A stretch of 50,862 nt of DNA, from NCBI GenBank assembly GCA_028687545.1, contig JAQTZZ010000030.1:1-50862 (forward strand), written 5' to 3'. Shown here in pieces: positions 1-50,862 of the stretch. This stretch comes from Candidatus Wallbacteria bacterium (lineage in GTDB: Bacteria; Muiribacteriota; JAQTZZ01). Position numbers and translations under genes: made by a program. How positions within the stretch are numbered: position 1 is the stretch's first letter; each line of letters starts with the position of its first letter. The notes below the pieces were generated by a model that searched no databases, was not told the DNA's origin, and saw only the letters and a list, made by a program, of their open reading frames with translations.

Positions 1-1101
1 CTGGCCAGGTCCCTGTTTTACATCACTGAGTCGCTGCGGCTTTCGAAACGCATGCAGGATAATATCGCCTCATTCGGCGAACGTTTTTCCGCCCGCATCG
101 TGGCTGCGAATCTTAACCGGCTGGGAGTGAACGCCAAGCCTTATGACTCATATGATATCGGATTCGTGACTGACGACAATTTCACTGAAGCTGAAATTCT
201 TCCAGAGACCTACCTCAATCTCCGCAAAGGCTTCATTTTTCATGACCATATCCCTGTAGTCACAGGTTTCATAGCCAAGAATCTTTCGGGCAATCTCACC
301 ACTCTCGGCCGCGGAGGATCTGATTACTCAGCTTCCATTCTCGGCGCAGCGCTAGATGCGGTGGAGATCCAGATCTGGACTGATGTGACAGGCGTCAAGA
401 CCGCTGATCCCAGGATAGTACCTGAAGCACGCACAATCGAGATGATGTCTTTTTCTGAGGCATCGGAACTTGCTTATTTCGGTGCCAAAGTGCTGCACCC
501 GAAAACCATTCTTCCGGCAGTGGCCAAAAATATACCGGTACGTGTGCTCAATACATACGAACCTGAAAACCCAGGCACTCTGATCGTGCGTGAATGGAAG
601 AACATCACACCTGGTAAAGTCAGGGCCATTTCCTGTAAAAAGAACATCAAGACCATTTCCATGACTTCTTCCAGGATGCTGAATGCTTTCGGTTTTCTGG
701 AGAGGCTGTTTTCTGTTTTTGCCAGGAACAACGTTGTAGTAGACGTGATCTCCACTTCAGAAGTCAGCGTATCCGCAACAGTCGAACGAAACACCGACAC
801 AGACATCCTGCGCTTTGAGCTGGAAAAATACGCTGATGTCACGGTCGAAGACGAAAAAGCAATCATCTGCGTGATCGGTGATGGTTTGAAAAGCAGATCC
901 ACAGAGGTGGCGTCCGGAATTTTCCATTGCCTGGCAGAGTCAGGCATTTACAGGGTGGAGATGATCTCGCAGGGTGCTTCTGAAATTAACATCACCTTTG
1001 TGGTTGACCTCAAAGTTGCCGATAATATTGTGAAAAAACTGCACGAACAATTTTTCGGGGATGTCAGCACACTGAAGATGGAGGAATGTGCATGTCATTG
1101 A
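1..1101 (+). CDS. lysC: Aspartate kinase, C-terminal part (5' end outside window)
   Basis: Phosphorylates L-aspartate, the first step of the lysine/diaminopimelate, threonine and methionine pathway, in the cytoplasm. The frame is open from base 1, so the protein starts upstream. An internal ATG at 52 lies inside the conserved kinase domain and is not the start. Visible are the end of the amino-acid kinase domain (SFGERFSA, LGRGGSDYSA, WTDVTGVKTADPR, FGAKVLHPKT) and then two C-terminal ACT-type regulatory segments (ISMTSSRML..., VCVIGDGL-like). Feedback control by an amino-acid end product is usual for this family. The pattern resembles the single-chain, LysC-type aspartokinase III group more than the alpha/beta type. 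The stop overlaps the asd start, so the two are translationally coupled. Confidence 0.95.
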   Translation: MARSLFYITESLRLSKRMQDNIASFGERFSARIVAANLNRLGVNAKPYDSYDIGFVTDDNFTEAEILPETYLNLRKGFIFHDHIPVVTGFIAKNLSGNLTTLGRGGSDYSASILGAALDAVEIQIWTDVTGVKTADPRIVPEARTIEMMSFSEASELAYFGAKVLHPKTILPAVAKNIPVRVLNTYEPENPGTLIVREWKNITPGKVRAISCKKNIKTISMTSSRMLNAFGFLERLFSVFARNNVVVDVISTSEVSVSATVERNTDTDILRFELEKYADVTVEDEKAIICVIGDGLKSRSTEVASGIFHCLAESGIYRVEMISQGASEINITFVVDLKVADNIVKKLHEQFFGDVSTLKMEECACH

Positions 1102-2108
1102 CAATCGGGATTTTCGGAGTAACAGGAGCTGTCGGCCAGGAATTGCTCTCAGTGATTGAGAGGAAGAGTTTTCCTGTCCGGAATCTGCGGGTCTTCGCAT
1201 CCACCCGTTCAGCAGGCAAAAAAATCGATACATATCTTGGTAAAGTTATTGTAGAGGACGCAGGCACTGCCGATTTCACCGGACTGGATCTGGCGTTTTT
1301 TGCCATCGGAGGCGGCTGGCCAAGGGAAAACGCCCCTAAAGCGACAGCTGCAGGATGCTATGTGATCGACAATTCATCGACCTTCAGGTATGACAAGAAT
1401 GTTCCCCTGATCATCCCTCAGGTCAATCCGGAGGCAATCGGGAAATCGAAGCTGATCGCCAATCCCAACTGCACTACAGCCATTGCCATCATCCCCATCT
1501 ACCACGTCTATAAAAAATTCGGCATCAGGAAAGCCATATTTTCCACCTACCAGGCCGCATCAGGCGCCGGGACAGAAGGCATCACCGAACTTCTTTCAAC
1601 TACCCGGGAATACCTTGACGGGAATCCCGGCAGGCATGAAGTTTTTCCGCATCCCCTGGCCTTCAATCTGATTCCCCAGATCGATGTCTTTCAGAAAAAT
1701 GGCTACACTAAAGAGGAAATGAAAGTAGTCTGGGAAACACGAAAAATACTCGGCAACGAAAACCTGGCCATCTCCTGTACCGCAGTGCGTATCCCGACAG
1801 TCAGGGCTCACTCTGAAGCAATCACTTTAGAAACTGATAAAAAGATCACTCCAACAGCTGTGAAAAAGCTCTTCTCAGATGTGGACGGCCTGGATCTGGT
1901 AGATGATCCGGCTTCCCAGCGCTACCCGATGCCGATTCAGTCCGCAGGGAAATACAATGTGGAAGTGGGACGCATCCGTCAGAGTCTGGTCTTCGGTATG
2001 CATGGCATTGATTTCTTCGTATCAGGAGATCAGCTGTTGAGGGGTGCAGCGCTGAACGCGGTAGAAATCGGCGAAATTCTAATCCGGAAAGGTGTATTCA
2101 AAAAATGA
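1092..2108 (+). CDS. asd: Aspartate-semialdehyde dehydrogenase
   Basis: Reduces aspartyl phosphate to aspartate semialdehyde with NADPH, the second step of the pathway begun by the preceding aspartokinase. The N-terminus carries the nucleotide-binding loop GVTGAVGQ. The catalytic cysteine sits in NPNCTT at about residue 127. A later segment with GAGTEG and ETRKILG fits the family, and the length of 338 residues is normal. Two ATGs are possible, at 1086 and 1092. The GGAGGA at 1080-1085 abuts the first but is 6 nt from the second, so 1092 is chosen. The gene overlaps lysC by 10 nt and its end overlaps the possible upstream GTG of lysA, showing tight operon coupling. Confidence 0.96.
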   Translation: MSLTIGIFGVTGAVGQELLSVIERKSFPVRNLRVFASTRSAGKKIDTYLGKVIVEDAGTADFTGLDLAFFAIGGGWPRENAPKATAAGCYVIDNSSTFRYDKNVPLIIPQVNPEAIGKSKLIANPNCTTAIAIIPIYHVYKKFGIRKAIFSTYQAASGAGTEGITELLSTTREYLDGNPGRHEVFPHPLAFNLIPQIDVFQKNGYTKEEMKVVWETRKILGNENLAISCTAVRIPTVRAHSEAITLETDKKITPTAVKKLFSDVDGLDLVDDPASQRYPMPIQSAGKYNVEVGRIRQSLVFGMHGIDFFVSGDQLLRGAALNAVEIGEILIRKGVFKK

Positions 2109-2139
2109 TGAGCCTGATGAAAATGGAGTTTTATCGAAG

Positions 2140-3381
2140 ATGACTCTGATGTATCCTCTTCAAACCAAGCGCGGTTCCATCACTCTGGGCAATCTGGAGC
2201 TGCTTACCCTGGCCTCAAAATTTGAAACCCCGCTTTTTGTTTATGACCTCTCAACAGTCGAAGCTAATTATGATTCGCTGATCAAGAATATCACATGGCC
2301 TCACTTGAGAATCCTCTTTGCCATGAAAGCCAACTGGAATCTGGATATCCTGAATTGCCTCAAGCAGAAGGGCGCAGGCATTGACGCGGTTAGCCTGGGC
2401 GACATTCTGCAGGCCAGAAAAGCCGGATTTTCATCCGAACAGATCCTGTTCACAGTCAACAACATTGCTGACCAGGAAATGGAAGCAGCGCTTTCCCAAG
2501 ACGTCAGATTCAACGTAGGCTCTATCTCCAGGCTGCAAAAATTCGCAGAACGATATCCAGGCAGGCAGATCTGCGTTCGATTCAATCCCAATGTAGAAGC
2601 AGGCGAGCATGAGTATCTGAAGACTGCGGGAAATCTCTCCAAATTCGGGATACTGCTTGAGGACGCACCACAGGTTCTTAAGATCGCTCGACGCTACAAG
2701 TTGAAAATCATCGGATTGCACGAACATACAGGATCCGGAATCGCTGACACAGGATCAGTGCTGAAAAGCATGAAGAACCTGCTGTCTGTGGCAGGTGACT
2801 TTCCAGACCTGGAATTCATCGATTTCGGGGGTGGATTCAAGGTCCCGTATATTCCTGACGAAAAAAAAATTGATTACACTTCATTTGGCCGGAAAATAAC
2901 CGGAATATTTTCTGGATTCTGTGAAAAATACGGCAGAAAACTGGACCTGTATTTTGAACCAGGCAAATTTCTTACAGCCAACTGCGCTGTATTCCTGGTG
3001 GAAGTGAACACGATCAGGTGCAACCGGGGCCGGATCATTGCAGGCGTCAATTCAGGCCTTCCTCATCTGATCAGGCCTTCGTTTTATGGAGCTTACCATC
3101 ACATCGTCAACCTCAGCAACCCCTCCGGCCGTCTGATCGCTGCAGATATTGCAGGCAACATCTGCGAGAGCGGAGATTTCTTCGCCAAGCAGCGGGAAAT
3201 CGCTGAAATCCGGGAAGGTGATATCCTGGCGATCCAGAATGCAGGAGCTTATTGCTATTCAATGTCCTCTCTTTATAATCTCCGCCCCCTGCCGGCCGAG
3301 GTAGTGATTGAAAAAGGGATGGCAAGGCTTTCCACCCGCAGATTGTCATATCAGGAACTTATCAAACGCCTGACACCCTGA
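2140..3381 (+). CDS. lysA: Diaminopimelate decarboxylase
   Basis: PLP-dependent fold-III decarboxylase converting meso-diaminopimelate to L-lysine in the cytoplasm. The PLP lysine is in FAMKAN (about residue 63). Other family motifs are HEHTGSGI, FIDFGGGF (phosphate-binding glycines), EPGKFL, CESGDFF and NAGAYCYSMSS, in the usual order. The frame is open from a GTG at 2092 that overlaps the asd stop. The ATG at 2140, preceded at a slightly long distance by GGAG (2124-2127), gives a typical 413-residue protein, so it is preferred. An ATG at 2149 is also possible. It completes a compact lysine operon, although the dapA/dapB steps are not in this window. Confidence 0.94.
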   Translation: MTLMYPLQTKRGSITLGNLELLTLASKFETPLFVYDLSTVEANYDSLIKNITWPHLRILFAMKANWNLDILNCLKQKGAGIDAVSLGDILQARKAGFSSEQILFTVNNIADQEMEAALSQDVRFNVGSISRLQKFAERYPGRQICVRFNPNVEAGEHEYLKTAGNLSKFGILLEDAPQVLKIARRYKLKIIGLHEHTGSGIADTGSVLKSMKNLLSVAGDFPDLEFIDFGGGFKVPYIPDEKKIDYTSFGRKITGIFSGFCEKYGRKLDLYFEPGKFLTANCAVFLVEVNTIRCNRGRIIAGVNSGLPHLIRPSFYGAYHHIVNLSNPSGRLIAADIAGNICESGDFFAKQREIAEIREGDILAIQNAGAYCYSMSSLYNLRPLPAEVVIEKGMARLSTRRLSYQELIKRLTP

Positions 3382-3406
3382 CACTAATTCAATGTTTGGA
3401 GAAAAC

Positions 3407-4636
3407 ATGAAATTTATTTTTTTCTTGCTGTTTGCATCACTCCTCACAGCCGCAGAACAACCTCTGCCCAACCTGACAGAGATCTCCTTCGGGCAGACTG
3501 TAGAACTTTCCGTCCATCTCAAAAAAGGTAAATTGAACATAGTCGATTTTTACAGCCATTACTGCGGTCCCTGCATGAGGCTTCTGCCCAGACTTCATTC
3601 CCTGGCTTCCGCGAGTCCTGAGGTCAACATTATTGAAGTCAACATCAACCGGCCTGCTGAAACCTCAGGCATCGACTGGAAATCACCTGTAGCGAGGCAG
3701 TTCAACCTGTCAGGCATACCCTGCTTCAGGATCTACCTTCCAGAAGGCAAAATGCTGGAAGGCGATCAGGCCGACAATTTTACGCGTGATCTACTGGATA
3801 ATTATCCGCCATTTCTTGATGATCAGCCTGCCTGTATTCAAAACATGAAAATTCTGGGTGAAGCCATCAGATTGTTCCACACTCAGTTCCCAACCAGGGA
3901 AATTACGCTGGAGAGCTTGAAGCCGCTGCTCCCCGGACAAATCATTCCGGTCTGCCCTTCCATGGGAACCAATGAATGCTATCGTGTCAATGCTGTCTGG
4001 GCGCAATGCCAAAACCATGGGACTCTCTATCAAATATTCCAGAAATCCTGCGGCGACAACAGACGTTTGCTGGAATCAGCTCTTTCCAAACGTAAGTCTG
4101 AAAATGCAACCGGCGAAATTACGCTGTCCGACTTGAAGCAGTCTTTGCCAGGCCAAGCTCTCCCGGTCTGCGAAGCACTCTCAAGCTCAGAAACCTATCT
4201 GTTCTCGACCGTGGAAATCCGCTGCCCCATTCACGGGACAATCCGCTATGAACATTATTGCGGACTTTTTAAAATCATTAAAGATGCCTTTGCTGACTGC
4301 CGCACAGAGGAAGTCAAAGCTTTCTGCAGCGAATACCTAGGACTGGCAGAATCATTCGGAAAAAATGACTGGAATTATGGAAACGCAGTCTATGAGGCAA
4401 ACCTTTACTTAGGGCTGACGGCACTTGCTGAAGGAGATGCAAACTCAGCCTGCGAATATCTCCTGAAAGCCGGCACCACTCCCGGTTCACCTCAACTGGA
4501 ATCTTATGGTCCTGACCTGTCTTTAGCCAAGAAGCTGATTAAACTGGGAAAGACGGCTGAAGTAAAACAATTTCTGGATCAGATCAGACAATTCTGGAAG
4601 TCATGTCCGACTCTTGAGGAACTCTCGAAAGAATAA
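3407..4636 (+). CDS. Exported thioredoxin-fold protein with duplicated Cys/His modules
   Basis: A signal peptide (MKFIFFLLFASLLTAAEQ) is followed by a thioredoxin domain with the redox motif CGPC (Cys53/Cys56) and a cis-Pro loop GIPCF (about Pro105). It therefore probably acts as a periplasmic thiol-disulfide protein. The remainder is unusual. Two copies of a module occur at about residues 165-206 and 237-277. Each starts EITL..LK..LPGQ, then has a Pro-x-Cys and ends Cys-x-x-His-Gly. A helical C-terminus (about 285-409) may be TPR-like. The ATG at 3407 follows GGAGA (3398-3402) and starts the signal peptide, so it is preferred over the ATG at 3392. It lies 25 nt after lysA and is probably co-transcribed. 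The function of the duplicated modules is unknown; metal or disulfide binding is a guess. Confidence 0.85.
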   Translation: MKFIFFLLFASLLTAAEQPLPNLTEISFGQTVELSVHLKKGKLNIVDFYSHYCGPCMRLLPRLHSLASASPEVNIIEVNINRPAETSGIDWKSPVARQFNLSGIPCFRIYLPEGKMLEGDQADNFTRDLLDNYPPFLDDQPACIQNMKILGEAIRLFHTQFPTREITLESLKPLLPGQIIPVCPSMGTNECYRVNAVWAQCQNHGTLYQIFQKSCGDNRRLLESALSKRKSENATGEITLSDLKQSLPGQALPVCEALSSSETYLFSTVEIRCPIHGTIRYEHYCGLFKIIKDAFADCRTEEVKAFCSEYLGLAESFGKNDWNYGNAVYEANLYLGLTALAEGDANSACEYLLKAGTTPGSPQLESYGPDLSLAKKLIKLGKTAEVKQFLDQIRQFWKSCPTLEELSKE

Positions 4637-4675
4637 GCCCGCCTCTTTGTAACATTTTTGTTGCGCAAGTTTTCC

Positions 4676-4704
4676 TTGTTGAACCCCATTTTCGACCGTA
4701 AGAT
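4676..4704 (+). promoter_or_regulatory. Possible promoter for the 4770 gene
   Basis: TTGTTG at 4676-4681, a 17 bp spacer and TAAGAT at 4699-4704. The -35 match is weak. A leader of about 60 nt would precede the strong AAGGAGG site before the ATG at 4770. A second -10-like TATGAT at 4705-4710 is also present. Confidence 0.35.
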
Positions 4705-4769
4705 TATGATTGGAGCATAAAGGCTCCGTGATATCCGTAATAAGTATTTTCCACAAGGAGGACTAAGGG

Positions 4770-6077
4770 ATGAAAGTAAGTGTCAAGGTGTTTCTCGCTC
4801 TCATGCTGCTCGTGTTCATCTTCAATCAGTCACCCGTATCTGCAGGCGAAACTCCGAGTCTGGAAGGGGATACGCTGAAAGCCCTGGATCTGCTCGGGGT
4901 CGACAAGAATGAACCGCGCGCCAAGGGAGAAAAACTGCAGATCATCCTGAATGAAGGGGATTTCAAAATCATTCAGATGGCTGCCCAGATCTATCAGTCG
5001 CTCCCGGCTGACATCAAGGAAAAGATCAAGCCAGTAGTAGAGCAGATCAAGAGAGTGCTCAGAGATGCAGCAAAAGCAGGCATTCTGAAGCAGGAAGATG
5101 TTGATAAGATCATCAACTTGTTCGAAGGCGGAACTCCGACTCCTGCACCAAATCCTGAGCCGAATCCCGCGCCAAATCCTGAGCCGAATCCCGCGCCAAG
5201 CCCGGAGCCTGCTCCTGCTCCCGCACCGGCTCCCAATCCGAATCCAGCTCCAGCCCCGTCTCCTTCGATAGACCCGCAAGTGCTGGCAGCATACAAGGAA
5301 GAAGTTTTCCAGGGAATCCAGAAAGCCGCTGATCTTTATAAATCTTTGCCCGGCTTTGTCCGTGATATGATCAAGCCGTATCTGGAGCAGGGCAAGGACG
5401 CGCTCAATCAGGCTGTTGCAGCCGGATTCATCGCCACAGCCGATGCCAACCGCATCCTTTCAATGTTCGGCCTGAAATCGTTCATCGGGATGGCCAAGGC
5501 AGCCACTGACTTTCTCCCCCAGGCCATCAAAGACCAGATCATGAAGGCCCTCAAGCAGGTAGCTGACATGTACAATTCGATTCCTGACATGTTCAAGAAT
5601 ATGGTCAAACCGCTGCTGGAAGAAGCCAAAAAGCTGCTTCTGAAGGGCGTGCAGATCGGATTGCTGCCCCAGGCCGAAATCAATCAGATTCTCAGCATGT
5701 TCGGAATGAAGGATGGCATAGCCGATCCTGGAAAATTCAGCTCCCTGCTGGACGATCTGACAAACTCCATGCTCAACCTCGAACTCACTCTCGGCGAACG
5801 GGACGGTGACCTTACTACTGTTCAGGCAGCCTTTGACAGGCAGGACAGAGCCAAATCAAGCCTGCTCGGCCGTTTCCAGATCATGCTGAACGAAGGTGAC
5901 TTCGAAGCCCTGAAACTGGTCGCCGGCGTGATCAAGTCCATACCTGAAGATATCAGATCCATGCTGAAACCGCTGTTCATGGAAATGAAACAGCTGATCA
6001 TCAAAGCCGGTCAGGACGGAATACTGACCCAGGCAGATTCACAGAAAATCATCGAACTGTTCACAGGGATTTTCTGA
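4770..6077 (+). CDS. Exported protein with four helical ~55-residue repeats and a Pro-rich linker
   Basis: I do not recognise a named family. A signal peptide covers about residues 1-25 (cleavage near VSAGE). Four related amphipathic segments lie at about 57-118, 179-233, 258-311 and 369-431. They share the pattern Y/I-x-S-L/I-P, then I/F-K/R-x-M-I/V-K-P, then A-x-x-x-G, then D/E-x-x-x-I-x-x-x-F. Repeats 1 and 4 also share an LNEGDF lead-in. Between repeats 1 and 2 lies a roughly 45-residue Pro/Ala/Asn/Glu linker (120-165). It is encoded partly by an exact 24 bp tandem duplication, which suggests a flexible extracytoplasmic spacer. The ATG follows a strong AAGGAGG. A terminator follows directly, so this is probably a single-gene transcript of a periplasmic or surface structural protein. 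Confidence 0.85.
   Translation: MKVSVKVFLALMLLVFIFNQSPVSAGETPSLEGDTLKALDLLGVDKNEPRAKGEKLQIILNEGDFKIIQMAAQIYQSLPADIKEKIKPVVEQIKRVLRDAAKAGILKQEDVDKIINLFEGGTPTPAPNPEPNPAPNPEPNPAPSPEPAPAPAPAPNPNPAPAPSPSIDPQVLAAYKEEVFQGIQKAADLYKSLPGFVRDMIKPYLEQGKDALNQAVAAGFIATADANRILSMFGLKSFIGMAKAATDFLPQAIKDQIMKALKQVADMYNSIPDMFKNMVKPLLEEAKKLLLKGVQIGLLPQAEINQILSMFGMKDGIADPGKFSSLLDDLTNSMLNLELTLGERDGDLTTVQAAFDRQDRAKSSLLGRFQIMLNEGDFEALKLVAGVIKSIPEDIRSMLKPLFMEMKQLIIKAGQDGILTQADSQKIIELFTGIF
5151..5198 (+). repeat. Exact 24 bp tandem duplication in the Pro-rich linker
   Basis: Bases 5151-5174 are repeated without change at 5175-5198, encoding two copies of NPEPNPAP in the linker of the secreted protein. The identity at third codon positions points to recent slippage or duplication, and copy number may vary between strains. 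Confidence 0.9.
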
Positions 6078-6106
6078 TCTGCTTTCTGACCTTACATTAA
6101 CCATCT

Positions 6107-6139
6107 GCAGGGGAGACTACAAATCTCCCCTGCTTTTTT
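6107..6139 (+). terminator. Rho-independent terminator
   Basis: A perfect 10 bp GC-rich stem (6107-6116 with 6124-6133) with a 7 nt loop is followed by six T (6134-6139). It lies 29 nt after the stop at 6077. The stem also encodes the last codons of the opposite-strand ATP-grasp gene, which ends at 6117. Confidence 0.92.
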
Positions 6140-7292
6140 GATAGAATTCATTGAAATCCAGCTCCAGATACTTCAACATTTCTTCCCTTTTTTCCGATCT
6201 GGCAAGAGCCAGGCAGAAAAAATGAGTTTTCAGCGGATTGAATTCTTCGAAGAACAGTAAGTCCTTAAATGTTTTTATAAAGCCTTTGAGATTCGGCTTT
6301 GCCGCCTCCAGACCTGGCGGAGTGACTCCCAGCACTGAATAGTAAAACCGCTCGTCTTTCCCGGCAAGTATTTTTTCCCAGTCAGGGGCAATCGAGTCAA
6401 AATACAGCTCGAATGAATTGAAACCATAGGCGTAATGTGGCAGGTCGGACAATCCTATGGCCGCAAAACGCAGAGGATTGAATTCGATGGGAAAAAGTTC
6501 CCCGTCACAGACTCGAAACTCGAAATGCACTGGGAAATTTCTGATTCCCATCAGCCGGGAAATTTTCAGCATCAGATCAGCCACTTTTGGGAGCATTTCC
6601 CGCATGATCTCCCGGCTTGTGCAATAGATCACGTCCCTGAAATCATCAGGACTGGAAAATGGATGCTGCATGATGGAATAAATTACAGGTTTTCCATCAG
6701 GATCGAATGCAGCATCACAGGCATATTCCATTCCAGAAACGCATTCTTCAAGTATCAGCTTTTTTGTATCAAGCACTGTTTCTGCGATATCTTTGTATCT
6801 GGCGAGTTCTACTTTCATTTCAGACACTGCTTTTTCCAGCTCCTGCCCTGTTCTTGCTTTGCGGATGCCGATGCTGAACAGCCCCCGATTAGGTTTTAAT
6901 ATGTATTCCTTTCCCATTTTCAGCTTCACCTGAACCGGATTTTCCGGGTCAATCTGAAAATACTGGAAATCATCAAACAACGGCTTCAGAAGCTCTCTGA
7001 AGCGGAATTTATCCTTAAAAACATTGATGTTATCGATTAAAACCTGATCAGTTGTATCCGCAACAATCTTTGAAAGTACATCTTCAGTATTTGTATAATA
7101 TTTCGCACCAGAACGGATGATTTCAGCAGCTGTCTGCTCTGAAATCAGTTTCAAGCCCGTGAATCTCCTGCTGAGTTCCGTTCCAAGCTCTTCTTTCAAA
7201 GGAAAAACAGGAATTCCGCGCCTGACTGCGCAATCCATCAGCACAGGTGAGATGTAACGGTCTGAAAGCAGGATCAATCTGTGATTCATCAT
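6117..7292 (-). CDS. ATP-grasp domain protein
   Basis: Probably an ATP-dependent carboxylate-amine/thiol ligase; the substrate is unknown. The N-terminal ~90 residues look like a pre-ATP-grasp segment. The central and C-terminal parts have the ATP-grasp signature: KMGKEYILKPNRG (ATP-binding lysine), LILEECVSGMEYACD, and HFEFRVCDGELFPIEFNP. In the last, the acidic and Asn residues (E..E.NP) fit metal-ATP ligands. Length is 391 residues. The start has two consecutive ATGs; AGGA lies about 10 nt upstream. It is a single gene, read divergently from the metalloprotease gene, with its own promoter at 7311-7339. Its 3' end shares sequence with the convergent terminator. The C-terminal ~90 residues are not recognisable. 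Confidence 0.85.
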   Translation of the reverse strand: MMNHRLILLSDRYISPVLMDCAVRRGIPVFPLKEELGTELSRRFTGLKLISEQTAAEIIRSGAKYYTNTEDVLSKIVADTTDQVLIDNINVFKDKFRFRELLKPLFDDFQYFQIDPENPVQVKLKMGKEYILKPNRGLFSIGIRKARTGQELEKAVSEMKVELARYKDIAETVLDTKKLILEECVSGMEYACDAAFDPDGKPVIYSIMQHPFSSPDDFRDVIYCTSREIMREMLPKVADLMLKISRLMGIRNFPVHFEFRVCDGELFPIEFNPLRFAAIGLSDLPHYAYGFNSFELYFDSIAPDWEKILAGKDERFYYSVLGVTPPGLEAAKPNLKGFIKTFKDLLFFEEFNPLKTHFFCLALARSEKREEMLKYLELDFNEFYQKSRGDL

Positions 7293-7310
7293 CTGACAAA
7301 ATTCCTACCC

Positions 7311-7339
7311 AAAATACAGTGTAAATAAGAATTTTACAA
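7311..7339 (-). promoter_or_regulatory. Sigma70-type promoter for the ATP-grasp gene
   Basis: On the minus strand: TTGTAA (7334-7339), a 17 bp spacer and TATTTT (7311-7316). A short leader with an AGGA site leads to the start at 7292. Its -35 lies 9 bp from the -35 of the divergent promoter at 7349. Confidence 0.6.
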
Positions 7340-7348
7340 GTGCCACAA

Positions 7349-7377
7349 TTGCAGGATTTAGCAATTTGGGATAACAT
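7349..7377 (+). promoter_or_regulatory. Promoter of the metalloprotease gene, predicted leaderless
   Basis: TTGCAG (7349-7354), a 17 bp spacer and TAACAT (7372-7377), followed by only 6 nt before the GTG at 7384. There is no Shine-Dalgarno sequence. Transcription would begin at or next to the start codon. Confidence 0.55.
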
Positions 7378-7383
7378 TTTCAG

Positions 7384-9105
7384 GTGAAATCTATACTCAA
7401 AGATCTCGATCCAGTCGAATTCGAACATCCAGTTGATCGGATGCTTTTGGTATCGCTCAGGAAGACGGGTCTCGACTTTATCACCAGAAAAGTGACTGAA
7501 CTTGGTGCATTCAAGCTGATCTGCTCAAAATACAGGGGCAGCAATTTCAGGATCAGCCCGGGGCATGGTCTTTACAAACACCTGGAAGCAGCCTGCGGAA
7601 TTCTTGGAATCGAGAAGATCCCTGAATTGTACCTGAAACAAGGTGGAGAAATCAGCCATCTCTCTGCTGGCACAATGGATGATTCCATCATTGTGCTGAA
7701 TTCAGGCTGCCTGGAAAACTTGGCCGAAGACGAGCTTCTCTTCTCACTCGGCCATGAACTGGGTCATATCGTCAGCAGACATATTCTTCTGCAGCAAATC
7801 TACAATGAACTGATCAAAAACCTCAGACTGCTCGACCTTCCCACTCTGGGGCTGGCGTCCCTGACATCTGATACGGTAAAACTCCTACTCCGGAAATGGA
7901 TCGCAGTCGCAGAATACACTGCAGACAGGGCCGGGTTGCTTGTCTGTCAGAACGAGGAATCGGCTGTCAGCTATCTGATGAAATTATCGGGAACTCCTCT
8001 CCATCTCTCTGAAGGTGATGATCCACAGAATTTCAGAAACCAGGCCAGTGAATTCAAAAAACAGTCCGGCGGAATGATCAGCATGTCCCTGCGGTTCATG
8101 GGCGACGATGCTTCAGGAAACAACTGGGCAGTGCTAAGATGTGGCGAATTATTGAACTGGATCAATACCGGTCAGTACAGCCTGGTATTGGAGCGGAAAT
8201 CCAGCAGGGACAGAAATGAATATTTAAAGAAGAGAGAGGATCTGAAAAGCGACCTGAATGCTTTCCCAGTACAGATTACGGATTGTCTGATCTCCATGCC
8301 GTTATTGGAACTGCCTCAGACAATAGCCGGCCTTGTACAGGAACATCGCAACCTGACAGTCAGGAAAGAAGAAAATCTGAAATCCAACACCAGGATCATT
8401 GAAGAAATGAACGCAATTCTCTCCATCAGGAACAGGAACAGTCAGGAAGAGAAAAAGCTTGAAAAATCGAGAGCTGAAATTTCGAAAAATGCCGCCGGGC
8501 TTGGCGCTGCGGTAATCGAAGCGGTGAAAGCAGGAAAGATCTCGGATTCTGAAGAGTTCAGCGACTTGCTGAGCGCTGACGAAAGATTCAGTAAAGCAAA
8601 ACAATCGGAACTTGCCCATGATCCAAAGGCAAGCGGTTTTCTTGAAAAGACTAAAGTCCTGGCTCAGGGGACTTTTCTCAAGGGCAATCTGAAACTTGCC
8701 GAAAGTCAGAAAGAGTCTGCCTGCAGAAAATTCGAAAACATGATTGCTGACATGGGCCTGATCAAAAAAATTGCCGAAGTGGTGGATTTCCAGGATCTGG
8801 AGAATATCGCAGGTATGATTGATATTTATCAAGCAGATCAGCGGAATCTGGCTGCCTCAAAAAAGGAAGCTGATGACAGAAACTCCGCAATTTCCTGCGG
8901 GATAATCAAGACCATCCACAGCGCAAAGGATGTTGAGAAGTATGAAAAGCTCCTGCATGGCGAAATCATCGCCGTCGAAGAACATCAGGAAAAGATCCGC
9001 AAGCGCATGGTCAAGGAAGTTGCCGTAATCATTGATTCTTACAGCGACGAACTGTTCGCAGACTGGCTGAGGGAAAAAATCGAGGGTTACAGAATTCATG
9101 CGTGA
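7384..9105 (+). CDS. M48-like zinc metalloprotease with long coiled-coil tail
   Basis: Zinc-dependent peptidase. The catalytic motif HELGH is at residues 124-128, and a third-ligand motif AEYTADRAG has its Glu at about 177. This spacing fits M48-type peptidases. There is no signal peptide or obvious membrane helix, so the protease is probably cytoplasmic, unlike HtpX. Residues ~255-573 are charged and heptad-like (many Lys/Glu, e.g. EEKKLEKSR), suggesting coiled coils for assembly or substrate binding. The GTG start has no Shine-Dalgarno sequence but sits 6 nt after a -10 hexamer. The last codons overlap the next gene by 8 nt, so the two are coupled. The substrate is unknown. Confidence 0.85.
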   Translation: MKSILKDLDPVEFEHPVDRMLLVSLRKTGLDFITRKVTELGAFKLICSKYRGSNFRISPGHGLYKHLEAACGILGIEKIPELYLKQGGEISHLSAGTMDDSIIVLNSGCLENLAEDELLFSLGHELGHIVSRHILLQQIYNELIKNLRLLDLPTLGLASLTSDTVKLLLRKWIAVAEYTADRAGLLVCQNEESAVSYLMKLSGTPLHLSEGDDPQNFRNQASEFKKQSGGMISMSLRFMGDDASGNNWAVLRCGELLNWINTGQYSLVLERKSSRDRNEYLKKREDLKSDLNAFPVQITDCLISMPLLELPQTIAGLVQEHRNLTVRKEENLKSNTRIIEEMNAILSIRNRNSQEEKKLEKSRAEISKNAAGLGAAVIEAVKAGKISDSEEFSDLLSADERFSKAKQSELAHDPKASGFLEKTKVLAQGTFLKGNLKLAESQKESACRKFENMIADMGLIKKIAEVVDFQDLENIAGMIDIYQADQRNLAASKKEADDRNSAISCGIIKTIHSAKDVEKYEKLLHGEIIAVEEHQEKIRKRMVKEVAVIIDSYSDELFADWLREKIEGYRIHA

Positions 9106-10012
9106 AAAATACAGTCTGATCCGCTCTGACATCTCCCAGCCACCGCGAAAAGTTCCGTTTAGTGTAGCCATCACACTGCTGCTCGACAGAGGAGACTGCC
9201 TGCTGGGCTCAGTCATCTTTTTCCTTGGACTTTGCTTGTTCTGGATTTTTGCACGTGCCGATGATTTCACTTTCTTCAAGTTCCACAAGGAAAAGATTAG
9301 AACTGCCGTTGGGTTTCTCGATTCCTGCAGAAAATCAGATACTTCTGAGATTGGAATCAACGGCGAACCAGACGACCCGAAATTCACTGTACGCTATACA
9401 TTTAAAGATGAAAACGGTGTTCTGCATAAAGAAGTGCCGTATCGGACAAATCGCGAGCGGATGATTGGCGAAACAGTGGAAGTCAGCTGGTTCGAAGAGC
9501 ATCCAGAAGCTTCGACCCTTTACAATCTGCAGCGCGCGAATTCTCTGCCTGCTTCCTGCCTGATTCTGATTTTTCCATTTTTCGGACTTTCCATCATGTT
9601 CAGCGCTCTGAGATGCGGCAACAGGGAATGGTATCTCCTGAAAAACGGCTGCCAGGCAGAAGGAACAGTCGTTTCCTCCAAACCCACTCCATACTGCTTT
9701 AATATCCTGGATCCAGTCTGCAGATTCGTTTTCGAATTCAAGACACCTGACGAACATACTTACCAAAGCTGTTTCAACACTCATCTTTCGCGCAGGCTGA
9801 CCGACAGCACAACAGTACTTCTGCTGTACGATCCAGCTGATCCTGAAAACGCGCTGCCCTATGATGTGAATTTTTCCTATCTGCATTTTGATAAAACCGG
9901 CAAAATCAGACCGTTAAAATATTTTTCTGGAGTTGTCATCACGCAATTCCTTCTGTATTCAATAGCGTTTCTGACAGCAGCGGTATGCCTCTGGCGTCTG
10001 CGCGGAAAATAA
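9098..10012 (+). CDS. Membrane protein with DUF3592-like domain
   Basis: 304 residues with three hydrophobic segments: about 22-48, 150-172 and 278-300. The soluble parts resemble DUF3592. They are beta-rich and contain V.Y.F-type strands before and after the second helix, with a GTVVSSKP...FVFEFKTPD pattern and the usual LLYDPADPENA near the end. Members of this family sit in the membrane and their role is not known. The start overlaps the end of the metalloprotease gene by 8 nt, so the two are probably made together. The protein could be a membrane partner or target of that protease, but this is inference only. Confidence 0.75.
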   Translation: MREKYSLIRSDISQPPRKVPFSVAITLLLDRGDCLLGSVIFFLGLCLFWIFARADDFTFFKFHKEKIRTAVGFLDSCRKSDTSEIGINGEPDDPKFTVRYTFKDENGVLHKEVPYRTNRERMIGETVEVSWFEEHPEASTLYNLQRANSLPASCLILIFPFFGLSIMFSALRCGNREWYLLKNGCQAEGTVVSSKPTPYCFNILDPVCRFVFEFKTPDEHTYQSCFNTHLSRRLTDSTTVLLLYDPADPENALPYDVNFSYLHFDKTGKIRPLKYFSGVVITQFLLYSIAFLTAAVCLWRLRGK

Positions 10013-10033
10013 TTCAACTATTCCATCCGTAAT

Positions 10034-10062
10034 TTGTGCTTTCACCATAGTTCCAGTAAATT
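10034..10062 (+). promoter_or_regulatory. Promoter of tex, predicted leaderless
   Basis: TTGTGC (10034-10039), a 17 bp spacer and TAAATT (10057-10062), then 6 nt to the ATG at 10069. No Shine-Dalgarno sequence is present. Confidence 0.5.
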
Positions 10063-10068
10063 GTAAGC

Positions 10069-12219
10069 ATGGACAGAACAGATTTCATTATCAGAAACAT
10101 CAGCCAGGATTTGTCTCTCGGCAGTCAGCCGGTTTCCGCGGTAGTAGGACTGCTGGATGAAAAGGCCACCATCCCCTTCATCGCCCGCTATAGAAAAGAG
10201 CGTACCTGCGGGCTGGATGAGATCGCCATCCGCTCCATCTCTGAGAGGCTTGCCCATTACCACGAGCTGGAAAAACGCAAGGAAACCATACTCAAAACCA
10301 TCCAGGAACAGGGGAAACTGACAGATGAGCTGTCTGCTAAAATCCTTCTCTGCACTGACAAGAATCTGCTGGAAGATATTTACCTTCCTTTTAAGCCGAA
10401 AAAACGTACCAGAGCAGCCATTGCCAGGGAAAAAGGCTTGGAAGGGCTGGCTGAGATCATCTTTCTGCAGCTGAATCTGAACGGCAGCAAGACTGAGATC
10501 GTGGCAAAATTCATCAAGCCCGAACTGGGCGTGAATTCATACGAGGAAGCCATTGCCGGAGCCTTGGACATTATTGCCGAGAGAATCTCTGAGACAGGCA
10601 GTATCAGGCAATCGATCCGCGACCTGACACTCAATACAGGCCGGATCTGCTCAAACGTGAAAAAAGACTGGAAAGAAAAACCTTCCAAATTCCAGGATTA
10701 TTACGATTTCAGCGAGCCTGTCCAGAAATCCCCGTCACACAGGCTGCTCGCCATCAGGCGCGGCGAAGCAGAGGAAGTGCTTTCCTGGAAAATCACTGTG
10801 GATGAGGTACAAGCCGTCGCGATTCTGGAAAAAAGTCTGGTCAGAAATCATTCTTTCCTGTTTTATCCTGAACTTAAATCCGCGATCGAAGACTGTCTCA
10901 AGCGCTTGCTCTTCCCTGCCGTGGAATCAGAAGTATTCAACCTGAAACTTGATCAGGCAGAGCAGGAAGCCATCCAGGTATTTTCTTCCAACCTGAGGAA
11001 TCTTCTGCTTTCCGCTCCTGCAGGCCAGAAAGTAATCCTGGGAGTAGACCCGGGATTCAGGACAGGCTGCAAACTCGCTGTGATCGATGCTCAAGGAAAT
11101 TTCCAGTTTCAGCAGGCCATTTTCCCGCTTGAGCCTCACAACAGGAAAGTTGAAGCAGAAAAATCTCTTTCAGACATCATTCAAAAGTATGGAGTACAGC
11201 TGATCGCTATCGGCAATGGCACAGCCTCCAGGGAAACCGACCAGTTTGTTCGGGAATTGATCAAGCGGACTGGCCTGACTGTGAAGTCAGTGGTAGTGAG
11301 CGAAGCCGGGGCTTCGGTCTATTCTGCCTCTCTACTCGCCATCCAGGAATTCCCTGATCTGGATGTCACAGTCAGAGGCGCGATCAGCATCGCGAGAAGG
11401 CTGCAGGATCCTCTCTCAGAACTCGTGAAGATCGATCCCAAAGCGATCGGTGTCGGGCAATATCAGCACGATGTCAATCAGAAAGAGCTGAAGAGTTCCC
11501 TGGAAACAACGGTTGAGTCGTGTGTGAATCATGTGGGAGTGCAGCTGAATACTGCATCAATGGAACTTTTAAAATTCGTGTCAGGGATCGGGCCGGCCCT
11601 GGCCGGAAACATCGTTAAATTCAGATCAGAAAATGGACCGTTTTTATCACGCAAGTCTTTGTTGAAAGTTCCCAAGCTCGGCCCGAAAGCCTTTGAACAG
11701 TGTGCAGGATTTTTACGGATTCACTCATCCGAAAATCCGCTCGACAATTCAGCGATTCACCCTGAAACCTATCATCTGGTGAAGACTATGGCGGCAGACC
11801 TTGGTTTTTCCGAAACCGACCTGATCGGGCGGGATATTTCCGGTAAAATCGATCTGAACCGGTACATCTCAGCTGAATTCGGCCTGCTGACGCTTACGGA
11901 CATTTTGAGAGAACTGAAAAAGCCCGGTCTCGACCCGCGGGCTGAATTCAAGAGCATGGATTTTTCCGCAGACCTCAACTCCATCTCAGATTTGAAAGAT
12001 GGCATGATCCTGGATGGAGTTGTGACAAATGTGACTAATTTTGGAGCTTTTGTGGACATAGGTGTCCATCAGGACGGCCTTGTGCACATTTCCAAGCTCG
12101 CCAGAAAATTCGTCAAAAACCCTTCAGAAATCGTTTCTGTCGGCGACAGAGTCAGAGTGAAAATACTGAGCGTAAACCGGGACTTGAAGCGCATCTCACT
12201 GGAGCGGCTTGAAAACTGA
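10069..12219 (+). CDS. tex: Tex/YhgF family RNA-binding protein
   Basis: Cytoplasmic nucleic-acid-binding protein of the Tex family, linked to transcription and RNA processing. Domain order is complete. A helical N-terminal Tex region contains ATIPFIARYRKE and ends near residue 300. A YqgF/RNase H-like domain starts about residue 322 (ILGVDPGFRTGCK). Helix-hairpin-helix segments lie around 500-550 (FVSGIGPALA, KVPKLGPKAF). A C-terminal S1 domain spans about 645-716 (GVVTNVTNFGAFVDIG, GLVHISKLA, DRVRVKIL). Length is 716 residues, typical of the family. There is no Shine-Dalgarno sequence before the ATG, which sits 6 nt after a promoter -10. The following peptidase gene has its own promoter, so tex is probably monocistronic. 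Confidence 0.95.
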   Translation: MDRTDFIIRNISQDLSLGSQPVSAVVGLLDEKATIPFIARYRKERTCGLDEIAIRSISERLAHYHELEKRKETILKTIQEQGKLTDELSAKILLCTDKNLLEDIYLPFKPKKRTRAAIAREKGLEGLAEIIFLQLNLNGSKTEIVAKFIKPELGVNSYEEAIAGALDIIAERISETGSIRQSIRDLTLNTGRICSNVKKDWKEKPSKFQDYYDFSEPVQKSPSHRLLAIRRGEAEEVLSWKITVDEVQAVAILEKSLVRNHSFLFYPELKSAIEDCLKRLLFPAVESEVFNLKLDQAEQEAIQVFSSNLRNLLLSAPAGQKVILGVDPGFRTGCKLAVIDAQGNFQFQQAIFPLEPHNRKVEAEKSLSDIIQKYGVQLIAIGNGTASRETDQFVRELIKRTGLTVKSVVVSEAGASVYSASLLAIQEFPDLDVTVRGAISIARRLQDPLSELVKIDPKAIGVGQYQHDVNQKELKSSLETTVESCVNHVGVQLNTASMELLKFVSGIGPALAGNIVKFRSENGPFLSRKSLLKVPKLGPKAFEQCAGFLRIHSSENPLDNSAIHPETYHLVKTMAADLGFSETDLIGRDISGKIDLNRYISAEFGLLTLTDILRELKKPGLDPRAEFKSMDFSADLNSISDLKDGMILDGVVTNVTNFGAFVDIGVHQDGLVHISKLARKFVKNPSEIVSVGDRVRVKILSVNRDLKRISLERLEN

Positions 12220-12220
12220 A

Positions 12221-12249
12221 TTGAATTCCGGAATCCGGACTGATAAAAT
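12221..12249 (+). promoter_or_regulatory. Sigma70-type promoter for the aminopeptidase gene
   Basis: TTGAAT (12221-12226) directly after the tex stop, a 17 bp spacer and TAAAAT (12244-12249). The expected leader is about 18 nt and carries GGAGGA. Confidence 0.65.
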
Positions 12250-12273
12250 TGATGAAAAGTATCTGGAGGATTG

Positions 12274-13110
12274 ATGAAGATCTATATATCCATTGATATG
12301 GAAGGCATACCAGGAACTTTCAACTGGGTCCAGGAAAAGGATTTCAGGAGCGAAGTGCGGAAATGCATGTCAATGCATCTGGAATCAGTGATCAGGGGTA
12401 TCCATGAAAGCTTTGCCAACCCGTCAATCGATGAGATTGTAGTGGCTGATTCACATTCCGCAGGTGACAGCATTTCCTATGAATTTTCTGCCATTGACGA
12501 CAGGCTGCATCTGATTTCAGGAGGCCCCAGGCCTCAGTATATGATGCCGGCATTTTCCAGTGAATTTTCCATGGTATTCCTGATCGGATACCACGGTGGA
12601 AAAGGGCTGATCAACTCCAACATGGATCATACATATTCTTCTTCCTGCATACACCGTTTTGAAATCAACGGCATGGAAGTCAACGAAGCTCTGATCAACG
12701 CCGCCTATGCCGGTTGCTACGGTGTTCCTGTCACCCTGATCACAGGCGACTCCTCGCTGAAGCGTCAGCTCACAGACTCCGGACTCGGCAAAGCGGATTT
12801 CATCGTCACCAAGAGCGCAGTTTCGCGTTTTGCAGCCAAAAACCGACCTATAAATGTCGTACGCAGGGAAACTCAGGCCGCTGTAATTAATGTTTTAAAA
12901 CATGGATCTTCTGCATATCCTGTTTTCAAATTCCATCCACCTGTGCGTATGAAGATCACTTTCATCAATACCGCGATGGCTGATGTTGCAGCTTTGATGC
13001 CGGGCGTCAGGCGTCTTGACGGCTCTACAGTCGAATTCATTCATGACGATTTCAAAATCGGATTTGACGCGATCATGGCAATTATTTACATCGCTTATCA
13101 CGGGAAATAA
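12274..13110 (+). CDS. dppA: DppA-type D-aminopeptidase (peptidase family M55)
   Basis: Zinc D-aminopeptidase, expected to cleave D-amino-acid-containing peptides such as D-Ala-D-Ala released from cell wall. The metal/active-site residues known for DppA can be matched: Asp8 and Glu10 in SIDMEGIPG, His61 in ADSHSAGD, His107 in GYHGGKG and a Glu near 138 in EVNEALINAAYAG. Length (278) is normal and there is no signal peptide, so it acts in the cytoplasm. The ATG at 12274 is chosen over the TTG at 12271 because GGAGGA (12265-12270) touches the latter. No dpp transport genes are adjacent. A peptide-binding lipoprotein lies nearby on the other strand (14706-16373), but co-function is only a guess. 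Confidence 0.9.
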   Translation: MKIYISIDMEGIPGTFNWVQEKDFRSEVRKCMSMHLESVIRGIHESFANPSIDEIVVADSHSAGDSISYEFSAIDDRLHLISGGPRPQYMMPAFSSEFSMVFLIGYHGGKGLINSNMDHTYSSSCIHRFEINGMEVNEALINAAYAGCYGVPVTLITGDSSLKRQLTDSGLGKADFIVTKSAVSRFAAKNRPINVVRRETQAAVINVLKHGSSAYPVFKFHPPVRMKITFINTAMADVAALMPGVRRLDGSTVEFIHDDFKIGFDAIMAIIYIAYHGK

Positions 13111-13159
13111 AAAGATACATGGGAATGGACCAATTCGCGATTCTGATGCAGATCCGCTC

Positions 13160-14608
13160 TTAATACCCGTTAGGATGAGTAGGAGACGAAGGATTCACCA
13201 CCTGGTTGTTCGGGATCACAACTTCGTGGGTCGGTAATGGAGCCGGTCCGTATGCGATGGTCACGCTGATAAACTGGGCATTATTTCCGCTCATCGTAAT
13301 CATGAGTTTGTTGGTGGTGCGGTTTATGTTACTCCAGGTATCTGTATCATTTTGATCACCAACATCCTTGGACCCATAATTATTCCCCGCAGCATCGGTC
13401 ATTGTGCCTGTGGCACCGCCGCCATAGTCTGCCCAGTTCACAGTGACGTAGGAAATGTAACGGCTGCTGTCTGTATTGAGTGTAACAACTTCACCGGTAT
13501 TGAACACAGAAGTATTGTTGGCAGGATTGAGCGGATGAACGACCACAGTAGTAATTACACCCGGATGGGGATAGGAATCTGGAAACGGGATATCGGATGG
13601 ATATGGATTCCAATAATCCGAGTAGGTGACGCGCACCTGAAAGATCTGGGCGCTGTTGTTAAACACCTGGATCGCGAACCAGGATGTGGAGCGGTTGACT
13701 GTCCAGGAGTCCCAGCTGCCGGCGCCGTTATCAGGTACCCACAGGTCGGGATAGTAAATATTTCCTGCTGCGTCGGACAGTCTTCCCCAGGTATTTCCGC
13801 CATAATCGCTCCAGCGGATGGAGACATACTGGACAACGCGGTTTGCGGAGACATTGATATAGGCAACATCGTTTACCAGGAACCAGTTGGAGTTATTGTT
13901 GTTGGGGTCTGTGGGGTAATAATCCACTGTATTGTTATAATAGTACATATTATAGGTGACCTCATAATTCACGATCTGGATCGTAGTATCAGAGAGCTGC
14001 AGATACATGTTGTAGGCAAATGCGTAAACTTCGAACACTGCGGTCTGGACGCCGTTGTTGGTCAGAGTGTGAGTATCCTTGGCAACGTTGTCAACATAGA
14101 GCGTGCCTGAATGACTGCCTGTTGCCGCAGTGCGCCAGCGGACTACCACAGTATTGACATAACGGGAAGTATTGAAATTGATATACAGGACTGTCCCGCC
14201 TGTGCTGACATAGTTGATCGTATAAGACAGAAGCTGGGCTGAATCGCGGGCAAAGAGAATGTAAATGTTGGTCGGCTGCTGATTGGTTCCCAGATCGAAA
14301 TTGACATTTTCCACATTTCCCACTTCATGGGAAGCGATCAGAACATCGGTGGTCCCGCCATTGTTGATATAGAGAGATCCTAGCGCAGTGCCGTTGGAAT
14401 CATTCCAGAGCACGTCCACTGAACTGATTTTCTTGGAATGGTCGTAATTCAGATTGATCGGAACATTGGGGTTGTACCAGGTCTGATTGGGCATGTTCGG
14501 CTGGACCGGGGAAATGGGGTGAACAGGGTTGTCGTTGGGGTGAGCAGCAAATAGTGGAATCGGCTGAATCAGAAATATGAGCAGAACCAAAATTGAAATA
14601 CCCTTCAT
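13160..14608 (-). CDS. Secreted beta-sandwich repeat protein
   Basis: A signal peptide (about residues 1-21, cleavage near LFAAH) is followed by an Asn/Thr/Tyr-rich protein with four similar ~100-residue units. Each contains a hydrophobic V-x-x-V-x-V-x-W core strand pair (SVDVLWND, TVVVRW, YVSIRWSDYGGNTWG, YVTVNWADYGGGATG), then a G-x-L/M-x-D/N turn, and ends in a V-x-Y strand. The last two share W-A/S-DYGG and DAAGN. The units look like jelly-roll or Ig-like beta domains with no clear catalytic residues. It is probably an extracellular or surface protein of unknown ligand. The ATG follows GAGGGGG, and a good promoter lies at 14644-14672. Pro-rich ends may be linkers. It is not in the same transcript as anything downstream. 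Confidence 0.8.
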   Translation of the reverse strand: MKGISILVLLIFLIQPIPLFAAHPNDNPVHPISPVQPNMPNQTWYNPNVPINLNYDHSKKISSVDVLWNDSNGTALGSLYINNGGTTDVLIASHEVGNVENVNFDLGTNQQPTNIYILFARDSAQLLSYTINYVSTGGTVLYINFNTSRYVNTVVVRWRTAATGSHSGTLYVDNVAKDTHTLTNNGVQTAVFEVYAFAYNMYLQLSDTTIQIVNYEVTYNMYYYNNTVDYYPTDPNNNNSNWFLVNDVAYINVSANRVVQYVSIRWSDYGGNTWGRLSDAAGNIYYPDLWVPDNGAGSWDSWTVNRSTSWFAIQVFNNSAQIFQVRVTYSDYWNPYPSDIPFPDSYPHPGVITTVVVHPLNPANNTSVFNTGEVVTLNTDSSRYISYVTVNWADYGGGATGTMTDAAGNNYGSKDVGDQNDTDTWSNINRTTNKLMITMSGNNAQFISVTIAYGPAPLPTHEVVIPNNQVVNPSSPTHPNGY

Positions 14609-14643
14609 ACTTTCCCCCTCAATCTGGACTTCCCCTCTATATA

Positions 14644-14672
14644 ATGATAGCTCAGATCAGGGGGAAATTCAA
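14644..14672 (-). promoter_or_regulatory. Sigma70-type promoter for the beta-repeat protein
   Basis: On the minus strand: TTGAAT (14667-14672), a 17 bp spacer and TATCAT (14644-14649). A leader of about 28 nt with GAGGGGG follows before the start at 14608. It separates this gene from the upstream binding-protein gene. Confidence 0.7.
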
Positions 14673-14705
14673 GGAGATCAGGTTCTCATCTCTGGAATCC
14701 GGGGA

Positions 14706-16373
14706 TCAGTGGGTTATCTCTCCGTATTTCTGGAGTTTCTTCGGCACATACCAGCTTTCAAGGTCATGGAAAATCCAGTCAGGTGCGGATTTGATCCCGC
14801 GGATCCGTTTGCTGACAGCCAGGATTGTCATATCTGAGTAAAGAAATGTCCCGGGCTGGTCTTCCTGGATGATTTCATGGAAGCGCTGCAGAAGGTTCAT
14901 CCTTGCTGCAGGGTCGAGTTCAGTGCGGATCCTGTCTAGGAGTTCGTCAACTTCCGGGTTGTGATAAGCGATCAGATTCAGCCCGGTGTTTCCTGTTTTG
15001 AGATCAAAAATCTGGGAGGAATGGAAATACTGGTAAGGGTCATCAGACAGCATCAGGCCTACCAGCAATCCGGAAAACTGCCCAATGTAGAGTGATCTCA
15101 TAAACTCACCCAGTTCTATAAAATGGATATGAGCAAGCACACCGTTATCCTTGAGGCTTTTTTCAATGATCTGGGATGCCAGTTCCCGATTCTTGTTGCC
15201 GTGTACAGCGATCATGTCAAACTCGAATTTCTGCCCGTTTTTATCCAGGATTCCGTCCCCGTCAGTATCGCGCCATCCCTCGGATTCAAAAAGAATCTTT
15301 GCTGTAGAAGGAGAATAGGGCCATGAATCAAGCTTTTTCTCGAATTTCAGATATGGTGGAACAAAAGGTCTGGCCGGAACATATGCGTAGCCCTTGAAGA
15401 CTTCATCCACGATTGACTGGCGGTCCATTGCCATGGTCAGAGCCTTGCGAACTTTTGAACTCTGAAAAAGAGGATTGCGCAGATTGTAGCTGACGATGGT
15501 GTAATAGGAGTTATACAGATAGATGGTGAACCTGTTCATGAATTCGCGGTCTGAAGCCTGCTTCAGGTATTGATCGGCTGTCAGGAACATCAGGTCCAGC
15601 TCACCCCTCTTCAGCATCTGGAAAGCCTGGGTGAAATCAGCCATGTATTTGAACATGTAATGGTCCACGAACGGACGTCCCCGGAAATAATCTTTGTTGG
15701 CTTCAAGCAGGAGATGATCATGGGGAAGCCATTCCACAAATCGGTAGGGTCCTGTCCCGACCGGCTGGAGGTTCGGGTCCAAGCCCTTGTTTTCAAAGGC
15801 ATGTCTCGACACAATACAGTTCGCCCAGATGTTCAAAGCGTCAGCATATGGTTTGGAATATTTCACTGTCAGCGTATATTTGTCTGCAGTTTCTATCGTG
15901 TCGATCATGGAAAAATCGAAGCGCAGCCTGGATCTGGTGCCTGGATCGATGATAGTCTGATAGGTGAAAACAACATCTTCAGCTGTGAATTCCTCGCCGT
16001 CATGCCATTTCACCCCTTTTCTCAGATGGAAGGTCGCAGATTTCCCGTCTGCTGCTACTTCAAAAGTTTCAGCAAGATCCGGCTTAAGTTTCAAATGCTC
16101 ATCCGGTGTGACAAGACCGTTGAAAATCCAGCGCACAATCTCTCTGGAATAGATATCGTCGCAGAGCAGCGGATTCAGGCTCAAGGCGTCAGAATCAAGG
16201 TGATAGACGATCGTATCGCCGTAATCAACTGATTCCACGTCTTCCACGATTGTTTCCGGAGTGCCTGATGGAACAGGCAGTTTAAAGGTTTTTGTGACAC
16301 CGGATCCGTTTTCGCCACAACCGATTAGGAAAAAAACAAACAATGGCAACAGAAACAAAAGTTTACCGCGCAT
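14706..16373 (-). CDS. Peptide/nickel-type ABC transporter substrate-binding lipoprotein (SBP family 5)
   Basis: A lipoprotein signal (LFVFFLIGC, lipidated Cys at about residue 19) is followed by a full family-5 solute-binding fold. Typical motifs include DDIYSREIVRWIFNGLVTPD, LAETFEVAADGKSATFHLRKGVKWHDGE, VVFTYQ, PVGTGPYRFVEW and KVRKALTMAMDR. The last parts carry DPYQYFHSS and ILAVSKRIRG. Members capture oligopeptides or related ligands in the periplasm for an ABC importer. No permease or ATPase gene is adjacent, so this is an orphan receptor here. The start codon lies 6 nt after a near-consensus -10 and has no Shine-Dalgarno sequence, predicting a leaderless mRNA. Length 555 is usual. Confidence 0.92.
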   Translation of the reverse strand: MRGKLLFLLPLFVFFLIGCGENGSGVTKTFKLPVPSGTPETIVEDVESVDYGDTIVYHLDSDALSLNPLLCDDIYSREIVRWIFNGLVTPDEHLKLKPDLAETFEVAADGKSATFHLRKGVKWHDGEEFTAEDVVFTYQTIIDPGTRSRLRFDFSMIDTIETADKYTLTVKYSKPYADALNIWANCIVSRHAFENKGLDPNLQPVGTGPYRFVEWLPHDHLLLEANKDYFRGRPFVDHYMFKYMADFTQAFQMLKRGELDLMFLTADQYLKQASDREFMNRFTIYLYNSYYTIVSYNLRNPLFQSSKVRKALTMAMDRQSIVDEVFKGYAYVPARPFVPPYLKFEKKLDSWPYSPSTAKILFESEGWRDTDGDGILDKNGQKFEFDMIAVHGNKNRELASQIIEKSLKDNGVLAHIHFIELGEFMRSLYIGQFSGLLVGLMLSDDPYQYFHSSQIFDLKTGNTGLNLIAYHNPEVDELLDRIRTELDPAARMNLLQRFHEIIQEDQPGTFLYSDMTILAVSKRIRGIKSAPDWIFHDLESWYVPKKLQKYGEITH

Positions 16374-16379
16374 GCCGGA

Positions 16380-16408
16380 ATTATAAACCCCTTTGATTTT
16401 GGATTCAA
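16380..16408 (-). promoter_or_regulatory. Promoter of the binding-protein gene, predicted leaderless
   Basis: On the minus strand: TTGAAT (16403-16408), a 17 bp spacer and a perfect TATAAT (16380-16385), then 6 nt (TCCGGC) to the ATG at 16373. This is the clearest leaderless candidate in the window. Confidence 0.75.
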
Positions 16409-16426
16409 TCCGAAGGAATTATATGG

Positions 16427-16455
16427 TTGACACAAGCCTCAATGTTCAATAGGAT
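16427..16455 (+). promoter_or_regulatory. Sigma70-type promoter for the receiver gene
   Basis: A perfect TTGACA (16427-16432), a 17 bp spacer and TAGGAT (16450-16455). The predicted leader of about 28 nt carries GGGGGAT before the ATG at 16490. It lies back to back with the binding-protein promoter. Confidence 0.75.
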
Positions 16456-16489
16456 GATTTTCAGGATATCCAAATCAGGGGGATCTTTA

Positions 16490-16852
16490 ATGCCAAAAAA
16501 AATATTGGTCTGCGACGATGACCTGGATTTTGCGAGACTGATCATGGCCAAACTGAAATCCGAAGGGTATGAAGTTGTGATAGCAGCAGACAGCATCCAA
16601 AGTGTTGCCTTGGCACACAAAGAAAAACCGGATCTGATCCTCCTTGACATTAAAATGCCGGCAGGAGGCGTTTATACGGTTCATGAAAAATTGAGACTGT
16701 CGTCTGCCACCATGTCGATCCCTGTAATATTAGTCTCTGCCCTGCCATTTGAAACTGTTAGGGAACACGCAGCTCAACTGGGGGTCTCAGATTTCCAGAT
16801 TAAACCTTGTCAGCCTGAAGAAATAATAAAAAAGATTGAAAAACTTATCTGA
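16490..16852 (+). CDS. Stand-alone response-regulator receiver protein
   Basis: A 120-residue CheY-like domain with the acidic pocket CDDD, the phospho-acceptor Asp53 in LLDIKMP, a Ser switch residue in LVSAL and the conserved Lys in QIKP. There is no output domain, so it should act by protein contact or in a phosphorelay. The open frame extends upstream to a TTG at 16427, but that codon forms part of the promoter -35. The ATG at 16490 has a good GGGGGA site. No histidine kinase is adjacent; the nearest is at 27475. The gene is monocistronic between two minus-strand genes. Confidence 0.9.
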   Translation: MPKKILVCDDDLDFARLIMAKLKSEGYEVVIAADSIQSVALAHKEKPDLILLDIKMPAGGVYTVHEKLRLSSATMSIPVILVSALPFETVREHAAQLGVSDFQIKPCQPEEIIKKIEKLI

Positions 16853-16872
16853 CCAAGCTTTTCAATCTTTTT
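16829..16872. terminator. AT-rich inverted repeat, possible bidirectional terminator
   Basis: A perfect 14 bp inverted repeat (16829-16842 with 16859-16872) with a 16 nt loop spans the stop of the receiver gene. It ends in TTTTT on both strands. It lies between two convergent genes, so it could end both transcripts. The stem is AT-rich and therefore weak. Confidence 0.5.
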
Positions 16873-16880
16873 CTCAACTT

Positions 16881-18644
16881 CTATAAATTGCTGAGTTCCT
16901 GCAGAGTTTGCGATAAAATCTGTTGAATTTCCGGTGGAGCATCATTTAGAGAATTCCGGATTTTATCTACTGCCAGATCCATGCAATGCATTACCTGACC
17001 GGGATTGTTTTTTAACATTTCCTGATCGCAGGCTGCCTTCAGATAGTTATACCCGATCATGGCGTCCTGTGGAACAGTTACTCTCGCGGCTTCAGCAATT
17101 TCCAGTGCCTGTGCCATCATGCTGCCGGCCTTGAGAAGCTTCTGAAATTTCCCGCTGAGTTCGGGGCTGATGGATTCTTCATCTGAAGCCCCCTTGGGTT
17201 GTAGAGATATGCTGAAGCTCTTGGAGACGATACCTTTTCCATTATGAATGAAGGTCAGTTCGAATTCCCCTAAATTATCGTTTTCAAAAGTGATGTCAAC
17301 ATCGCCGATTGCACTGCTGACGCTCCCGTATTTCCTGGCTTTGACAGGGCTCATGCTGACTGAATCAACCATGTCCAGCTCCATTTCAGTGCAGAATATC
17401 TCAACTTTTATGGCCTTTGAATCCTGAAATCCGAAATTGGCGATCTTTGCCTTAAGGGTTATTTTTTCCCCGTTACCGAATACTCCGTCATTGTTGCTGT
17501 CGCGGACAGTGGCACTTAAAAGCTCCAGCACTGCGTTTTCATCATAGAATTTCTGAACTTTTTCAATGCCTTCGAGTCTGCCCTGCGCAAAAGCCTTGTC
17601 ATAGCAGGCCTGGGCTATTTCCTGATAACCCTTGTCGTAGCCTTCATGATAGAGCTTGTCATAGGCAGCTTTGTACCCTTTTTCATGTCCGGTTTTCAGT
17701 CCGTCTTTTTTTCCCTGCTCCCTTTTTTCAGGGTAATCCTTCTTGGCCTCTATGTTGTAATATTTTTCGTATTCCTCATCAAAGGCCACATGATATCCTG
17801 ACGTGTATCCATCACTCTCACCATGCTTGTATCCTTCCCTGTAGCCTGTATCGTATCCGTTGTTGTATCCGATGTCATAGGCTCGTCTGTAGGCTGAATT
17901 GTAGGTATCCTGGAAAGAGCTGTCATATGCGGGCTTGTAACCTGCGCTGTAACCTGCGCTGTAGCCGTTTGCATAATCGTCCCGCTCAGCCTGGGTGCGG
18001 GTATTTCTAAGCATTTTCAGTTCAAGGTTTTCGCTCCTCCCATCAGTTGCGGCAGAGGATGTTTCCAGTTTGGTGCCGTTTTCTTCAAAAAACTTGTCCC
18101 TGATCTCTTTTTCCCGTTCGGCAAAACCGGCCTTGTAGCCGGCCTTGAGCCCTTTTTCTGTTTCTATTTTCTGGGCGTCTTCCAGGCCTTTTTTATAACC
18201 CAGGTCAAAAGCATTGGAATGGCTGCCTTCCTCGTAACCTTCCGCATATCCTGTCTTATAACCTTCAGCATAGCCTTCCTTGTAACATCGATTTTTGGCT
18301 GCTTCGATCCCGTCTTTAATGCCTTCCTTCCTGCCTTCCTCTGCACCCACCTGAATGCCCTGGGCATAACCCGCGCTTGTGCCCTGGGTATTTCCCTTGT
18401 TGTAACCGGCATTGTAACCTGCATTGCAGCCGTCCGTGTTCCCCTGCCTGTCGCCTGCAGCCTGCCCTGCAGTGTATCCGGCATCGCGTCCTTCGGCCTG
18501 GCCTTTATACAATCCTTCCTGATAGCCTTTCTGATATTCAGCCGACTCCCTGGAAATTGCCTGACCAATGCCTCCTGAAACAGCGCATTGAACAAGGCCT
18601 GCACCTGTAAGTAAAAAGAAAAGTAACGCCGCTAAGTTCTTCAA
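16881..18644 (-). CDS. Exported Gly-Tyr tetrad-repeat protein with C-terminal Ig-like domain
   Basis: No named family recognised. The N-terminus is a signal peptide (MKNLAALLFFLLTGAGLVQC); LVQC resembles a lipobox, but Gln at -1 is unusual. Two long blocks (about residues 35-180 and 225-360) follow a strict four-residue period with Gly or Ala, then Tyr, at one face (GYAEGYKTGYAEGYEEG and similar). They are separated by a charged spacer. Such G-x-x-x-G periodicity suggests tightly packed helices, as in FliH or Yae1-type proteins. A C-terminal beta domain (about 370-480) has a calcium-loop-like DSNNDGVFGNGE, and then a helical tail. The TTG at 18644 is chosen because GAGGAGG lies 6 nt upstream. 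The upstream TTG at 18659 would place that site inside the gene. It is read divergently from the SH3/3D protein. Confidence 0.85.
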   Translation of the reverse strand: MKNLAALLFFLLTGAGLVQCAVSGGIGQAISRESAEYQKGYQEGLYKGQAEGRDAGYTAGQAAGDRQGNTDGCNAGYNAGYNKGNTQGTSAGYAQGIQVGAEEGRKEGIKDGIEAAKNRCYKEGYAEGYKTGYAEGYEEGSHSNAFDLGYKKGLEDAQKIETEKGLKAGYKAGFAEREKEIRDKFFEENGTKLETSSAATDGRSENLELKMLRNTRTQAERDDYANGYSAGYSAGYKPAYDSSFQDTYNSAYRRAYDIGYNNGYDTGYREGYKHGESDGYTSGYHVAFDEEYEKYYNIEAKKDYPEKREQGKKDGLKTGHEKGYKAAYDKLYHEGYDKGYQEIAQACYDKAFAQGRLEGIEKVQKFYDENAVLELLSATVRDSNNDGVFGNGEKITLKAKIANFGFQDSKAIKVEIFCTEMELDMVDSVSMSPVKARKYGSVSSAIGDVDITFENDNLGEFELTFIHNGKGIVSKSFSISLQPKGASDEESISPELSGKFQKLLKAGSMMAQALEIAEAARVTVPQDAMIGYNYLKAACDQEMLKNNPGQVMHCMDLAVDKIRNSLNDAPPEIQQILSQTLQELSNL

Positions 18645-18691
18645 AGAAATCCTCCTCAATCAACTGAATTTCATAAAAATTACTTTTTCGA

Positions 18692-18721
18692 ATTATATTC
18701 AGATCCCGCTGTTTTTCGGAA
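18692..18721 (-). promoter_or_regulatory. Possible promoter for the Gly-Tyr repeat gene
   Basis: On the minus strand: a perfect TATAAT (18692-18697) with a weak TTCCGA 18 bp upstream (18716-18721). The leader to the TTG at 18644 would be about 40 nt. Confidence 0.4.
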
Positions 18722-18792
18722 AATATTCCGCAAAACTATTGTTACAGGATAAAAGAAGACAGAGACATTTCCATCTCTTCATTGAATTTTCA

Positions 18793-18820
18793 TTGAAAAT
18801 ATCGGATTTTTAAATATAAT
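18793..18820 (+). promoter_or_regulatory. Sigma70-type promoter for the SH3/3D gene
   Basis: TTGAAA (18793-18798), a 16 bp spacer and a perfect TATAAT (18815-18820). The short leader ends in a G-rich Shine-Dalgarno sequence before the ATG at 18847. Confidence 0.75.
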
Positions 18821-18846
18821 TAACGTATCAAGGGTTTGGGGGGAGT

Positions 18847-20577
18847 ATGCAAAAGATTCTGATTCTTGCCTTAATCTGCGTTTTATTCCAGCCGGTTCAG
18901 GCGAGAGGCGTTCTGGACGCACTCAACCAGTATGCCGACGCTGTCGAGAACAGAACCGTATACCAGCGCTTCCTCACCACCCAGCCTGACCAGGATGCAG
19001 GGCTCAGCGAACTGCTCGCAAAGGAAGATGCAGCCAGAAGAGAGATCGAGAATCTGCTCAGCGATGATGACGATATCCGCTCAATCGCCTTAGGCTATAT
19101 CTGCGATTCCATGGAAGTTTCCAGAGCGGTTTATTTCAAGGATATTTTCCGCGACAAGGCGTTCAGCAGACTCAATTCCCGGCTTGACAAGCGGATTGCC
19201 AGAGGAACTGAAAAGGCCGCGGATTGCAATCTGAGCAACGCTAAGATTTCAGCCTGGATTGTTTCAGATGTGGCGCTGCTTGATCAGCCGGATCTGACCG
19301 GCACAGCAGCTGCTGTGATCGGAAAAGATACTGCGGTCAGCATCATCTCGTCTTCAAACAACTGGTTTCTCGTTCAGGACCAGGACGGCCTGCAGGGCTA
19401 TGTCCATTCCATGTTTCTGAGATTCGAACCTGTGGCATTGACAGCCAAATCTTTCCTGGAACCGAAAAGCCTTGATCTGAGCTCTCCTGTCCAGGGAAGG
19501 GTGATCACGCATGGCGCCAATTTCCGCCTGGGACCTGGAATGAATTTTGAGATAATCTGCACTTTGGATTATTTTACAGGAATCACTATCATCTCAGGCC
19601 AGGGCGACTGGCTGCAGGCAAAGATCGCAGACGGACGAACCGGCTATATCCACAAAGACCTGGTCAGGATTTCCTCCTCTGGGCTGAATGCGGGTGCCAC
19701 CCACAAGGGATTTATCACCACTCCCAGCGGAGCCAATGTCAGAACCGGTCCAGGCACCTCCTATTCAAAGATCACGGCACTGCCGAACGGCACAGGAGTC
19801 ACTGTGATCGGCGAGAGCGGGAAATGGTTCAATCTAATCATCCCTGACGGGCGCAAGGGTTATATCCATGTAAATCTGGTCACCCTTGATTACACTCCGA
19901 CTGTCCCTGTCAATGACGACAACCCGGTCGCACCTGACGAGATCGACATCCCGCCTGATCTTTCGGCTTTCACTAGAATCGATGATCAGAAGCCGACTTA
20001 TTATTTCACTGAGCGTGAAGAAGGGTTCCCGACTTCAGGCAGCCTGTATGGGAATAATTACAATGGTTCTGAACGCAAGGACATCCTGACTCCTGAAGGC
20101 AAAAAGATAGCCACCACCAGCGGCAGATTTTTCGCAGCCCTCTGCATGGAAGGCAGCGGAATCATCAAGGACGGACGCACCTGCTCCTTTGTCTCCAACA
20201 AGCGATTCCAGGTTGCTCCCCAGGGCTGCCTGGGCATCACCTGCACCGGTTACTGGGTAGTCCCGTTCCACACCCTGGCCGTCAACCGCAATGAAATGCC
20301 GTATAAAGGCGTGTATTTCATCCCAGAATCCCGCGGTCTGAAGCTTCCAAACGGGCAAACCCACGACGGTTACTGGTTCGCGCACGACACAGGCGGGGCA
20401 GACGACTTCAACGGCACGCCCAAGCACCGCTGCGACATGTATGCAGACAAGACCGAATACTGGAAATGGATGGAAGCGAATTTCAAGCCCTCGTTCAGCC
20501 CGTTTAAGGCCTACCGGGTGGACGACGAGACAAAGAACAAGGTTTACGACAAATACAAGAATCAGCTGGGAAAATAG
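18847..20577 (+). CDS. Exported SH3b x3 / 3D-domain cell-wall protein
   Basis: A signal peptide (about residues 1-19, ending VQARG) is followed by a helical region to about residue 125. Three bacterial SH3 domains follow, at about 137-198, 219-275 and 288-345. The second and third carry NFRLGPG/NVRTGPG and end GYIHxxLV; the first is more divergent. The C-terminus (about 455-535) resembles the 3D domain of MltA-type lytic transglycosylases: PYKGVYFIPESRG, HDGYWFAHDTGG and a Cys-Asp-Met-Tyr near the end. It most likely binds peptidoglycan and may cleave it. SH3b domains target wall; 3D domains are catalytic or structural in murein hydrolases. Whether all catalytic Asp residues are kept was not verified. 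It has a strong promoter and a GGGGGGAG ribosome site. Confidence 0.85.
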   Translation: MQKILILALICVLFQPVQARGVLDALNQYADAVENRTVYQRFLTTQPDQDAGLSELLAKEDAARREIENLLSDDDDIRSIALGYICDSMEVSRAVYFKDIFRDKAFSRLNSRLDKRIARGTEKAADCNLSNAKISAWIVSDVALLDQPDLTGTAAAVIGKDTAVSIISSSNNWFLVQDQDGLQGYVHSMFLRFEPVALTAKSFLEPKSLDLSSPVQGRVITHGANFRLGPGMNFEIICTLDYFTGITIISGQGDWLQAKIADGRTGYIHKDLVRISSSGLNAGATHKGFITTPSGANVRTGPGTSYSKITALPNGTGVTVIGESGKWFNLIIPDGRKGYIHVNLVTLDYTPTVPVNDDNPVAPDEIDIPPDLSAFTRIDDQKPTYYFTEREEGFPTSGSLYGNNYNGSERKDILTPEGKKIATTSGRFFAALCMEGSGIIKDGRTCSFVSNKRFQVAPQGCLGITCTGYWVVPFHTLAVNRNEMPYKGVYFIPESRGLKLPNGQTHDGYWFAHDTGGADDFNGTPKHRCDMYADKTEYWKWMEANFKPSFSPFKAYRVDDETKNKVYDKYKNQLGK

Positions 20578-20581
20578 AAAC

Positions 20582-21298
20582 ATCAAACGCATCCGTGAAG
20601 CTTATGACAGCCTTGGCAATGACTATCACCGCAAGCGGCATGATCCTGAGTGCGGGTTCTGGAATATTTTCATTGATATACCTGCCATGAAGCAGTTGAC
20701 AGGGCCGGATTTGTCAGGCCTGAAAGTGCTGGAACTCGGCTGCGCTTCAGGGGTATTTTCTAAAGAAATGACCAGCATGGGAGCCAGAGTGACAGGCGTA
20801 GACCTGTCTGAAAAGCTGCTCTCAATCGCGAGATCAGAGAACCCTGACTCCAGGTTTATCCTGGCTGACGCCTCTTCCCTGCCCCTGAAAAGATCAGCCT
20901 TCGATCTGGTCGCAGCAAGCCTGCTGATGCATTATTTCAAGGACCTGCGGCCTTTCTTCTCTGAAGCGGCCCGGGTGCTGAAAAAAAACGGAGCATTCGT
21001 GTTTTCGTTTCATCACCCTGTACACGAAATAATGGAGCTGAAAAACGGGAAAAAATTCGTGCCAGGCAATTACTTCGATCACAGGGAATACTCCTGGAAA
21101 ATGCTTGGCCGGACTATTCCCTCTTTTCATCACACTTTCGAAGAAATTACCACAGGACTGAACGATTGCGGATTTGTGCTGGAGAAACTGCTGGAGCCTC
21201 AGCCTGATCAGCTGGGTGAAAAAATCAATCCCAAGGCTTTTGAAATGACCAGCGAGTTCCCGGTTTTCGCGGCGATCAGGGCGCGACTGAGCGGATGA
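20582..21298 (+). CDS. SAM-dependent methyltransferase (class I), no canonical start codon
   Basis: Class I methyltransferase of unknown substrate. The SAM motifs are clear: VLELGCASGVFS (motif I), ARVTGVDLSEKLL, FILADASSLP and FDLVAASLLMHYF, then VLKKNGAFVFSFHHP. The conserved fold begins at REAYDSLGNDY (about 20594), just after the stop of the preceding gene at 20577. The frame has no ATG, GTG or TTG between that stop and the conserved core. The only upstream in-frame canonical start is an ATG at 20441, 137 nt inside the previous gene. Later codons (ATG near 20688, GTG near 20727) would cut into the fold. The start is set at an ATC after GGGAAAA as a guess. Reinitiation, +1 frameshifting or a sequence error are alternatives. 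The body of the gene is certain. Confidence 0.8.
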   Translation: MKRIREAYDSLGNDYHRKRHDPECGFWNIFIDIPAMKQLTGPDLSGLKVLELGCASGVFSKEMTSMGARVTGVDLSEKLLSIARSENPDSRFILADASSLPLKRSAFDLVAASLLMHYFKDLRPFFSEAARVLKKNGAFVFSFHHPVHEIMELKNGKKFVPGNYFDHREYSWKMLGRTIPSFHHTFEEITTGLNDCGFVLEKLLEPQPDQLGEKINPKAFEMTSEFPVFAAIRARLSG

Positions 21299-21313
21299 TT
21301 TCGTGCCATTCTA

Positions 21314-21342
21314 TTGAAATCCAATCTCCATACTGATATTAT
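21314..21342 (+). promoter_or_regulatory. Sigma70-type promoter for the YedF-TPR-kinase operon
   Basis: TTGAAA (21314-21319), a 17 bp spacer and TATTAT (21337-21342). It predicts an approximately 80 nt leader before the ATG at 21430, containing the hairpin at 21362-21397. Confidence 0.65.
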
Positions 21343-21361
21343 ATCTGAAAACCATAATTCA

Positions 21362-21397
21362 GGCGGAGCTGATGTTTGTCTGATCAGCAGATCCGCC
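21362..21397 (+). promoter_or_regulatory. Leader hairpin upstream of the YedF-like gene
   Basis: GGCGGA-GCTGAT (21362-21373) pairs with ATCAGC (21383-21388) and TCCGCC (21392-21397), with a 9 nt loop and a 3 nt bulge (AGA). Twelve base pairs fold within the predicted 5' leader, with no T-run after it. It may be a regulatory or stabilising RNA element. Confidence 0.5.
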
Positions 21398-21429
21398 GGA
21401 TTTGAACTGAAAATACAGGCTCTATATAT

Positions 21430-21999
21430 ATGAGTTTTCTGCGTCTCGAACAGCTTCCCGGCGATGACACCTTTCTGAAAAAATGCCTTGATTCCGGAAT
21501 TTACCAGGGATTCGTAGTCACTGACCAGCGCTCAGCCAGAACTCTTGAACTGCGGCTTTCCGGCCTGGGGTTCACTACTGTGATCCGTGAGCGGGAGCGG
21601 GGCTTTTATGTCAAGATCAACTCCAGCCTGGACCGCGATCTTTGGCTGCCAGAGGAAAACCTTCAGAACGAAGCCTATCTTTTTAAAACCCCGTACATCG
21701 GGGATACTCCTGAAGCACTTGGCGACACCCTGCTCTGCAGCTTTTTCTTCGACCTGCTGGCGTCCTTTCTCAAACCCCAGTATCTCATTTTCATCTCAGG
21801 AGCAGTAAAACTGGTCACAGAAGGTTCCCCGATTCTTCAGATGCTTCAGGAACTTGAATCCGAAGGATTGAAGATACTCTGCTGCCGCACTTCACTGGAA
21901 GCATATGATCTGACCAAACGGATACGGACAGGTAAAATTGTGAACATGGCAGACATTATCCAGGTTTTCAATCAGGTCAAGCGGGTAATCAGTCTATGA
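21430..21999 (+). CDS. YedF-like protein (degenerate TusA + DsrE-like domains)
   Basis: The C-terminal ~110 residues match the DsrE-like half of YedF, a family linked to selenium/sulfur metabolism: ALGDTLLCSFFFDLL, KPQYLIFISGAVKL, EGSPILQMLQELE, a cysteine segment, and GKIVNMADIIQVF. The usual CGTCL is changed to CCRTSL, so only one of the two conserved cysteine positions remains. The N-terminal ~70 residues look like a TusA/SirA fold without its Cys-Pro-x-Pro motif. Sulfur or selenium transfer is therefore doubtful; a structural or regulatory role is possible. No strong Shine-Dalgarno sequence is seen before the ATG. The stop overlaps the start of the giant TPR gene by 4 nt (ATGA), so the two are coupled. 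Confidence 0.75.
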   Translation: MSFLRLEQLPGDDTFLKKCLDSGIYQGFVVTDQRSARTLELRLSGLGFTTVIRERERGFYVKINSSLDRDLWLPEENLQNEAYLFKTPYIGDTPEALGDTLLCSFFFDLLASFLKPQYLIFISGAVKLVTEGSPILQMLQELESEGLKILCCRTSLEAYDLTKRIRTGKIVNMADIIQVFNQVKRVISL

Positions 22000-24900
22000 G
22001 GACGGTTATAGGTAAAAGGCTGAAAGTAAAAAGACGAACTCTCTCGCTTCAGGCCTTCTTTTTCTTTTTCTTTTTGTTGCTCCCAGCTGCTTCATTTGCT
22101 GATACCTCAGAGGTTAAAATCACGATTCAGCTGCCGATAAGCGAAATCACGGGCACACTTGAAACCACGAACACTGGAGAAATCGCGGACACAGTCGAAA
22201 TCCTGGACAGCTCTGAATTGAAAGTTGAAAAGCTCAAGGAAAAACTGGAGCGGATTCCTGCCGAAGAAGGGAAACGGATCAGATGCGGCATCGAGAATGT
22301 CAAAAATCAGCGGGAGCTTTACTACTGGCGGGGATTGCTTGCATATTACAACGGCGAACTGAGTAAGGCAGGCAGGCTTTTTGATCAGATCCTCTTTGAC
22401 AGCAGCTCTGATAAAACCTTGAACGGCCGGGCTCTGCTCGGCAAAGCCAGAGTGGAACTGATGCAGAAGAAAATCGAGGACTTTACCAGGCATATCAATC
22501 AGTTCCTTAATGAATACAAGGAAAATCCGGAATACGAAACAGCCCTCAAAATCAAAGCTGATTTTTACATGCTGCAGATGGTGACATTCCCTGAAATCGT
22601 AAGTTTCTATCGTTCAGCTCTGAAAAAATTTCCTGAAAACCGGGAAGAGATAAAACATCTTACCGGATTCCGGAAAGGGTACAATCTCTTTGGGGCATAT
22701 GAAGTCTTGACTTCGATCGATAAAATCCCGCTGAAATCACCATATTACACATGGGGTCTGCTGAATCAGGCCTTGATTTACGGATTTGAACTGAATAAAT
22801 TCCCTGAAGCTCTCAAGATTCTTCAAAAAATCCCCAGATCCAGCCTGGACTACCCCAAAGCAGCCCTGCTCACTGCTTATCTCAAAACATTTCACGAGTC
22901 ACAGTATTTCACGGCTTTGGATTTTATTTCAGAACTGAAGGAAACCCGGGAATTCAAATTCGACGCTATCTACCTGGAAAGCCTGATCTATTTTTATTTT
23001 CTCAAAGACCAGGCCCAGGCCGAGAAATCCATCCGCTCCCTGATTGCATTACTCGGGAAGCACGACGAACTGTATCTGCAGGCAAAATACCGCCTGGCCC
23101 TGCTGCTGGAATCCCGCGGGCAAAGCTCCAGTCCTGAAGTCCTGGGAATCTATCACGAACTGCGCGTGTCAGTCGACCCATTCTATTCGGAAATCGGGAC
23201 TTTGTCGGAAAAAAGGCTTGCGCAGCAGGGACCGAACCGGCTTCTGCATGAAGCTTTAAAGGTTTACGAGACTCGTGACAATGACCGGGCTCTGAAAATT
23301 TACCGGGAACTGGTGGAAAAATATCCGGCTTCTCCTGAATCGGGCGACGCACGTCTCAGGATCGCAGATATACTGTCTTCGGGATTTTCGGACTACAAGG
23401 GTGCCCTCGAGATGCTCAATCAGTATTTGAAGGAATCCCCTTTCCATCCCGATTATTGCAAATACAAAATCGGAAAAATCTATGAGGTTTTCCTGCTGGA
23501 TTATCAGAAGGCACTGGAGTGCTATTATCTTATCCTCGATAAATACCCGGACAGCATCTTCCTGGATGACGCTGTGCTGAGCCTGGCCAATATACTGGTG
23601 CAGGTGCATGAAAATTACAGGGAAGCTGAAAAAATTTACCGCAAAGGCCTGTCTCTGATGCCTGAATCAATCGTCAAGGCCAGAGTCAGATTCAACCTGG
23701 CACTGCTGCTTGAACAGAAGCTCAAGGACTTCAACGGCGCCAAATCCATCTATCAGGAACTGATCACAAAAAACGTAATGAGCGACTATTTTGACGAAGC
23801 TTACCAGCATTATCTCGAAATCGGCAGCCGTGAAGAAATCAGCTCCGGCCAGAATGCCATTCAGGGCAACCGGACAGACCAGCGGGAAGTCATGCTGAAG
23901 CTGGCTCAGAATCATGAAGAACTCGGCGAATATGATAAAGCCATTGAATACTACGAGAAGATATATTACATGAAGGACTTCACGACCGAGCATGACATTT
24001 TCCTGAAAATCTGCAGCATTTACCGCCTGCAGCATCAGAACAGCCAGCTGGTGCAGTTTCTGAGACAGAACATTGTCAGGCTTGAGCAGAAACAGAAGGA
24101 TGAATTAAAGGACCGGATCAGTGAGCTCCGCTGGGAAATCTTCTCTGCCTATCGAGACGACCTGAAAGATTATCAGAATTGCCGGACGATTCTTTCGGAA
24201 ATCAGGCAGAAAAGCGGTGATTCAGACAAACTGCGCTTCAGTTCCCTCTGCATAGATCTCGCCGGAAAGACTAAAATTCAGAGCTGGCCTAATCTTTCGA
24301 GCTACATTCCCGACACCATAGAAGCGGCTTTCTTCCAGTCCCTGGTTAAAAAGCAGGATAAAGCGGCTCTCAAGGAAATCTCCGAAAAATTGCGCTGTCC
24401 GGCAGTCTCGTCCTTTGTCAGTGATGAAATAACACGTGACGACAAACTCGGCCGGATGGAAGATGCCTCCCAGACAACCGGCTCATACCTTGAACTTGCC
24501 AACTTCTATCGGGAGCGGGAAAATTTCGGGAAAGAAGCAGAATATCTGAAAAAATATGCTGATCGTTCCAACCCTGAGGATCGTCCGCAATACCTTCTGA
24601 AAGCTTCCGAATCCTATCTGGCTGCTCATGACACCAAGGAAGCCGGCGATCTGATGGCTCTGGTACTGACCAGCTACCCTGACTTCCCGGCTTTCACGGA
24701 CGCTTTCCGCAGATTTTCCGATCTGATGCTGAAAACCGACGACACCGGTAGAATCGACGTTCTGGTAGAAAAGGTTTCCGCAGACCATCAGTCCAGGAAA
24801 CTGGAGCTGCTGGGCATAGAAAGCATTCTGCTTGGACAGCATCCTGAATATGCTGAAAAATCCAGACTGCTTCTCTTGCAAATCCTCTCAGCCAATCCGG

Positions 24901-27482
24901 CAGACCGCAAGCCGATTCTCTGGCAGCTCTCCAAAACAAGTCTGGAAAACCAGGATTACCGTAAAGCAGTCGAATATTTCGATCTTCTGGAAGCAGAGCA
25001 GCTGACCAGCGCGGAAAAATTCAAGGTCCACAGGGAAAAGGGCAAAATTCTCGACCTTTTCTTCTCGGATTTTTATGCGGCTAAAACTGAGTATGAAGAA
25101 GCCCTGCTGACGTCCGTCGAAGTGTCATCGACAGAAATCAAAGATATCAGCGACCGCATAGCAATACTTGCGGAAGGGGAAAAACTCAACGAGTACCTGC
25201 ACTTCATCGATTTCAACCTCAACAGCCCGGAAATTCCTGCCTATTACCTTAAAACAGCGATAATCTACGAAGATTTTTATCAGGATTACGACAGCGCGGC
25301 AAAGTATTACAACCTTCTTGTCTCTGGATTCCCTGCAGCAGCTGAATCAAGGGAAGCAGGAAACAGGCTTACAAAGCTCGATGTAAAAAAACTGATTCAT
25401 CAGTACCGTGAATTCCAGGCCACCAATCCGGGAAATGAATTCGAAACTGAAATCAATCACAGGATCGCCAGGCTGTATATAGACGATCTCAACGACATCG
25501 ACTCCGGAGTTTCCTATCTTGACATCGTATTGAATACCACTCCTGGCTCCTCCCCTTTCCGCGACAAGATCCAGCTGGAGAAATTGAGGGCATATTACAC
25601 TGCAGGCAGGGGAGCCGAATTCGAGAAGCTGTACAGCACCTTGTCGACCCAGTCCGCCTTTGCCATTCCCAAAGAACTGTCGCAGTGGAAATCCCGTTTT
25701 GATGTAAGGGCATCACTTGATACGCTCGAGGCGGAAGGAAAATTCCTGGAAATTATTAAGAAATGCCAGGACCCTCTTGAAGACTATCCTAGAGCTTTTC
25801 ATTTCGCTGCAGCCCAGATTGCAAAGCATACAGCCGAACTGGAAACTCTGGATCTGGTGGAAAAAATGGCCGAACTGGTGGATGTGGCAACTTTGCGGGA
25901 TTTCCTGACACAGGAACTGGATACACTGGAAACAAATGCCAGGGCCCGCTGCCATTATCTCCTCAGCCAGTCATACTGGCAGGAAGACCCGGACGAGGCA
26001 GTGCTGGAAGCCCAGTCAGCCCTGGATTGCGGATTGAACACCGAATTCCGCCAGAAGCTCCTTGCAAAGCTGGACGAGCTGATCGCAGCTGAAACTTTTT
26101 TCAGGTCATACGACATCCTGCTCAATCTCCTCAATCGTCTGAAAGATACCAGCAGTGCGGCGCGGATCAGTTATCTGTCCGCTGTCTGTCTCTATCGATC
26201 CGGAAACAAAGATTCGGCTCTGCAGCTTCTGAAAAAAGATCTGGCCACAGGCGGTCTCGAAAAAGACGGCGAAAAACTCTCAAAACGCTGGGAAGCGGAA
26301 ATCGCCACAGCGGAACTTGAGGAAAAATACCGGCGACTGGGTGCCGGATCCGGACCGCTGCTGGATCTTGAAGCCGCAGGAATCTGGGAATCGGTCGATC
26401 CTTCCAAATCCCTTGAATACATCCAGAAATTCCTCTCGCAATACAAGGATCCGAGCAATGGGGAAATCGTGATTCCTGTGCTGCAGAAAGCCGCTGTTCT
26501 GACAGAAAAAGCTGGAAACTTTGAGCAGGCGATTCAATTCCTGCGTCAGATCGTAGTCCAGTTCCATCAAAACAGAAGTGCTGTGACAGCACAGAAAGAG
26601 ATCGCCCGCATCGCTGCCCTCCGCCTTTCCAACCAGCAGCTGGCAGACGATGCCCGGCTCAAGTTCATCCGTTATTATCCTGATCTTTACAAACCCCGTG
26701 AATGGGAGGAATTCAGGGTCGTAAAATTAGCCAGCGAGGAAGTCACTGAAAAACCCAGAGCCAGGAAAATTATTCCCAAGGAAGAACTCGAATCCTATTA
26801 CGATGAAATCAAGAAACTGCGCGAATCCGAGAAAGAACTCCTGAACACCAGAGCAGGGGCCGAGACCCGCCTCAAGATAGCGCAGATTTATCTCGACATC
26901 GGAGAGGATCAGAATGGAGTTAACGAAATGGAAGGGATCACCCGGGATTATTCGCGGACTGACTGGCCGCCGGACTTGGAGATCAGGATCGCTGAAGCAG
27001 CCAGAGACAGAACCAAGGATTACCAGAGAGCCGAAAAACATCTTAAAAATTATCTGATGGCATATTCAGACCAGAATTCCTCGCTGAACGGGTTGAAACT
27101 GCTTTCTGACCTGTATGAAAATTATATGCAGAATTACGAGCGGGCGCTTGAGTCTTTGTCTGAACTTTCCGACAGATTCGCTCTCACAGAAGAGGGAAAG
27201 AAAAGCCTGCTTGATCAGGCGGAAATCTATCACAACAAGCTCAAGGATTTTGACAAAGCCATCAAGACCTATCAAAAATTCATCGACTTGAATGAATCGA
27301 GCGATTCCGCCGGCCAGGCAGCCCTGGAAATCGCCAGGATTTATGAGGTGGAATACCGGGATTACCTCAAAGCGAGCGCAGAGTATAAATACGTTATCAA
27401 CACCTTTCCGCAGGAAAGTTACCGCGACTCCGCCCGGGAGGCGCTCAACCGCATGAGAGATGAGGGCAAAATAAGTGAGTGA
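21996..27482 (+). CDS. Giant exported TPR protein (1828 residues)
   Basis: Begins with a basic N-terminus and a hydrophobic stretch of Phe and Leu (signal peptide, cleavage near SFADT). The rest is almost wholly tetratricopeptide-type helical pairs. Examples are YRELVEKYPASPESGDARLR, YQKALECYYLILDKYPDS, YDKAIEYYEKIYYM and FDKAIKTYQKFIDL, ending with YKYVINTFPQESYRDSARE. Many copies resemble the outer-membrane TPR/YbgF/BamD style of repeat. It should be a periplasmic scaffold of solenoid shape; no enzyme motif is visible. It overlaps YedF-like (ATGA) and the histidine kinase gene (8 nt), so scaffold and kinase are made together. The kinase lacks membrane helices, so direct contact across the membrane would need another protein. 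Confidence 0.88.
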   Translation: MRTVIGKRLKVKRRTLSLQAFFFFFFLLLPAASFADTSEVKITIQLPISEITGTLETTNTGEIADTVEILDSSELKVEKLKEKLERIPAEEGKRIRCGIENVKNQRELYYWRGLLAYYNGELSKAGRLFDQILFDSSSDKTLNGRALLGKARVELMQKKIEDFTRHINQFLNEYKENPEYETALKIKADFYMLQMVTFPEIVSFYRSALKKFPENREEIKHLTGFRKGYNLFGAYEVLTSIDKIPLKSPYYTWGLLNQALIYGFELNKFPEALKILQKIPRSSLDYPKAALLTAYLKTFHESQYFTALDFISELKETREFKFDAIYLESLIYFYFLKDQAQAEKSIRSLIALLGKHDELYLQAKYRLALLLESRGQSSSPEVLGIYHELRVSVDPFYSEIGTLSEKRLAQQGPNRLLHEALKVYETRDNDRALKIYRELVEKYPASPESGDARLRIADILSSGFSDYKGALEMLNQYLKESPFHPDYCKYKIGKIYEVFLLDYQKALECYYLILDKYPDSIFLDDAVLSLANILVQVHENYREAEKIYRKGLSLMPESIVKARVRFNLALLLEQKLKDFNGAKSIYQELITKNVMSDYFDEAYQHYLEIGSREEISSGQNAIQGNRTDQREVMLKLAQNHEELGEYDKAIEYYEKIYYMKDFTTEHDIFLKICSIYRLQHQNSQLVQFLRQNIVRLEQKQKDELKDRISELRWEIFSAYRDDLKDYQNCRTILSEIRQKSGDSDKLRFSSLCIDLAGKTKIQSWPNLSSYIPDTIEAAFFQSLVKKQDKAALKEISEKLRCPAVSSFVSDEITRDDKLGRMEDASQTTGSYLELANFYRERENFGKEAEYLKKYADRSNPEDRPQYLLKASESYLAAHDTKEAGDLMALVLTSYPDFPAFTDAFRRFSDLMLKTDDTGRIDVLVEKVSADHQSRKLELLGIESILLGQHPEYAEKSRLLLLQILSANPADRKPILWQLSKTSLENQDYRKAVEYFDLLEAEQLTSAEKFKVHREKGKILDLFFSDFYAAKTEYEEALLTSVEVSSTEIKDISDRIAILAEGEKLNEYLHFIDFNLNSPEIPAYYLKTAIIYEDFYQDYDSAAKYYNLLVSGFPAAAESREAGNRLTKLDVKKLIHQYREFQATNPGNEFETEINHRIARLYIDDLNDIDSGVSYLDIVLNTTPGSSPFRDKIQLEKLRAYYTAGRGAEFEKLYSTLSTQSAFAIPKELSQWKSRFDVRASLDTLEAEGKFLEIIKKCQDPLEDYPRAFHFAAAQIAKHTAELETLDLVEKMAELVDVATLRDFLTQELDTLETNARARCHYLLSQSYWQEDPDEAVLEAQSALDCGLNTEFRQKLLAKLDELIAAETFFRSYDILLNLLNRLKDTSSAARISYLSAVCLYRSGNKDSALQLLKKDLATGGLEKDGEKLSKRWEAEIATAELEEKYRRLGAGSGPLLDLEAAGIWESVDPSKSLEYIQKFLSQYKDPSNGEIVIPVLQKAAVLTEKAGNFEQAIQFLRQIVVQFHQNRSAVTAQKEIARIAALRLSNQQLADDARLKFIRYYPDLYKPREWEEFRVVKLASEEVTEKPRARKIIPKEELESYYDEIKKLRESEKELLNTRAGAETRLKIAQIYLDIGEDQNGVNEMEGITRDYSRTDWPPDLEIRIAEAARDRTKDYQRAEKHLKNYLMAYSDQNSSLNGLKLLSDLYENYMQNYERALESLSELSDRFALTEEGKKSLLDQAEIYHNKLKDFDKAIKTYQKFIDLNESSDSAGQAALEIARIYEVEYRDYLKASAEYKYVINTFPQESYRDSAREALNRMRDEGKISE

Positions 27483-28986
27483 CCTTTTCTACAGAAACTA
27501 CTCCATTATCAACAAACTGCATGGGATTTTCGTCGAGAGCCTGAACATCCAGACTGTGCTTTCTTACTTAAGGGACAACATCGCTCCCGAACTCGGCATC
27601 AGGCGCTTCGGCATCGTGGGCGGCGAGGCTGCAGTAGAACGGAAGAAATTCATCTTCAGCTTCAATCTGGATAGTCAACTCCTCGAACGGATTACGGCTC
27701 AGAATCTTGAGAGGCTTAGAGAATGGCTCCAGGGTAAAGATGAATGCTACGTGGAATTCGAGAAAAAGTTTTTTTTCGTTTTTCAGGAGGAAGGCGAGCG
27801 GGAACTGATTTTTTTCGAGCCCCTGCACCTTAAAGACAAATATTTCGGAATGATGATCATTTCAAGCGAATTCAGTCACTCTTCCCCTGATGACCATTTA
27901 ATGCTGATTCTGATTGCCAACCAGATCTCCGAATTTTTTTACCTGAGCAAGGTCATCAGGCGGCACCGCAAGCTTTACTCCTTTAACCGCAAAATACTTT
28001 CAGAAATGAGCAACGGCGTTGTCGTCAGCAACAGTGAAGGCATCATCCTTTATGCCAATCGAAGGGCAGAAGAATTTTTAGGTTCCTCAGGCATGGAGGG
28101 CTGCAACATTGAAAATTTCTTTTCCAGTGTCGAGCTGAAAATCCTGAGCGACAATCCAGGACGGACTTTTGAAATCAAGAACGGCGGTCGTCATCTCGGC
28201 TTGTCCCAGTCGAACTTCAATCTTGTATCAGACACAGGCGGGATCATTCTGATCAAAGATATCACGGAAATCATGGAACTCAAGGAAAAATTGTGGCAGT
28301 CACAGAGGCTGCGGGAGCTTGGGGAGATTTCCCAGCATATCGCCCATGAAATCAGGAATCCTCTGCAGGTGATCCAGGGTTTCACGCAGCTCTTCCTGGA
28401 AGATCCAGCCCTCTCTCCTGAAAAAAAGGAATTCGCGAGGCTCGTTGTAAACGAATCCCAGCATCTCAGCAGTCTGCTGGAAAATCTACTGGATTACACC
28501 CGGCCGCTGCAGATAGTCTGGAAGAACATCAAGCTGTCAGAATTTATCAATGAATTGACCCTTCCATACCTGCCCAAACTCAAATCACAGAATGTCGTAC
28601 TGAAAATCGAAATCCCTGAGACGACTGTAGTAGCCACAGACCCCGGTAAATTAAAGGAATTGATCTTGAATATTTTCTGGAATTCCCTCGATGCTCTCGA
28701 AGAGTCGACAAAATCGGACCGGCTCTTGAATTTCAGCGCCATCTCAGATGAATCAGGCTGGGAATTACGGATTGAAAACAACGGCCCTCTGATACCGGAT
28801 TCAGAAGTGGAAAAGCTGTTCCAGCCATTTTATACAACCAAACAAAGGGGATCCGGACTTGGATTGTCGATCGTAAAAAAATTCTGCGATGCTCTGGGCG
28901 GAATTGTCAAAGTGCAGAGTGATGAACAAAACACAGGTTTTATATTCCGTTTTCCGAAAAAGGAGGAAGCAGTTGCAACCGCCTAA
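27475..28986 (+). CDS. Soluble sensor histidine kinase (GAF/PAS-type)
   Basis: Cytoplasmic two-component kinase. The N-terminal ~165 residues resemble a GAF-type sensory domain. A PAS domain follows at about 175-265 (NGVVVSNSEGIILYANRRAEEFLG). The dimerisation helix has the phospho-acceptor His291 in IAHEIRNPLQ, with the NtrB-like spacing. The ATP-binding domain carries NIFWNSLDAL (N box), ENNGP in place of the usual D-x-G box, FQPFYTTK (F box) and RGSGLGLSIV (G2 box). No transmembrane helix is seen. The GTG start overlaps the TPR gene by 8 nt, and the end overlaps the receiver gene by 14 nt. The signal is unknown. Confidence 0.93.
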   Translation: MSDLFYRNYSIINKLHGIFVESLNIQTVLSYLRDNIAPELGIRRFGIVGGEAAVERKKFIFSFNLDSQLLERITAQNLERLREWLQGKDECYVEFEKKFFFVFQEEGERELIFFEPLHLKDKYFGMMIISSEFSHSSPDDHLMLILIANQISEFFYLSKVIRRHRKLYSFNRKILSEMSNGVVVSNSEGIILYANRRAEEFLGSSGMEGCNIENFFSSVELKILSDNPGRTFEIKNGGRHLGLSQSNFNLVSDTGGIILIKDITEIMELKEKLWQSQRLRELGEISQHIAHEIRNPLQVIQGFTQLFLEDPALSPEKKEFARLVVNESQHLSSLLENLLDYTRPLQIVWKNIKLSEFINELTLPYLPKLKSQNVVLKIEIPETTVVATDPGKLKELILNIFWNSLDALEESTKSDRLLNFSAISDESGWELRIENNGPLIPDSEVEKLFQPFYTTKQRGSGLGLSIVKKFCDALGGIVKVQSDEQNTGFIFRFPKKEEAVATA

Positions 28987-29362
28987 GCAGAAAAAAATAC
29001 TGATCGTAGACGATGCAGGTTATATCAGGATTCTGTTCAGAGAAGCACTGAAAAACGAGGGATATGAAATCTTGACTTGTGAAAATATCGCCAGTGCTTA
29101 TGAAACAATTATCCAAACTAAACCTGCCCTGATGCTTCTTGACATCAGCCTCCCCGACGGCTCGGGTGTGGATCTGTTGAAGCAGCTCAGAAAAGAAAGG
29201 ATCGTCCTGCCGGTAATCATGATCACTGCAGTCTCCTCCAAAGATCTCGTTCTGGAGGCTTTGAAGCTTGGCATCAAGTCGTATCTGACAAAACCCGTGG
29301 ATATCAGGATCCTCAAACTTCGAGTCAAGGAAGCCCTGGACGAACCGATTCCTGAAAATTAA
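28973..29362 (+). CDS. Receiver-domain response regulator, partner of the kinase
   Basis: A 129-residue CheY-like protein with acidic pair VDDAG, phospho-Asp57 in LLDISLP, Thr in MITA and Lys in LTKP. There is no output domain, so the phosphoryl signal should pass by protein contact or to a further partner. The start is a TTG at 28973, inside the last codons of the kinase gene, with AGGAGG at 28961-28966. The open frame extends further upstream but lies within the kinase coding region. The overlap strongly suggests a cognate pair with the histidine kinase. Confidence 0.9.
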   Translation: MQPPKQKKILIVDDAGYIRILFREALKNEGYEILTCENIASAYETIIQTKPALMLLDISLPDGSGVDLLKQLRKERIVLPVIMITAVSSKDLVLEALKLGIKSYLTKPVDIRILKLRVKEALDEPIPEN

Positions 29363-29395
29363 GAGCAAGAACAGTGTTTTGATGGTATGACGGTC

Positions 29396-29497
29396 ATGAA
29401 AGATTGGAAAATGCTTGAAAATAAATGTAACATTTCCATCGATTCTCTGACCTCCGGAAAGATCGATTACCTTGCATCATGGGAAATGGGGACATAA
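29396..29497 (+). CDS. Possible 33-residue leader peptide upstream of the phosphorylase gene
   Basis: An ATG at 29396 opens 33 codons ending at 29497, 1 nt before the ATG of the next gene. There is no clear Shine-Dalgarno sequence and no recognised motif. It could couple translation of the phosphorylase or be chance. Weak call. Confidence 0.2.
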   Translation: MKDWKMLENKCNISIDSLTSGKIDYLASWEMGT

Positions 29498-29498
29498 A

Positions 29499-30302
29499 AT
29501 GAAGAAATCCATTCAGGAAGCAACAGACTTTATTACTGAGAAACTCTCTCCGATCGGCAAAACAGCCGTGATCCTTGGTTCAGGACTTGGTTTTCTCGCA
29601 GAACAAGCAGCAGAATCCAAGTCCATCTCCTATCAGGACATCCCTCATTTCAAAAAATCGACTGTACCCGGACACGCAGGAAAACTGGTATCAGGCAAGT
29701 TGTCGGGTGTCAGAGTGCTGATGATGCAAGGCAGGTACCATTATTACGAAGGCCATTCCATGCCGGAGGTGACTTTCCCGATCCGCGTGCTTAGGAATCT
29801 CGGCGTGGAAAACCTGATCCTTACCAATGCAGCGGGCGGGATCAACCCGTTCTACGAAGTCGGTGATCTGATGCTGCTCAGAGATCACATAAATCACGGA
29901 CCCAATCCTCTGATAGGCTTGCCGGAAGGGCTTGGCGAGCGTTTTGTCCCGCTGGACAACCTTTATTCCAAACGCCTCCGCATTCTGGCTCGCGATATCG
30001 CAGAAAAAGAAAACATTCCACTCAGGGAAGGTGTCTATCTTTATACCACGGGACCAAGCTACGAAACCAAGGCTGAAATTCTCTTCTTTCAGCATATCGG
30101 CACTGATGCAGTCGGAATGTCGACTGTTCCGGAAGCAATCGTGGCTCGCCATGCCGGGATCGCCAATATTCTGGCAATCTCTCTTATCACCAACAAGACG
30201 CTTGGCAATTATATCCCAACTCATGAGGAAGTAATGGAGACGGGCCGCAAGAGCAAAAATTACTTTGCCAAGCTGGTTACTACATTGATTTCAAGCCTTT
30301 AA
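29499..30302 (+). CDS. Purine nucleoside phosphorylase (inosine/guanosine type)
   Basis: Phosphorolyses inosine or guanosine to the base and ribose-1-phosphate for purine salvage, in the cytoplasm. Family motifs in order: ILGSGLG, VPGHAGK, GRYHYYEGHSM, LILTNAAGGI, DHIN, GPSYETKAE and GMSTVPEAI. The active-site Asn typical of 6-oxopurine enzymes appears in SLITNKT. Length of 267 residues matches the trimeric PunA class. The ATG at 29499 is chosen because GGGG lies 7 nt upstream and it sits directly before the conserved N-terminus. An earlier ATG at 29472 is less likely. It is about 136 nt after the receiver gene, so it may start a new transcription unit, though no clear promoter was found. Confidence 0.93.
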   Translation: MKKSIQEATDFITEKLSPIGKTAVILGSGLGFLAEQAAESKSISYQDIPHFKKSTVPGHAGKLVSGKLSGVRVLMMQGRYHYYEGHSMPEVTFPIRVLRNLGVENLILTNAAGGINPFYEVGDLMLLRDHINHGPNPLIGLPEGLGERFVPLDNLYSKRLRILARDIAEKENIPLREGVYLYTTGPSYETKAEILFFQHIGTDAVGMSTVPEAIVARHAGIANILAISLITNKTLGNYIPTHEEVMETGRKSKNYFAKLVTTLISSL

Positions 30303-30339
30303 TGCCATGCTGCTCCGCTGAATTAGATTGAGGTATCAG

Positions 30340-31428
30340 ATGCTGAAACGGATTGAAGAACTGGAAATAAAATATGAGGAACTGACCCAGCTTCTGACAC
30401 AAGAGCAGGTCATCAAGAATCAGACAGAATTCCAGCGCATCGCCAAAGAAAGATCAGGTCTTGAGGAAATCATCACGGCTCTCAGGGAATTTCGGAAAGT
30501 CAGCAATGATCTGGAAAGCACCCGGTCACTCCTGGATTCCGAGGACCGCGAACTGCGGGAAGTAGCCCGGGAAGAGATGTCCGGCCTGGAACGGCGGAAG
30601 AATGAATTGGAATTAATCATGAAGCTGCTTGTACTGCCCAAAGATCCCAGGGACAACCGCGACATCATCATGGAAATCAGGGCAGGAGCAGGCGGTGAAG
30701 AAGCGGCACTGTTCGCTGGAACGCTTTTCAGGATGTACAATAAATACGCCGAAAAGGGCGGGATGCAGCTTGAAGTTCTGAGCGGAAACACTACCGGACT
30801 CGGTGGTTTCAAGGAAGTGATTTTCGGGTTGAAAGGCAAGTCTGTTTACAGCCGATTCAAGTTCGAAAGCGGAGTACACAGGGTTCAGCGTGTGCCTACT
30901 ACCGAAGCATCAGGCCGGATCCACACTTCCACAGTCACAGTTGCGGTGATGCCCGAAGCCGAAGAAGTAGAGGTTGAAATCAATCTTCAGGATTTGAAAA
31001 TAGATGTCTGCCGCTCCAGCGGAGCAGGCGGGCAGAATGTCAACAAACTGGAAACCGCTGTGCGGATCACTCATCTTCCTACCGGACTTGTCGTGTCCTG
31101 CCAGGACGAGCGTTCACAACTTCAGAATAAACTGCGGGCCATGAAAATTCTCAGGGCCAGGCTTTTGGAAAAAAAGCAGGCCGAAGAGCATGAGAAAATG
31201 TCCAGGGAAAAGAAACAGCAGCTGGGTTCCGGCGACCGAAGCGAAAAGATCAGAACCTACAATTTTCCCCAGAGCAGGCTGACTGATCATAGAATAGGGT
31301 TGTCATTATTTAACCTTCCCCAGATTCTCGAAGGAGATCTGGACGAACTTTTCGAATCGCTGATCAAAGCGGAACAGGAAGAAAAACTGAAGGAATTCAG
31401 TATAAATACGCAAGGGAGAGAAAAATGA
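30340..31428 (+). CDS. prfA: Peptide chain release factor 1
   Basis: Ends translation at UAA and UAG stop codons. The catalytic GGQ is at residues 230-232 (SGAGGQNVNK) and the stop-recognition P-x-T is PTT at 186-188 in RVPTTE. Its spacing and the GRIHTS...VAVMPEAEEV segment mark RF1 rather than RF2. Length of 362 residues is usual. The ATG at 30340 is preceded by GAGG; the in-frame TTG at 30328 is less likely. The following gene's ATG overlaps the stop by 4 nt. No hemK/prmC homologue, a common neighbour of prfA, follows. Confidence 0.95.
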   Translation: MLKRIEELEIKYEELTQLLTQEQVIKNQTEFQRIAKERSGLEEIITALREFRKVSNDLESTRSLLDSEDRELREVAREEMSGLERRKNELELIMKLLVLPKDPRDNRDIIMEIRAGAGGEEAALFAGTLFRMYNKYAEKGGMQLEVLSGNTTGLGGFKEVIFGLKGKSVYSRFKFESGVHRVQRVPTTEASGRIHTSTVTVAVMPEAEEVEVEINLQDLKIDVCRSSGAGGQNVNKLETAVRITHLPTGLVVSCQDERSQLQNKLRAMKILRARLLEKKQAEEHEKMSREKKQQLGSGDRSEKIRTYNFPQSRLTDHRIGLSLFNLPQILEGDLDELFESLIKAEQEEKLKEFSINTQGREK

Positions 31429-33818
31429 TTCTGATATATGAAAAAATAATCGAATTCGGCATTTACATTCTTGCCTTCATGGTTCCGCTGATTTTTTTAA
31501 AAAACACGAAAATTAATTTTCTGCTTCCTAAAGAAGCTTTCATGGGTCTCGTGGTTCCAATCCTGTTGTGGATCTGGGTCTGCAAGGAAATCTCGATCGG
31601 ATTCGGGAAGCGGAAATTCAATCCGATTCTGATACCTTTCCTGATCTATCTGAGCGGGATGATCATTTCCTGGTACAATTCACCCAACATTGGATACTCA
31701 ATTGATGCCAGTTTCAAAATTTTCGTCTACCTGGCAGCGATGCTTTTGACGTTTTACAACTTCCGGAGCCTGAGATCCATCAATAACACCGTTTACCTGC
31801 TGGTTCTCTCCGGAGGCCTGGTAGCGCTATACGGAGTGGCTCAATATTTTCACATTGATCCCTTCTTTCATGTGGGCGAAGTGCAGGGCAATGTCGGTAA
31901 AATGGAAGTGTTTTCGACCTTCGGCAATCCGAATTTCCTGTCGCCCTACCTGGCGGCAACTTTCCCCCTCGCGATCATGCTGGTTTTCTATAAATTCCGG
32001 AAACCCTGGGTCATGATCCCGAGTCTGATCATGTCGATCATCATCTTCACCTGCCTGCTCCTGGCTTTTGCCAGGAGTTCATGGGTGGCGATGATGATCT
32101 CAGGAATCTTCATGACCACGTCTCTGATCATCTTCGACAAAAAGATGTTCAGACGTCTGTTTTCCGGAAAATTCATAGCTTTTGCGATGGTCTTCATCCT
32201 GGTCGCTTCAGGACTGCTTTTTGTTCTCTCTGACACACTCGGGCAGAAGTCAGGTAAGGGTCTTGATTCAATTTTTGGTTATGTCAAGAACAGGTTTTAT
32301 GAAAGTATCAACATTTATGCCCGCTTCATGATGTGGCAGATCGCTATCGGCGAATCCATGAATTATCCTGTCTTTGGACATGGATATTCCTCATTCAGAG
32401 TCCTTTATCCTGAAAATCAGGGTGAATTTTACAAAACCCAGGACAATTTCAACAAGTGGTATTTTTACGGAGTCGCTTTCCAGCACTCGCACAACGATTA
32501 TGTTCAAAATTTTTACGAACTTGGTCTGTATGGTTTTGGCGGTTTTCTGGGCATGATCGCGGTTTTTCTGTATCAGATCATCCGCCTGATGCGCCATGAC
32601 AAGGCAAATCTGTTTCTCTACATGGGCTTTCTCGGAGGTGTGCTGGGAGTGCTCGGTGATGCGCTCACAAATTTCCCTTTCCGCAGGGATGCCCCTCAGT
32701 TGACTTTCTATCTGCTGCTCGCTTTTACAGCGGTCATGTATAATAAAAAAGTCCTGATGCGGGAGGAAGAAGTTCCCACACCTCAATTCAATCCTTTACT
32801 GGTGCCTGTGCAGCTTCTGCTTTTCATTCCTTTCTTTTTATGGATCCAGCAGCATTCGATAAACTATCTGGTGGGAAACCAATATCTGAAGGCCGGTTAT
32901 GTAGCACTTGTGCATTATCAGAAACCGGACGACGCAGTAAAATTTTTCGAAAAATCCGCAGAACTTCAACCCCACGATCAGGAACTCTGGTACTGGTATG
33001 GAATGGCATATCTCTATAAACACGACATCGACAACGCGGAAAAAATTCTGAATACTGCCTTGAAATACGGCACCAACAATCTTAATTATTATCAGCTTGG
33101 CATGATTTATCTCCAGAAAGGCCAGGAGGAAAAAGCTGTAGAATACTTGAAAAAATCAGTATTGATCATCCCCCGCTTCGCAGACGGCTATCTGCAGCTG
33201 GGAAATTATTACTTCAATAAGGGAAGTTTCGAGGTTGCCATTAATTATCTCGACCAGATCGAAAAGTGGCAATGCCGTGATTCGGAAAATTACGCTGCTC
33301 TCAGCAAAGCATTGTTCATTATCTCCAGATGCTATTACCAGCTTGGAAAATACAATGAAAGCCTTCCTTATCTGGAAAAATATCTTCCCTCAGCAAATGA
33401 TCAGGAAAAGAACGGGATTTTTGCGGCTTTTATGGAATCCTGGGATCTGATGAAACTGTCACCCAAGGAAAAGGCTGATAGAGTCGAGAAACTGGCTCCT
33501 TCATTCCCGCGCGACCTTTTCTACGATGAACGGATTGCAGCCCTCCTCTTTCAGGCAGGCGAGTATAGAAAGGCAATACCTTACTGGGAACAACATCTGG
33601 ACAGTCTCGAAAAACGCGGTAAAATCCTTTACAATCTTGCTGCCTGTTATTTCTACCTGAACGATCCACTCAAGGCCAAGGAAAACATCGAAAAATCGCT
33701 GATCTATGATCCGAATTTCGATAAATCGCAGGAACTGAAGAATGTGATCGATAAAAGATTATCATCCCCGCAACCGGGAACGGCTGAAGCCGTCGTCCCT
33801 CCCCCGGCTCCTCAATGA
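31425..33818 (+). CDS. O-antigen ligase/polymerase-family membrane protein with TPR tail
   Basis: The N-terminal ~450 residues contain about a dozen membrane helices with the Wzy/WaaL-type motif HSHNDYVQNFYELGLYG at about residues 354-370, characteristic of the large periplasmic loop. The C-terminal ~300 residues form TPR-type helix pairs (DDAVKFFEKSAELQPHDQELWY, NAEKILNTALKYG, KAVEYLKKSVLI). The protein probably ligates or polymerises surface polysaccharide at the inner membrane, the TPRs mediating contacts. The tail ends in a short Pro-rich stretch. The start overlaps prfA by 4 nt with GGGAGAG upstream, and the stop overlaps the next gene by 4 nt. Family members with TPR tails are also known from uncharacterised membrane proteins, so the substrate is uncertain. 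Confidence 0.82.
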   Translation: MILIYEKIIEFGIYILAFMVPLIFLKNTKINFLLPKEAFMGLVVPILLWIWVCKEISIGFGKRKFNPILIPFLIYLSGMIISWYNSPNIGYSIDASFKIFVYLAAMLLTFYNFRSLRSINNTVYLLVLSGGLVALYGVAQYFHIDPFFHVGEVQGNVGKMEVFSTFGNPNFLSPYLAATFPLAIMLVFYKFRKPWVMIPSLIMSIIIFTCLLLAFARSSWVAMMISGIFMTTSLIIFDKKMFRRLFSGKFIAFAMVFILVASGLLFVLSDTLGQKSGKGLDSIFGYVKNRFYESINIYARFMMWQIAIGESMNYPVFGHGYSSFRVLYPENQGEFYKTQDNFNKWYFYGVAFQHSHNDYVQNFYELGLYGFGGFLGMIAVFLYQIIRLMRHDKANLFLYMGFLGGVLGVLGDALTNFPFRRDAPQLTFYLLLAFTAVMYNKKVLMREEEVPTPQFNPLLVPVQLLLFIPFFLWIQQHSINYLVGNQYLKAGYVALVHYQKPDDAVKFFEKSAELQPHDQELWYWYGMAYLYKHDIDNAEKILNTALKYGTNNLNYYQLGMIYLQKGQEEKAVEYLKKSVLIIPRFADGYLQLGNYYFNKGSFEVAINYLDQIEKWQCRDSENYAALSKALFIISRCYYQLGKYNESLPYLEKYLPSANDQEKNGIFAAFMESWDLMKLSPKEKADRVEKLAPSFPRDLFYDERIAALLFQAGEYRKAIPYWEQHLDSLEKRGKILYNLAACYFYLNDPLKAKENIEKSLIYDPNFDKSQELKNVIDKRLSSPQPGTAEAVVPPPAPQ

Positions 33819-34579
33819 GCCTCCTTCTGTCAAAACTGGCAGCTTACCGGAAAGACCCGCGTCTGGTTGATTTTTTTCTGCTGGAAGGTAAGCGCTGCCT
33901 GGAACAGGCAATTCAATACGGCAGCAGTCCTGATTTACTCATTTCAGAAAGTGCAGCTTCTTCTGAAACTGATTTTCTGCAGAAATATTCTCATTTAAAC
34001 CTCACTGTCCTGCCTGACAAACTGTTCTCAGGAAAAGTCTCTGCTGTAGAAAATTCCCAGGGACTGGCAGGAGTGCTCCCCCAGTTTTCATATCAGCTGG
34101 AGTCTCTGCTTGCCTGTGAAAAACTATTCATTCTGGATAATCTCAGGGACCCTGGAAATCTTGGAGCCATCTTCAGGATTGCCGAGTCATTTTCCATCGG
34201 AGGATTGATTCTCTCCTCAGGATCTGTCAACGCCTATAACCCGAAAGTGATCCGGGCAAGCCTGGGCAGCATCGCGGCTCTGCCCTTTGTTTATGCCGGA
34301 GAGACCCGGGAATGCATCAAACTTATGAAAATTACCCATTCCGTGATCGCGGCAGACCCGGAAGCTGAGGCTGCGATCTGGGACTGCGATCTGACAGGCA
34401 GGATCGCCTTGCTGATCGGGAATGAGGCCCGAGGTTTATCGAAGGAACTGCTCGAACTCTGCGATCGCTCAACCCGCGTTCCAATGACAGGAAAGATGGA
34501 ATCACTTAACGCCGCACATACCTGTGCCATCATCGGATATGAACTGCTCAGGCAAAAAATGGCTTGCCTCAAGAATTAA
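33815..34579 (+). CDS. TrmH/SpoU-family RNA 2'-O-methyltransferase
   Basis: A SAM-dependent methyltransferase of the knotted SPOUT class, methylating ribose 2'-OH in tRNA or rRNA. The three SpoU motifs are present: LDNLRDPGNLGAIFRIAE (motif 1), LLIGNEARGLS (motif 2) and VPMTGKMESLNAA (motif 3). A short N-terminal substrate-binding domain (about residues 1-90) fits the TrmH/RlmB type. Length is 254 residues. The target nucleotide cannot be told from the sequence. It overlaps the preceding gene by 4 nt, the last gene of the long run that begins at 21430. Confidence 0.92.
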   Translation: MSLLLSKLAAYRKDPRLVDFFLLEGKRCLEQAIQYGSSPDLLISESAASSETDFLQKYSHLNLTVLPDKLFSGKVSAVENSQGLAGVLPQFSYQLESLLACEKLFILDNLRDPGNLGAIFRIAESFSIGGLILSSGSVNAYNPKVIRASLGSIAALPFVYAGETRECIKLMKITHSVIAADPEAEAAIWDCDLTGRIALLIGNEARGLSKELLELCDRSTRVPMTGKMESLNAAHTCAIIGYELLRQKMACLKN

Positions 34580-34588
34580 TGTTATAAT
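34580..34588 (+). promoter_or_regulatory. Extended -10 promoter, predicted leaderless
   Basis: TG (34580-34581), one base, then a perfect TATAAT (34583-34588), followed by 6 nt to the ATG at 34595. The region 17 bp upstream (TGGCTT) is a poor -35; an extended -10 can compensate. No Shine-Dalgarno sequence is present. Confidence 0.5.
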
Positions 34589-34594
34589 TTCCTG

Positions 34595-35914
34595 ATGAAC
34601 AAGAAGGCTTTCAGTTTTATCGAACTGGTGATGGTGATGGTGATCATCTCCATCATAACAGCAGGTTTGATAGCTTCATTTGAGATCATGTTCGATCATG
34701 CCAGGCACTCCAGGGCCAAGGCTGAACTTTCCAGAATTGCAGACCTGATCAGAGACTATCACAATCACATGGATAAATGGCCTCTGGAATTGACTGATCT
34801 TCCGCTGGAATCGCTCAGTTCAACTCAACGATTCGATCCGTGGGGAGTCCCATATACAATCCTGAATTACAAAGTTGCCTCAGTGCTATATGCCAAGGAT
34901 GGTACAATTCAACTATTGAATGAAAGGGAGCAATTCAGATTTTCCAGGCTCTATGCTTTTGGGCAGAACGGCAGAGGCTATGCCGGAGTCTGGCTGTCCA
35001 GTACTGGAGGGGAATCATTTTCGCTGCTGATTGATACAGCCTCGCTGCCGGAACCCATGACAAATCCGGGATTTTTCAATAACCTGCAGTACCCCCAGCT
35101 TAATGCAGGCAGAATTTTCATTGTCAACGAAGGAGACAACAGACTGTTCAGCTTCAGTCCTGAAAACAACGACCTCCGTTACAGCGGATTGATGTTACAG
35201 TCCTGCCTGATCAGCCGTGGGATCGCCTGGTTTATGGACAGTTCAAGCAGGCTTTTTTTCACAACTGATGGCGCTGTTACTTATCAGATGTATAAAGATT
35301 ACGGCTCTTCTCCTTCTGCCCCTGTCCTCTACCAGGACGCCTGTTTTAACAATTACATGCTCTGGGAAACCGACACCCTGGAAATCCATTCCCTGACTAC
35401 TGGTAACCGCCTGGAGCAATATTTCCCGGGTAATTTTCAGCATTTCCTCCAGGGCAGCACCGAAATTTACGGCTATGGCAGTTCAGGTCTCTACCACCTT
35501 GAAAAAAACGCAGCCAGAAACTCTTACATACCATTCGGCAGGGAAGGCATCAATGACTGGAAACAAATCCAGTCCGGCAGCATCAGTAAAGCCTGGCTGT
35601 TCGAAGACCTGATCATCGTCCAGGGCAGTTCCGGAGAACACCAGTATTTCGACAATGCTGACCAGCAGTGGAAAGATCTGGCTGAACTCTGGCCAGGCGG
35701 CCCCAGTACATATGGCAAAATTGTCTGTATTTATCTGGTGGGCCAGGAATACTGGGTTACAGCCACCACTGGCGGAACCTCGGTAAGGCTTTACCACAGC
35801 CTCGATTCCGGCGCTTCCTGGACATATTGTCCGGAAAGACATGGAGCAGCTAGTGGTCCGTTTTTACTGGGTGACAGTGATTTTAACACTCCGTTCATTT
35901 ATTACAGAGAATAA
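34595..35914 (+). CDS. GspG-like pseudopilin fused to a propeller-like domain
   Basis: The N-terminus is a type IV prepilin signal (MNKKAFSFIELVMVMVIISI) with the conserved Glu at +5, expected to be cut by a prepilin peptidase. Residues ~35-90 match the core of GspG-type pseudopilins, including a DPWGVPY segment. Some 330 extra residues follow, rich in Trp, Tyr and Ser. They include an exact Asp-box SLDSGASW at 402-409, typical of BNR/sialidase-like beta-propellers. It may form a pilus or secretion tip with a binding head. No other type II/IV secretion genes are nearby. It appears to be transcribed from its own extended -10 promoter as a leaderless mRNA. Confidence 0.85.
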   Translation: MNKKAFSFIELVMVMVIISIITAGLIASFEIMFDHARHSRAKAELSRIADLIRDYHNHMDKWPLELTDLPLESLSSTQRFDPWGVPYTILNYKVASVLYAKDGTIQLLNEREQFRFSRLYAFGQNGRGYAGVWLSSTGGESFSLLIDTASLPEPMTNPGFFNNLQYPQLNAGRIFIVNEGDNRLFSFSPENNDLRYSGLMLQSCLISRGIAWFMDSSSRLFFTTDGAVTYQMYKDYGSSPSAPVLYQDACFNNYMLWETDTLEIHSLTTGNRLEQYFPGNFQHFLQGSTEIYGYGSSGLYHLEKNAARNSYIPFGREGINDWKQIQSGSISKAWLFEDLIIVQGSSGEHQYFDNADQQWKDLAELWPGGPSTYGKIVCIYLVGQEYWVTATTGGTSVRLYHSLDSGASWTYCPERHGAASGPFLLGDSDFNTPFIYYRE

Positions 35915-35959
35915 AGGATCAGTTCTCAATTCTTCTCCGGATTTACCGATAAACATCTC

Positions 35960-36031
35960 ATGAAACAGCTGGAAGATTTTGCTTTTCTGACAATCACGAT
36001 TCTATTGATGGTAGTAATATTCCTGCTCTGA
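35960..36031 (+). CDS. Possible 23-residue single-helix membrane microprotein
   Basis: An ATG at 35960 encodes a short peptide of which residues ~8-23 are hydrophobic (FAFLTITILLMVVIFLL). No good Shine-Dalgarno sequence is visible. Its 3' half coincides with an inverted repeat (36004-36039). It may be chance. Confidence 0.25.
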   Translation: MKQLEDFAFLTITILLMVVIFLL

Positions 36032-36039
36032 CCATCAAT
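36004..36039. terminator. Inverted repeat between convergent genes
   Basis: A perfect 9 bp inverted repeat (36004-36012 with 36031-36039), loop 18 nt, lies between the pseudopilin gene and the end of the minus-strand TPR gene at 36035. There is no T-run, so terminator function is doubtful. Confidence 0.3.
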
Positions 36040-38044
36040 TTCCTAGTAATCTGCTTGAATAAAAACTTTTCTGTTTCGAATCAACGACGGATTTGATAAC
36101 TCCGTCGGATAATTTTTTTCCGGAGTTCAACAGATTGGAGATCACAAATTCATTCAATGGTTCCGGATAACAGTTGAAAATCTCCAGAGAGATTTCTGCT
36201 GTCCCGATGTAAAAATCAGAGAGCAGTTTCAGGTCCAGGCTTAGATCCCCTAGAGCCGTAATTTCCTTTTGAAAAAAGTAACGATAACCAGCATTCCCTA
36301 AAAAGAGAAGCCTGTCAAACATTTTCTCCTGCTCTCCGTTACCCTGATTAACCCCTCTCCTCAGGACCATGAAAAGATACAGCCTGCGTTGATCGTTACT
36401 GGCAGTTCCTGTTGCCACTTCCTGCCGTAAATTCTCAAGTGCCTTTATTCTGTCAGTCTGGAACATGGAAGCTGCTGCCCATTCGTCTTCACCCGCCGGA
36501 GATTGTACCTCTTCTGTGTAACTGCCTGTTATGAAAGCTGAGACTCTGCCGATTTCAGCAGTGCTGCAGATGTCTGCAGGAGGAGTTGCACCTTCCAGCT
36601 TATAAGACAGAATGGCTTTTTCTTTCAGGTATTTCTTGTCATTCGTATTCTCGAACAACAAATCGCAGTATCTTTTTTCCTGATCCCTGTCCAGCCCGGC
36701 ATAGAATTTTTTTAATTCCAGGAGCCACTGAATTTTCTGTTCTTTGGTGACCTTTTCCAGATTTTTTTCATAAATCCGGATCCGCACTTCTTCGGTGAAT
36801 CGGCCGATCAGAGAAGCAATTCCAGGTGTGATCCGGCTGCAGTCTGCAAGGTCAGTTTTCCATTCTGTCCGGTCAAACAGCATTTCCAGGGATAAAGACA
36901 ATTCCTGATCACTCCGGCTTTTTCCGGTTGTCAAAGCAGATCCAAGGTCTGCCCATTTTTCAGAGGAAAAGAAATGCCTGAACTCTGTTAAAATGCCAAT
37001 CCAGGAAACTTTCGGCTTTTTTAACAGCCAGCCAGCGAAACCGTCGACATCAGATGCCAGAGCTAAAAATTCAGGTGTCTCCTGCTGTTCCCCGAATCGT
37101 TTCTCAATTCCTGAAAGGATCCAGGTGGCAAGGTCATAGTTCCCTACTGCCTTCAGGAACGAAACGCATGCCTTCAGGCTGGAATAAAGTTGCGGTCCTT
37201 CCTTCCGGACCCTGTCGTATTCTTCGAGCAGTCCGGAAATCACGGCTTGAGCCTGTTCGTATTTCTGGCTGATCACTGCCTGCTTGAATTTAAGGCAGTC
37301 ATAACCGATGCCGATCGTGCGCTTCGAAAGCCCTGACAGTGCTCGTTCAGCCAGCTGCAGTTTTCCCCCCTGCCAGCACAGGGTAAGAAAATAATCAGCT
37401 GACTCAGCGCTGATCTGTTGAACTGACATCTGTTCGAAAAAAGTCAGGCTTTCCTCAGGATTGCGGGTAAACAGAAGATACATGTACAATTCCGGAAAAT
37501 TATTGCTCTCAGACTTCCAGGACTCGATCCTGGCATCCAGCAGATTCAGTTTTCTGTAAAGCTCGGTAATTTTGGCGATCATCACTCTGTCTCTTGTGAT
37601 CCGGTAAAATTTCTCGTAATTCTCTAAAGCCTTGGCAGGATCCTCTTTTTTTTCATAAAACTGCCCTGCATAGCGGGCGTAAAATGGAGACGAGCCCAAT
37701 GATTTGAGGCAAACTTCAACTTTGTCAAGTTCATCCAGGGAAAGATAGATTTGAAAGAGCTCCGTTAAAGCCAGCTCTTTTTCCACAGATTGCCCGTTTG
37801 TTTTGAGGTACTCATAATAAAAGATCGCCTGGGAGATCTCCCCCACCATAGTCATGATGCGGCCGATCTGCTGGGCTGCTACGCATTTTAAAACGGGGTT
37901 CTGCTCTTCTTCGAAAAACTGCTGATAACAGGAAAGGGCACTCTGATCTTCGCCTCTGGACGAATATTCATCAGCCTGCCGCAACAGTTCATCTCCTGCG
38001 AAAAGCGCGGTCGCGCAAAAGAATAACAGTAAAATCGAGCGCAT
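36035..38044 (-). CDS. Exported helical-repeat (TPR-like) protein
   Basis: A signal peptide (about residues 1-17, ending LFAGD) is followed by TPR-like helix pairs in the first ~200 residues (DQSALSCYQQFFEEEQNP, QAIFYYEYLKTNG, PAKALENYEKFYRI). The remaining ~450 residues are mostly helical without recognised motifs. A periplasmic scaffolding role is likely, and there is no enzyme signature. It starts 1 nt after the stop of the HEAT-repeat gene, so both are on one transcript, driven by the promoter at 39558-39586. Confidence 0.78.
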   Translation of the reverse strand: MRSILLLFFCATALFAGDELLRQADEYSSRGEDQSALSCYQQFFEEEQNPVLKCVAAQQIGRIMTMVGEISQAIFYYEYLKTNGQSVEKELALTELFQIYLSLDELDKVEVCLKSLGSSPFYARYAGQFYEKKEDPAKALENYEKFYRITRDRVMIAKITELYRKLNLLDARIESWKSESNNFPELYMYLLFTRNPEESLTFFEQMSVQQISAESADYFLTLCWQGGKLQLAERALSGLSKRTIGIGYDCLKFKQAVISQKYEQAQAVISGLLEEYDRVRKEGPQLYSSLKACVSFLKAVGNYDLATWILSGIEKRFGEQQETPEFLALASDVDGFAGWLLKKPKVSWIGILTEFRHFFSSEKWADLGSALTTGKSRSDQELSLSLEMLFDRTEWKTDLADCSRITPGIASLIGRFTEEVRIRIYEKNLEKVTKEQKIQWLLELKKFYAGLDRDQEKRYCDLLFENTNDKKYLKEKAILSYKLEGATPPADICSTAEIGRVSAFITGSYTEEVQSPAGEDEWAAASMFQTDRIKALENLRQEVATGTASNDQRRLYLFMVLRRGVNQGNGEQEKMFDRLLFLGNAGYRYFFQKEITALGDLSLDLKLLSDFYIGTAEISLEIFNCYPEPLNEFVISNLLNSGKKLSDGVIKSVVDSKQKSFYSSRLLGN

Positions 38045-38045
38045 T

Positions 38046-39551
38046 TCAGAATTTAGCCAGCAGTAAATTGATTTCTTTCAGCTCTTTTTTCACTACATCG
38101 AGTTGCAGTTTTACCAGTTCAGGCACTTTCTGCTCGATTTTTTTCAGGGTATCTATCACAACGGACTTTACGGGGGTAGGAGAGGTCATGAGCTCATCAA
38201 AAAGGCGCCGCACGACCAGGGCATCCGCTTTAACGGACAGTGCGTAGGAGGCGGAAGAAAACAGCACTGGGTCAGGTGAACGAAGCATGTGGAAGAGTTT
38301 GTCAGTGAAGCGTACTTCACCCATCTGGGCCAGCAGGTTGATGGCATTCACCCTGACCCTGTTATTTTCGTCTTCGATGCATGGCAGCACTGATTCAACT
38401 ATCTGGTCGCGATTTTCCCTGGTCACGATCTTTTCCATGGCTTCGATGCTGTTTGCACGCACGCGTCCGTCTTTGTCGGACAGGAACGGGATGATCGCGG
38501 TAAGCACTGCCGGGCCGCCGCTCTTGGCACAGGCTTTGACCAGCGTAGCTTTTACGTATTCGTTCTTTTCACTCTCCAGCAGAGCCAGAAAATCCTGTGT
38601 GAAGTCGCTGCCCGGCAGCCTCGCCAGCACCAGCACTGCCTTGAAGCGCACATCGGAATTCCCGTCAGACATTGCCTTGCGCAGAAGCTGGCTGGCCACT
38701 GCGGATTTCATTTTTGACAGGGCTTCAATGGCCATCAAGCGCATCTGGACATTGGAAGATTCCAGCATTTCCTCGATGGCATGCAGGACTTCTTCTTTAC
38801 CAAGCTTGGCCAGGGCGTTCACTACTTCGGCTTTCACCTCAGGTTTGGCAGAGGATAAAAGCGGCAGCAGTATGGGTACAATGGTTTTGCTTTCAGTAGC
38901 TCCCAAAGCTTTGATAGTGGAAAGGACGATCTCGATGTTGTCACCAGTAAGATGTTTCTTGAGCAGATGGATCGAATCATCTTTACCCAGCTTTCCGATT
39001 GCCAGGATCAATTCTGAGAGGATTGATTCATCCTTCTCAGTCGAATACATGTCGATCAAATGAGTGAAGAAACGGCTGTCTCCGATCTCTATCATGGCCC
39101 GGATCGTTAAACGCCTGATTTCCACATCATCGCTTTTCAGAAATGATGTGAGGCGGTTGGTTTCTTTCTGGCTTTCCAGAAAGTTCTTTCGAAATTCCGG
39201 TTCAGACAGCTTGACAATCAGGTTTTCCAGCCAGTACTTGATCTTCCCGGCAGCGGATTCTTCGCTGATCTGATGCCATTTCCCGTCTTCGTCGCGCTGC
39301 CAGTTTTCAAAATAATATTTGACGTATTTGATGTAAGCGAGTTTCCTGAGGTTCTTATCAAGCACATCCAGGTCCTGGACGGTTTTGGAAACTGAACGCT
39401 CCTGCCCGTCGATAAAAGCGACCTGACCAATGATCGTGACATAGCCGTTCTCGCACATCAAGCGCAGTTTTGTAAAATCGATCTTCCTGCGAATGAATTC
39501 CACACGCAGATTGTTGATAATCTTCAGATCCCTGATACTTCTAATAGCCAT
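38046..39551 (-). CDS. HEAT-repeat protein
   Basis: About 90 N-terminal residues with a BON-like pattern (ENGYVTIIGQVAF, then YIKYVKYYFENW) precede a long run of HEAT/PBS-type repeats from about residue 125 to 480. Typical units contain IRAMIEIGDSRFFTHLIDMY, AVNALAKLGKEEVLHAIEEM and IEALSKMKSAVASQLLRKAM. There is no signal peptide, so it is cytoplasmic and acts by protein-protein contacts. Length is 501 residues. The ATG lies 6 nt after a -10 hexamer and has no Shine-Dalgarno sequence. It is the first gene of a two-gene operon with the exported TPR protein and is divergent from the hydrolase-like gene. Confidence 0.88.
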   Translation of the reverse strand: MAIRSIRDLKIINNLRVEFIRRKIDFTKLRLMCENGYVTIIGQVAFIDGQERSVSKTVQDLDVLDKNLRKLAYIKYVKYYFENWQRDEDGKWHQISEESAAGKIKYWLENLIVKLSEPEFRKNFLESQKETNRLTSFLKSDDVEIRRLTIRAMIEIGDSRFFTHLIDMYSTEKDESILSELILAIGKLGKDDSIHLLKKHLTGDNIEIVLSTIKALGATESKTIVPILLPLLSSAKPEVKAEVVNALAKLGKEEVLHAIEEMLESSNVQMRLMAIEALSKMKSAVASQLLRKAMSDGNSDVRFKAVLVLARLPGSDFTQDFLALLESEKNEYVKATLVKACAKSGGPAVLTAIIPFLSDKDGRVRANSIEAMEKIVTRENRDQIVESVLPCIEDENNRVRVNAINLLAQMGEVRFTDKLFHMLRSPDPVLFSSASYALSVKADALVVRRLFDELMTSPTPVKSVVIDTLKKIEQKVPELVKLQLDVVKKELKEINLLLAKF

Positions 39552-39557
39552 AATATG

Positions 39558-39586
39558 AATTTAGCATGAATTGAATGTGTTTTCAA
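39558..39586 (-). promoter_or_regulatory. Promoter of the HEAT gene, predicted leaderless
   Basis: On the minus strand: TTGAAA (39581-39586), a 17 bp spacer and TAAATT (39558-39563), then 6 nt to the ATG at 39551. Confidence 0.6.
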
Positions 39587-39609
39587 ATAGCATGAATCAT
39601 GGTAGACAG

Positions 39610-39638
39610 TTGAACACTATTGATTTATTGGATAATAT
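39610..39638 (+). promoter_or_regulatory. Promoter of the hydrolase-like gene, predicted leaderless
   Basis: TTGAAC (39610-39615), a 17 bp spacer and TAATAT (39633-39638), then 6 nt to the ATG at 39645. It lies back to back with the HEAT promoter, the two -35 boxes 23 bp apart. Confidence 0.6.
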
Positions 39639-39644
39639 AATTCC

Positions 39645-40616
39645 ATGATTCTCATGCAGATTGTCCGATTCCCAGCAATCAGTAAAGCGTCAGTTTACAG
39701 AAAATATTTCATCCCGTCTTTTTTCTTTATATTTTTTCTTTTCTCTGCAGGCTCTTCCTCTTCATCCTCATTCCCTGCCTCACCCTTTGGTTTGATGATC
39801 GTCGACAATTCCGCCACTAATGAAACAGTAATCGCATCCATGATCGGGACACATGAGATAAAATTTGTCCGCCCAGCCGCGATAAATCTTCAGAACTGGA
39901 ATGGGGATCAGCCTGATGCCGGTCTTTTCCGGAACGCCGGATTCAAGTTGATCCTGACCATAAAAAGCGGAAAGACCGGGGCGTCAGATGCTTTCAAAAA
40001 AGAACTCTGTGAGCTCCTCGACAAATACAGACCCCTTGTTCTTTGCGTGGAAAATGAGGAAGACTCTCTGGAATCATTCCCCGGTACGCCTGACGAATAT
40101 TCGATTGTACTCAAAGCTGCCTGCGAAATCGCACACAGCCGAGGCATCAAGTGCATAAACGGTGGGCTTTCAAGTTCATTCATTTCAGAACTGGTCTGGG
40201 ACCATTATCAGGGTACTGAGGATCTCAGAGCTGCAAAGGATTTCGCTCTTCGCGCCTTCAATCCGGAGCAGCAAAAAATGCTTGCAACAGGCAGCAGCCG
40301 TGAAAAACTGGTCAGAATACTGGACAGAGGAAGGAAACTGCTGAAAATCTATCGCGATTCCGGAATCGATTTTATCAATTTTCACTGGTACATTTCCGAT
40401 CCAAAATCTTTGGAAGAGACTGTCGGATTCCTGATCCGAGAAACCGGACTCCAGCCTGTCTGCAATGAAATGGGGCCGGGGCGGGATGGAACAGTGAATA
40501 TTCCGCTTCTCGCCAAAGCCCTGAAACTTGGCCTTCCCATAGTGATCCTGCGCTTTGGAGACTGGCCGGAATTTCTGAGCAGTGGATATCTAAACTTCCT
40601 GCAAAACAACAAATGA
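39645..40616 (+). CDS. Exported glycoside-hydrolase-like TIM-barrel protein
   Basis: The N-terminal hydrophobic stretch after basic residues (YFIPSFFFIFFLFSAG) followed by a Ser run is a signal peptide or anchor. The body looks like a (beta/alpha)8 barrel of the cellulase/clan A type. Strand ends carry acidic or aromatic residues: LVLCVENEED (possible acid), DFINFHWYIS and VCNEMGPG (possible nucleophile Glu). The exact family is not recognisable. It may act on sugars outside the cytoplasm. The stop overlaps the start of the beta-barrel gene by 4 nt, so the two are co-translated, linking it to the envelope cluster. There is no Shine-Dalgarno sequence; the start is 6 nt after a -10 hexamer. Confidence 0.7.
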   Translation: MILMQIVRFPAISKASVYRKYFIPSFFFIFFLFSAGSSSSSSFPASPFGLMIVDNSATNETVIASMIGTHEIKFVRPAAINLQNWNGDQPDAGLFRNAGFKLILTIKSGKTGASDAFKKELCELLDKYRPLVLCVENEEDSLESFPGTPDEYSIVLKAACEIAHSRGIKCINGGLSSSFISELVWDHYQGTEDLRAAKDFALRAFNPEQQKMLATGSSREKLVRILDRGRKLLKIYRDSGIDFINFHWYISDPKSLEETVGFLIRETGLQPVCNEMGPGRDGTVNIPLLAKALKLGLPIVILRFGDWPEFLSSGYLNFLQNNK

Positions 40617-41629
40617 AACAGCTGCTCGTTTTTTTCTTGTTTCTCCATCTGATTCCAGTCTTCAGTCTGGAACTGAAGCTGGATTCTGAAAGTGATTTCC
40701 GCCTGAGCGACTGCCGCCACGAAAAATTCGACAATCTGTCCAGACTCTATCTTTCTCAGACCGGAAATAATCACTATGAACAGATTGCCTTGAAAAGTTA
40801 TTATCATGACGATGACGGAAATTTCAGCCTTGACAGGGCTTATCTGGAATGCTATCGGGGAGACAGCACTTATGTGGCAGGAAAACAGCGGATCTTCTGG
40901 GGTATCCCTCTTGTCTTCAACTTTGCAGACATCTTTACGCTGCCGGATCTGACAGACCCCAAAAAAGAACGGGATGGTGTCAAAGCTTTAAAATTCAGAC
41001 AGAGTCTTGGCCAGACCTCGCGCCTGGAACTGGTTACAACCGACCGCGACCATTGCCACAATGACCAGGCAGGCCGCTATACTTTCACCAGAGGCAGATT
41101 CGAATACATGCTGAATCTGCTGTCTCATCACCTCGATCTTTCCCCAATCATGCCTGACCTGCATTTATCCTCCCGGGATCTGGTGCTGGAATTCAAGGGT
41201 GAGGTCAAAGTCGGGATCTGGGGTGAACTGGCCCTCAAGCATGTTGATCTCAATCAGCCGCTGAATCTTGCTTTTGCGCCTCACAGGCAGCTGATTTCAG
41301 TCCTGGGAATGGATTATACATTTGATGTGCACGGCAGAAGCCTTTATCTGATGGCCGAAGGTTACAGGAACAACGATACAGGCGACAAAGCCTGCTACCT
41401 GAATCCCAGATTTCAAATCACACAGACTGTTTCAGCCAGTGCACATGTTTATAAAGACTTGCTTAATCGCGGATCTTACCGGGGCGGGGGGATTGAATAT
41501 GTGCTGAACGATTTTTATACCCTGGGTTTGGAATACAGGTGCAGCAGAAAGCTGACATCTCAGGTCCTGCTGACGACGGCCATGAATGATGGGGATGAAA
41601 TCGTATTTTCAGTTAAAGCGAGTTTTTGA
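40613..41629 (+). CDS. Predicted outer-membrane beta-barrel protein
   Basis: A signal peptide (MKQLLVFFLFLHLIPVFSLE) precedes alternating hydrophobic/polar strands, for example YLECYRGDSTYVAGKQRI, SRLELVTTDRDH, RSLYLMAEGYRN and FYTLGLEYRCS. The chain ends VFSVKASF, and a terminal Phe is the usual assembly signal for the BAM machinery. Length of 338 residues fits a barrel of roughly 14-16 strands. It is probably a porin-like or channel protein of the outer membrane. It overlaps the hydrolase-like gene (ATGA) and lies upstream of an ABC transporter and LolA-like gene, suggesting an envelope-spanning export or lipid-handling system. Confidence 0.75.
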   Translation: MKQLLVFFLFLHLIPVFSLELKLDSESDFRLSDCRHEKFDNLSRLYLSQTGNNHYEQIALKSYYHDDDGNFSLDRAYLECYRGDSTYVAGKQRIFWGIPLVFNFADIFTLPDLTDPKKERDGVKALKFRQSLGQTSRLELVTTDRDHCHNDQAGRYTFTRGRFEYMLNLLSHHLDLSPIMPDLHLSSRDLVLEFKGEVKVGIWGELALKHVDLNQPLNLAFAPHRQLISVLGMDYTFDVHGRSLYLMAEGYRNNDTGDKACYLNPRFQITQTVSASAHVYKDLLNRGSYRGGGIEYVLNDFYTLGLEYRCSRKLTSQVLLTTAMNDGDEIVFSVKASF

Positions 41630-41903
41630 GATTTGTTACCTGAAATCGCTTAAACTCTGCTTGAAGTTGGTATGTTTGTAAGTCGGTATGTTAATATGTA
41701 GCGGAAGTCCGGCGAATTTTACTGATCAAATCTGCAAAACCTTGTGGGGTGGCCAGTGGTAACTTTTTGTCATCTGAGCTACTGCGAAGAAGAGAAAAAG
41801 TTTCCACAGGACAGGACCCGCCACAAATCACGGCTTACCTACAACTTCTGGCTGCACACCACAAAATTCGACGAACTTGATTTTTGAATGTTAAGGAGTT
41901 GCC
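41630..41903. other. 274 bp intergenic region with direct repeats and a possible gene remnant
   Basis: GGTATGTT occurs twice as a direct repeat (41669-41676 and 41685-41692), 16 bp apart, with similar 8-mers around it. From 41732 to 41887 a frame without a normal start (CTG/GTG only) encodes about 51 residues ending in an aromatic-rich WLHTTKFDELDF, possibly the tail of a decayed gene. No convincing promoter for the ABC gene was found. Confidence 0.35.
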
Positions 41904-42593
41904 TTGCCGCTGGTTAATGTAATCAATCTCAGCCGCCACTATGAACAGGGCGGAGCGACCGTCCTGGCTCTGGACGATGCCACCCTGGAGATAAATCCGG
42001 GTGAATTCACAGTCCTGGCCGGGCCTTCCGGTTCAGGCAAGACCACTTTTCTGAACCTCCTCGGCTGCATGGATACTCCAACCACGGGTAAAATCGTTAT
42101 TGACGGCGAAGATGTCACTGCTTTCACTCCTCGACTGGCAGCCCTTTTCCGCAGAAAAAAGATCGGATTCGTATTCCAGCATTTTTATCTGATACCAGTA
42201 TTGTCTGTCTATGAGAACGTGGAATTTTCCCTGGATCTGCTGGGTGGCCTCGCAGAAACTGAGAAAAAGGCGAAAGTCATGGAAACACTGGAACAGCTTG
42301 GAATCGCCGGCCTGGCTTCGCGAAGGCCGTCGCAGTTATCAGGCGGCCAGCAGCAGCGGGTGGCAATCGCCAGAGCGCTCGTGAAGGACCCGGTACTGAT
42401 TCTGGCTGACGAACCTACAGCCAGCCTTGATTCAGTCAATGGCGAAGCGATTCTGAATGCCATGAAGGAACTGAATCAAAACCATGGTGTTACTATTGTT
42501 TTCTCCTCTCACGACAGGATGATAATCGAGATTGCGAAAAGAATCGTGCACCTGAAAGATGGACGAATCGACAGTATCGAGGTCAAAGCCTGA
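41904..42593 (+). CDS. ABC transporter ATPase (LolD/MacB type)
   Basis: Drives an export or lipoprotein-release ABC system at the inner membrane. Walker A GPSGSGKT is at 40-47, the Q-loop is [18 protein letters not shown], the signature is [15 protein letters not shown], Walker B is [12 protein letters not shown] and the H-loop is FSSHD. The FQ..YLIP.L.V.ENV pattern is typical of the LolD/MacB/FtsE group that works with FtsX-type permeases. Length is 229 residues. The start is a TTG preceded by AGGAG at about 7 nt. The two permease genes follow at once, the first after the stop and the second with overlap, forming one transporter. Confidence 0.93.
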
Positions 42594-43826
42594 ATGATCC
42601 TGAAACTATCCTGCCGTAACATCTTCCGCCAGAAAAAACGCACTGCACTCACGCTGATCACAGTGATCGTGGCGATCTGCTTCGCAGTGATCGGCGATGG
42701 ATTGAATTCAGGTCTCAAATGGCAGCTCAAAAATGTCTATATCCATACCGAGACTTCCAGTCTGAAAATATATCGCAAAGACTTCAAACCAAAGGACGAA
42801 GACATAAACCCCCTTGAGCATCCATTCCTGAATTTTGATGAGATAGATAAACTGGTCAGCAGTACTGCCTGGATAAAAGCTTCATCAGCACGGATCTCTT
42901 TCACCGGTTCAGCCGTCTCTTCAGGTCTGGAACTGCCCTGCAGATTTCTCGGCATTGATGGGGAACGCGAAAATGCAGTCTTCAACAGGAAAAACGACCT
43001 GGTTTCAGGACAGTTTCTGGATCCTGCGGACAGCACTTCAGTCGTGATCGGCATGGAGCTGGCGGCTCTTCTGTCAGTTAAAACCGGCGATTTCGTCACC
43101 ATAATCGCCCGTACCAGCCTGAAAGCGATCAATGCTTACGACTGCCGGATATGCGGCATCATCCGCACAGGCAATCCCATGATTGATTCCAGCCAGATTT
43201 TCCTCTCCCGCGGCTTTGCTTCAGATTTTGTGCAGTCAGGCCCGACTGAAATCGCAGTGCTGGCTGATACTCAGGACGATTTTAGACTTTTCCCTCTTAC
43301 CGATAAACTCAATGCCTCATTCTCATCCCATGATGCCAGGGCTGACAGCTGGCTGGTCGAGCTTGCAGACCTGTTTAGCCTGATCAGGATGAGAGAGAAG
43401 ATTTTTGCGATCATTGTGGGCTTCATCCTGATCATGGCTGCCGCAGGCATCGCCAATACCATGCTGATGGCCATGCTGGAGCGGAAACGCGAGATCGGCA
43501 TCCTGATGGCAGGCGGAATGAGCAGGCGGGAAATCCTGTCCCTTTTTCTGTCTGAAGGCACTTTCATCGGCCTGCTGGGAAGCCTGATCGGCATGTGCCT
43601 TGGAGCAGCGATTGTTCATTACTATCAGATCCACGGCATCAGAGTTCCTGCTGACATCACAAAAGTGGGTGGAGACTTCCCGGTCAGGGATATGTTCTAT
43701 CCATATCTGAACTGGAGCATGGCTTTATTCTATTTTCTGATCGGGTCAGGAGTTGCCATGCTCTCTTCGCTCTACCCTGCCTGGCGCGCTCTGCAGCTCG
43801 ATCCGGTGGAGGCAATCAAAGGATGA
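42594..43826 (+). CDS. FtsX/LolE-type ABC permease 1
   Basis: Permease of the MacB/LolCE class. One N-terminal membrane helix (about 18-38) is followed by a large periplasmic domain (MacB-PCD-like, about 40-260) and three C-terminal helices (about 270-295, 320-345, 375-400). The C-terminal block has the typical ANTMLMAMLERKREIGILMAGG coupling segment and ends with YPAWRALQLDPVEAIKG. Such permeases extract or move substrates across the outer leaflet of the inner membrane rather than through a pore. It directly follows the ATPase stop and overlaps the second permease by 4 nt. The two permeases share clear similarity, so a LolCE-like heterodimer is likely. Confidence 0.92.
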   Translation: MILKLSCRNIFRQKKRTALTLITVIVAICFAVIGDGLNSGLKWQLKNVYIHTETSSLKIYRKDFKPKDEDINPLEHPFLNFDEIDKLVSSTAWIKASSARISFTGSAVSSGLELPCRFLGIDGERENAVFNRKNDLVSGQFLDPADSTSVVIGMELAALLSVKTGDFVTIIARTSLKAINAYDCRICGIIRTGNPMIDSSQIFLSRGFASDFVQSGPTEIAVLADTQDDFRLFPLTDKLNASFSSHDARADSWLVELADLFSLIRMREKIFAIIVGFILIMAAAGIANTMLMAMLERKREIGILMAGGMSRREILSLFLSEGTFIGLLGSLIGMCLGAAIVHYYQIHGIRVPADITKVGGDFPVRDMFYPYLNWSMALFYFLIGSGVAMLSSLYPAWRALQLDPVEAIKG

Positions 43827-45028
43827 AGGAGAATTTCCGTATCGCCTTCAGGAACATCTTCAGGAACCGCAAACGATCGTATCTGACGATTTCAGTGATG
43901 GTTTTCGGGATCATGTTCTCAGTGATGGGATTGAGCTACCTGGACGGCGTAGCCGAATCCACAGACAATCTCAAATACAGCGGTGATGTTTTGATCACCC
44001 ACCCTGATTATCCAGTGAGGGAAAAATCATTTTCCTTATCTGCGAACATGGATACAGAAAAAGCCGTCTCCCTGGCATCAGGAATCCAGGGGATCAAGAC
44101 AGTCAGCCCGCGCATCAGATTCGGAGGCATGCTCTACAAAGGCGATCTGGAAAAAAAAGGCCAGGGTTTCGGGATCACTGAATCCGACTATGCTGTCCTT
44201 GAATTCGACAAGAAAATCTATGCCGGGAAATTCCTGAGTTTCAAAGACAGCACCGAGATCATGGTGGGAAGGAAACTGGCTGATGAACTCAGCCTCAGCC
44301 TTGGCGATACAGTGACGATTCTGACCAGCAGCCGCGGCAACTCGATCTCAGCCCTCAACTATAAAGTAACCGGCTTCTATGACCTGGGAAACGGCAGGCT
44401 CAACAAGAGCTTTTTCATCACTCTCTCAGCAGCCCAGGATCTGCTGGACATGGCAGGTACTGTCACTGAATGCCTGTTTTTCCTTGACAGCCATGAAAGA
44501 GCGCTGGAAGTGAAAAAACTGATCTCAGCCAAAACTGATCTGCTGGTGCGCAACTGGCAGCTGATAGGACTGAACGGACAGATGGTCTCAGTGATGGCCT
44601 GGGCCCGCAGGATCATGCTGATGGTATTCTGCTTCCTCTCAGGGATCGCGATCGTCAACACCATGATGATGGTGGTGTTTGAGAGGAGGCGCGAAATCGG
44701 CATCTTCAAGGCCCTGGGCATGACCGACTGGCAGATCGGGAAACTGATCTGCCTGGAAGGCACGCTGCTCGGTTTCTGCGGGGCTCTGATCGGAGCGATT
44801 CTCGGGGGAGCAGTTGCATTGTTTTTTTCCATACACGGCATAAATTTCGGCAGCGCAGTGGAACGCATGCCTGATGCGATCAAGATCAAGAGCGTAGTCT
44901 ATTTCCATTTCGGCCCAGGCATCCTGATCACAGGCCTGCTGGCAGGAACAGCCGCCGCCTTTCTGGCCACGCTGCTTCCGGTGATACCTGGTGTGCGCAA
45001 GGCACCGTCGGAGTTATTGAAGGAATGA
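43823..45028 (+). CDS. FtsX/LolE-type ABC permease 2
   Basis: Second permease with the same layout as the first: N-terminal helix (about 15-35), periplasmic domain, three C-terminal helices (about 255-280, 310-335, 365-390). The NTMMMVVFERRREIGIFKALG motif matches the cytoplasmic coupling helix; the end is VRKAPSELLKE. An N-terminal RIAFRNIFRNRKRSYLTISVMVFG is typical of the family. It overlaps permease 1 (ATGA). Sequence differences in the periplasmic domain suggest a different partner or substrate surface. The 3' end is followed by a 158 bp structured element. Confidence 0.92.
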   Translation: MKENFRIAFRNIFRNRKRSYLTISVMVFGIMFSVMGLSYLDGVAESTDNLKYSGDVLITHPDYPVREKSFSLSANMDTEKAVSLASGIQGIKTVSPRIRFGGMLYKGDLEKKGQGFGITESDYAVLEFDKKIYAGKFLSFKDSTEIMVGRKLADELSLSLGDTVTILTSSRGNSISALNYKVTGFYDLGNGRLNKSFFITLSAAQDLLDMAGTVTECLFFLDSHERALEVKKLISAKTDLLVRNWQLIGLNGQMVSVMAWARRIMLMVFCFLSGIAIVNTMMMVVFERRREIGIFKALGMTDWQIGKLICLEGTLLGFCGALIGAILGGAVALFFSIHGINFGSAVERMPDAIKIKSVVYFHFGPGILITGLLAGTAAAFLATLLPVIPGVRKAPSELLKE

Positions 45029-45039
45029 TTATGGACCCC

Positions 45040-45197
45040 ATGTGTGCTAAGAACTTTATCCTGCTCCGGTCGTTGCGTCCAGCAGCCGGTCACGGCTGCC
45101 GGACTCCACTTATCTGCAGGCTTAGAATGGATTCTGCACCGTGCCGGGATGCTGCGGCGCCTTTGAACTCCTCCGCAGGACAAAGTTCCCAGCACAT
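45040..45197. repeat. MITE-like structured element with ~22 bp terminal inverted repeats
   Basis: The ends (45043-45064 and 45175-45196) are inverted repeats matching at 19 of 22 positions. Inside, a 12 bp stem with one mismatch and a 4 nt loop (45077-45088 with 45093-45104) forms a strong hairpin, and further pairing exists near 45110-45140. No transposase frame is present. The 64-codon frame across it (45025-45219) looks non-coding. No clear target-site duplication is seen. It may be a non-autonomous mobile element or a structured RNA between the permease and LolA-like genes. Confidence 0.55.
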
Positions 45198-45215
45198 TAA
45201 TAAACAGGAGGCTTT

Positions 45216-45956
45216 TTGAAAGAATTATTCCTGCTGCTGCTGTTTTGTTTTTACACCTGTATTCATGCCCTGACTGTCGAGGAAATCATCAAAAAAGTCG
45301 ACCATAACATGGCGCCAGACTCTGTGATCTATCACGGCGAGATGACGATACACGACGGGAACAGCGTGTTTCAGAAATCCATGAAAATCTATGGCAGGGG
45401 CAATGACACCGCTTTCATCGAGTTCCTCTCACCTCCCCGCGACGCAGGCACCCGCTATCTGCGCCTGTCCGACAATCTCTGGATGTTCCTGCCCAGGGCC
45501 TCTCGCACAGTGAAAATCTCAGGCCATATGCTGCGCCAGAACATGATGGGCAGCGATTTTTCCTATGAGGACCAGACAGAGCGCCGCAAATTCTGGGAGC
45601 AGTATGACAGCGCCATTGCCACTGAAGAAGTTTTCGACACCCGCGAAGTCTATGTGCTGGAAATGATCGCCAAGCCGGGTCGCGAAATCACCTACACGCG
45701 CCGCAAAATCTGGGTTGATAAAGAAAACTTTGTCGTCTACAAATCCGAAATGTACGCCAAGTCAGGCAAGCTCCTGAAACTGATGTCAGTACTTGAATAC
45801 AAACCCTGCGGAGACCGCTGGTTTGCCACAAAGATGCGCATGGAAGACAAGATCAAGGGAAACTCATACACTGAAATCCAGATCACAGACATAGAACTGG
45901 ATGTGGCGATTCCAGACCAGGTGTTCACTATGCAGAATCTGGAGCGCAGAAGATAA
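45216..45956 (+). CDS. Outer-membrane lipoprotein-sorting protein (LolA-like)
   Basis: A signal peptide (MKELFLLLLFCFYTCIHA) is followed by a LolA-like half-barrel with the segments ...MTIHDGNSVFQKSMKIYGRG, FIEFLSPPRDAGTRYLRL, WMFLPRASRTVKISG and MLRQNMMGSDFSYED. These match the LolA-like family annotated as outer-membrane lipoprotein-sorting protein. It is expected to carry a lipid or lipoprotein through the periplasm. Together with the ABC ATPase, the two FtsX-type permeases and the beta-barrel it fits an envelope transport set. The start is a TTG 4 nt after AGGAGG. The stop abuts the stop of the convergent YdeI gene with no space. No Cys is visible for lipidation. Confidence 0.85.
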   Translation: MKELFLLLLFCFYTCIHALTVEEIIKKVDHNMAPDSVIYHGEMTIHDGNSVFQKSMKIYGRGNDTAFIEFLSPPRDAGTRYLRLSDNLWMFLPRASRTVKISGHMLRQNMMGSDFSYEDQTERRKFWEQYDSAIATEEVFDTREVYVLEMIAKPGREITYTRRKIWVDKENFVVYKSEMYAKSGKLLKLMSVLEYKPCGDRWFATKMRMEDKIKGNSYTEIQITDIELDVAIPDQVFTMQNLERRR

Positions 45957-46535
45957 TTATTTCTCTTTCTGTACCCCGCCAAAAGCGAACTGCTGGTTTT
46001 TCCTGGTTTTATTGATGAAGTTATCAAGACGCTTCTGAAACTGTTCGGGTCCGTGCTTTCTTCCAGCTTCGATGTAAGCGATGCGGACTCTCTTGTAATT
46101 GTCGGCAAAGGCCTGGAAATTCTTCCAGACAGATTTATCCTTTTTCAAAGCTTCCAGAACATCGGGCGCGATTTCCAGTTCCTGTTTTTCCATTAATGTT
46201 TCAGGATTTTTCAATGCAGCGAGACCTGCAGGAGTCATGCGTCCTTCCGCTATCAGCCGCCGCATGCGCTCGATGTTCGGCTGCGACCAGGGGCTGTTCT
46301 TCTTCCTGGGTGAAAAGCGCTGGGCATAACACTCCTCGTCTATCCCTTTGACAATGCTGTCGATCCAGCCGAAGCAGAGCGCTTCTTCCACAGCGTCTGC
46401 GTAAGGTATCCGCGGTCTTTTTGAATGCTTCTTGGGATAAATCAGCCAGATTTCCTTTTCTGCCGCATGATGCTCCAGCAGCCACTCCCGCCATTCAGAT
46501 GAGCTTTTCACATAAAGTGTTTTTCCGATTTCCAT
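45957..46535 (-). CDS. YdeI/OmdA-family protein
   Basis: Matches the YdeI-like family, a group with uncertain function sometimes linked to bacteriocin or peptide resistance. Typical motifs: EWLLEHHAAEKEIWLIYPKK, EEALCFGWIDSIVKGID, YAQRFSPRKKNSPWSQPN and RMTPAGLAAL. The C-terminus has the usual basic KRVRIAYIEAGRK and a Lys-rich tail. Length of 192 residues is normal; it is soluble and cytoplasmic. The ATG is 6 nt after a -10 hexamer and has no Shine-Dalgarno sequence, so it is a leaderless candidate. It converges with the LolA-like gene at zero distance. Confidence 0.88.
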   Translation of the reverse strand: MEIGKTLYVKSSSEWREWLLEHHAAEKEIWLIYPKKHSKRPRIPYADAVEEALCFGWIDSIVKGIDEECYAQRFSPRKKNSPWSQPNIERMRRLIAEGRMTPAGLAALKNPETLMEKQELEIAPDVLEALKKDKSVWKNFQAFADNYKRVRIAYIEAGRKHGPEQFQKRLDNFINKTRKNQQFAFGGVQKEK

Positions 46536-46541
46536 CTTTAT

Positions 46542-46570
46542 ATTTTAAACCAATTTGGGAAATATTAAAA
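46542..46570 (-). promoter_or_regulatory. Promoter of the YdeI gene, predicted leaderless
   Basis: On the minus strand: TTTTAA (46565-46570), a 17 bp spacer and TAAAAT (46542-46547), then 6 nt to the ATG at 46535. The -35 match is weak. Confidence 0.45.
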
Positions 46571-46633
46571 TCGACTTTACTGCCCTTTTTCCGGGACCAT
46601 TTTCTTCTGTTTAACTGTCGCTTTAAAAATAAA

Positions 46634-46647
46634 TGGAATAAATTCCA
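46634..46647. promoter_or_regulatory. 14 bp palindrome upstream of the sigma-factor gene
   Basis: TGGAAT-AA-ATTCCA, perfect 6 bp arms, about 30 nt before the ATG at 46678. It may be an operator or part of a promoter. A TATATT (-10-like) follows close to the GGAGGA site. Confidence 0.35.
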
Positions 46648-46677
46648 GGATTTGGTATTTATATTAGCGGAGGACGA

Positions 46678-47199
46678 ATGGAAGAAGTCCGGAATCAAAA
46701 CATGGCTGAACCGAATCACGAAACTGTTTTCAAGCAGATCTACTTGAGGCATTACAGGGAAATTTTCCTCTACTGCTATCATCTCACCGCAGATCGCGAG
46801 GAAAGCCTGGACATCGCCCAGGACGTGTTCTGCAAGGCTTATGACGAGCAGAGGATCGGCAGCCCGGATTTCAAGGTCAGACCCTGGCTTTACAGGGTGG
46901 CACGCAACGAATGCCTGCTTTTCTTCCGCAAGGTGCGGCGCTGGCTCAGGGAAAAAACAGCTTACAGCCTGCTCTCAGAGTCAGCAGAACCCAGCAGGGA
47001 CGAGGAATTTCTGAAGATCAATGCTCTTCTTTCCCGAATGCCGGCCAGGTACAAGAGCATCCTGTACCTGAAATATTTCGAGGAGATGAGTTACGAAGAA
47101 ATTGCCGAGTCCGAGGAAATTCCGCTGGGAACGGTCATGTCACGGCTTTCGAGAGCCAAGTCGATCTTCAAGGAGGTGATGGAACATGGAACTCTATAA
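46678..47199 (+). CDS. ECF-type RNA polymerase sigma factor
   Basis: Group IV sigma factor directing RNA polymerase to a specific promoter set. Region 2 (about residues 15-80) has LYCYHLTADREESLDIAQDVF and WLYRVARNE, and region 4 (about 118-165) has LLSRMPARYKSILYLKYFEEMSYEEIAESEEIPLGTVMSRLSRA, the helix-turn-helix that reads the -35. Length of 173 residues is typical. The ATG follows GCGGAGGA. The stop overlaps the next gene by 14 nt. The two following membrane proteins occupy the place of an anti-sigma factor, but neither has a recognised zinc-binding anti-sigma domain. Confidence 0.94.
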   Translation: MEEVRNQNMAEPNHETVFKQIYLRHYREIFLYCYHLTADREESLDIAQDVFCKAYDEQRIGSPDFKVRPWLYRVARNECLLFFRKVRRWLREKTAYSLLSESAEPSRDEEFLKINALLSRMPARYKSILYLKYFEEMSYEEIAESEEIPLGTVMSRLSRAKSIFKEVMEHGTL

Positions 47200-47560
47200 A
47201 TATTACCAGGATTTGAGAAAGACAGCACCCACAATGGCTGTTTCTGAGAAAATGGCTTCGGAAATCGCAGACAAGGTTAATTCTAGAAGGAACCTGCTGC
47301 AGTCCAATCTCATCATTTCAGTTCTTGTACTTCTGTCTGCCTTTATTTACTGCATTTCACTGGGAAGCCCCGCGCTTCCGGTCAACGATGCTTCAGGATC
47401 CATGTTGATCTATGCTGTGGATCTCGCCCTGAGAATAGCAGTTTCGCTTGGACTCTTCCTTACACTGGTCACACTGGTTTTTACGTCCATATACAGTCTC
47501 GCAGAGAACAGGTTCCACAGCTTCAGATTGAAATTTGAAACCAAGATGGAGGGCATATGA
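47186..47560 (+). CDS. Small two-helix membrane protein, possible anti-sigma partner
   Basis: 124 residues with a charged N-terminal ~35 residues and two membrane helices (about 40-62 and 74-105). No Cys/His zinc motif of a classical anti-sigma factor is present. Its overlap with the sigma gene and its soluble N-terminus suggest it could bind the sigma factor at the membrane. That is inference only. The ATG is preceded by AGGAGG about 10 nt upstream, and its end overlaps the next gene by 4 nt. Confidence 0.75.
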   Translation: MELYKYYQDLRKTAPTMAVSEKMASEIADKVNSRRNLLQSNLIISVLVLLSAFIYCISLGSPALPVNDASGSMLIYAVDLALRIAVSLGLFLTLVTLVFTSIYSLAENRFHSFRLKFETKMEGI

Positions 47561-48795
47561 ATACTTATCAAAAACAGATTGTACACAGAATGGCAGCAAT
47601 TTTCCTGGTCACAGCAGAGCTGATTTTCTTCATCCTGCTGCTGGACTTCATGAAAAACGGCACTTTGGGAGCTTTTTTCGGTGATTATACCCCGCAGTCC
47701 CAGACATCTGAATCCGCTCCCATCAAAAAATCCTATTCAGTATGCCAGCGCGAAGCCTCAGAGGCTGTCGAGCGGAATCAGCTTATTTTCAACTGCATGA
47801 ACCGGACAGCAGATGACTCTTATCTGATCTGGTCGGTATTTGATAATCATATAGACAAGAAATATGCCGAAGAGGCTCTGCCTCTGCTCCATCGGATTGC
47901 AGAACTGTTACCCCATGAAGACAGGGATTTTGAAATTCTGCTTTCTGATCACAAGCCTGTGCTGATCTCTGGCAATGCTGACTCTTCAATCCAGATGTTC
48001 AATTTCATCAATACACTGGTCAATGCAGACAAATTCCTTTTTGTTAATGGTGAAATGGAAAAAGGTTATGAACTGCTGAGAAAACTGCTTCTGATCGGTC
48101 TGGCTTCACAGCGGGGAACAAATTCCGAGGGATTCTACGGTTTTACGATTTCAGACGGTGACTATATACTGGGCCAGACGTTTTATGTGCTGAATGACTT
48201 ACTTAAAAATCCTGATCTGTCAGCCTCAAGCAGAATGCTGACCCAGATTCTCGGTTTGCTGGACAAGTATCATCTGAGCCTTTCCCAGGAAATGAAACTG
48301 CTGGAGGATCTTACACTGGGATCTCTTGAAAACCTCTCCGGAAATTTTTCCGTCCGCATGCATGTCTGGGATGCTGTCTATAACCCAGGCACAAAAACCA
48401 CAACCAGGGTCAAGGAATGTTTTGGCAGTCTGATCCGCGCTCTTGACAATGACCCTACAGCTGACCCTGCGCCATTGTGCCAGAAACTGGCGGATACGCG
48501 CAATCTCCTGGTCAAAATGGCTTTCAATGATCCTACGTTTGCGCGTGAGCAGAATTTTGAGATCAGGGCAATCCGCGAAATCATCAGGATGGCTCTATCC
48601 GGAAATCCTGTTGCAGATCCTGGACTTCCCGGCCAGAACCTCCTGGTCCGTTGTGTGGAATGGGACAGCAATGAAATCATGATTTATTCAAGAGGTCTTG
48701 AGGGGAAGGATTATGCAGGGAATGTTAAAAACATCGGCCTCAGATTCAGGCGGGACTTCTTATCTGAAAAGATTCTTTCCCTGGCAGTGAAATGA
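47557..48795 (+). CDS. Membrane-anchored protein of unknown function
   Basis: 412 residues. One membrane helix at about 13-34 places the rest outside the cytoplasm. The soluble part is mainly helical, with segments such as YELLRKLLLIGLASQRG and QILGLLDKYHLSLSQEM, and a more mixed C-terminal part. I recognise no domain. It overlaps the previous gene by 4 nt and completes a three-gene sigma operon. It could sense the signal in the periplasm for the sigma factor, but there is no direct evidence. Confidence 0.8.
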   Translation: MNTYQKQIVHRMAAIFLVTAELIFFILLLDFMKNGTLGAFFGDYTPQSQTSESAPIKKSYSVCQREASEAVERNQLIFNCMNRTADDSYLIWSVFDNHIDKKYAEEALPLLHRIAELLPHEDRDFEILLSDHKPVLISGNADSSIQMFNFINTLVNADKFLFVNGEMEKGYELLRKLLLIGLASQRGTNSEGFYGFTISDGDYILGQTFYVLNDLLKNPDLSASSRMLTQILGLLDKYHLSLSQEMKLLEDLTLGSLENLSGNFSVRMHVWDAVYNPGTKTTTRVKECFGSLIRALDNDPTADPAPLCQKLADTRNLLVKMAFNDPTFAREQNFEIRAIREIIRMALSGNPVADPGLPGQNLLVRCVEWDSNEIMIYSRGLEGKDYAGNVKNIGLRFRRDFLSEKILSLAVK

Positions 48796-48820
48796 AATTC
48801 AGCCGAGTTTTAAATATTCC

Positions 48821-48848
48821 TTGACAAAGATTCTTTCCCGGATAAAAT
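48821..48848 (+). promoter_or_regulatory. Sigma70-type promoter of the Cys-rich secreted protein
   Basis: A perfect TTGACA (48821-48826), a 16 bp spacer and TAAAAT (48843-48848). The leader is about 60 nt and contains a hairpin, then GGAGG before the ATG at 48915. Confidence 0.8.
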
Positions 48849-48855
48849 GGATCAA

Positions 48856-48881
48856 AGCGGCGGAGAGGGGTCAAAGCCGCT
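48856..48881 (+). promoter_or_regulatory. Leader hairpin of the Cys-rich secreted protein gene
   Basis: AGCGGC (48856-48861) pairs with GCCGCT (48876-48881), 6 bp with a 14 nt loop, at the predicted 5' end of the mRNA. It could stabilise the transcript. Confidence 0.4.
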
Positions 48882-48914
48882 ACAGACAAAACTAAGAGTT
48901 TATGGAGGACTAGG

Positions 48915-49520
48915 ATGAGACTGCTACTGACTGCACTGCTTCTGATCGCGATCATTTCACCTGTTTTTGCCACTGACACGAATCCGACCGGTTTCACACC
49001 AGTTGTCAAAGTCACTGTCTGGATCAGGAACTGCTGGAATCCGATTCCCTGGAACGATGCAAACTGCTATATCCATGAAGAAAATATCGCAACTTCATGT
49101 AGTACCAAAGCCCAGGCCCTGGAAACAGCGAAAACCTATGAAGAAACTGCAGTGAAGAACGCAAAAACCGCTGCTTCTGCCCGCTTCAATGTCCCATTAG
49201 ATCTCCTGGATTACCAGGTGGATTTCGAGGCCAGACCTGTAAATAAAGCTGCTCAGATTGCTTATACCCCAGTCGTCAAAGTCATTGTCTGGATCAGGAA
49301 CTGCTGGAATCCGACTCCCTGGACAGATGTAAACAACTGCTACCTGCATGAAGAAAAAGCGGAAACTGCCTGCGACACCAAGGATCAGGCCTTAAAAGTT
49401 GCGAAAAGCTATGAAAAAACAGCAGTGCAGAACGCCCTGGCTGCAGCTGCAGTGCATTACAGCATCAAAAACGAGATGCTTGAATACAAAGTCGAATTCG
49501 AAGCCAGAGCTGTAAATTAA
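48915..49520 (+). CDS. Secreted protein with two tandem Cys-rich domains
   Basis: A signal peptide (MRLLLTALLLIAIISPVFA) is followed by two copies of a ~84-residue domain, at about 28-111 and 117-201. They share WIRNCWNP, then NCY, then a third Cys, then an A-rich helix with YEETAV/YEKTAV and a final E-A-R-P/A-VN. Each copy has three Cys in the pattern NCW...NCY...C. No family was recognised. The two copies are also close at DNA level (29 identical bases at 49016-49044 and 49286-49314, 270 bp apart), so the duplication looks recent or under strong constraint. It has a strong promoter and GGAGG site, so it may be highly expressed. It lies after the sigma operon with its own promoter. Confidence 0.85.
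   Translation: MRLLLTALLLIAIISPVFATDTNPTGFTPVVKVTVWIRNCWNPIPWNDANCYIHEENIATSCSTKAQALETAKTYEETAVKNAKTAASARFNVPLDLLDYQVDFEARPVNKAAQIAYTPVVKVIVWIRNCWNPTPWTDVNNCYLHEEKAETACDTKDQALKVAKSYEKTAVQNALAAAAVHYSIKNEMLEYKVEFEARAVN
49016..49314 (+). repeat. Direct repeat within the Cys-rich gene
   Basis: 29 identical bases at 49016-49044 and 49286-49314, offset 270 bp (90 codons), inside otherwise similar ~250 bp copies. Confidence 0.85.
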
Positions 49521-49549
49521 GCTGACAACAGATTTGGATCATTAATAAA

Positions 49550-49571
49550 CCGGCTTCCTTATGGAGGCCGG
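49550..49571. terminator. Hairpin between convergent genes
   Basis: A 9 bp stem with one G-T wobble (49550-49558 with 49563-49571) and a 4 nt loop, between the Cys-rich gene and the minus-strand DUF4105 gene. The T-rich sequence after it reads better on the minus strand (TTTATTAAT), so it may terminate that gene or both. Confidence 0.5.
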
Positions 49572-49669
49572 TAACTACATATTGAACAAGATAAAGTAAA
49601 GATTGAAACATCTTTTGATCTTTAGCTAATTATGTTTCAGAATCCTGCTGATACAAGTTTCAAAATGTT

Positions 49670-50862
49670 TCATCTGTCGGCCTGCCTGTCGATCAGGGTT
49701 TTCTTGGCGTCCGTCAGGAACTGCCTGTATGGGCAATGGCTGTTCTTGAGTGCTTCGCAGATGGCGACGATCAGTTCGCAGTCGATGGTGTTCACAAATT
49801 CGGGATTTACCGGCTTTTTCACGTACCAGCGCAAATTCCAGGCCAGAGTGTCTGGAGTCTCGGTAAACCTGTCCAGGAAATTCTCTTCAGAAGACGCAAT
49901 GATCCGGCTGATTTCAGAAAGCTGCTTATCATATTGCGCCTGATCGATGATTTCAGTCTGGTTTTTCATTTCCATGAAGATGGATTTGGCAAGCCGCAGG
50001 TAATCCAGGTATTCGGCAAGGTCGATGTCTCCACCCTGGCTGAGTTTGTTATAGAGGGTCCCGTAATTCAGGTCCTGCAGGCTGATGTCATAGACATGTC
50101 CGCTTCCATAAGGAATATTGATGACCTGCGAGCCCAGGGTGAAGAGCTGCTTTTCGCAGATCAGGCCTTGTTTTGACAGGTAATCAGGCACTATCGGCGG
50201 AAAGGTGACGCTCAGATTCGGGCAGTCCTTTGCTACATACATTTTCAGTTTCTGAGAGTCAGGCAGTACCTCGTTGATCAGCCTGATCGCATTGAACACG
50301 CAGCTGTTGTAATATGTGTGATAATATTCGCCGCTCCTGTCCACTGCCGACTCAGTAAGCATCAGTCCGAGCAGTTCCTGCTTCTGCTCAGCCGTCAGAT
50401 TCACCCTGTACTGATACATCTTGTGATTCGGGATCACGATCGAGAGCTGGACGCGGTCCTTGATCGTGCTGACCTGGTAGATAAGCCTGTAGCAGTTCTT
50501 CTTCATGCCCTCAAGCGGAGAATACTTCTGCCCCTGTTCCAGCCAGGCCTCAAAGGAATAGACGAGCCCGATGTCTGCCTTGCCGTCCGCAGACTCCACG
50601 CAGGGCGAGTCCATCACAAAGGCCAGCATGCCATGTCCTGCCAGTGCTTCGGGCGGGAATGTCTCGAGCCAGAAGTAGACGTCCCTGACTTTGGAAATGT
50701 CGACTTTTGTGTTCTTGAAAACAGGCTTCTTTGTAACAAGATTTCCTTCAAAGCCCCAGCGCACATTGTCCAGTTCGAACACGCTTCCCTGCTGCGAGAC
50801 GATCTTCAGTTCCCGCTGATCAGCGCTGAGGTTCGCGCTGCAGACTGAAGCCTGAAAGAGCA
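49670..50862 (-). CDS. DUF4105-like exported protein (5' end outside window)
   Basis: The frame stays open to the right edge of the window, so the start is beyond it. A GTG at 50782 is internal. The visible N-terminus (LFQASVCSANLSADQ) looks like the end of a signal peptide. The body matches the DUF4105 family, including GMLAFVMDSPCVE, SIVIPNHKMYQYRVNLT and YYHTYYNSCVFNAIRLINEVLP with the conserved Asn-Ser-Cys. A C-terminal helical segment (IFMEMKNQTEIIDQ...) follows. Members are periplasmic or membrane-linked and of unknown role; the Asn-Cys motif hints at a cysteine-peptidase-like site, but this is uncertain. No Shine-Dalgarno sequence or promoter can be judged. Confidence 0.8.
   Translation of the reverse strand, partial: LFQASVCSANLSADQRELKIVSQQGSVFELDNVRWGFEGNLVTKKPVFKNTKVDISKVRDVYFWLETFPPEALAGHGMLAFVMDSPCVESADGKADIGLVYSFEAWLEQGQKYSPLEGMKKNCYRLIYQVSTIKDRVQLSIVIPNHKMYQYRVNLTAEQKQELLGLMLTESAVDRSGEYYHTYYNSCVFNAIRLINEVLPDSQKLKMYVAKDCPNLSVTFPPIVPDYLSKQGLICEKQLFTLGSQVINIPYGSGHVYDISLQDLNYGTLYNKLSQGGDIDLAEYLDYLRLAKSIFMEMKNQTEIIDQAQYDKQLSEISRIIASSEENFLDRFTETPDTLAWNLRWYVKKPVNPEFVNTIDCELIVAICEALKNSHCPYRQFLTDAKKTLIDRQADR

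Follow-up and report, generated by a model that had tools for sequence, protein, structure and literature searches.

Promoters that place the beginning of the mRNA at the start codon are a known mode of bacterial gene expression. In a survey of 953 bacterial genomes, 207 were found to carry the hexamer TANNNT some 12 bp upstream of gene starts, and the mode of starting was seen to change between orthologues with distance (Zheng et al. 2011, PMC3160421). The "-10 motif adjacent to ORF" of Deinococcus has been tested as a promoter for leaderless mRNA, and it is strengthened by a -35 element placed at 17 bp (Zhong et al. 2025, PMC12340547). Leaderless transcripts have been mapped also in Mycobacterium tuberculosis, for about a quarter of its genes (Cortes et al. 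2013, PMC3898074).

The promoters described here belong to an uncultured bacterium, the lineage of which has probably never been examined before for leaderless starts. They resemble the class of Zheng et al. (2011, PMC3160421) in having the same hexamer with its first T at -12, in coexisting with genes led by Shine-Dalgarno (SD) sequences and in switching mode between orthologues. Their frequency, ~4-6% of genes (about one in twenty) predicted as leaderless by our own estimate of the excess over local background, is low to middling in the table of that 953-genome survey. As in Deinococcus (PMC12340547), the spacing between TANNNT and the ORF is fixed; most Deinococcus sites are without a -35, whereas about half of those presented here have one at 17 bp. 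The likeness to M. tuberculosis (PMC3898074) consists of a TANNNT -10, a transcription start at the start codon (predicted in our case) and a mixed genome, but there the mode extends to about a quarter of genes without any -35 motif, while here few genes use it and the -35 is present; moreover, GTG is as frequent in the leaderless genes of M. tuberculosis as in leadered ones, whereas ATG is favoured here. The finding is not surprising as such and leaves the picture of bacterial initiation unchanged; what it adds is the lineage, the estimate of frequency and the uneven spread within the phylum. It would correct the annotation of start codons for perhaps 150-200 genes per genome (our own extrapolation), and a lineage of mixed use permits the switching of mode to be followed gene by gene.

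Seven start-adjacent -10 elements in the window

The stretch of DNA under analysis, hereafter the window, has 50,862 nt and constitutes one contig (C30) of the 4.54-Mb, 108-contig genome of Candidatus Wallbacteria bacterium (G000; assembly GCA_028687545.1), of which ~1.07 Mb was sampled as stretches. The initial annotation had reported, at seven genes of the window, a TANNNT hexamer that ends 6 nt upstream of the start codon; with the upstream regions aligned in register, all seven hexamers were found as placed (table 1). An independent gene call by coding hexamers, comprising 38 genes, returned exactly the same seven first starts with TANNNT at offset 6 and no others. The hexamer occurs with a frequency of 1.85% per offset, and the seven first-start genes among 38 compare with 0.70 expected from other offsets (Poisson P 9e-6). 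The argument that identical spacing at unrelated genes would not be due to chance holds also against shuffled sequence, in which the spacing did not recur at equal frequency: across 300 Markov shuffles of these upstream regions the hexamer averaged 0.53 occurrences and never exceeded 3, and the hexamer together with a -35 at 17 bp, a combination observed six times, averaged 0.03 and never exceeded 1.

Table 1. Promoter and gene features of the window, in positions of the 50,862-nt stretch.
Feature	Position	Strand	Start codon and product	Remarks
Predicted leaderless gene	14706..16373	-	ATG 16373, SBP_bac_5 lipoprotein	Start fixed by signal peptide MRGKLLFLLPLFVFFLIGC
Focal promoter: -35 TTGAAT (16408-16403), 17-bp spacer, -10 TATAAT (16385-16380)	16380..16408	-	ATG 16373	Predicted transcription start is the A of ATG 16373
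Contrast leadered promoter: TTGACA-17-TAGGAT	16427-16455	+	ATG 16490, response regulator	Divergent from focal gene; GGGGGA at 16478-16483
-35 TTGCAG, 17 bp, -10 TAACAT	7349..7377	+	GTG 7384, M48 peptidase	Start codon uncertain
-35 TTGTGC, 17 bp, -10 TAAATT	10034..10062	+	ATG 10069, Tex RNA-binding protein	
Extended -10 TG-T-TATAAT	34580..34588	+	ATG 34595, pilin-like protein	
-35 TTGAAA (39586-39581), 17 bp, -10 TAAATT (39563-39558)	39558..39586	-	ATG 39551, HEAT-repeat protein	
-35 TTGAAC, 17 bp, -10 TAATAT	39610..39638	+	ATG 39645	Divergent partner of 39551
-35 TTTTAA (weak), 17 bp, -10 TAAAAT	46542..46570	-	ATG 46535, OmdA/YdeI-like protein	

All six -35-like hexamers that had been described at 17 bp are present, but TTGCAG, TTGTGC and TTTTAA match TTGACA at only 3/6 positions. 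At the seventh site the extended -10 said to replace the -35 is confirmed (the hexamer at 17 bp is TGGCTT), and so is the pair of TATAAT and TTGAAT upstream of the focal gene. The 93 bp between the start codons of the divergent pair 39551/39645 hold both promoters, and both genes are predicted to be leaderless. A search of the window against Rfam gave no match.

The start codons are predictions, only some of which are anchored: that of the focal gene by its signal peptide, that at 34595 by a prepilin N-methylation motif in residues 2-25 and that at 10069 by homology, since its product aligns with Tex proteins from near their N-terminus. Single sites can be false, because ~11-15 of the 48 offset-6 sites in the bacterium's own genome are expected by chance; those most at risk are 34595, 7384 and 46535. 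ATG 34595 sits 15 nt 3' of a same-strand gene of the SpoU methylase type, and could be read from the mRNA of that upstream gene.

The offset-6 peak in the genome

The genome-wide motif search proposed in the initial annotation, conducted on the sampled stretches, reproduced outside the window both the peak at offset 6 and the -35 at 17 bp. In the whole sample of the genome, TANNNT lies at offset (d) 6 in 48 of 838 first starts, as compared with 12, 11, 11, 14 and 8 at d = 3, 4, 5, 7 and 8, respectively. The peak falls on ATG, with none seen at d = 6 before TTG or, in a control within the same genome, before internal in-frame ATGs. When the window is left out, the hexamer stands at d = 6 in 41 of 800 genes, where 14.9 would be expected (P 2e-8); adding a -35 that matches at 4/6 positions or more at 16-18 bp, the comparison becomes 26 against 3.1 (P 7e-16).

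These figures bear upon the possibility that the pattern consists of chance AT-rich matches, picked by a reader scanning many features. The hexamer is indeed common, three of the six -35 elements in the window are poor matches, and the window is denser in offset-6 sites than the genome (7/38 vs 41/800, Fisher P 0.004), as selection would give; it was noticed in part because of this richness. Yet 800 genes unseen by the reader show the peak at an identical offset, with a correctly placed -35 that was outside the selection criteria. For the whole set, chance is refuted by this out-of-window test and we consider it very improbable, while it can still apply to single sites.

The -10 element belongs to a promoter with a -35 at ~17 bp. 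Among sites picked by TANNNT alone, a -35 match at spacer 17 is found in 45% of those at d = 6 and 47% of those at d = 7, and in 0-10% at other spacers and offsets (4-10% for most other offsets), apart from small-sample scatter. Base frequencies at positions -35 to -30, for sites picked by the -10 alone, are T.69, T.67, G.56, A.46, C.41 and A.51. The genes at d = 6 tend to stand first in their transcription units, having a divergent upstream neighbour in 46% vs 23% of cases and at least 35 nt of free upstream space in 85% vs 52%. Hydrophobic N-termini are not enriched among the leaderless genes (15/43 vs 233/795, P 0.49). A further feature seen in this genome is that the spacer is T-rich just 5' of the -10: counted from the ATG of the leaderless genes, positions -21 to -17 have 44-62% T vs ~30% elsewhere.

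Probable coexistence with Shine-Dalgarno starts and alternative readings

None of the 48 genes at d = 6 has an SD sequence at the appropriate spacing, as compared with 50%. The initial annotation had counted this absence as an argument on its own, which is not supported: TANNNT at offsets 3 to 10 is similarly SD-poor, because the hexamer in that position excludes an SD, and the depletion, being largely forced by the position of the motif, was rejected as evidence for the leaderless mode. The related proposal that two modes of start coexist is supported as to leaderless genes standing beside SD-led ones, but the gene at 16490, which had been credited with a strong GGAGG, carries GGGGGA instead. 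The intergenic region 16374-16489 displays both modes: TTGAAT-17-TATAAT-N6-ATG on the minus strand, and on the plus strand (16427..16490) TTGACA-17-TAGGAT with a leader of ~28 nt after it. The anti-SD at the 3'-end of 16S rRNA, GGATCACCTCCTTT, is intact and has one occurrence in the genome, and the remaining genes are mostly leadered with SD sites.

The best explanation of these observations is very probably leaderless transcription beside SD-led genes, with a predicted mRNA start at the start codon. We infer the transcription start, the sigma factor and the mode of ribosome entry as follows. Promoters of housekeeping type, with -35 and -10 elements, would be set so that the first transcribed base is the A of the start codon or lies no more than 1 nt from it. 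The resulting mRNAs would have neither a 5' leader nor a ribosome-binding site, and their 5'-terminal start codon would be recognised directly for translation, as for known leaderless mRNAs.

Two other readings have to be weighed against this explanation. The promoters might be real and the start codons misassigned, translation beginning at a downstream codon so that a short leader remains. Such a reading finds some ground in the starts at 7384 (GTG) and 39645, which are less sure for having no anchor from other evidence and for which the coding-signal boundary lies downstream (at 7441 and 39795, respectively). However, a wrong start would not keep a fixed distance of 6 nt from the -10, and several starts are fixed by a signal peptide or the prepilin motif. 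The strict pattern, counted in 40 whole genomes of the phylum only and summed over tables, has 58 matches at d = 5, 170 at d = 6, 127 at d = 8 and 104 at d = 9; the sharp fall from d = 6 to d = 5, as would be expected if transcription had to begin no further downstream than the start codon, also speaks against misassignment, leaving it as improbable as chance. The count at d = 9 was discarded as a background since it is an unclean control, with real short-leader promoters also there, and d = 5 serves better. The other reading, according to which the TA-rich element is no promoter but a non-canonical ribosome-binding or unwinding signal, of the AT-rich non-SD kind known in Bacteroides-type genomes (PMC9581028), is the least credible of all, given the TTGACA-like hexamers that accompany the element at exactly 17 bp and the divergent or free upstream space that promoters predict.

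Relatives, paralogues and the switching of mode

The offset-6 motif is found in 9 of 182 genes of the sister genus (G001), against 2.2 expected. Family f2 has 9/136 vs 4.6 expected and family f6 has 6/51 vs 2.0, both from small samples, while the sampled genes of families f3, f4 and f5 show no excess at this offset, the sample of f4 being small. Our tentative reading, to which we give somewhat less than an even chance, is that leaderless initiation with full -35/-10 promoters may have become, or stayed, a regular mode in a single branch of this uncultured phylum (families f1, f2, f6), with the sister families using it little; the phylum would then offer a natural series for switching between SD-led and leaderless starts.

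At the level of single genes, tex has the leaderless layout at 10069 in our genome and is led by an SD sequence, GAGGT or one like it, in most genomes of f5, so conservation of the leaderless mode does not extend to the single gene. The Tex sequences are scattered among phyla in their tree, probably due to transfer. Of the ~30 SBP paralogues in our genome, a few show the leaderless layout, among them the nearest paralogue of the focal lipoprotein (65% amino acid identity), whose promoter is arranged in the same way; others carry an SD. The SBP_bac_5 lipoproteins are greatly expanded here, the focal protein having 35 matches in G000, while each of the phylum's other genomes has 1-13.

Conservation between G000 and G001 gave one clear conserved promoter in a sample of only 18 reciprocal pairs: the orthologues at G000 C5:50648 and on G001 C407 keep TTGACA, the 17-bp spacer, a -10 of TATAT type and the place before ATG. 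Over the -35 of this predicted leaderless ATPase gene (G000 C5:50648(-), locus L122) there is an inverted repeat, CCAAATTGTCA-N6-TTGACAATTTGG, which is largely retained in the orthologue of the sister genus (L291) and is likely an operator.

Two observations on the families may be added. In family f4 (G004, G008, G011, G014) there are very many strong TTGA-17-TATAAT promoters near ATG, 151 in G004 vs 31 in G000, which spread over offsets of 6 and above without a peak at 6. In f1, f2, f4 and f6 an insertion of ~300-480 nt splits the PF00562 domain of RpoB, which is unsplit in most of f3, f5 and f7 (RpoB genes at G000:C47, G001:C440, G002:C64, G004:C44, G006:C230, G011:C156 and G014:C56); this insertion may mark a clade that holds the leaderless-rich families.
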